Shown here: piece by piece, positions 1 to 27,256 of the stretch
How positions within the stretch are numbered: position 1 is the first letter of the stretch
How the letters are laid out: the number at the start of each line of letters is the position of its first letter
Source of the DNA: a virus
Direction: 5' to 3' (one strand)
Virus record (IMG/VR): IMGVR_UViG_3300033156_000263
Span: 1 to 27,256 of that record
Length of the DNA stretch: 27,256 nucleotides
Translations under genes and position numbers: made by a program
Notes under the pieces: generated by a model
What the model was told of the DNA's origin: nothing
Databases searched by the model: none
Seen by the model: only the letters and a program-made list of their open reading frames with translations

Positions 1-1728
1 CAGCCCCCACAACTCCGTATCTAACTCTATTTTACTTTCGCGTGGTGGAGTGTATTCGGAGGCTGTAGAGCCTTCTTCAAGCTGAATATTTTTCACCTGA
101 AAAACAGAAGTAGCCCCGCGCGGTGCCACACGAATAAATAAATAAGATTTTTTAGCCAATGTAAATGTCAAAGTTGATAAAGTAAAATCAGAATTAGCAT
201 CATAAAATACTTGCCATCTATTAGGTGAGCTCGCAAATCGGTAACCAATTTCATAATCCAATGCAGCTATTTCTATTTTATAGTCATAATCCGATTTAAC
301 CAAAGCACTAAAAGTATATGTTCCAGGAAGAAGAATAATTGTCTCAAACATATAAAGAATTTTATCGTCGGAATCTGTTCTACCATTTGCGATTGAATGA
401 ACAAATCCGATATTGTCAGAGTATCCGATATATGTATCTCCAGCCCAATAAAAACCCGAACCCAAATCAGTTCTTTGATTTTGCCAAAGTTTGTAATTAC
501 ATAAATTTTCCCCTTTGTTTTTAACAATCACATTCAACTGCCCATCAGAAAAGCTATACCCAATTGTAGCTGTGCTGTCAACATACGGCAATAGTTCTGC
601 CAGCCAATCATCACCTGTTTGCGTTCTACCATCTATAGCAGTAATGTTTGAAGTTGTTGCAAGGTCTTCCCAGTTCGTAACTTGATCGCCAAAAAAATCT
701 TTGAGTGGTGGGGGAAGTTGCCCCATAGCAGTAAGGTCAACAAGCATTATTCCATCCCATAATTCGTCCCAGTTCCCCGCAGGTGCAGTATTTAACATCC
801 CATATACATATATTTCGCAACTATTATCAGTAGCGCTCCCAGTAAAATATAAATATTGCCATTGAGTAGAAGAAATATCAGGTTCAGCATGTCCAATCTC
901 ACCGTTAATATCTTTTAAATAAAGCCAAATATTTCTATCAACTGCATCGGCAGGCTTTTCTAAGATTTTCAAAAAAACACTTACAAAATATGTATTGCCG
1001 GCTTGAAGTGTCAAAGCACGCTTAATGCCCCCCACAGATACATCTGTTGTTTCATATCGCAAACGTTGAGAATAAGAATCAAATATCGAAGAAGAGTTCA
1101 ACTCTTGAAGTGTGGGAGTCGTGTAAACAATTGACCATCCATCACCTATACCATCAGCATTAGAATCTGTTTCAAAGTTTCCGTATTTTCCAAGCAAATT
1201 TATGACTGTTACAGGATAAATCGCGAATTCAGGCTCTCTTTGTAAAAATTGCCGCTTTGGTGATACAAGATAAGTAGGTGCGTCTGCGTTTACTTTCAAA
1301 TATCCATATCCTGCCTCGTTATGTGAATCAGCGTAAAAATAAGGGTCTTGAGCAACGAAATTGAACGTAATTTCATATGCTTGTGCGTTAAGTACAGGCC
1401 CGATAGGTCCTATCACTATAGGATCGCCTGTTAGTTTGACATAAATAGTTCGATTCGTGTCTGGAAATGTCAAAGCCTTTTCACTTGAATATGCTTGTGT
1501 TACTAACTTGATTAATTCATCTTTTTTCTGTGCAGCATCAGCGCCATACACGTAACCAGTTATTGTTATGTTTCTTGATTTTAATTTTGAATTCAGTTCA
1601 ATATCTCCATCGACTCTTGGCATATCCAATGTATTACGAGAAACGGGCGGTGAACCCCGCCCGTCTATTTTTGTTACTACAAAGTTATATGTTGTCCTTA
1701 AATCTATACCATCAAATATGAGTCCCAT
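1..1728 (-). CDS. Distal tail protein (Dit-like) with carbohydrate-binding-like domains, 3' end off window
   Basis: An uninterrupted frame of 576 codons runs from ATG 1728 to the window edge with no stop, so the C-terminus is missing. The start has a GGGGGT ribosome site about 7 nt upstream, inside the end of the previous gene. Residues 1 to about 185 look like a siphovirus distal tail hub: the start MGLIFDGIDLR, then an extended beta segment with ITITGYVYGADA. About residues 185-400 begin with NLLGKYGNFETD and GIGDGW, typical of family 4/9 carbohydrate-binding jelly-rolls (N-x-FE then DGW). About 400-570 look like a second such module and end with the IQLEEGSTASEYTP pattern common in phage receptor-binding proteins. 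Dit forms the ring joining tail tube and tip. Such insertions (evolved Dit) usually bind cell-surface sugars, so this is a good host-recognition candidate. The tail-hub role is fairly secure and the sugar-binding role is inferred. Confidence 0.75.
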   Translation of the reverse strand, partial: MGLIFDGIDLRTTYNFVVTKIDGRGSPPVSRNTLDMPRVDGDIELNSKLKSRNITITGYVYGADAAQKKDELIKLVTQAYSSEKALTFPDTNRTIYVKLTGDPIVIGPIGPVLNAQAYEITFNFVAQDPYFYADSHNEAGYGYLKVNADAPTYLVSPKRQFLQREPEFAIYPVTVINLLGKYGNFETDSNADGIGDGWSIVYTTPTLQELNSSSIFDSYSQRLRYETTDVSVGGIKRALTLQAGNTYFVSVFLKILEKPADAVDRNIWLYLKDINGEIGHAEPDISSTQWQYLYFTGSATDNSCEIYVYGMLNTAPAGNWDELWDGIMLVDLTAMGQLPPPLKDFFGDQVTNWEDLATTSNITAIDGRTQTGDDWLAELLPYVDSTATIGYSFSDGQLNVIVKNKGENLCNYKLWQNQRTDLGSGFYWAGDTYIGYSDNIGFVHSIANGRTDSDDKILYMFETIILLPGTYTFSALVKSDYDYKIEIAALDYEIGYRFASSPNRWQVFYDANSDFTLSTLTFTLAKKSYLFIRVAPRGATSVFQVKNIQLEEGSTASEYTPPRESKIELDTELWGL

Positions 1729-1730
1729 AT

Positions 1731-2000
1731 TTATACCCCCAATGCTCTTAGGTATTCCATTGGAGCTATTCCACCAATATTTTGAATATTGGTGACTTCG
1801 ACTCTGACAACCCCATCGACGACCTTATCTTTTATTTGGGCTACATTCAGATTTATAGTGCTGAGCAATGCTGCAAGCCTATTTCCTGTTTCTTCTGTGA
1901 TCGTCTTCTTGATTGCTTCGGATTGAGACCACTCAACGCCTTCTTGCATGTAGCCGAGTTGCTCAAGTGTGTTCCAAATGATACTGAGGAGTCCTTTCAC
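1731..2000 (-). CDS. Small protein between tape measure and Dit, unknown function
   Basis: This 89-residue protein starts at GTG 2000 with only a weak AGGA ribosome site. It ends 2 nt before the Dit start, and its last codons supply the Dit ribosome site. The frame is open upstream to about 2100, overlapping the tape measure C-terminus in the -1 frame. The residues just before the GTG (AEELNSIRAAQEN) look like real helical protein, so the true start may be further upstream at a non-standard codon. The visible sequence is an amphipathic helix (KGLLSIIWNTLEQLGY) followed by a helical and beta segment ending in YLRALGV. I do not recognise a family. Its place between tape measure and Dit suggests a tail-tip or tail-assembly factor. 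Confidence 0.6.
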   Translation of the reverse strand: MKGLLSIIWNTLEQLGYMQEGVEWSQSEAIKKTITEETGNRLAALLSTINLNVAQIKDKVVDGVVRVEVTNIQNIGGIAPMEYLRALGV

Positions 2001-2026
2001 ATTTTCCTGGGCGGCTCGTATGCTGT

Positions 2027-5000
2027 TTAATTCTTCGGCTGAGCTGATTGGGCTACTTCGCTGGCTAAGAATGCCCTGACAAGAGCGCGTTTTGTCATTT
2101 CCTCAAGGCTTTCGCTGAAATCTTTGACGAAATCCTCATATGTTTCAGCACCCATGAATGCGTCTTCAAGTGCTGAGGCTAAATCACCAACACCCATACC
2201 GAATGCACGGGCAACTTCTGTTGCTGTTGCTCGGAGTTTGTCACGTAGTTCATCGATCTTTTCTTCTGTTTTATCTGCAAAGCCGAAAATACCCAAGGTG
2301 AGTGCATCCAGTAATTTCATAAACGGCAATTTCATTAATTCATTTGCCAGTCTTTTCCGGTTTTCTTCAAATTCTCTGAAATTTTCAAGAAGTTGAGCCA
2401 AGTCTGAATCCTGAATATCCCATTTGTCTAACGACATAACTTCTCGGATTTCTTTGATTGCCCCGAGGATTCCTTCCAGGAGATCTCCGATTATACCCAA
2501 CGCCCAAGACACGACGTTACTGGCGATATTGGCAGAGATTTCTTCCATTCGCTCCCAGGGAGATACTAACCTATAGGATCCATCCTCAAGCCGCTCAACT
2601 GTGTACTGCATTTCTTGAAGTACGGACCCAATTAGTTCACCTATCGCGCCGAAGCGCGAAAGCTGCGAGGCAAAGGCTTGAGTAACTGAATTCATGAAAT
2701 TTGCCTGAGATTCGAGTTGTTTTCTTTGCTTTTCATGCATAGCCTCAAGGGCTTTCTTTTGAGCTTCAAGTGCTTCTTTTTGTTGATCTAATATTTTTTG
2801 AAGGCTTGATTGTTGGGCTTCAATCTCAGCTATTTTTTGTGAAATTTCAGAATAATTTTTGCCTTGTAGTACAAGTTGTTCTCTTTGTTCGATGTATATT
2901 TGTTTTACACGTTCAAGATAATCAATAGCTTTTTGGGTTTCACCGATGGATTGATAAAATTTGGATAATTTTTCATAATCACGTACATTTATTTTTTTCT
3001 TCAAAGCATTAACCACTTCACGTGCTTCCTGTGCAGCTTTAGAATCACCTATTTTTTCGTAATCTTTCGCAATTTGTTCCCATGCTGCCAGCCGTTCTTC
3101 AAGTGTTCGTGATTCATCCTGTGCTATAGAAAGAAGCTTATATTTAATTTCAGCCATTTCATTCCAGCCAGCATAACGTCTTTCTGTTGTTTCCATAACG
3201 CGCTCGGTTAATACTTGCCTTAGTTCTTTTTCGACTTTTAACCTTCTTTCTGTTGCTTCTTTAGCTTCCTTTTGGGCTTCTGCTTCACGCTGCAATCTTT
3301 CATTCAAACTTGCTATTTTCTGTTCGTATAAAGAAGTGTCAGCACCTACCGAACGAAGTATATCGATGACTTGTTCATATATTGCGATCTTTTCTTCTGC
3401 TGATTTACCCGCTGCGGTCTCTGCAATCCATTGAGCTTTTGCAAATTGTTGATAATCTTGCCAGCGCCTTAGCTGTTTTTCCATTGAGCGTTCGAGTAAG
3501 TACTGCTGTTCAACCAATCTGGCTGTTGCATCTGCTGCGCTATTTGCAGCATCAGCTTGTTTTTGTAGCATCTCTGCAAGGGCTCTTGCCTTTTCTGCCG
3601 CCTTAGAATCACCTATTTTGTCGTATAACTTTGCGATCTCTTTATATGCTTCTATTCTTTCTTCAATATCCCTATCCAAGTCGGTGGCTATAGGTTCAAG
3701 TTGATATTTAATTCGAGCCATTTCATTGTAACCTTTGTATCGTTTCTCTGCGGCTGCCTTTGCAACAGTCTCTTGAAGTTCACGCTCAACTTTTATTCTT
3801 CGTTCAGAGGCTTCAATGGCTTTTTGTTGGGCTTCTCTTTCCGCTTCGAGTTTTTGCTTTAACTTCGAAAGTATCTGCTCATATTCTGTTGTTTCTCCAC
3901 CGAGTTTTCTTGTTTTATCGATTATTTGCTTGTATAGATCGATTTTTTCGTTCAGTGTTGCTCCCATGGCTTTTTCTTTTAATAGTGCGATCTCGTAATA
4001 CAGCTGAAAATCTTGATATCTTTTCAATGTTTTCTCTTGTGATTGATCGAGGGTTTTATAAGATCTTTGGATGTCTTTTTCCGCCTGCGTTTGCTTTTTG
4101 AGAATTTCCACCAATCTTGCACGTTTGTTTTCGAATTCCTCGGTGCTGAGTCCGAGCTCTCTTTGAATATCGATGATCTGATCGTATATCTTAATTTTTT
4201 CTTCGAGCGATTTACCTGCAAGTTCTTCAATCAGTTGATTTTTCTTAACTATCAATTGATATTCGTGCCAGTATTTTGTATTTGATTTGACTGTAGTTCC
4301 TAATTCTCTATAAGAAGCACTATATTCATCTAACGTTTTAGTAGATTTCCGTGTTGTTGGTTCGACTTTTTTAAGAACATCCAAGAAGGCCTGAATTTCA
4401 TCTTTTACATCCCCGGATATATCAGTATCAAGTAAAATTTCAAGGTCTTTTGCGATTTTACGGTAATAATCTTCGTCGATGATTCCTTTTGCATCTTGAA
4501 GGATTTTGAGTAATTTTTCAAGCTCTTTGCTGACCACTTCTCGGTTCTCTTTGCTACCTTCTTTGACGGATTCAACTGTTGTTACTACTATTCCCTCAAT
4601 AAAATCCTTGTACTCACTTTCAAGGTTTGAACGAGTTTTTGAAAGTTCTTTGATTGCTTCCTTATTGCCTTCAATATATGCCTGTGCCAAAGTGGATGCT
4701 ATTTTTGATTTAAGCTGTCTGTATATGCTTGAAACCACTTCTTCGTTACCAGCAGCAACGGCATTCCTAAAGCCATCCATTTCTTGTTTAATCTGTTCGA
4801 GATTTATTTGAGCTGTTTTAGTAGCTTTGATTGCGTATTCTTCTTCAAGTTTTTCAAGATCATTGATCTGTTTAAGTATGTTTTTGAGTTTTTCTTTATC
4901 AATGTCAGTTTGTTCAAGTAAATGATTCAAAGATTGCTGTAATAATTTTGTTTTTTCTGAGATATACATTTTCAGCAATTCATAATCAAGTTGATATGCT

Positions 5001-7120
5001 TCAGAACCTTTTTTCTCGTAGGATTTTAATTTCTTTTCTTGCTCTGCTATCAAAGCGTTCAGTTTTTCAATGCGTTCCTCATAATAAGCTTTCGGTGCTT
5101 TTTCATCTGATTCTATTTTTTGAATTTCTTCAAGTATTTGTTTTCTTTTATCATCCAAGCTGTTTATTCTTTGCTGTAGTTCGATTTTTTGCACATCGAG
5201 GGTGAGAATTTCGTTGTATTTGTGAGCATATTCAGAAATTTCTTCTTTAGCTACCGATAACGCTTTCTGGTAAGTATCCAGAAGAGTTTTTGCAGTCGTA
5301 TCAAGTGGGTTTTCTGCAACCTTTGCCTGAAACTTTTCAACAAGTTTTTGTAATAGCTCGACTTTTTGCTTGGCAGTATTGTATTGGTTTTCTACCGCCT
5401 GCCTGTAGCGAGTGAATTCAGGTGAATTCATCTTTGTTTCTAAAGCCTCTAACTCTGCTTTTGCTGCTTCTTGTGCGAGTTTAAGCCTTTCTAATTCAAG
5501 ATCAAGAATTTCCTTGACTTTGTCTTTTTGAATTTCGTATTTATCATTCACAAACTCAATAGCACCAGCAAGTTGTGGATGTGCTTTCAAAATGCTTTGT
5601 ATCTTCTTTTCGATATCTTTGAGGTTTGCTAATCCTGTTTTTTGTGCATAGTTATAATCTGCAACTGCCTGATAAAGATCATCATATGCCTTCAAGAGTT
5701 CGTCGGCTTCATTAGCAACATCTTCAAGTTTTCTTTTTGCTTTTTCAAAGCTTTGAACCATATCAGAAGCGTTTATTGTTGAAACCGTTTCAAGATCATC
5801 GTTTAATTCTTTAACGGCTCCGGTAGTATCTCCTATTTTTTGTCTCATCATTCCTAATGCAACGGTTACCGCTCCAACAGCCGCACCAATACCCGTCAGT
5901 AATCCTACCCAATTGCCTGAAACACCCTGCAAGACTGCTAAGAGTAACGTGATTGTTTTGAGAACAGGAATAAGAGCAACAAGCGCAGTTGAAACTCCTA
6001 AAATCGCTTTTTCTAAAGGCGTCATATTTTCCAGCCATTTTGCAAATTTTTCTGCTATTGTGGTTAAATGACTAATCAAAGGCGTTAATGCCTCACCCCA
6101 TGCGAGTTTAACTGCATTGAAACTATTTTTCAGTCTTGCCATTTGGTTAGCAAGTGTATTTGCCATCTTGTCTGCTGCGTCTTTTGTTTCTCCTGCACTA
6201 TCGCGCATCGATTCAAGGATTCTTGAAAAATCACTTGCTGCACTACCTGTTAAGGCAAAGACACCTCTTAGTGCTTCGACTGAACCAAAGAGTTTTGAAA
6301 GGGTTTCAGTATTTCCGCCTGCGGCTGTATAGACTTGTTGAAGGAAATTCATAAATCCCTGCGTTTCTAATGCTGCGGCATTGAATTGTATTCCTAATTC
6401 TTGAGCTGTTTTCTTTGCTTCTTCAGTAGGCGCGATGATAGCCTGAATTGCATAGTTCAATGAAGTCATTGCCCTGTTTGTATCGATACCTTGTTTTGTT
6501 AAGGCAGCAACTGCAGAAAGAACTTCTTCCAATGAAATACCAGCCTGAGAAGCGGTTGGGGCAACCGTCCCTATTGCCTGGGCTAATTCCTGGAATGTTG
6601 TTTTTCCTTCTCTGACGGCCACAAATATTGAATCTGATACCTTTGAGATTTCCTGCATTGACAAGCCCCAGGCGTTCATTATTGTTGTGAGACCGTCGAC
6701 AGCCGTAAAGAGATCTGTAGCGCCTGCCTGCGCTGCCATCATGGCTTGTGAAAGAAAATCAATTGCATTGCCAGCATCGACACCCGCGGATATTGTTTGG
6801 TATAAAGCCTTGGCAAGCTCTTCGGCTGAATACGGGCCTTGCTTAGATAATTCGATCACGCTTTGTTTTAAGGCGTCGAATTTGTCTTTCGACATATCCG
6901 TCAAGGTCCACACTTCGGCCATTGCAGACTCGAATGACATTGTCAGGTTTGTGATGCTAGAGATTACTTCTTTAAAACCGAAAGCGATCCCTATCGTGGC
7001 AGCTGCATTTGTAGCGGCAGACACTAATTTGTTGAAATTGTTTTCGGCTTTTGCAACTCCAGCTTCAAGTTCTTCTATTTTAATTCCCAGGATATAATAA
7101 AGTCTATCTAATATAGGCAT
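2027..7120 (-). CDS. Tail tape measure protein, 1697 residues
   Basis: This is the longest gene in the window, starting at ATG 7120 after an AAGGAAGGTGA ribosome site. It sets siphovirus tail length and is threaded through the tube. Residues about 40-340 match the TP901-type tape measure core: an SFESAMAEVWTLTDMS block, then repeated Ala/Gly-rich helices such as GISLEEVLSAVAALTKQG. Residues about 360-430 are strongly hydrophobic, as expected for the segment that inserts in the host membrane. From about 440 to 1480 it is almost all charged coiled coil rich in E, K, Q and L. Residues about 1030-1395 hold two tandem copies of a roughly 187-residue module (EKI..Y.QIID then A.ERR.KVE.EL then GDSKAA), with a partial copy before them. 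The C-terminal 200 residues contain a second hydrophobic part. It follows the chaperone pair, the usual order. At about 1.5 angstrom per residue the tail would be near 250 nm. Confidence 0.93.
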   Translation of the reverse strand: MPILDRLYYILGIKIEELEAGVAKAENNFNKLVSAATNAAATIGIAFGFKEVISSITNLTMSFESAMAEVWTLTDMSKDKFDALKQSVIELSKQGPYSAEELAKALYQTISAGVDAGNAIDFLSQAMMAAQAGATDLFTAVDGLTTIMNAWGLSMQEISKVSDSIFVAVREGKTTFQELAQAIGTVAPTASQAGISLEEVLSAVAALTKQGIDTNRAMTSLNYAIQAIIAPTEEAKKTAQELGIQFNAAALETQGFMNFLQQVYTAAGGNTETLSKLFGSVEALRGVFALTGSAASDFSRILESMRDSAGETKDAADKMANTLANQMARLKNSFNAVKLAWGEALTPLISHLTTIAEKFAKWLENMTPLEKAILGVSTALVALIPVLKTITLLLAVLQGVSGNWVGLLTGIGAAVGAVTVALGMMRQKIGDTTGAVKELNDDLETVSTINASDMVQSFEKAKRKLEDVANEADELLKAYDDLYQAVADYNYAQKTGLANLKDIEKKIQSILKAHPQLAGAIEFVNDKYEIQKDKVKEILDLELERLKLAQEAAKAELEALETKMNSPEFTRYRQAVENQYNTAKQKVELLQKLVEKFQAKVAENPLDTTAKTLLDTYQKALSVAKEEISEYAHKYNEILTLDVQKIELQQRINSLDDKRKQILEEIQKIESDEKAPKAYYEERIEKLNALIAEQEKKLKSYEKKGSEAYQLDYELLKMYISEKTKLLQQSLNHLLEQTDIDKEKLKNILKQINDLEKLEEEYAIKATKTAQINLEQIKQEMDGFRNAVAAGNEEVVSSIYRQLKSKIASTLAQAYIEGNKEAIKELSKTRSNLESEYKDFIEGIVVTTVESVKEGSKENREVVSKELEKLLKILQDAKGIIDEDYYRKIAKDLEILLDTDISGDVKDEIQAFLDVLKKVEPTTRKSTKTLDEYSASYRELGTTVKSNTKYWHEYQLIVKKNQLIEELAGKSLEEKIKIYDQIIDIQRELGLSTEEFENKRARLVEILKKQTQAEKDIQRSYKTLDQSQEKTLKRYQDFQLYYEIALLKEKAMGATLNEKIDLYKQIIDKTRKLGGETTEYEQILSKLKQKLEAEREAQQKAIEASERRIKVERELQETVAKAAAEKRYKGYNEMARIKYQLEPIATDLDRDIEERIEAYKEIAKLYDKIGDSKAAEKARALAEMLQKQADAANSAADATARLVEQQYLLERSMEKQLRRWQDYQQFAKAQWIAETAAGKSAEEKIAIYEQVIDILRSVGADTSLYEQKIASLNERLQREAEAQKEAKEATERRLKVEKELRQVLTERVMETTERRYAGWNEMAEIKYKLLSIAQDESRTLEERLAAWEQIAKDYEKIGDSKAAQEAREVVNALKKKINVRDYEKLSKFYQSIGETQKAIDYLERVKQIYIEQREQLVLQGKNYSEISQKIAEIEAQQSSLQKILDQQKEALEAQKKALEAMHEKQRKQLESQANFMNSVTQAFASQLSRFGAIGELIGSVLQEMQYTVERLEDGSYRLVSPWERMEEISANIASNVVSWALGIIGDLLEGILGAIKEIREVMSLDKWDIQDSDLAQLLENFREFEENRKRLANELMKLPFMKLLDALTLGIFGFADKTEEKIDELRDKLRATATEVARAFGMGVGDLASALEDAFMGAETYEDFVKDFSESLEEMTKRALVRAFLASEVAQSAQPKN

Positions 7121-7126
7121 TTACTT

Positions 7127-7318
7127 TCACCTTCCTTCGAAAACATCGACCCCGAACATTTGTTTGAATATTTCATCAGGATTTTCTGCATCTTCAAGCC
7201 TTATTTTTTCATCATCTTTTGAGTTCAGCGCTTCTCCTGCCTTAGCTAACAGAATGATCTGCTGTACCGAAAGATTCCAAACGATATACTCGATTGACCA
7301 ACCACATGATTGAGCCAA
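7127..7318 (-). CDS. Tail assembly chaperone, second frame (gpT-like), made by -1 frameshift
   Basis: This is the C-terminal extension of the tail chaperone. An isolated start would be TTG 7318, but no ribosome site precedes it. The frame is open upstream to at least 7399, where a run of seven T (minus strand) allows a -1 shift from the gene at 7327-7791. Translating through gives a segment reading LKFSKLIYSLAQSCGWSIEY before the rest of this frame. The GWSIEYI.WNL pattern is typical of the gpT-like part of these fusions. As in lambda gpG/gpGT, the long form is thought to bind the tape measure and recruit tube subunits, and it is absent from the virion. The tape measure starts 6 nt downstream, which fits. 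The fused protein would be about 221 residues. Confidence 0.75.
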   Translation of the reverse strand: MAQSCGWSIEYIVWNLSVQQIILLAKAGEALNSKDDEKIRLEDAENPDEIFKQMFGVDVFEGR

Positions 7319-7326
7319 AGAATAAA

Positions 7327-7791
7327 TCAGCTTTGAGAATTTGAGAGTATCCCCTCGATGTCGTACGCCTGAGCCATCTTGAGGAGTAGGAGAAAAAAAT
7401 CTGAAAGATCAGCCATCCTGATGAGTTTTATTAAAAACGGCATAAAATCATTCAATGTAAGATTCCACTTTATTTCTTCAACCGTGATTGTTTTCTCTTC
7501 TGGTGAATTGTTTATCAACAAAGCTAAAATCTGACACACTAAGTCAACAGCTTGCTCGTTTTGTTCTGAAACAATAAGAGAATATATGCCTTTCAAAATA
7601 TCTGTCACGAGTTTTTCAAGCTTTGTATCATCACCGTATTTTTTTATATCGAATCCCATGAGGTCCAACAAGGCTTTCATTTTACGCGCGACAATAGCAG
7701 TCACGCCTATAGAAGGAGCTTTAATCATATACGTTTTATCTCCTATTTTGATTTCCTGAGGCAAATTTGCAACAACTTCAAAATCACTCAT
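7327..7791 (-). CDS. Tail assembly chaperone, first frame (gpG-like)
   Basis: The short tail chaperone begins at the second of two adjacent ATG codons (7791; the alternative is 7794). An AGGAGGG ribosome site lies at better spacing for the second. The protein has about 154 residues. Its N-terminal part is beta-like (DFEVVANLPQEIKIGDKTY) and the rest is helical, with the leucine-rich LSDFFLLLLKMAQAYDIEGI near the end, consistent with family 'gpG-like tail assembly chaperone'. It lies between the tube protein and the tape measure, the standard place. The frameshift run TTTTTTT falls at codons for FF about 21 codons before the stop, so most ribosomes would make this form and a minority the gpGT-type fusion. 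Assignment rests on position, size and the frameshift signal. Confidence 0.78.
   Translation of the reverse strand: MSDFEVVANLPQEIKIGDKTYMIKAPSIGVTAIVARKMKALLDLMGFDIKKYGDDTKLEKLVTDILKGIYSLIVSEQNEQAVDLVCQILALLINNSPEEKTITVEEIKWNLTLNDFMPFLIKLIRMADLSDFFLLLLKMAQAYDIEGILSNSQS
7393..7399 (-). promoter_or_regulatory. Programmed -1 ribosomal frameshift site U UUU UUU
   Basis: On the minus strand the zero-frame codons are GAT TTT TTT CTC, giving the canonical X XXY YYZ heptamer T TTT TTT. Both tRNA-Phe can re-pair after a -1 slip. The -1 frame is open from here through to 7127 and encodes the gpT-like domain. The heptamer is exactly in register with the upstream frame, and the downstream frame lacks its own ribosome site. 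Confidence 0.8.
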
Positions 7792-7812
7792 CATATCCCT
7801 CCTTTAAGAAAT

Positions 7813-7835
7813 AAAGCCCCCTAAAAGGGGGCTTT
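7813..7835 (-). terminator. Hairpin terminator after tail tube gene
   Basis: A 10-bp perfect stem (AAAGCCCCCT / AGGGGGCTTT) with an AAA loop lies 2 nt beyond the tube-gene stop. On the minus strand it is followed by TTTATTTC, a modest U tract. It probably gives partial termination so that the abundant tube protein is made in excess over the chaperone and tape measure. It may also stabilise the mRNA end. The stem is followed by Ts on the plus strand as well, so it could act in both directions. Confidence 0.75.
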
Positions 7836-7837
7836 TA

Positions 7838-8287
7838 TTATGATGCTGCTTTCTTCGAGATCTCGACAGGATCGGATTGATCATCAGGTTCAAGCACTTC
7901 ACCCGTGATTTTTCCTTTCTTGATGAGAATTTCATAATAATATCCGGCAACTGTTTGAGTCGTTATTTTTACCTGTTTTGTGATCCCAGATGGGAGCTTC
8001 GGAATGACAACTTTATCATTTACGGAGTCAGAATCGGTATCCGATGCGGTTCCAGCAAATGCCAAAGCCAAGTTGTCAGCGCTTGCGTTTAAGAGATTTA
8101 CTGTGACAGTCTTTGGTGCTCTTCTTATCATTATCTCAACTGGATCCGCACTTTGATCGGAGTATATTTCCTGTGTCTCAATGCTTTGAGAAAATGTAGC
8201 ACCGCCGTTTGTTGCACCTAAATCAGTCCAATCCGTCCCGTCATCGCTGACTTCAACTTTGGAAATATTGAACATCAAATCAGCCAT
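7838..8287 (-). CDS. Major tail tube protein
   Basis: This protein of about 149 residues starts at ATG 8287 behind AAAGGAGGTT; an adjacent TTG at 8290 is the alternative. It is beta-rich, with KVEVSDDGTDWTDLGATNGG near the N-terminus, a motif style seen in siphovirus tube proteins, and a C-terminal strand pattern YYYEILIKKGKITGEV. It would polymerise as hexameric rings around the tape measure. A strong ribosome site upstream and a terminator hairpin immediately downstream both fit a highly expressed structural gene. Its neighbours are a tail-region gene upstream and the chaperone pair downstream. I call it by fold pattern, length and order; a close homologue cannot be named. Confidence 0.75.
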   Translation of the reverse strand: MADLMFNISKVEVSDDGTDWTDLGATNGGATFSQSIETQEIYSDQSADPVEIMIRRAPKTVTVNLLNASADNLALAFAGTASDTDSDSVNDKVVIPKLPSGITKQVKITTQTVAGYYYEILIKKGKITGEVLEPDDQSDPVEISKKAAS

Positions 8288-8303
8288 CAATCATCAACCT
8301 CCT

Positions 8304-8609
8304 TTAATATACTTGTGTATAGCCTTTCATGCTTTCGATGCTTCCTAAAAGTTGTTCAAGAGCATCTAAGTGGCCGTACTTGTTTCCCCAATATGTATCG
8401 AGGTACATTTTCAATTGATCAGTTGTAAGGACTACAGGCGACTCCAACGTTTCTCTTGAAATCTTTCCTTCGTAATATGTCTTTGTGGAACCATCTTCAA
8501 GCTCGACGGCTTGTTTTTTCCAACCATACGCAAAATCAGCAATGATCTTCATCTTGCCATTAACAAGATTGATATCGATAATCCTCCATTTGAATTTTTG
8601 TTCTTCCAT
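8304..8609 (-). CDS. Tail-region protein, unknown
   Basis: A 101-residue protein starts at ATG 8609 after GAGGTGATGAC. It lies between the tail terminator candidate and the tube protein. The N-terminal half alternates strands (KFKWRIIDINLVNGKMKIIADFAYGW), and the C-terminal half looks helical (TTDQLKMYLDTYWGNKYGHLDALEQLLGSIESM). There is no signal peptide or cysteine motif. I do not recognise the family. A small gene in this position often encodes a tail completion factor or tube-associated protein, but nothing in the sequence proves this. Confidence 0.6.
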   Translation of the reverse strand: MEEQKFKWRIIDINLVNGKMKIIADFAYGWKKQAVELEDGSTKTYYEGKISRETLESPVVLTTDQLKMYLDTYWGNKYGHLDALEQLLGSIESMKGYTQVY

Positions 8610-8613
8610 GTCA

Positions 8614-8982
8614 TCACCTCGCTTTGACGCGGTAACGGAGAATCATGTAGCATTCCTGCGGTGTTTCGGGGTCGATAAAAGTCCCGTCTATGCTCATAGG
8701 TTCAACGAGCAACACCTCACCATTTGGAGCCGTAAATGGTGGTTGTAGTGCATTTTCGATTGTGTCTTTAAGTTCATTCAATCGTATTGTGTTGGGTAAG
8801 CTATCAACTGTGGCTGTATAAAACAAAATCCAGACCTGAGCGGTCTGGAGAATGTCTTTTGTATTTGCTTTTACTTGAATGACAATCCGTTCACCCGAAG
8901 TGTTTGAAAAATGCTTAAAAACAGGTGGGCCTATTCCGTTTAGCTTAGCGAAAAACGCACTTGCTATTTCATCGTGGATCAT
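8614..8982 (-). CDS. Tail terminator / tail completion protein
   Basis: This 122-residue protein starts at ATG 8982, overlapping the previous stop by 4 nt (ATGA), which implies translational coupling. The N-terminal MIHDEIASAFFAKLNGIG followed by beta strands (RIVIQVKANTKDILQTAQVWILFY) and a helix (RLNELKDTIENALQPPF) resembles the minor tail / tail-terminator fold (lambda gpU, SPP1 gp17 group). These proteins cap the finished tail tube and connect it to the head. The gene sits right after the HK97 gp10-like gene and before the tube protein, the usual position. The family call is by general pattern and order. Confidence 0.6.
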   Translation of the reverse strand: MIHDEIASAFFAKLNGIGPPVFKHFSNTSGERIVIQVKANTKDILQTAQVWILFYTATVDSLPNTIRLNELKDTIENALQPPFTAPNGEVLLVEPMSIDGTFIDPETPQECYMILRYRVKAR

Positions 8983-9401
8983 CCTTTCACCTTCTTCAAA
9001 GCCTGTGCCAGAGCTTCTGCGGTGGGTGAGTTTTCAAGAGCACCTGATAGGACTATAAATCCCTTTGCTTCCACGTATATGCCATATTCCATCCCCGCAA
9101 AGACCACAAGGGCGTAACCTTTTTCTGGTATCTTGTTCTGCACGAGTTTGATCACCACATCCTTGTTTTCCTGTGTAGGCTTGTTTCCAAATGAATCGAT
9201 TTCCTGTCCGTCCTTGAAGATCACATATCCAATACTGTTTCTCAGGTTTCCTGTTCTGTCTGTGTAATTTCCATTCTCTCTTGCCCAGTTAACTGCTTCC
9301 TGTCCGATTCTATGAAGCGTTGATATAATGTTTTCCTCACTTTGCTGAAGATAATTTCTGAGCTTTTTAATCAGTTCTTCAGGTGTTTTATTCCACGACA
9401 T
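8979..9401 (-). CDS. HK97 gp10-like neck/tail protein
   Basis: A 140-residue protein starts at ATG 9401 and overlaps the upstream gene by 14 nt. It shows the HK97 gp10 / Z-like pattern: an N-terminal helical region (LIKKLRNYLQQSEENII and RIGQEAVNWARENG), then DRTGNLRNSIGY, then hydrophobic strands containing GMEYGIYVEAKGFIVL, ending with a helix. The RTGNLR..I and YG.YVE features are the diagnostic part. These proteins act at the head-tail junction or in tail completion. Tight overlaps on both sides show it belongs to a coupled connector operon. Confidence 0.72.
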   Translation of the reverse strand: MSWNKTPEELIKKLRNYLQQSEENIISTLHRIGQEAVNWARENGNYTDRTGNLRNSIGYVIFKDGQEIDSFGNKPTQENKDVVIKLVQNKIPEKGYALVVFAGMEYGIYVEAKGFIVLSGALENSPTAEALAQALKKVKG

Positions 9402-9705
9402 GGAGGATCGCCTCTTTGTGTCTTTCGTATTCCTGGAATTCCACTACTCTGTACTGCTTGCCATCTACCTTCACAATTTGTCCCACGTCTACGCTGATGT
9501 CTTTCAGTGCGTCTCTGAGAAACAGTTTCCTGTAGCGATGCTTAAATGTACCGTCATCGTTGATTTCAATTTGCTCTGCAAGCCCACCCCTGGCGTACGG
9601 TTGAAAGTCTCTCAATTCAATTTCGTAGTTTTCCTCCGTCGTAGTCACAACTGGATTACCCCACTCATCAAACGTCTGCGTCTCTCGAACGATCGTGAGA
9701 GTCAT
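9388..9705 (-). CDS. Head closure / head-tail joining protein
   Basis: This 105-residue beta-rich protein starts at ATG 9705, directly abutting the upstream stop codon (TAAATG). It begins MTLTIVRETQTFDEWGNP and carries LRDFQPYARGG and, near the end, KVDGKQYRVVEFQEYERH. The last of these resembles the final strands of the head-tail joining / stopper family (HK97 gp9, SPP1 gp16 type), in which a short closing barrel carries a V-x-Gx-x-Y-x-V motif. It would seal the portal channel after packaging and dock the tail. Position immediately after the connector gene supports this. Confidence 0.62.
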   Translation of the reverse strand: MTLTIVRETQTFDEWGNPVVTTTEENYEIELRDFQPYARGGLAEQIEINDDGTFKHRYRKLFLRDALKDISVDVGQIVKVDGKQYRVVEFQEYERHKEAILHVVE

Positions 9706-9999
9706 TTAGATCACCTTCTGGTATCTCAATCTAATTTGCTGTGCAACTTTCAGGATCTGGTCTGGATTCACTTCCTCTACGATTTCACCCTGTTTATATG
9801 CGTTCCATTTGAGCGGGTGAGCAACGACATCTTCAAGGATATCGGCTTTTGCGAGCATGATATCATTTGGATTATTGGGATCAAAAGTATCATCGGGGGT
9901 AATTCCCTTTAATTCCAGATGGCTTCTGTATTCTGTGTCAGTCATTATCTTGTTGTCTTGATCTTTTAGAGCGGCCTTTAGAGCTTCGAGGTTTGTCAT
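9706..9999 (-). CDS. Head-tail connector (adaptor) protein
   Basis: The start is placed at ATG 9999, preceded by GAAGGTGAG at good spacing; a TTG at 10017 would add six residues. The protein has about 97 residues, mostly helical. It opens MTNLEALKAALKDQDNKIMTDTEYR and ends with a long C-terminal helix (PDQILKVAQQIRLRYQKV). This is consistent with the small adaptor proteins (HK97 gp6, SPP1 gp15 group) that form a ring under the portal. It overlaps the upstream small gene by about 62 nt and abuts the head closure gene. The call is by position and fold type rather than a diagnostic motif. Confidence 0.55.
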   Translation of the reverse strand: MTNLEALKAALKDQDNKIMTDTEYRSHLELKGITPDDTFDPNNPNDIMLAKADILEDVVAHPLKWNAYKQGEIVEEVNPDQILKVAQQIRLRYQKVI

Positions 10000-10126
10000 C
10001 TTTCTCACCTTCTTCAATTAATTCAAGATGAGGATTGTTTAAAACTTTATCCGTTTCTATGATCTCGCCAGGGTAATAATCTTTATGCTGAAAGGTCACG
10101 ATCATTCCTTTAACTTTATACTTCAA
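9938..10126 (-). CDS. Small basic-tailed protein after capsid gene, unknown
   Basis: A 62-residue protein starts at TTG 10126 behind GGAGGTG at about 7 nt spacing; ATG at residue 8 is the alternative. The first 40 residues form a short beta domain (YKVKGMIVTFQHKDYYPGEII). The last 22 are charged and probably disordered (KPRSSKGRSKRSRQQDND). Small genes between the capsid and connector genes are common in phages, but I recognise no family. It follows the capsid-gene terminator immediately, so it depends on read-through. Confidence 0.6.
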   Translation of the reverse strand: MKYKVKGMIVTFQHKDYYPGEIIETDKVLNNPHLELIEEGEKDDKPRSSKGRSKRSRQQDND

Positions 10127-10141
10127 GCTTTCACCTCCAAT

Positions 10142-10166
10142 AAAAAAAGGGGCACGAGGCCCCTTT
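10142..10166 (-). terminator. Terminator hairpin after major capsid gene
   Basis: The stem AAAGGGGC / GCCCC TTT (arms 10146-10153 and 10159-10166) with a 5-nt loop is followed on the minus strand by seven T. It lies 6 nt beyond the capsid stop codon and just before the ribosome site of the next gene. Partial termination here would raise capsid mRNA relative to downstream connector and tail genes. Confidence 0.85.
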
Positions 10167-10172
10167 CAATTA

Positions 10173-11159
10173 TCAAGCAAGAACAGTTGCTATGAATATT
10201 TCATTGACACCCGGAAGAGCAATCAAAGAAGTTGCTGAGCCAGTTGTTATAACCCGCGGTGGTCTTTCCTCTTCAACGACTTGGACGTATATACCATTTT
10301 CTGTTCTTACTACGCCTTTTCCAAGAACGCCTTCTTCCGTTGGACCCATGAGAGCATATCCGATATTAGAACCAACCCAGACCATTTTGTTAGATGGCCA
10401 GAAGTAAGCTTTTGAACCATCAGAAGCTCTGTAGTAGTCCTTATCTACTGCAAGTTTTGGAAGACCAAGCTGTATCAAGAGATTGTTTATCATTTCAAGG
10501 GTTACAAACTGTCCTGAACCGTCATCACCGTGAATTGCTTTTCTGACATTCACATTCTGTACGAGGTAGTTCAAGATCTCTTTTGAGATTATTCCGCCTT
10601 CTGGCACAAAATCCAGTGCGTTATACCAATCGATCATGTCCTGGATTGGGTTTGAATTTGTGGTGTCGCTCCAAAGAGTTGCTGGTGTTTTCTGATTATC
10701 AGCGGGCACTCCATAGTCAACAGTGAATTCGACGTTTCCAGTTGCAGCAAGTTGTCCGGTTGTGAGAACATCAGCTCTCATTTTTTCTATTTTCACTCTT
10801 ACTGAGTCGTAGACATATCCAACGTCATTAAACAGTTCAGCGACAATAGGTTCGTCTGTTTTGTATTTCTTGGCCGCGATGAGAAGTTTCCCATCGAGCC
10901 TTCTGTGGATTCTGATAGGTTTGAGTTCTTCAATGAATTTCTTGATTCCGTCTCTACCGACGTATTTACCATCTGCACCAAATGCTACAAAATCAGCAGC
11001 AACGGGATCCGCGAAGTCGCCTACTATATGTTCGTATTCCAAATTTTCAATGGGCTTGAAAGGCAAAATCCCTTCCAAAGTGAATTGCCTTGTTGGTCTT
11101 TGTTTAAGATATGCGATTGTTGCCTTTCCTTCTAAAAAATCAGCTAAGGTTACAGCCAT
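10173..11159 (-). CDS. Major capsid protein (lambda gpE family)
   Basis: This 328-residue protein starts at ATG 11159 after AAAGGAGGAAT. It shows the pattern of the lambda gpE-like capsid family (Phage major capsid protein E): an N-terminal LADFLEGKATIAYLKQRP segment, the FTVDYGVPAD-type stretch near the middle before a W-rich segment (TLWSDTTNSNPIQDMIDWYN), and the C-terminal TGSATSLIALPGVNEIFIATVL. The length is typical of the family (about 330-350). It is preceded by a decoration protein and a scaffold and followed by a strong terminator. That is the standard order for this capsid type, in which trimers of the decoration protein lock the expanded shell. Confidence 0.9.
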   Translation of the reverse strand: MAVTLADFLEGKATIAYLKQRPTRQFTLEGILPFKPIENLEYEHIVGDFADPVAADFVAFGADGKYVGRDGIKKFIEELKPIRIHRRLDGKLLIAAKKYKTDEPIVAELFNDVGYVYDSVRVKIEKMRADVLTTGQLAATGNVEFTVDYGVPADNQKTPATLWSDTTNSNPIQDMIDWYNALDFVPEGGIISKEILNYLVQNVNVRKAIHGDDGSGQFVTLEMINNLLIQLGLPKLAVDKDYYRASDGSKAYFWPSNKMVWVGSNIGYALMGPTEEGVLGKGVVRTENGIYVQVVEEERPPRVITTGSATSLIALPGVNEIFIATVLA

Positions 11160-11187
11160 TATTTATTCCTCCTTTCACTTAATCAAA

Positions 11188-11526
11188 TCATTGGAAATAA
11201 ATAAGTGGAAGATCTGCTTCGCATGCAGCATCGTAGCCTATAAGTTTTGATTTATCGACAAAACCGTGAATAACTATTGCAGCTGGTTGATCCCCGTTGT
11301 TAAGGTCAACATTTTCGAGCAATATTCCAACAGCAACTTCAGATCCATCAGAGTTTGAATCGTTGTATGGTACCGCTTTCCCGCTTGAAGTTACAATTCC
11401 AACCACAGTACCAGCTTTTGCATATTTATCCGTTGACCATGCAGTTGAGTCCAAAGTCACTGTCTTCGCTACATAGTGATTATTTAAAAGAAATTCAGGT
11501 GTGCTGCTTACTTCTATAATAGGCAT
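11188..11526 (-). CDS. Head decoration protein (lambda gpD-like)
   Basis: A 112-residue beta-rich protein starts at ATG 11526 after AAAGGAGGTAG. The central part is characteristic of the HDPD/gpD family: AGTVVGIVTSSGKAVPYN, then VAVGILLENVDLNNGDQ and AAIVIHGFVDKSKL, a G-x-V-hG-x-V spacing seen in capsid-stabilising proteins. These bind as trimers on the expanded capsid surface. It lies directly before the gpE-type capsid gene, the usual gpD-gpE order. The well-spaced ribosome site fits high expression. Confidence 0.85.
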   Translation of the reverse strand: MPIIEVSSTPEFLLNNHYVAKTVTLDSTAWSTDKYAKAGTVVGIVTSSGKAVPYNDSNSDGSEVAVGILLENVDLNNGDQPAAIVIHGFVDKSKLIGYDAACEADLPLIYFQ

Positions 11527-11542
11527 AGATTTCTACCTCCTT

Positions 11543-12232
11543 TTACCAAGGTTTTTTATATTCGCCTTGTGGTTCAATATATCGTTTTACTTCATTTTCA
11601 AGAGAGTTTTCACTTGTAGAACTCACACGATTTTTCATCACCACGTTGCTCGTTGCTTTGAGATCCTCGATCTTCTTTTGAACATACGAATCAACTAATC
11701 TGCTAAGCTCTTCAACTGCACTATCAATTTGTTCGGGATCATTCACAGAAACAAATTTCTTGAATTCCAGCGGCAGCCGCTTTTCATTTAACTTAGCAGT
11801 CAGTAACACGTCGATTCTTTCCTGCTGGAGCCTTGCAAGTTGTTCTTCAAGTTCTTGTTGTTTTGCTTCGTATAGTTCTTTCCATTTTCCTTCTGCTTCA
11901 AGTTGTTTGAGTTCAGCCTCCTTCTTGAGCTGTTCTTCGATCTGTTTACGCAGATTCTTTTCTCTCGTCTTCAATGCTTTCTGTATCTTTGAGTCCATAT
12001 AGCTCTGATACTTTTTCTGAAGTTCTGGGTCAAGAGTTGCAAAGAATTCTTCAAAGTTTCCTTCATCTAAAGCTTTAATCAGGTTCTCAAACTCCTCCTG
12101 CGTCAAAAGTCCATCACTGTCGTTTTCAATCTCAGTTGTTGTGTTAACTCCTCCTTGAGGATTTTCAGGTTCGTTGATATCCCCCTCCATAGGAAGTTGG
12201 TTATCAACGCCCCTATCCTTTTCTTCTGCCAT
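11543..12232 (-). CDS. Capsid scaffolding protein
   Basis: This 229-residue protein starts at ATG 12232 behind AAAGGAGGTAAG. The N-terminus (about 1-35) is polar and disordered. Residues about 65-185 are nearly all coiled coil rich in K, E, Q and L (TREKNLRKQIEEQLKKEAEL). The C-terminus has a short basic segment (IEPQGEYKKPW) that could bind capsid subunits. This composition, length and position between the minor head gene and the decoration/capsid pair match phage scaffolding proteins of the gp20 type. No protease motif is visible, so the scaffold probably leaves the prohead or is cleaved by another factor. Confidence 0.8.
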   Translation of the reverse strand: MAEEKDRGVDNQLPMEGDINEPENPQGGVNTTTEIENDSDGLLTQEEFENLIKALDEGNFEEFFATLDPELQKKYQSYMDSKIQKALKTREKNLRKQIEEQLKKEAELKQLEAEGKWKELYEAKQQELEEQLARLQQERIDVLLTAKLNEKRLPLEFKKFVSVNDPEQIDSAVEELSRLVDSYVQKKIEDLKATSNVVMKNRVSSTSENSLENEVKRYIEPQGEYKKPW

Positions 12233-12249
12233 GCCGTCTTACCTCCTTT

Positions 12250-12417
12250 TCAACTTTTTTTAGCTTTTTTCTTTCGTGCACGTTGAGCCATTTCAATACA
12301 CTTTGCTTTTCCGTATTTTTTAACGCAGATGCTCCAAGCAATTCGATTTGCCGCATCTTCTGAGTATCCTCTTTTTATAAGCTCTGCAACAAGTTTCTTC
12401 CAGCCGATGTGTGCCAT
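12250..12417 (-). CDS. Small basic helical protein in head operon (55 residues)
   Basis: This short gene starts at ATG 12417, sharing one base with the previous stop (TGATG), and ends just before the scaffold ribosome site. The product has 55 residues: MAHIGWKKLVAELIKRGYSE, then ANRIAWSICVKKYGKAK, ending in a run of lysines and arginines. The pattern of two helices with GYSxxxAxxIAW and KYGK recurs in small phage proteins found near head genes, from general memory. Its function is unknown, and the basic tail suggests nucleic-acid contact. The tight coupling on one side and the absence of any other frame in this gap support it as real. Confidence 0.75.
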   Translation of the reverse strand: MAHIGWKKLVAELIKRGYSEDAANRIAWSICVKKYGKAKCIEMAQRARKKKAKKS

Positions 12418-13358
12418 CAGCCCGTCACCTCCTCGAGGTCAGCAAGAACTGTAGTCAGATAGCAGAGACAGTGCGGATGTGCAGGCATGCCACCGAAAGG
12501 CACCGCATCAGGCGGATAAACCCCCGGTCCTAAACCTACAGGATTTGCCCTTGCAAGTTCATCGCAGATGTCCTTTTTTGGATGACTTTTTGAAAGATTC
12601 CATTTAATTCCCTTCACAAAAGGTAGCTGCTTTGCCTGATTCACATACGTGACTCGCCAGGCTCTCTGAATCTCTGTTCTTGCTACCCTCATTGCGTTGT
12701 ATTTCTGTCTCTTCTTGATGTATTTCTCCACTTTTTTAGCTATGGTTTCAGGGGCTGCGTTTTTAAGCTGTTTTTGAAGCCAAACAGGAATTTCTACTGG
12801 TTGCTGTTCGGCCGTTTTCAGGATCTGATCTCTGAGGTTTCTTGCACTCATGCCGGTCTGGAGTGATAGCATAACCTGCTTCTCTATATCTTTTGCTGTT
12901 TGTTTTGCAAGTTTCCAGATTCTGTCAGATAGTTTCAATCCGTCTTCCGCATAGTACTTCCATATGTCGAAAGTTGCACGTTTCACCAGAGATACATGAA
13001 CCAGCCATCTGCCTGCAGTTCTTTTCAGGATCCTCTTTTTGTGCTCGTCCAGTAAGTACTCTGTGTTTTTGTATCTGAACCGTTTTGGAAGCTGCTTTCT
13101 AAGCTCTTCGAACCACACCTCATACACCTTTTCATCTACCGCTTCGAAGACACTTTGAAGCCCTTTCTCGTAGTTTTTTAGCCACTGTCTCACATATGAG
13201 ATGAGTCTTTTTTTAAAGCTTTTTGGAATCGTGTAGTCACGAAAGCCTGTGCTTCTGATCAACTCAAGTACATTTCGAAGGAACGGCGCCATTATGTGTT
13301 TGTTGTAGTACTGCTCAAATTCCTTCATCAACCGAATATCTTCACGCCTGCGCATCAT
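12417..13358 (-). CDS. Minor head / head morphogenesis protein (SPP1 gp7 / Mu gpF family)
   Basis: A 313-residue protein starts at ATG 13358, overlapping the portal stop by 4 nt; a second ATG follows at 13355. The first 200 residues are basic and helical. The C-terminal 110 residues carry the family signature: YNAMRVARTEIQRAWR, then KGIKWNLSKSHPKKDICDELA, then PPDAVPFGGMPAHPHCLCYLTTV. The conserved H-P-K-D-x-C and P-x-H-x-x-C-x-C residues define the gp7 / Mu gpF head morphogenesis domain. The protein sits inside the capsid near the portal and is thought to help DNA delivery or portal incorporation. The place between portal and scaffold is standard. Confidence 0.9.
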   Translation of the reverse strand: MMRRREDIRLMKEFEQYYNKHIMAPFLRNVLELIRSTGFRDYTIPKSFKKRLISYVRQWLKNYEKGLQSVFEAVDEKVYEVWFEELRKQLPKRFRYKNTEYLLDEHKKRILKRTAGRWLVHVSLVKRATFDIWKYYAEDGLKLSDRIWKLAKQTAKDIEKQVMLSLQTGMSARNLRDQILKTAEQQPVEIPVWLQKQLKNAAPETIAKKVEKYIKKRQKYNAMRVARTEIQRAWRVTYVNQAKQLPFVKGIKWNLSKSHPKKDICDELARANPVGLGPGVYPPDAVPFGGMPAHPHCLCYLTTVLADLEEVTG

Positions 13359-14539
13359 GCCTCACCAGCTTCTTGCTGAAACTGCTTCTCATAGATATCC
13401 TCGGCTTGCAGGTTTTGAAGGATTTGATCAGGGTCTTCTTCGAACACCTTCGCAACATGCTTGACGGCTGTTCTCAGATCAAGCAGACCGGCAGAGTACG
13501 TGGTAATGGTTGCGTCAAGCATGTCTTTCGTATTGAATGGAAGTATCGGATCGAACAGGATTTCAACTGTGTCTTTTACACCGAGCATTTCAAAGGCGTA
13601 CTTAAAGGCTCGTATCAGCGCTGTTTTGTAATTTGTTCTGTATCTTTGCATCAGGCTTTCAAGTCCGGTCAGTTTCAAGGAAATGGCATATCCTGAAACT
13701 GCAGCACCTTCGATGAGTTTTATCAGCAGGATCTCTGGATATTCGTGCTCTACCTGTTCGATGAGTTTGTCACGTTCTTCGCACATGACCTTCAAGACGT
13801 TGCCCTGCATCTCAAGGAATTGCAACCGGCCACCTTCCGGAACCTGAGCGTATTTGATTTCGCCTTCTGCTCTGTTTTCGAATTTCTCTGCCATCTGGGT
13901 TGTATCAAGTGCTGCATTTCCCCAAAGAAGTGGATCTACATGCAGTCTGCTAATATTACGTGTCCCTGCGTAGTATTCATTTATCAGGTCAAGCTTGTCA
14001 ATGAGTCCTTCAATTCTCGAAACGGGCCGACTTGCAGATTTCAACCCCCACACTTCCACCACAGGAACAAAGCCAAGCACATTTGGAACGGTCTTTTCCG
14101 TGTCATTCTGAACGATTGTGATCTCATCAAGTGTGTATACCTTGCGTAGAAAGGTTTCTCCTTCTCCTGACTCAAGGACAACTCTTGTTATGTTGCCTCC
14201 TGCATCGTAGTTAACTTCCTGCACGTCTTCAACACTCAAAGCCGTGAAGTATATCTTGTCTTCCTGCCTCACCACATCAATCCACGCTACTCCGTCAAGC
14301 AGGATGTAGAGCAAGAGTTCCTCTTTGAAGTAATCAAAGTCGTTCATTTCGATGATTTTCTCGGCTGTTTTAGAAAGTATCTGCATTCCACGGCTTATCA
14401 GAGCGATATCAAGTTCGATGATGTTCTGCACGGGGTTGTAGATCTGTTTGACGTCTTTGTTCAGTCTTCTGATCTTCCTGTATTCATCGTCGTAAGCTGT
14501 GTTTTCGTAAAGCTTCCAGAATTCTATTCGTCTCTGCAT
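13355..14539 (-). CDS. Portal protein
   Basis: This 394-residue protein starts at ATG 14539 after GAGGTGGT, 1 nt beyond the terminase stop. It lies between the terminase large subunit and the gp7-like gene. The sequence fits a portal of the SPP1 gp6 type on the small side: an N-terminal stem (DDEYRKIRRLNKDVKQIYNP), wing strands (GVAWIDVVRQEDKIYFTALS), a clip-like block (TVPNVLGFVPVVEVWG), then RIEGLIDKLDLINEYYAGTRN and the long crown helices. The VSGYAISLKLTGLESLMQRYR segment resembles the S-G-x-A-L-x motif in portals. It forms the dodecameric DNA channel at one capsid vertex. A short acidic C-terminus follows. Confidence 0.85.
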   Translation of the reverse strand: MQRRIEFWKLYENTAYDDEYRKIRRLNKDVKQIYNPVQNIIELDIALISRGMQILSKTAEKIIEMNDFDYFKEELLLYILLDGVAWIDVVRQEDKIYFTALSVEDVQEVNYDAGGNITRVVLESGEGETFLRKVYTLDEITIVQNDTEKTVPNVLGFVPVVEVWGLKSASRPVSRIEGLIDKLDLINEYYAGTRNISRLHVDPLLWGNAALDTTQMAEKFENRAEGEIKYAQVPEGGRLQFLEMQGNVLKVMCEERDKLIEQVEHEYPEILLIKLIEGAAVSGYAISLKLTGLESLMQRYRTNYKTALIRAFKYAFEMLGVKDTVEILFDPILPFNTKDMLDATITTYSAGLLDLRTAVKHVAKVFEEDPDQILQNLQAEDIYEKQFQQEAGEA

Positions 14540-14540
14540 T

Positions 14541-15806
14541 TTACCACCTCACAGTAGTAAACTGAACCTGATTTTGCTTTCTCATTCCCCACACGGCCAG
14601 TGCCAGTGCTATAACGCAGTCGTCGTGATAACCGTATCTTGCTTCGAGTCTCAGTGTACCTGTAGGCCTGATTTCGTACTCGAAAAAGCGCAATTCGTCT
14701 ATAAGTTCTGGAATCCTGGGTATCTCAATTTCCCGGTTCTCCAGTTTGGCTCGGAGAGTGTCAATGAGCTGTTGCTTTGTTTGTGTGTTAAATTTGAAAG
14801 GTTCGAGGTATACTCCCTTTTCTCTCAACGCTTCCCAAATCGGATCTCCCACACCTGTTGCGTCTATGTAGCCTTGTGCATTGTATTTTTGTTTGACCTG
14901 TGCAACTCGTTCCACGATGTAACTCCACGGCCTTCTGTTGAACCGCTCAAAGTACACCAACCGACCTGTTTCATCCAAGACGATGATGACCGTCCAGTCC
15001 TCGTACTTCGCTACGTCTACGCCCATGAGGTATCTTTGATTTGCGGTTGGTTCGATTGGCACTGTGTAGTCTTCTATCGCATCTTCTATGATTCTCCACG
15101 GGAATACAACATCTTGCTCATCTACAAACTCAGCGAGGTATTCCACTCGCCAGCGCAGAGAAGTTTCTCCATACTCCTGCTTTTTCGTTTCCAAGAATTC
15201 GTGAGAGATGTACGGATTCGCTGAGGACGGGAATTGAAATGAGACATATCCAGGAACCTTTTCTTTGCCTTTTACCCAGCTTTCCCAAAAGTGATTCTTG
15301 CCGTATGGAGTGGAAATCTTTATCATTTGTCCGTTGTAGTCTGCGAGCATCGGCTCAATGACTTCGTAGACTGCTTCGTCTTTGATAAATGCTGCTTCGT
15401 CCAAAATCACTCTGTGGGCTTTTCTACCACGTAAGTTGTGATATTTATCAGCAGATCTTGCGTGTATCTCTGAACCATGCAGGAATTTCAGTATCGGATA
15501 TGGAGAATATTTGACTTTTTCTATCAGTCCTTGCCATGGTGATTTGCTCAAGAATTTGAGCATTGTTTCAAAGATAACCGTTGCTTGGTCATATGTAGGT
15601 GCGATGATGAACTGTATCGTGTTTGGGTGTTTGAACGCAAAAAATAAAGAGGCTATTGCCATAGCCTCTGATTTTCCAAATCTTCTTCCTGCTGCGATGG
15701 TGATTGTTTGACCTTTTGCCCGTAGTATCTCTTTTTGCGCTTCATGTGCTTTCCATCCGAAAAATTTCTCAGCAAACAGAACGGGATCATTCTTCCACGT
15801 TCTCAT
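14541..15806 (-). CDS. Terminase large subunit
   Basis: The start is placed at ATG 15806, preceded by AAGGAG at about 10 nt. The frame is open to 15860 (TTG), but that start has a poorer ribosome site and would overlap the small subunit by 74 nt. The product has about 421 residues. The ATPase domain has Walker A AAGRRFGKSEA (near residue 40), Walker B VILDEAA with the catalytic glutamate, and the coupling motif ISTPYGKNHFW. The nuclease domain shows YLMGVDVAKYEDWT (first metal aspartate), YIDATGVGDP and a C-terminal YGYHDDCVIALALA with paired aspartates, the RNase H-like set. It packages DNA into proheads through the portal, whose gene follows at once. Confidence 0.95.
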   Translation of the reverse strand: MRTWKNDPVLFAEKFFGWKAHEAQKEILRAKGQTITIAAGRRFGKSEAMAIASLFFAFKHPNTIQFIIAPTYDQATVIFETMLKFLSKSPWQGLIEKVKYSPYPILKFLHGSEIHARSADKYHNLRGRKAHRVILDEAAFIKDEAVYEVIEPMLADYNGQMIKISTPYGKNHFWESWVKGKEKVPGYVSFQFPSSANPYISHEFLETKKQEYGETSLRWRVEYLAEFVDEQDVVFPWRIIEDAIEDYTVPIEPTANQRYLMGVDVAKYEDWTVIIVLDETGRLVYFERFNRRPWSYIVERVAQVKQKYNAQGYIDATGVGDPIWEALREKGVYLEPFKFNTQTKQQLIDTLRAKLENREIEIPRIPELIDELRFFEYEIRPTGTLRLEARYGYHDDCVIALALAVWGMRKQNQVQFTTVRW

Positions 15807-16287
15807 CCTCCCACATCTCCTTGAGTAAGTTGAGAAGCTCGTCCTTCGCCGTTGTGCCAAGCTTTTCCATTTTCATCTTCATTGCACGTATTGCTTCCCT
15901 TGCAGCATTTGCCCATGTTGAATTCCACACTTCTACAGATCGTGCTCTTGTGGCTTCTTTGATCCTCTCAAACGCCAGTCTTCTCAATTCTTTCGATTCA
16001 CGCATAATGGAGTCGAGTTCTTGAATCTCGTCTATCTCTTCTTCGACAAACTTTTTCATTCTTTCCTCGGGCTTATCAGCTTTCTGGCTGATGTATCGCT
16101 TTCGGACTTCTTCTTTGATGTTGAAGTGCTTTTCCATGTGGTTCTTTATTGCCTTGTCCGAAACTTTGAAACCATACTGTTTTAACAACCATTTTGACAA
16201 AGCATGTGCTGACATTCCTTCGTGATATTTTTGCTCGATCAGATCCCTGTAATCGGAGTTGCATATTTTGCATCTCGGCTCGTACAT
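15787..16287 (-). CDS. Terminase small subunit candidate (zinc-finger/HTH protein)
   Basis: This 166-residue protein starts at ATG 16287 after GGTGGTGAT and overlaps the large subunit by 20 nt. The N-terminus carries CKIC (residues 6-9) followed by a helix-turn-helix-like region (IEQKYHEGMSAHALSKWLLK, then KVSDKAIKNHMEKH). The middle and C-terminal parts are helical and highly charged, suited to forming a ring. Phage small terminases have an N-terminal DNA-binding domain and a helical oligomerisation domain and precede the large subunit, as here. The 71-bp gap in front of the gene holds repeats that could be its target. A regulator unrelated to packaging is the alternative. Confidence 0.72.
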   Translation of the reverse strand: MYEPRCKICNSDYRDLIEQKYHEGMSAHALSKWLLKQYGFKVSDKAIKNHMEKHFNIKEEVRKRYISQKADKPEERMKKFVEEEIDEIQELDSIMRESKELRRLAFERIKEATRARSVEVWNSTWANAAREAIRAMKMKMEKLGTTAKDELLNLLKEMWEDENVEE

Positions 16288-16302
16288 TTACATCACCACC
16301 TT

Positions 16303-16362
16303 GAAGGTTCGAAGGTTCGGAGGTTGTCCTGAAAATTTGAACCTTCGAAGGTTCCAACCTAC
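16303..16362. repeat. 8-bp repeat block, candidate packaging (cos/pac) or operator site
   Basis: In the gap between the coiled-coil gene and the small terminase, GAAGGTTC occurs at 16303-16310, 16311-16318 and 16347-16354, with a degenerate GGAGGTTG at 16319-16326. An inverted copy GAACCTTC sits at 16339-16346, making a perfect 16-bp palindrome with the third unit, and CAACCTAC follows as an inverse of the degenerate unit. The repeats are phased at exactly 8 bp. The region is non-coding except for the preceding gene's final codon. Repeats next to the small terminase gene are typical of its binding sites. Confidence 0.7.
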
Positions 16363-16619
16363 CACCTTTCTGCTTTGACTATCTCTTTCAAAGCTCTGTT
16401 CTGTTCGATAATCGTATTCTTCGTATGCCTCAGCTTTTCAACTATAATTCTCCACTTTCCGAGCTCATTTGTAGCTTCAAGCATGAGGTTGTTTAACTGC
16501 CCTAATAGGTTTGCATTCTTTTGAAGCCTTAGTTGGGCTTCTTGTACTGAAATGACTTGCAATTCTTCAGCCGTCAGCTCATCTATTTGAAGAATTTCAT
16601 CGATTTTATCCCAATTCAT
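16359..16619 (-). CDS. Small coiled-coil protein in packaging operon, unknown
   Basis: The preferred start is ATG 16619, with GAGG a few bases upstream. An ATG at 16646 would add nine residues and overlap the HNH gene further. The product has about 86 residues and is almost entirely helical: MNWDKIDEILQIDELTAEEL, then QNANLL-like heptads and RALKEIVKAERW at the end. There is no metal motif. It lies between the HNH endonuclease and the small terminase and its stop codon begins the repeat block. I do not recognise the family. A role as a packaging accessory or DNA-binding partner is possible from position only. Confidence 0.6.
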   Translation of the reverse strand: MNWDKIDEILQIDELTAEELQVISVQEAQLRLQKNANLLGQLNNLMLEATNELGKWRIIVEKLRHTKNTIIEQNRALKEIVKAERW

Positions 16620-16908
16620 TTTCCTCAACCCACCTTTTGACATCATTGGGAAGTTTCTTCTTTCTGTTTTCTTGAATAAGCCCTTCTTTATCTATCTGAA
16701 ATCCATTGTGGATTTTTACGTGGCATTCTGGACATAAAAGTATCAAATTCCAGGGATGATGATTCTTAGGTGTTTCAGGGACTCCGAGATACTTAGGTAT
16801 GTGCGAGTTTCTTGTATAAATGTGATGTATTTGGCCGTTGCCGTTTACGTGCGTACCGCACAAGCGGCAGCACTCATGATCTCGTTTATGAACATACTTT
16901 CTTATCAC
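16606..16908 (-). CDS. HNH endonuclease
   Basis: This 100-residue protein starts at GTG 16908 with AGGAG about 11 nt upstream. It has all features of an HNH nuclease: RDHECCRLCG (zinc CxxC), then GQIHHIYTRN (the HH pair), N at WNLILLC, then CPECHVKIHNG (second CxxC and the final H). Small HNH proteins beside the terminase genes (HK97 gp74 type) work with the terminase in cutting concatemers at cos ends, so a cohesive-end packaging mode is likely. The frame is open upstream for about 10 codons with plausible protein (RYLGIGAIPK), so the true start may be slightly earlier. It overlaps the preceding short gene by 23 nt. Confidence 0.9.
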   Translation of the reverse strand: MIRKYVHKRDHECCRLCGTHVNGNGQIHHIYTRNSHIPKYLGVPETPKNHHPWNLILLCPECHVKIHNGFQIDKEGLIQENRKKKLPNDVKRWVEENELG

Positions 16909-17065
16909 CTTTGGAATCGCTCCTATCCCAAGATATCGCCTCCAGATGATTTTTGAGAAGACGCCTTAATTGGCCTTCATTTGGTGAAGAAACCTCTATG
17001 ATGTTGTTATCAATAGTGATTTTCTGTACTAGTTCATAAAATGGATATAATCGATATGATCTCAT
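16886..17065 (-). CDS. Small protein at head of late operon (59 residues), unknown
   Basis: This gene starts at ATG 17065 behind AAGGAGTG and ends inside the HNH gene. The product has 59 residues, beginning MRSYRLYPFYELVQKITIDN and containing SPNEGQLRRLLKNHLEAISW. It looks like a short strand-strand-helix protein. It is the first gene after the tandem terminators and the first of the packaging/structural block, about 20 nt after the terminator T tract, leaving no room for its own promoter. I do not recognise a family. Confidence 0.7.
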   Translation of the reverse strand: MRSYRLYPFYELVQKITIDNNIIEVSSPNEGQLRRLLKNHLEAISWDRSDSKGDKKVCS

Positions 17066-17086
17066 AAGATCACTCCTTCATTTGGC

Positions 17087-17112
17087 AATAAAAAAGCCCG
17101 CTAAGAGCGGGC
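17087..17112 (-). terminator. Terminator (second of a tandem pair)
   Basis: A 7-bp stem GCCCGCT / AGCGGGC (17096-17102, 17106-17112) with an AAG loop is followed on the minus strand by six T and TATTG. It is flanked by the same GGCAATAAAAAA (plus-strand reading) as the neighbouring terminator, so one probably arose by duplication. Confidence 0.88.
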
Positions 17113-17120
17113 ATAGCAGG

Positions 17121-17150
17121 CAATAAAAAAACCCGCCCGAAGGCGGGTTT
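17121..17150 (-). terminator. Terminator (first of a tandem pair)
   Basis: The stem AACCCGCC / GGCGGGTT (17130-17137, 17142-17149) with a CGAA loop is followed by a run of seven T and ATTG on the minus strand. It lies about 28 nt beyond the RHH gene and ends the control-region operon. Together with the second stem it forms a strong block between control genes and late genes. Confidence 0.9.
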
Positions 17151-17177
17151 GGGGGTTAACAAAAGCGAGACTGGATC

Positions 17178-17735
17178 CTATTTTACTCGTTTTTTATCTA
17201 TTAAATTCTTTATTGTTTCAATCTGCTTCTTAGATAATCCTGAATTTTTGATCTTCAGAGTATCTTCAAGATACGGTTTGAATTTCTCTTCACTGAATTG
17301 TGTTAATAAACCCATGTAAGTTATATTTCCGGTACTTAGTGTGATATCACCTGTCTCAACTATCTGATTGTTTGGAAACTCAATCTCCAATATGTATTTT
17401 CCATTCGATTCTTCGATATAAAGTTTAACATCAATTCTTATATCAGCTTTTTCAAAGCAAAGTATAATAGGTATCTTTTTACCAATAACACGCGATATAT
17501 CTGTATCTGGTTTTATAACTTCAATCAACTCAAAGCCAAATTCTTTGAAACTTGAGATAATAATGGGAATAACCTCATAATCAATCTTAGCCCATGAGAT
17601 CTCTTGAACCCGCAGATAATCATTCACAGCCTCCCGAATTACTTCGCTTACATTCATACCTTTTCTTTTGATGAAGCTTTCAAGCTTTTGCCTTGTTTTC
17701 TCATCGAGTCTGACTGCCACGCGATCTTTTATCAT
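17178..17735 (-). CDS. Ribbon-helix-helix regulator with large C-terminal domain
   Basis: The start is placed at ATG 17735, just after GGGAGGGG; an in-frame GTG at 17741 overlaps that ribosome site. The product has about 185 residues. Residues 1-45 form a ribbon-helix-helix domain of the CopG/Arc type: RVAVRLDEKTRQKLESFIKR, then GMNVSEVIREAVNDYL, with the G-x-N-x-SE turn. The remaining 140 residues are mixed alpha/beta (IDYEVIPIIISSFKEFGFEL onward) with no recognised family and may sense a ligand or partner. It is co-transcribed with the DUF3574-like gene and ends before tandem terminators. Its ribosome site can be hidden in a 7-bp hairpin, and an inverted 13-nt repeat links it to the promoter, so autoregulation is plausible. 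Confidence 0.8.
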   Translation of the reverse strand: MIKDRVAVRLDEKTRQKLESFIKRKGMNVSEVIREAVNDYLRVQEISWAKIDYEVIPIIISSFKEFGFELIEVIKPDTDISRVIGKKIPIILCFEKADIRIDVKLYIEESNGKYILEIEFPNNQIVETGDITLSTGNITYMGLLTQFSEEKFKPYLEDTLKIKNSGLSKKQIETIKNLIDKKRVK

Positions 17736-17741
17736 CTTCAC

Positions 17742-17774
17742 CCCTCCCTATTTTTGAATAAACAGCGGGGAGGG
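17742..17774 (-). promoter_or_regulatory. Hairpin that can sequester the RHH ribosome-binding site
   Basis: On the minus-strand transcript CCCUCCC (17774-17768) is complementary to GGGAGGG (17748-17742), the Shine-Dalgarno of the RHH gene, with a 19-nt loop. The 5' arm is also part of the 13-nt element 17773-17761 that is complementary to the transcript's 5' end. The two pairings exclude each other. Confidence 0.55.
17761..17773. repeat. 13-nt inverted repeat, copy near RHH gene
   Basis: AACAGCGGGGAGG reads here on the plus strand, and the same 13 nt read on the minus strand at 18140-18128. The pair flanks the DUF3574-like gene. It could be an RNA-RNA pairing element, a regulator-binding site or a recombination site. 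Confidence 0.6.
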
Positions 17775-17780
17775 CTTTTA

Positions 17781-18095
17781 TTAAACTTCAATAAATTCTG
17801 GATTTACCAAATCCCTAACAAGGACTGCACTTTCTTGATCTGTTTCTTTCAAAAAATTCCTCACAATCTCTTTCACCGCGGATAATTGATCTTCGTTAAT
17901 ACCAAATATGGTTATCACTACCGAAGGTTCTTCAATTATTTTCCCTTCACGGTTTTTATACCTGCCAATTTGATCCATAACACTTAGGCCACCTGTTAAT
18001 TCCGTAAGATCATCTAAAAATGCTTTGAATCTCTCATCCTTTCCAAAAACATTTCCATTCCTATCAGCAAGACCAACATATAGATCCAGTCTCAC
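17781..18095 (-). CDS. DUF3574-like small protein
   Basis: This 104-residue protein starts at GTG 18095 after AAAGGGGGT. It is the first gene downstream of the strong promoter at 18148-18176. The pattern LYVGLADRNGNVFGKDERF, then LTGGLSVMDQIGRYKNREGK, then IIEEPSVVITIFG resembles the DUF3574 layout from memory: G near the start, a G-x-(S/T)-V-x-D-x-x-G turn, then an E-x-S/P-x-V-x-I strand. This would be a small alpha/beta protein of unknown activity. It is enclosed by the 13-nt inverted repeats and followed by the RHH regulator. No toxin motif is visible, so the pair cannot be called a toxin-antitoxin module. Confidence 0.65.
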   Translation of the reverse strand: MRLDLYVGLADRNGNVFGKDERFKAFLDDLTELTGGLSVMDQIGRYKNREGKIIEEPSVVITIFGINEDQLSAVKEIVRNFLKETDQESAVLVRDLVNPEFIEV

Positions 18096-18127
18096 TAATA
18101 TTAACCCCCTTTATAATTTTTCAAAGA

Positions 18128-18140
18128 CCTCCCCGCTGTT
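18128..18140. repeat. 13-nt inverted repeat, copy at promoter start
   Basis: The minus strand reads AACAGCGGGGAGG beginning about 8 nt beyond the -10 element, so it would form the very 5' end of the transcript. Its inverse complement lies at 17761-17773 in front of the RHH gene. Confidence 0.6.
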
Positions 18141-18147
18141 CGATACT

Positions 18148-18176
18148 ATAATATCATACGTCTGACATTTTGTCAA
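18148..18176 (-). promoter_or_regulatory. Strong sigma-70-type promoter with overlapping palindrome
   Basis: The minus strand has TTGACA (18176-18171), a 17-nt spacer and TATTAT (18153-18148), close to consensus. Transcription would start near 18141 and read the DUF3574-like and RHH genes. TGACA-AAA-TGTCA forms an inverted repeat over the -35 hexamer (18163-18175), a likely operator. It lies in a 137-bp gap between the late regulator and the DUF3574-like gene, the clearest promoter in the window. Confidence 0.85.
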
Positions 18177-18232
18177 CCATATTTTAGGAGGAGTATGTAA
18201 AACAAAAACCGGGCTTTTTACTGTGAGACATG

Positions 18233-18715
18233 TCAAGGAAATACAATATCAAGTATTTTATCCAATGCACGATTTACATATTCACGAACGGCCTCACGTG
18301 TTACCCCCATTTTCTTTGCAATCTGTCCCCATGAAAGCGTTTTCCAGACCATTCCCGTAGTAAATTCGAATTCTACATCTGCTTTTTCAAAATCATGTTG
18401 AATATATCTATAAAACAATGCTTCTGCTTCACGTGGAGATAATTTTGCCAGCAATTTGTCAACTGTCCTAACATTCCAGAGATAAATGTATATTTCCTGC
18501 CAATCCAAATCTCTTTTTATTCTTTTGCTCGCTTCAATTCTTGGAATGCTTCGGCCCCGTGATATTATGATTTCAATTTCATTATCCCGCCAATCTAAAA
18601 AAACTCTCCTACCAAGGAGTTTAGACCAAGCCCCTTGGTAGGATTGAAGTAATCCTATGATATATTCTTTTCGAAGGTTTTTCTCTTCGATTTTTTCTAA
18701 CTTATCCAAGAACAT
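18233..18715 (-). CDS. Sigma-region-4-like phage transcription regulator (ArpU/RinA type)
   Basis: This 160-residue protein starts at ATG 18715 after AAAGGGGAT. The N-terminus is helical (MFLDKLEKIEEKNLRKEYII). The C-terminal third carries the sigma-70 region-4-like layout: LSPREAEALFYRYI (near residue 91), then LSWGQIAKKMGVTREAVREY (127-146), a helix-turn-helix, followed by a closing helix. This form matches phage late activators of the ArpU/RinA group, which sit just upstream of the packaging genes and switch on late transcription. Here the tandem terminators and late genes follow. A strong promoter lies about 60 bp past its stop codon. A sigma-like or antitermination role is inferred from family and place. 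Confidence 0.75.
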   Translation of the reverse strand: MFLDKLEKIEEKNLRKEYIIGLLQSYQGAWSKLLGRRVFLDWRDNEIEIIISRGRSIPRIEASKRIKRDLDWQEIYIYLWNVRTVDKLLAKLSPREAEALFYRYIQHDFEKADVEFEFTTGMVWKTLSWGQIAKKMGVTREAVREYVNRALDKILDIVFP

Positions 18716-18733
18716 TTCTATCCCCTTTCGGGC

Positions 18734-18757
18734 GCCGGGCTAAGTGCCCGGCTTTTT
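18734..18757 (+). terminator. Plus-strand-oriented hairpin with T run over a gene end
   Basis: The stem GCCGGGC / GCCCGGC with a TAAGT loop is followed by TTTTTC on the plus strand only; on the minus strand the stem is followed by GCGCCCG. It overlaps the stop codon of the 18740-18946 gene. It is either an antisense terminator or an mRNA hairpin upstream of the regulator's ribosome site. Confidence 0.55.
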
Positions 18758-18946
18758 CATAACCTTATAATCTTCACATTCTATTCTGATTGTTGCCATG
18801 ATACTTGTAGGATTATTGATTTCCAGTATATTGGCTTCATTGCCTATGTATATTTTCTTCCCTCTCAGTGCCATGGCAATTTCCTGGAGTTGCTGAAGAT
18901 TCTCGGGATACACAGTGATTGCCTTGTCATTAATAGCAAACTTCAT
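18740..18946 (-). CDS. Small protein, unknown (68 residues)
   Basis: The gene starts at ATG 18946 behind AGAGGTGA. The product begins MKFAINDKAITVYPENLQQL and contains a strand-rich half (NILEINNPTSIMATIRIECE) before the end at KKPGT, whose codons form one arm of a strong hairpin. It has the size and beta-alpha-beta character of small phage accessory proteins. No family is recognised. It lies immediately upstream of the late regulator and may be co-translated with it. Confidence 0.6.
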   Translation of the reverse strand: MKFAINDKAITVYPENLQQLQEIAMALRGKKIYIGNEANILEINNPTSIMATIRIECEDYKVMKKPGT

Positions 18947-18963
18947 TGTTTCACCTCTCTTTT

Positions 18964-19368
18964 TTAATGCAAAGCCTTCTTTTTTAACAAAGGTGTGATA
19001 TGCACTTCAAGGAAATCTCCACTTAGTTTTCCGCGATATTTTCCTCGTATTTCTTCAAATTTTTCTGTTTCATATTCATCACTACAGTCAACACTAAGCA
19101 ATAAGCATTTCCAATCTGGTATTTCAACATCACTGTGAATCTCAAGTTTGATTGCCCTATCCATGCCAAAAGCTTTTCTGAAATCTTTCACCGCATTTGC
19201 TAACGCATACAAAGTAAGATCTGCGCGTGTTCCGATTACTCGATCAACAATAAACTCTTTTACATCTCGTTCATCAATGATCTTCACTTTCATTTCTTTT
19301 AATTCACCTAAAATTCTTTCGACTTCTCCCACCCATAAAAAAGCTCTACTGATCCTATCGCAAATCAT
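18964..19368 (-). CDS. Unknown protein (134 residues)
   Basis: The gene starts at ATG 19368 with AGAGGA 5 nt upstream, and the start overlaps the stop of a 13-codon mini-gene (ATGA). The protein is alpha/beta: a helical N-terminus (RISRAFLWVGEVERILGELK), a strand-helix centre (LTLYALANAVKDFRKAFGMD) and C-terminal strands (KCLLLSVDCSDEYETEKFEE, then GKLSGDFLEVHITPLL). It has no metal or nucleotide-binding motif I can identify. It lies in the replication/control boundary region among other small unknown genes. No function can be given. Confidence 0.6.
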   Translation of the reverse strand: MICDRISRAFLWVGEVERILGELKEMKVKIIDERDVKEFIVDRVIGTRADLTLYALANAVKDFRKAFGMDRAIKLEIHSDVEIPDWKCLLLSVDCSDEYETEKFEEIRGKYRGKLSGDFLEVHITPLLKKKALH

Positions 19369-19406
19369 GCAAATCCTCTATAAGCTTTATCATCTCTGTA
19401 TTTCAC
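19365..19406 (-). CDS. 13-codon mini-ORF with strong ribosome site (leader peptide candidate)
   Basis: A TAAGGAGGTT ribosome site stands in front of GTG 19406 and a reading frame of 13 codons, MKYRDDKAYRGFA. Its TGA overlaps the ATG of the next gene (ATGA). The very good ribosome site for such a short frame suggests the element loads ribosomes for the downstream gene by translational coupling. A real peptide function cannot be judged from the sequence. Confidence 0.5.
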   Translation of the reverse strand: MKYRDDKAYRGFA

Positions 19407-19455
19407 AATTTCAAACCTCCTTAAACCGAGCCGAGACATAAAGCCTCAACTCATT

Positions 19456-19614
19456 TCAAATTTCTCGCCTATAAATCTGATACCAACGGTAAAATTTTTC
19501 TAACAATCTGAATTTGCTTTTAGTTACCCTGTCAAGAAACCATACAACATACACAACCACCACAAGAATATTCAACCAAATTAATATAAAAAGATGATGC
19601 AGAAACTTAATCAT
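19456..19614 (-). CDS. Small membrane protein (52 residues)
   Basis: The gene starts at ATG 19614 after AAAGGAGGG, 2 nt beyond the previous stop. The product begins MIKFLHHLFILIWLNILVVV and stays hydrophobic to about residue 27, then becomes basic and aromatic (RVTKSKFRLLEKFYRWYQIY). This is a single membrane helix followed by a basic cytoplasmic tail. Single-helix phage proteins can be lysis, superinfection or membrane-anchoring factors. Location among replication genes argues against holin, and the function is unknown. Codon use and the ribosome site support a real gene. Confidence 0.7.
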   Translation of the reverse strand: MIKFLHHLFILIWLNILVVVVYVVWFLDRVTKSKFRLLEKFYRWYQIYRREI

Positions 19615-19616
19615 TT

Positions 19617-20051
19617 TTACCCTCCTTTCGCTTGCCTGATTCTATAAATTTCATCTGTTATCCTTTGTAAGCCTTCATAAGCCGTGTCATAATAAATATC
19701 ATTTGCCTCAATCTCTATGTATCCGTCACTTACTGAGAATCTGAATATGAGTTGAACAAGTGAAGGATTATAAACTTGCCTAAAATCAATATTGAATCCC
19801 TTTTCGGAAAGCTTCAAAATTCGATCCTTCGATATAAAAAGTGAATCTTTTGCTATGCCCCAAAGTACCCCAGCTTTTTCATCAATAGGGTGATTAACAA
19901 AAATTAACTCTTTTTCAGTTGCTATGAAGGAACAAACACCCTCAAAAACAAAATTTTTAATTCTGCATTCGACTTCAAACCCCCAAGCAGTAAGATTGTC
20001 AATGATTTCAAAAATATTTTTCAAACCCTCAAAAACGACATCGGTGTTCAT
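19617..20051 (-). CDS. Unknown protein (144 residues)
   Basis: The gene starts at ATG 20051 after GAGGAGGT and overlaps the previous gene by 4 nt. The protein begins with a helix (MNTDVVFEGLKNIFEIIDNL) followed by mainly beta sequence (EVECRIKNFVFEGVCSFIAT, then FRQVYNPSLVQLIFRFSVSD) and a C-terminal helix ending RIRQAKGG. Alternating hydrophobic strands suggest a compact beta-sandwich or barrel. No motif identifies a family. It follows the membrane coiled-coil gene and is coupled to it. Confidence 0.6.
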   Translation of the reverse strand: MNTDVVFEGLKNIFEIIDNLTAWGFEVECRIKNFVFEGVCSFIATEKELIFVNHPIDEKAGVLWGIAKDSLFISKDRILKLSEKGFNIDFRQVYNPSLVQLIFRFSVSDGYIEIEANDIYYDTAYEGLQRITDEIYRIRQAKGG

Positions 20052-20323
20052 GTTTTTACCTCCTCAGAGTTTTTCATTAGCTTCGCGGCCAAAATTTGAT
20101 TAAGAATATCTCTTGCCACTTCTATTTTTACCTTCTCTTCTTTCTTGAAAACTTTCGATCTTGACCTTATCAAAACTGTCAATTTATCCGCAATCTTGGC
20201 ATTTTCTTCAAGCTTGGCTTTTAGTTGGCGATTTTCAGCTATATATGTATCCGAATTTATCAAGATGATGTTATACACAAACACCGTAGCAATGATACCA
20301 AGAAAGAAATAGAGCGCCCACAT
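20048..20323 (-). CDS. Membrane-anchored coiled-coil protein (91 residues)
   Basis: The gene starts at ATG 20323 after GGAAGTGAG, close behind the clamp stop. Residues about 2-22 form a hydrophobic helix (WALYFFLGIIATVFVYNIIL). The rest is charged and heptad-like (ENRQLKAKLEENAKIADKLT and later KVKIEVARDILNQIL). This resembles phage membrane proteins placed near replication genes, and it could tether a complex to the membrane. That role is a guess from layout. There is no cleavable signal peptide pattern. It overlaps the next gene by 4 nt. Confidence 0.65.
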   Translation of the reverse strand: MWALYFFLGIIATVFVYNIILINSDTYIAENRQLKAKLEENAKIADKLTVLIRSRSKVFKKEEKVKIEVARDILNQILAAKLMKNSEEVKT

Positions 20324-20327
20324 ATTC

Positions 20328-21257
20328 TCACTTCCTTAATGGCATAACTACATATAAATACCGCGGATCTATTAGCGAATTTATTTGGACTGGTTTGGTT
20401 GGATCAATGAAGGTTAATTCTACATCTTCGCCTTCTATTTGCTGAACAGCTTCAGTTATGAATCTTGGGTTAAAAGCTATGGCTATATCTTCACCGAACT
20501 TTTGAATTTCCAATTCTTCATGCGCTTCGCCATAGTCCTGGCTTTTACTTTCAATATGCAGGATATTATCAAAAATCTTGAATTCTACTCTTTCATCACT
20601 TAACCGCGCGGTTATCGCTGCCCTTTTAATAGCTTCAAGTAAGCCATATTTGTTTACAATAACTTGGGTTTTATACTTAGTTGGGATAACTTTTTCGTAG
20701 TCAGGAAACTCAGCTTCAATAACTCTTACTATGACTTGTGTATTATCAGATTGAAAGCCAACCTTAGCACCGTCGAAAACTACTGTGATGTAGTAATCAC
20801 ATGAATCCAAAATTTTCTGTAATTCCTTCATGCTTTTCAAGGACAGCAGGAATGAAAATTCCTCATCGCTTTCAATTTCTCTATCTATGTATCCAAGCTT
20901 AAAACCATCAGCAGCCACCAATCGGAGATTAGGACCGTTGAACTGCCACAGAACACCATTAAGATTTCGCATATATTTATCAGTCGCGGCACAGAATATA
21001 ACCTTATCAATCATATTTTTGATTTTATTTACACTAAGAGTAACCTTATATCCTGTATCACTTGCGGGCTGGAAATCTGGAAATTCATCGCCCCGGATTG
21101 TATTGAGGTTGAAACGTGATTTGTTAGCCTTAATTTCAACCGTATTGCCATTGTAGTTGATTTCTATTTCACCTTCTGGAAGGCTTTTTACAACCTTTGA
21201 AATTAATTTTGCATCGATTATGAAACTACTTTCTTCTTCAGCTTCAATATCAACCAC
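20328..21257 (-). CDS. dnaN: DNA polymerase sliding clamp (beta), N-terminally truncated
   Basis: This is a clear homologue of the bacterial beta clamp, with blocks such as KSRFNLNTIRGDEFPDF, MRNLNGVLWQFNGPNLRLVA, SFLLSLKSMKELQKIL and IAFNPRFITEAVQQIEG, and the C-terminus YLYVVMPLRK. Bacterial clamps have about 366 residues and this frame has only 309 from GTG 21257. Domains 2 and 3 are complete, but domain 1 lacks about its first 55 residues. The upstream sequence shows that the same frame continues with conserved-looking protein (EIGFREETAIKHVV) back to a stop at 21296-21294. A well-placed ATG at 21304 with GAGGAGGT leads only to a 13-codon frame. This looks like an internal deletion that left a frame jump. 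GTG 21257 has no ribosome site. The gene may be a remnant or may encode a clamp fragment. Confidence 0.85.
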   Translation of the reverse strand: MVDIEAEEESSFIIDAKLISKVVKSLPEGEIEINYNGNTVEIKANKSRFNLNTIRGDEFPDFQPASDTGYKVTLSVNKIKNMIDKVIFCAATDKYMRNLNGVLWQFNGPNLRLVAADGFKLGYIDREIESDEEFSFLLSLKSMKELQKILDSCDYYITVVFDGAKVGFQSDNTQVIVRVIEAEFPDYEKVIPTKYKTQVIVNKYGLLEAIKRAAITARLSDERVEFKIFDNILHIESKSQDYGEAHEELEIQKFGEDIAIAFNPRFITEAVQQIEGEDVELTFIDPTKPVQINSLIDPRYLYVVMPLRK

Positions 21258-21262
21258 ATGCT

Positions 21263-21304
21263 TTATTGCAGTCTCTTCTCTAAAACCGATTTCTCAATCC
21301 TCAT
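21263..21304 (-). pseudogene. 5' remnant of the sliding clamp gene (13 codons)
   Basis: ATG 21304 overlaps the previous stop (ATGA) and has a fine ribosome site (GAGGAGGT). It encodes MRIEKSVLEKRLQ and then TAA at 21265-21263. A clamp normally begins with such a short strand-helix segment. The clamp frame that follows is shifted by one base relative to this start, so the two cannot be translated together without a frameshift. Confidence 0.6.
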
Positions 21305-21510
21305 TTCAATACCTCCTCAAGCATTCTTTTTACTTTCTCAACCTTTGTCTTATTGAAAAACGTGATTGAATTTTCTATCGGATCAAATCTATAATCAGCT
21401 TCAAAGCCGTAATAAGCCTCTATTTCTCGCCTCAAAAGATCAAGATCGTATTCATCGCTCTCGTCAAAAAGATCTATCCTATTTCTGCTCACCTCAACAT
21501 AAATTTTCAT
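21301..21510 (-). CDS. Small protein between SSB and clamp, unknown (69 residues)
   Basis: The gene starts at ATG 21510, overlapping the SSB stop by 4 nt, and ends with TGA overlapping the clamp ATG at 21304, so it is coupled on both sides. The product is a beta-alpha-beta-alpha-like domain: MKIYVEVSRNRIDLFDESDE, then DLDLLRREIEAYYGFEADYR, then SITFFNKTKVEKVKRMLEEV. The regular alternation suggests a small ferredoxin-like fold. I do not recognise the family. Position between two replication-factor genes suggests a replication accessory role. Confidence 0.65.
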   Translation of the reverse strand: MKIYVEVSRNRIDLFDESDEYDLDLLRREIEAYYGFEADYRFDPIENSITFFNKTKVEKVKRMLEEVLK

Positions 21511-21989
21511 TTTTCAATCACCTCCAGATCTTCAGAAACGAATATCTTTCTTTCATCAAGTTCCTGGATTATCTCTAAAGGTAAATCGGTTCTTTGAGCT
21601 ATCTTATAATTTGGAAGGCCTTTACTCTTATACTTCAAAGCGAAAGGAATCTCGTCATCAACGACTTCGGGCTCTTCAATATCCTCGTTTTGTCCAGCAG
21701 CTTTCGGGGTAAGAATCCGGATTTTATTCAGCCAGATATTCATGTATTTTCGGCCATTGGTTTCAGTTATTTTCGGAACACCTTCAACAAAAACGAGATC
21801 ACCGACATCAAGCTCATTCAAAAGCCATTCTTGCGCGGTGTCGACATAATACCAGTCCGTAAATTTTGTTTTATTTCTATATCTATTCACAGCCACGGAA
21901 AAAGAAACGATTTGCTTGCCGTTCGGAGTAAAACGCGATTTGATATTCCCAACATGGCCAATTAGATAAATCTTTGCGAAATTAGGCAC
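21507..21989 (-). CDS. ssb: Single-stranded DNA-binding protein (SSB)
   Basis: This 160-residue protein starts at GTG 21989 after AGAGGTGAT. Residues 4-95 form the SSB OB-fold: KIYLIGHVGNIKSRFTPNGK, SFSVAVNRYR, then DWYYVDTAQEWLLNELDVGD, VFVEGVPKI and YMNIWLNKIRIL. It covers single-stranded DNA during replication and recombination and complements the exonuclease and annealing protein encoded upstream. The acidic tail with the conserved tip motif DDEIPF is present at residues 111-116 but is not terminal. A further 44 residues follow (ALKYKSKGLPNYK onward). In most SSBs that tip ends the chain and recruits partner enzymes, so this is unusual. Confidence 0.92.
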   Translation of the reverse strand: MPNFAKIYLIGHVGNIKSRFTPNGKQIVSFSVAVNRYRNKTKFTDWYYVDTAQEWLLNELDVGDLVFVEGVPKITETNGRKYMNIWLNKIRILTPKAAGQNEDIEEPEVVDDEIPFALKYKSKGLPNYKIAQRTDLPLEIIQELDERKIFVSEDLEVIEK

Positions 21990-22022
21990 TTTTTATCACC
22001 TCTAATCGTTTTTACTCACTCA

Positions 22023-22053
22023 TTGTCATTTCTTGAAAATAAAGGGGTATAAT
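22023..22053 (+). promoter_or_regulatory. Possible plus-strand promoter
   Basis: On the plus strand TTGTCA (22023-22028) and a perfect TATAAT (22048-22053) are 19 nt apart, a long but tolerated spacing. A plus-strand terminator begins about 20 nt further on, so a transcript would be only about 40 nt. It lies in the 108-bp gap between the SSB gene and the 22098-22583 gene. Confidence 0.4.
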
Positions 22054-22073
22054 CAAATCTTTTTAAAGGGGGT

Positions 22074-22099
22074 GCGGCCCGGAATGGGCCGCTTTTTTT
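22074..22099 (+). terminator. Plus-strand terminator hairpin
   Basis: A 7-bp stem GCGGCCC / GGGCCGC with a GGAAT loop is followed by seven T on the plus strand. The minus strand has no T run after the stem (ACCCCCTTT), so it does not look like a terminator for the surrounding genes, all of which are on the minus strand. Its last base pair abuts the stop codon of the 22098-22583 gene. Confidence 0.7.
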
Positions 22100-22583
22100 A
22101 TATTGTTGCTTTTTCGAGTTCTTCATTTATTACCGAAGTTGCTAATTCAAATATTGTTCGCTGACCGTTTGCGAGTAGCCTTGTTATGTTCTTAGCCTGT
22201 GAACTTTGCAGCATATTCTGAAGTCTTGAGTATTGTTTTTCGACTTTCCTCAGAGTTTGCTGAATGTATTTCATTTCCTCGTCCGGCGTGAGTCTGGTTC
22301 TGTAATTTGCGATTTCGAAATCCCCCGTGTTTGTGTTGAAAAGCGAAATTTGATTCTGCTTTGCAAACCTCTTAATTCGTTTTACTGCGTTTTGTCTCAG
22401 ATAACGCCACAACACTTGTGGGGCGTTTCTAAGAGGTTTTACTGATGTTTTCTTTGTGATTTTTCTTATTTTCGAGATGATTTTTTCAGCTTCTTCAATG
22501 TCATAAAGCGCTGCTACTGCGTCATCACTTGAAAATGCTTCTTGTTTCAATAAATTCTCAATCTGCTGTGTCTTTTTCGGCAA
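22098..22583 (-). CDS. Unknown helical protein of replication region (about 161 residues)
   Basis: The start is placed at TTG 22583, because a perfect AAAGGAGGTG lies 10 nt upstream and the frame's earlier ATG (22625) precedes that ribosome site. The protein is helical and basic: PKKTQQIENLLKQEAFSSDD, then YDIEEAEKIISKIRKITKKT, then a core with RNAPQVLWRYLRQNAVKRIK, and a C-terminal coiled coil (QQTLRKVEKQYSRLQNMLQS). It ends next to a plus-strand terminator. I recognise no family. High positive charge and place between an HTH gene and SSB suggest nucleic-acid contact. Confidence 0.65.
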   Translation of the reverse strand: MPKKTQQIENLLKQEAFSSDDAVAALYDIEEAEKIISKIRKITKKTSVKPLRNAPQVLWRYLRQNAVKRIKRFAKQNQISLFNTNTGDFEIANYRTRLTPDEEMKYIQQTLRKVEKQYSRLQNMLQSSQAKNITRLLANGQRTIFELATSVINEELEKATI

Positions 22584-22590
22584 TTCCTGT

Positions 22591-23121
22591 TCACCTCCTT
22601 TCAATGAGTTTCCCAATAAGCTCATGAATGATTCGAATTGACATTCTAAGACGCTCAGCTAAAAGCTGGCTGTAAGCTGGTGAATGTTCTTTATGGAAGT
22701 AATTGACAATCATGTCAATGTTTTCCGGGGTTGCAATTGTATCCAGAAAGGCTTCAACTCTTTCTGCCATTTTCTTCGCTATCACATCAGGATTTGCAGT
22801 AAGTACAATCGGCCTGTCATCTTCTTCTTCCTCGTCTTCATCATCCAAATCATCAAAATCATCGAAATCGTCATCATCGCTGTCATTGATAGGTTTTGGT
22901 ATAGGCGGGCCTGGGTAAGTTTCGATGTTAACATCTTCGTCATCCTTGGTTAATTCGTTTGACAAATTAGAGGAAGAATTGAAATTTTTCACTTCTTCCC
23001 CTTGTGTTACGATTTGATAAACGCGTTTGGGTGTAATTCCAAATTTCTCTGCTATTTCTTCTCTCGTATAATTCCCGCTTTCATACATATAATTTATGAG
23101 TTTCTTTTTCATATTCAACAC
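22591..23121 (-). CDS. HTH protein with long acidic linker
   Basis: A GTG at 23121 or ATG at 23112 (residue 4) begins the gene; neither has a good ribosome site, and the first 41 nt overlap the ParB-like gene, implying coupling. Residues about 10-40 form a helix-turn-helix: LINYMYESGNYTREEIAEKF, then GITPKRVYQIV. Residues about 55-100 form a strongly acidic, repetitive tract (SDDDDFDDFDDLDDEDEEEE). The last 75 residues are helical and contain DVIAKKMAERVEAFLDTI and YSQLLAERLRMSIRIIHELI. This looks like a DNA-binding domain joined by a disordered acidic linker to a helical domain, perhaps a regulator or replication accessory. The family is unknown. Confidence 0.7.
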   Translation of the reverse strand: MLNMKKKLINYMYESGNYTREEIAEKFGITPKRVYQIVTQGEEVKNFNSSSNLSNELTKDDEDVNIETYPGPPIPKPINDSDDDDFDDFDDLDDEDEEEEDDRPIVLTANPDVIAKKMAERVEAFLDTIATPENIDMIVNYFHKEHSPAYSQLLAERLRMSIRIIHELIGKLIERR

Positions 23122-23554
23122 CGTTTTCTGAACTCAATTCATTAATCCAGTTGTAGATCGTTCTTTTCGTGACTCCAAGCCTTTCAGCTAATTCTTCAGG
23201 ATTAATCTTGCCTTCAACTTTTAAAAAGTACTCTTCAAACATTTTTTTGATATCTTTCTTTTTGAGAGGAAGGCCGTGCATGGAGTTTCTATAAATAGCT
23301 TCGATCCATTCAAATTCTTCGGGGATGTCGATAAACTCAACCGAGATATCCAAAAATCCCAACGCTTTCGTGGCACGATATCTGTGGTATCCATCTATAA
23401 GGTGCATCGTGCGTTTGTTCACTACAATTGGTGGAAATTTGACACCATCTTCGATAAGTTCCTTGTATTCATGGATCTTGTTATAATCAGGTGATTCACG
23501 CGGGTAAATTTTGTCATTAATAACAATCTCATCAATCTCAACAAACTCACTCAT
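23081..23554 (-). CDS. ParB-like (ParB N-domain) protein with C-terminal HTH
   Basis: This 157-residue protein starts at ATG 23554 after GGGAGGGT. Residues about 15-80 match the ParB/Srx-type N-terminal domain: YPRESPDYNKIHEYKELIED, then FPPIVVNKRTMHLIDGYHRY, with the G-x-H-R box. Residues about 120-145 form a helix-turn-helix (INPEELAERLGVTKRTIYNW). ParB-domain proteins hydrolyse CTP to spread on DNA, act as nucleases or act as regulators. A single phage copy without ParA usually serves as a DNA-binding regulator. No ParA gene is visible. It overlaps the next gene by 41 nt, suggesting the two HTH proteins are made together. Confidence 0.82.
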   Translation of the reverse strand: MSEFVEIDEIVINDKIYPRESPDYNKIHEYKELIEDGVKFPPIVVNKRTMHLIDGYHRYRATKALGFLDISVEFIDIPEEFEWIEAIYRNSMHGLPLKKKDIKKMFEEYFLKVEGKINPEELAERLGVTKRTIYNWINELSSENGVEYEKETHKLYV

Positions 23555-23557
23555 TTT

Positions 23558-23941
23558 TTACCCTCCCTGTTTTTCAAGTTTTTTCAAGGCTTTAAAAGCC
23601 TTCTGAAGCTCCTCAAAACTCATTTCTTCAAGAGTTTTTCCTACTGCCCTTTCGATCTTTTCGATAGTTTGTAGATCATAATCAACAGCTTGCTTGAGGC
23701 GGGCTCTCAAAGTCTCGGCGAGGTACTTAATACACATCACGGGCTGGACATACAACCAGCCATTGTAGTTGGAAACCCTGAACCTTATGCCTTTAGTAGA
23801 ACAATCCCAGACTCTTTGACAGTGCACGCATTCTTTGTCTTTTTTCACCGCTTCTTTTAGATCAACTACATTCAAGTAAATCCCTTGTTCTATTCCAGAA
23901 ATACCGTATTTGTCTTTGAGATATTTGTTCAATTTCTCCAA
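23558..23941 (-). CDS. DnaI-like zinc-domain protein lacking the AAA+ part
   Basis: A TTG at 23941 opens a 127-residue frame. The frame continues upstream, and an ATT at 23989, exactly 7 nt after AAGGAG, would add 16 residues (GNDVPDYFRKLTDEE) that read like real protein. Near residues 38-70 the order C-x2-C-x5-C-x23-C is seen (ECVHCQRVWDC, then GIRFRVSNYNGWLYVQPVMC). This resembles the N-terminal zinc-binding domain of DnaI/phage helicase loaders. The rest is helical and there is no Walker motif. If so, this is a stand-alone helicase-binding domain. Its position straight after the replication initiator supports a role in loading the host helicase. The family match is by cysteine pattern only. 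Confidence 0.6.
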   Translation of the reverse strand: MEKLNKYLKDKYGISGIEQGIYLNVVDLKEAVKKDKECVHCQRVWDCSTKGIRFRVSNYNGWLYVQPVMCIKYLAETLRARLKQAVDYDLQTIEKIERAVGKTLEEMSFEELQKAFKALKKLEKQGG

Positions 23942-23952
23942 TTCTTCGTCGG

Positions 23953-24342
23953 TTAGCTTCCTGAAGTAATCCGGAACGTCATTGCCAATAGGGACGCTCC
24001 TTTTTTCAGAATTTCCTCAAGATCATCCCTTCGTTTGGTAGGTGAGCGGTTATCATATTTTCCTTCAAGAACCTTTAAGAAGTTGCTCGGCCGTACTAAC
24101 CACTCAAAATCGGCAATAAAGGGTTTACGGTTGCCGTAATCAGCCCGCCCGGTGAGAAAATCAGACGCTTCAACACGCTTAAAGAATTGCTCCCAGAATT
24201 GCAGTTCTGGGTATTCTTTCCAGCGTGCGCGTATGTATTTCTTTCGGGTATCACTTAACTTGACAACCTTAGGAAGAGAAGGACAGTATTTGTGATATAG
24301 ATCAACGGGATGTAGTTGACTCTTTAGAGTCAACAGGCACAT
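23953..24342 (-). CDS. Replication initiator, C-terminal part in a second frame
   Basis: This 129-residue frame begins at ATG 24342, within a 6-bp hairpin and with no ribosome site, and overlaps the previous frame by 41 nt. Its sequence matches the C-terminal domain commonly fused to phage DnaD-type initiators: CPSLPKVVKLSDTRKKYIRA, then FWEQFFKRVEASDFLTGR, then ADFEWLVRPSNFLKVLEGKY. In most phages this domain continues from the N-terminal initiator part in one chain. Here the frame is +1 relative to the upstream gene. The normal product could come from a +1 shift, from re-initiation, or the gene may be truly split. A single-base sequence error would also explain it. Confidence 0.75.
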   Translation of the reverse strand: MCLLTLKSQLHPVDLYHKYCPSLPKVVKLSDTRKKYIRARWKEYPELQFWEQFFKRVEASDFLTGRADYGNRKPFIADFEWLVRPSNFLKVLEGKYDNRSPTKRRDDLEEILKKGASLLAMTFRITSGS

Positions 24343-24895
24343 CGTTAGATGTGTCTAAATTTCTTTTTGTGTCAAAGTACCCACTACTATCATCTCTATA
24401 TATATTTTCTTTTTCTTTTTGTTTTTCTTTTTCTTTTTCCGGTAGTCTATCCATACTGTATGGATAGTCTATCGATACACTATCGATAGTGTATCCATAG
24501 TCTATGAATACGTTTCTAATTTCATCGGTTAACGAGTTCCAGAAATATGCTAAAAGCTTTTTGGACTTTACATTTTCGAGATCCTTGATGATGGTTCGAA
24601 TTACTTTAGGGCTATTGCTCCAATTGTATTTAATCCAGTTCACCACAAAGATCTCAGAGGTCTCTGGATCGTAGTGGATTTTTCCCATCTCTGTGAAGGC
24701 ATTAATTAATTTCTCGATTGTTTCTATGTGATATCCTGTTTCAAATGCCATAAGTTTTTTTGAAACTTCGTATATTCCAACTTGTGTGGTGTGTGGATTT
24801 GTTAACAGATAAAGGAAGAAATATTTTTGTTCCGGAGTAAGATCTAAAACCTCGCTATCTTGCCAGAACGAAACATGAACAAATCGATATTTCAT
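24302..24895 (-). CDS. Phage replication initiator, N-terminal part (replisome organiser)
   Basis: This 197-residue protein starts at ATG 24895 after GAGGTGA. Residues about 5-110 match the N-terminal domain of phage replisome organisers: RFVHVSFWQDSEVLDLTPEQ, then KYFFLYLLTNPHTTQVGIYE, then FETGYHIETIEKLI, a winged-helix origin-binding domain. The following part (about 130-170) is encoded by tandem 11-bp repeats and reads IDYGYTIDSVS, then IDYPYSMDRLP, then a run of K and E. These repeats probably form the origin that the protein binds, as in lambda O and lactococcal phages. The frame ends at TGA 24302, where the C-terminal domain continues in another frame. The organiser would recruit the helicase via the downstream zinc-domain protein. 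Confidence 0.85.
   Translation of the reverse strand: MKYRFVHVSFWQDSEVLDLTPEQKYFFLYLLTNPHTTQVGIYEVSKKLMAFETGYHIETIEKLINAFTEMGKIHYDPETSEIFVVNWIKYNWSNSPKVIRTIIKDLENVKSKKLLAYFWNSLTDEIRNVFIDYGYTIDSVSIDYPYSMDRLPEKEKEKQKEKENIYRDDSSGYFDTKRNLDTSNDVPVDSKESTTSR
24315..24334 (-). promoter_or_regulatory. Perfect hairpin at initiator frame junction
   Basis: A 9-bp perfect inverted repeat (GTTGACTCT and AGAGTCAAC) with a 2-nt loop lies inside the 41-nt overlap of the two initiator frames. The loop region of the transcript includes AAAG, where a +1 slip on lysine codons is conceivable. Confidence 0.6.
24338..24353 (-). promoter_or_regulatory. Perfect hairpin containing the second-frame ATG
   Basis: A 6-bp stem CACATC / GATGTG with a GTTA loop (plus reading) contains the ATG at 24342 of the second frame in its stem, which would restrict independent initiation. 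It lies 4 nt from the 9-bp hairpin. Confidence 0.55.
24404..24441. other. Purine/pyrimidine-strand-biased A/T-rich tract beside repeats
   Basis: The minus strand is nearly pure purine here, built from GAAAAA units, and ends in a TATATATA-like stretch; the coded protein is EKEKEKQKEKEN. It directly adjoins the 11-bp repeats, the same order as iterons and A-rich region in lambda ori, so it is a candidate unwinding element. Confidence 0.6.
24443..24508. repeat. Six tandem 11-bp repeats, candidate replication origin
   Basis: Six contiguous 11-bp units begin at 24443, 24454, 24465, 24476, 24487 and 24498. They read TAGTCTATCCA, TACTGTATGGA, TAGTCTATCGA, TACACTATCGA, TAGTGTATCCA and TAGTCTATGAA. 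Positions 1, 2, 6, 7, 8 and 11 are invariant. Two perfect palindromes lie inside: arms CTATCCATAC / GTATGGATAG around 24457, and GATACACTATC / GATAGTGTATC at 24474-24495. One unit is about one DNA turn. The array sits within the initiator gene, as phage origins often do. Confidence 0.8.
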
Positions 24896-24939
24896 GGTTT
24901 CACCTCACATTTTAGTTTGTAAAAAAAATCCTAAAAAAT

Positions 24940-24974
24940 CCCGCCCCAGAAAATCCAGGAGGTGTCGGGGCGGG
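24940..24974 (-). terminator. Hairpin terminator/attenuator between annealing protein and initiator
   Basis: An 8-bp perfect G+C stem (CCCGCCCC / GGGGCGGG) with a 19-nt loop lies in the 95-bp gap between the annealing protein and the initiator. On the minus strand it is followed by ATTTTTTAGG and a run of eight T. The loop contains CACCTC, complementary to the GAGGTG ribosome site of the initiator gene. It can act as a terminator or attenuator. Confidence 0.8.
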
Positions 24975-24990
24975 CCAAGGGGGCTACCGT

Positions 24991-25758
24991 TTATTCATTA
25001 GGGGGGATAGTGGGTTTGTCATCCAACAGTTCGCGAATATCTTCTACGGGTTCTTTAATTGGCTCAATTGGTGGATAAAGTGGTTTATTCTCAAATTCAT
25101 CAAAGATCTCGTCAGAAGCTCCTATAGGAAATGCTCTTCGTAGTGCCCTTCTCATCGCTTTTGTCCTCGCTTTTTCGCGGGGATCATCGGAATATACCCT
25201 TGGATTTGGCTTTGCTGAGGCTATTCCTTCGTATGTTCCTGTATCGGTTTCGACAATACATTTGGAAGTCCAGCCGTCGCCTTCTTGTTTGTCTTCCCAC
25301 TTGATTGTCTTGAGTTTTCCTGAATTTCTCGCATAATAAAGGAATCCGTCAGCTTTGACATAAATTTGATTGTCGACAGGGATGACATGAATAATCGGGC
25401 GAAGGCCATAATCTATTTCCATTCGTGCCATTTCCAGGAGTATGAGCATTACATCGCTTTCTTTGATTCCTCGATCTTTTTCAACCATCATTTGCCATAC
25501 GCGCCTTGCTATACCGAACTTGATATATTCGTATACTTTTGCCTTTACGAGTCCTTCATAGGTGAGAAGATCAACCTCGCCGTATGTCGTTTGATGCTTT
25601 AATGTTTTCATGCTTTCTTGAAGGCTCTCAATGTTCGCGTTGTATCCAATAGCTTCTAAAAATTGTCCAAGGCTTTCAGCTTTAAATGGATTTATCGTCT
25701 TTTCTTTTTCGTTATTGTTCACCACAGGTTTCTTTAAAATCGTTTTATTCTCACTCAT
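24991..25758 (-). CDS. Single-strand annealing recombinase (RecT/Erf/Rad52-type)
   Basis: This 255-residue protein starts at ATG 25758, overlapping the exonuclease stop by 4 nt, after GGAGGCGAAA. The centre (about residues 60-215) looks like a phage annealing protein core: LLTYEGLVKAKVYEYIKFGI, DNQIYVKADGFLYYARNSGK, GDGWTSKCIVETDTGTYEGI and then KARTKAMRRALRRAFPIGAS, a basic helix for DNA binding. The acidic, proline-rich C-terminal 40 residues (IEPIKEPVEDIRELLDDKP) may bind SSB or partners. It is coupled to a RecB-like exonuclease, the Red-like pairing of exonuclease and annealing protein. The exact subfamily is not settled from motifs alone. A hairpin terminator follows. Confidence 0.75.
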   Translation of the reverse strand: MSENKTILKKPVVNNNEKEKTINPFKAESLGQFLEAIGYNANIESLQESMKTLKHQTTYGEVDLLTYEGLVKAKVYEYIKFGIARRVWQMMVEKDRGIKESDVMLILLEMARMEIDYGLRPIIHVIPVDNQIYVKADGFLYYARNSGKLKTIKWEDKQEGDGWTSKCIVETDTGTYEGIASAKPNPRVYSDDPREKARTKAMRRALRRAFPIGASDEIFDEFENKPLYPPIEPIKEPVEDIRELLDDKPTIPPNE

Positions 25759-26822
25759 TGTTTCGCCTCCTCAAATTTAAAAGTCTTTCTCTTTCGGGTC
25801 TCGAGGTAATCGGAAAACTCATCCTTGAAAGGCTTTAATGTCTTAATATCAAGGCTGAAGTATTCCAGGGGATCATCACCAATTTGGTTAACATACTCCC
25901 AGGCTTTAGTAGCAAGTTCTTTTTTATTTACCCCTCGTTTGGTTGTTAAGTATTGCGAATATTCAAGTTTGTACACCCCATCGCGAAATTTCACTTTTCC
26001 GGAATCTTTTTGTTCAACATATCCGTTGAGTGCCTTTTTGTATCGTTTTGTCTTCTCTTCTAAAACTTGTATTGTCTTGAAAACTTCCTCGGCTTCTTGG
26101 TCGTTTCTAATTGTTGGAATATCTTTCGCTTCGATGGATTCAACAAGAGGGCATTGACTAACATACGAGCAGTATGCACAGTGCATTCCAGGGGTAGGAT
26201 CGAATTTCTGATCGTTTTCAAGCTTTCGAATGATTTTCCAGATCTTTCTGGCTGTTATTTCCATCTCATCCTCATCAACTTCAAATTCGAGAAGATCACC
26301 CGAGGAAAGAAGTATGTATCCTGCTTTGTTGACGGGTTTCTTTAAAATGCCGGATATTGCATAAGCGTATAACATAACCTGAAACATTGAGGGTTTGCTG
26401 TGGCCTGTTTTCCAATCCCAGACTTGATAGGATTGGCCATCGGTAGTGATTAAGTCCACAACGCCCCTTAAAAAGGCATTTTCATCGTTAAAACTAACTA
26501 CATTGAAATACTCGTCAATTGCAAATTTGGTTTCAATCCCAACTATTTGGCCCAGATTCTTTGAATATTTAAGGGCAGTAAGAACCTTTATTTTTGCTTC
26601 TTCTATCTGCTCATACGGCAGATCGCTGAGTGTTTCCTGCCAATCTTGTCCTTTGAGGGCTTTCGATATCGCTTCGTGAACCTTTGATCCAAAAAATCCA
26701 GCATCTTCAATTATTTCTGGGATTTTTTCGATGTATTTGAAGTAAAAGCGTCTTGGGCATCTTTCGTATTCGGTAAGCCTTGACATTGAATAAGGCCTTA
26801 AAGATGTAGTAGTTATATTCAT
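25755..26822 (-). CDS. PD-(D/E)XK exonuclease, RecB/Cas4-like with predicted Fe-S cluster
   Basis: This 355-residue protein starts at ATG 26822, overlapping the upstream stop by 4 nt. The nuclease signature is complete: GSKVHEA (H49), GVVDLI (D123), WDWKTG (D136, K138) and FQVMLYAYAI (Q148, Y152). Four cysteines, C22 in YERCPRRF and C215-x2-C218-x5-C224, match the arrangement that holds a 4Fe-4S cluster in AddB and Cas4. The C-terminal part is helical. It would resect double-stranded ends to make 3' single strands for the annealing protein encoded next. Cas4-like activity in CRISPR adaptation is unlikely, because no Cas1/Cas2 or array is present. The enzyme class is secure and the recombination role comes from context. 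Confidence 0.9.
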   Translation of the reverse strand: MNITTTSLRPYSMSRLTEYERCPRRFYFKYIEKIPEIIEDAGFFGSKVHEAISKALKGQDWQETLSDLPYEQIEEAKIKVLTALKYSKNLGQIVGIETKFAIDEYFNVVSFNDENAFLRGVVDLITTDGQSYQVWDWKTGHSKPSMFQVMLYAYAISGILKKPVNKAGYILLSSGDLLEFEVDEDEMEITARKIWKIIRKLENDQKFDPTPGMHCAYCSYVSQCPLVESIEAKDIPTIRNDQEAEEVFKTIQVLEEKTKRYKKALNGYVEQKDSGKVKFRDGVYKLEYSQYLTTKRGVNKKELATKAWEYVNQIGDDPLEYFSLDIKTLKPFKDEFSDYLETRKRKTFKFEEAKQ

Positions 26823-27256
26823 TGAGCGTTCACCACCTTTGTGTTATACTTATTAATGAAGGCAATGATTAATTTTTTCTTCTCACGGTCTGGCAATTGA
26901 TGCCAGGCTTTTTCTTGCGAAGGACTCGAATCGCTTTGTAAAGCTTCTCCCCGTATTCCTTTCTCATTTCCAGCCACGTTTTCATCTTTCCACCTCCATA
27001 AAGGATGAGTTTTTAATTTCTTTCTTCGCACATAATCCTGATAAACGTCATAAGGCTTTAAAATTACATTTGACATCCTGTTTTCATTCATGATGATCTT
27101 TGCTATTTGGGTGATTTTGTCTATCAATTTGTCTTGCTGTTTGTCTATGGAAAGGATCTTTGAAAGAATAACGTTGAGAATACTTTTTACCTCAGGGTCT
27201 TGAGCTTTCTGGAATTCGTTGTAGATAAAAAGCTTCAATTGATCTTCTGATTTTTC
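26819..27256 (-). CDS. Unknown protein, 5' end off window
   Basis: The frame stays open to the window edge, so the apparent start (TTG 27238) is probably internal and the N-terminus is missing. At least 145 residues are visible. The first part is helical (LFIYNEFQKAQDPEVKSILN, then LSKILSIDKQQDKLIDKITQ), then basic (VYQDYVRRKKLKTHPLWRWK), then a disordered linker (ALQSDSSPSQEK), and it ends with a helical stretch (PDREKKKLIIAFINKYNTKV). I recognise no family. The stop overlaps the exonuclease ATG (ATGA), so it belongs to the same recombination operon. Confidence 0.6.
   Translation of the reverse strand, partial: EKSEDQLKLFIYNEFQKAQDPEVKSILNVILSKILSIDKQQDKLIDKITQIAKIIMNENRMSNVILKPYDVYQDYVRRKKLKTHPLWRWKDENVAGNEKGIRGEALQSDSSPSQEKAWHQLPDREKKKLIIAFINKYNTKVVNAQ

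Follow-up and report, generated by a model that had tools for sequence, protein, structure and literature searches.

A putative replication origin of 11-bp iterons within the linker of a phage initiator gene

Origins of replication in the phages and prophages of Bacillota have, to our knowledge, seldom been mapped. The locus described here raises the question of what role is played by six short tandem repeats that lie within the coding sequence of a putative phage initiator, where they could matter either as DNA or as protein. They are found in a 27,256-nt stretch of viral DNA, the whole of which is called the window hereafter.

The array and the initiator gene

On the minus strand of the window, the array consists of six 11-bp units, TTCATAGACTA, TGGATACACTA, TCGATAGTGTA, TCGATAGACTA, TCCATACAGTA and TGGATAGACTA, which have six invariant columns in common (Table 1). 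Two perfect palindromes, one of 22 nt (24474-24495) and one of 21 nt (24447-24467), are present, and the window holds no other palindrome of at least 18 nt. The numbers of units, invariant positions and palindromic bases are all as given in an earlier note on this DNA, and shuffled sequences never match them: 300 dinucleotide shuffles of the window never gave more than three invariant columns, compared with the six observed, or more than 33 lag-11 identities per 55, compared with 39 per 55. Periods of 11 bp and 22 bp were also recovered at the array when TRF was run on the window. Written as TATNNATA followed by NNN, the array comprises six cores (24448-24510), and a scan of the whole window for two such units in succession gave five matches against 0.10 expected, all of them inside the array, with no second two-unit site found anywhere outside it. 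The array lies approximately 385 bp into the minus-strand ORF-N, in the linker behind the N domain. This location and the 11-bp spacing bear out the previous proposal of an iteron array within the initiator gene and in helical phase.

Table 1. Features of the initiator locus, with positions numbered along the window.
Feature	Position	Strand	Remarks
Six 11-bp iterons, TATNNATA-SNS pattern	24443..24510	(-)	Cores at 24448, 24459, 24470, 24481, 24492, 24503
A-rich, T-poor tract, (GAAAAA)n then TATATATA on the coding strand	24395..24439	(-)	TRF period 6 at 24405-24439
Inverted repeat GTTGACTC-TAAA-GAGTCAAC	24315..24334	(-)	3' of the A tract
ORF-N, N-terminal part of the putative phage initiator (197 aa), DNA-binding domain and linker	24302..24895	(-)	phrog_6251, phrog_1701 matches
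Predicted winged-helix domain, residues 17-87	24635..24847	(-)	AlphaFold2 mean pLDDT 93
ORF-C, putative initiator C-terminal domain, +1 frame	23953..24342	(-)	Conserved part about 24046-24306

The assignment of ORF-N to phage initiators comes from its matches to phrog_6251 (replisome organizer; residues 2-164, E 3.8e-53) and phrog_1701 (DnaD-like helicase loader; residues 1-167, E 3.7e-40), and it has many relatives with 42-65% identity. The AlphaFold2 model of its N domain is a winged helix with extra helices. The best structural matches of this model are CRP/LexA-type winged helices (Z up to 9.5 over ~66 residues), and the replication initiators among the matches listed are RepA 4pql, 4pt7 and 4pta (Z 7.8-8.5 over 85-86 residues), all scores being in a range explicable by the common arrangement alone. 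ORF-C matches phrog_19658 (replication initiation protein, E 6.7e-37, profile positions 169-259 of 283) and phrog_345 (O-like, E 1.4e-23), so that its matches are confined to the last third of the initiator proteins of phages. Its predicted fold had no match above noise in the PDB, and the sequence profiles of the N and C domains retrieved no convincing solved relative.

The C-terminal domains differ across the family. Among 73 relatives, DnaD_dom is found at the C terminus in 43 and TIGR02220 in 8, and other relatives have the O-like type; DnaD_dom was not found in the two initiator proteins of the window, whose C domain is O-like, or in its relative L027. The N domain, array and A-rich tract thus form a module joined to varied C domains. 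In several relatives, the genes immediately downstream of the initiator encode a helicase or a helicase loader. Marinitoga camini viruses 1 and 2 (L021 and L022) have a near-identical C domain and differing N parts and repeats, so that initiator modules are also exchanged at the origin region, which acts as a joint between them.

In the window, the initiator is split, with ORF-N and ORF-C in different frames and overlapping by 41 nt (24302-24342), and a VPYQKI segment that is conserved ahead of the C domain in relatives is absent. In L027, the closest relative with both halves, the N and C domains form a single ORF of 305 residues, and they are likewise fused in L028. The C domain is in another frame in L013 and L176 too, showing that splits recur, and each of these copies, including that of the window, could be damaged. 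The split in the window represents either two proteins, or a frameshift, or a defective or misassembled copy in this 27,256-base IMG/VR record. Expression of the second part by reinitiation at the overlapping ATG, or a frameshift inside the 41-nt overlap, is possible. Slippage on the A tract is an unlikely way of fusing them, because a TAG stop is located in the C frame between the tract and the overlap.

Several other genes of the window are worth describing. A phage DNA polymerase III beta sliding clamp (20328-21257, Pfam E 7.4e-28) adjoins an SSB-like gene (21507-21989), and a small ParB-like/HTH protein (23081-23554) is encoded just downstream of the initiator genes. On the other side, a PD-(D/E)XK/Cas4-like exonuclease (25755-26822, in the region 24991-26822) is followed by a protein of 255 aa that matched no profile and is possibly the annealing partner of the exonuclease.

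The adjoining tract, the iteron types and the proposed function

The array is followed by an A-rich, T-poor tract. In the 48 nt past the array, the coding strand of 113 relatives has A 0.69 and T 0.07, compared with A 0.38 and T 0.28 in the region coding for the N domain and with 38% A and 26% T farther downstream. Codons ending in A are favored in the tract (GAA 732 vs GAG 40, compared with GAA 728 vs GAG 379 in the N domain), and the residues that it encodes differ among relatives (KE, NK, N runs, EEQ). As the A-rich composition is kept while the peptide changes, the tract is probably an unwinding and helicase-loading segment selected as DNA.

The inverted repeat located beyond this tract is not equaled in any of 100 shuffles, and the z of its DNA fold is -4.7. 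Hairpins with other stem sequences are found at the equivalent place in L027, L028 and L045. More generally, hairpins at p <=0.05 occur in the 120 nt ahead of a window-type C domain in 27 of 73 loci, compared with control rates of 3% within the C domain and 5% in the N region, and with 13% in relatives that share the N domain, whatever their C domain. A search for known RNA elements in Rfam gave no match. In L027, L028, L042, L045, L049, L050, L072, L083 and L099, the stretch from the A-rich tract to the O-like C domain contains hairpins of variable stem, and four-base loops closed by C-G (TAAC, TGAC, TTAC, TAAA, of a TNAM type) recur among them, as read by eye from the list.

The family was represented by 190 loci with related N domains, from which 134 linkers less than 90% alike were retained. 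The linkers without a TATNNATA array often hold another repeat at the equivalent place, namely ACGATACG with a spacing of 11-12 bp or, spaced by 11 bp, AGCCCCTT (or its complement) or GTGTCAACA (two loci). The four iteron types were defined post hoc by reading the sequences, and 19 of the 134 linkers show none of them. On the N-domain tree (109 columns, few well-supported forks), the iteron labels need 21 changes, compared with 40.9 when shuffled (0 of 200 shuffles as low), and the ACGATACG type needs four, compared with 12.6. The lag spectra within types are at 11 (type 1), 12 (type 2) and 10-11 (type 3). That the iteron type tracks the N domain is expected if this domain reads the site. In seven type-1 phages (L005, L113, L155, L158, L161, L162, and L166), two iteron blocks surround an insert, with 82 bp between core pairs and no obvious phase.

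Considered together, the array and its position, the A-rich tract, the predicted fold of the N domain and the clustering of iterons on its tree, as well as the DNA-level conservation and frame independence treated below, argue strongly that the array is a theta-type replication origin of the phage, located within the linker of its own initiator gene. The matches to initiator families, the helicase and loader genes downstream and the precedents of lambda, SPP1 and pSK41 point in the same direction, and we consider this reading very probable. The winged-helix N domain would bind the 11-bp iterons, with one protomer or dimer per helical turn, and the bound protomers would all lie on one face of the DNA in a nucleoprotein row similar to the lambda O-some. 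Strain from this row could melt the adjoining A-rich tract, after which the C-terminal domain would recruit the replicative helicase or a helicase loader, and the hairpin downstream of the tract may mark or limit the opened region.

Autoregulation is frequent among initiators, and the array could alternatively be chiefly an operator, where the bound initiator would regulate the transcription of its own gene or operon. Going by the predicted fold, the domain that would bind the array is of a matching kind. Nevertheless, it lies some 385 bp inside the gene and away from the promoter, an operator has no need of the conserved A-rich tract that follows, and there is no second two-unit site in the window, which makes this explanation improbable. 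Even less probable is a partition or centromere-like site for the nearby ParB-like protein (phrog_1033, E 2.7e-10), the gene of which lies 0.9 kb from the array, as no parB is annotated near the equivalent array among the annotated relatives examined and the iteron type clusters on the initiator tree instead.

Unit symmetry and the level of selection

In the consensus of 350 units, TAT-NN-ATA precedes a spacer of three bases, the first and last of which are C or G. The corresponding degenerate unit, TATSSATA-SNS, reads identically on both strands. From this self-complementarity come the palindromes of 21 and 22 nt in the window, which arise when the variable bases of neighboring units are complementary by chance. 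In 64 related arrays of at least three units, the longest palindrome has a mean length of 10.4, a value that does not change when units are permuted among arrays (10.4 +/- 0.4), and palindromes of at least 21 nt are present in 2 of the 64, compared with 2.1 expected from the permutation. The earlier note had regarded the palindromes as a feature in their own right, which is not borne out: the unit permutation rules them out as a conserved feature of the family, and they appear to be incidental by-products of unit symmetry. A function of the palindromes per se, as cruciforms or as hairpins in single-stranded DNA, is accordingly most doubtful; the single-stranded fold of the window array is far better than that of shuffles (z -6.0), but the agreement of palindrome lengths with permuted units in the related arrays indicates no selection across the family.

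The other question is whether the repeat is maintained as DNA or as peptide. The 11-residue protein repeat reported previously is present, and it is an arithmetic outcome of the array, because three 11-bp units make 33 nt. Among 5000 synonymous recodings of the window peptide, the lag-11 identity was reached by two and the lag-22 identity by none. The same comparison was carried out for the 134 linkers, each against random synonymous recodings of its own peptide with the codon usage of the family. Their lag-11 DNA identity is 0.388, compared with 0.323 in the recodings (z 23.7), with harmonics at lag 22 (z 14.4) and lag 33 (z 10.5), these z-scores being overstated as they ignore relatedness; lag 12 equals the background and lag 10 is a little under it. 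Exact TATNNATA cores number 300, compared with 62.9 +/- 6.3 in recodings, and there are 156, 72 and 30 core pairs with separations of 11, 22 and 33 bp, respectively, compared with 6.0, 1.9 and 0.9 expected.

A comparison by reading frame is less sensitive to kinship among the sequences than the recoding z-scores. Since three does not divide 11, the reading frame shifts from one unit to the next. Conservation of the six core bases amounts to 91-100% in every one of the three frames. The two middle bases vary by frame (mostly GG; GT, CT or CC; CG, AG or GG), in line with coding demand. From the recoding test and the retention of the core in all three frames, the DNA motif is primary, with the peptide adapting to it, and a row of sites spaced by one DNA turn is maintained as DNA in roughly a hundred phages and prophages of this family. 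Relatives that keep the peptide and lose the DNA repeat had been named beforehand as the outcome that would contradict the earlier note; the opposite was seen, with the recoding, core-pair and frame tests all favoring selection on DNA. That the protein repeat is selected, as a spacer or contact motif, with the DNA repeat secondary, is hardly credible even though the 11-residue repeat is seen again in relatives (IDYGYxIDTxSIDYGE), since a peptide repeat could force only a 33-bp period, eleven not being a multiple of three, and since most of the 11-bp signal is lost on recoding identical peptides and the core bases are held in all frames, so that both tests rule out peptide-level selection.

The locus clearly illustrates how a DNA signal can take precedence over protein sequence, one 8-bp core being kept in all three frames of one gene. 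The succession of TATNNATA at 11 bp and an A-rich tract is a pattern strong enough to locate origins in sequence data, and the presence of different sites beside related N domains makes initiator-iteron specificity testable. We tentatively raise the possibility that these origins of phages and prophages make up a large class not yet described, in which a single winged-helix initiator family would read iterons one helical turn apart and would have split into at least four iteron specificities as the site changed in step with the N domain, whole N-domain/origin modules would be exchanged between unrelated helicase-recruiting C domains, and the array would dictate the linker sequence.

Comparison with known origins

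The earlier suggestion of an undescribed origin type was too strong, because iterons and an A-rich tract in the linker of an initiator gene follow a known plan, that of lambda O, SPP1 gp38/oriL and the RepA_N plasmids. The lambda origin lies within O, where four iterons, each of 18 bp, are accompanied by 38 bp of AT-rich DNA (PMC3349717). The lambda O gene shares with the window a layout in which the DNA-binding part is N-terminal, the linker coding for the iterons and the A-rich tract come next, and the partner domain is C-terminal. In lambda, the A-rich tract reads AAAAGAAAAAAGAAAAG. The match of the window C domain to an O-like PHROG adds to this likeness, and in lambda an imperfect palindrome, read from the sequence, comes right after the A-rich tract, comparable to the inverted repeat of the window. 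The window has repeated sites in the initiator gene between the DNA-binding and C-terminal domains and an adjacent AT-rich tract, but not 18-bp iterons about two turns apart: the lambda iterons are 18 bp long and 20-24 bp apart, with periods of 23-24 and none of 11 in the O gene, whereas the six units of the window are spaced by 11 bp and have a symmetric core of 8 bp.

In SPP1, oriL consists of direct repeats inside gene 38, which encodes the gp38 replisome organizer, and an AT-rich unwinding element (PMC6316719). From this published description, it resembles the window in having repeats inside the initiator gene together with an AT-rich element.

In the RepA_N plasmids pSK41 and pTZ2162, a winged-helix N domain binds Rep boxes central in rep, and the C domain is genus-specific (PMC5703833). 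Replication can still be rescued in trans by a pSK41 initiator from which the origin-coded linker has been deleted in frame, the linker being dispensable as protein (PMC5703833), and semi-palindromic iterons converge on a poly-A tract in RepA_N replicons (PMC7145576). The window likewise has a predicted winged-helix N domain and origin-like repeats central in the gene. In contrast, the RepA_N iteron sequences differ from those of the window, and Pfam RepA_N (PF06970) matched neither the window protein nor any of the 48 relatives scanned, on which ground membership of that family was rejected. A search of a plasmid collection gave seven matches, none tied to a tested minireplicon.

The lactococcal replisome organizer Rep of TP901-1 also has repeats in the linker of its gene. 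However, their period of 15 bp, a multiple of three, keeps them in codon register, in contrast to the 11 bp of the window, and its N-terminal sequence is clearly unlike that of the window. A literature search, with most subscription journals outside its coverage, found no 11-bp iteron class of such kind. What appears to be new here, judging from the sequences compared, is the spacing of 11 bp, a degenerate core that is symmetric and the variety of iteron types within one initiator family, on a plan otherwise in common with lambda O, SPP1 oriL and the RepA_N plasmids.
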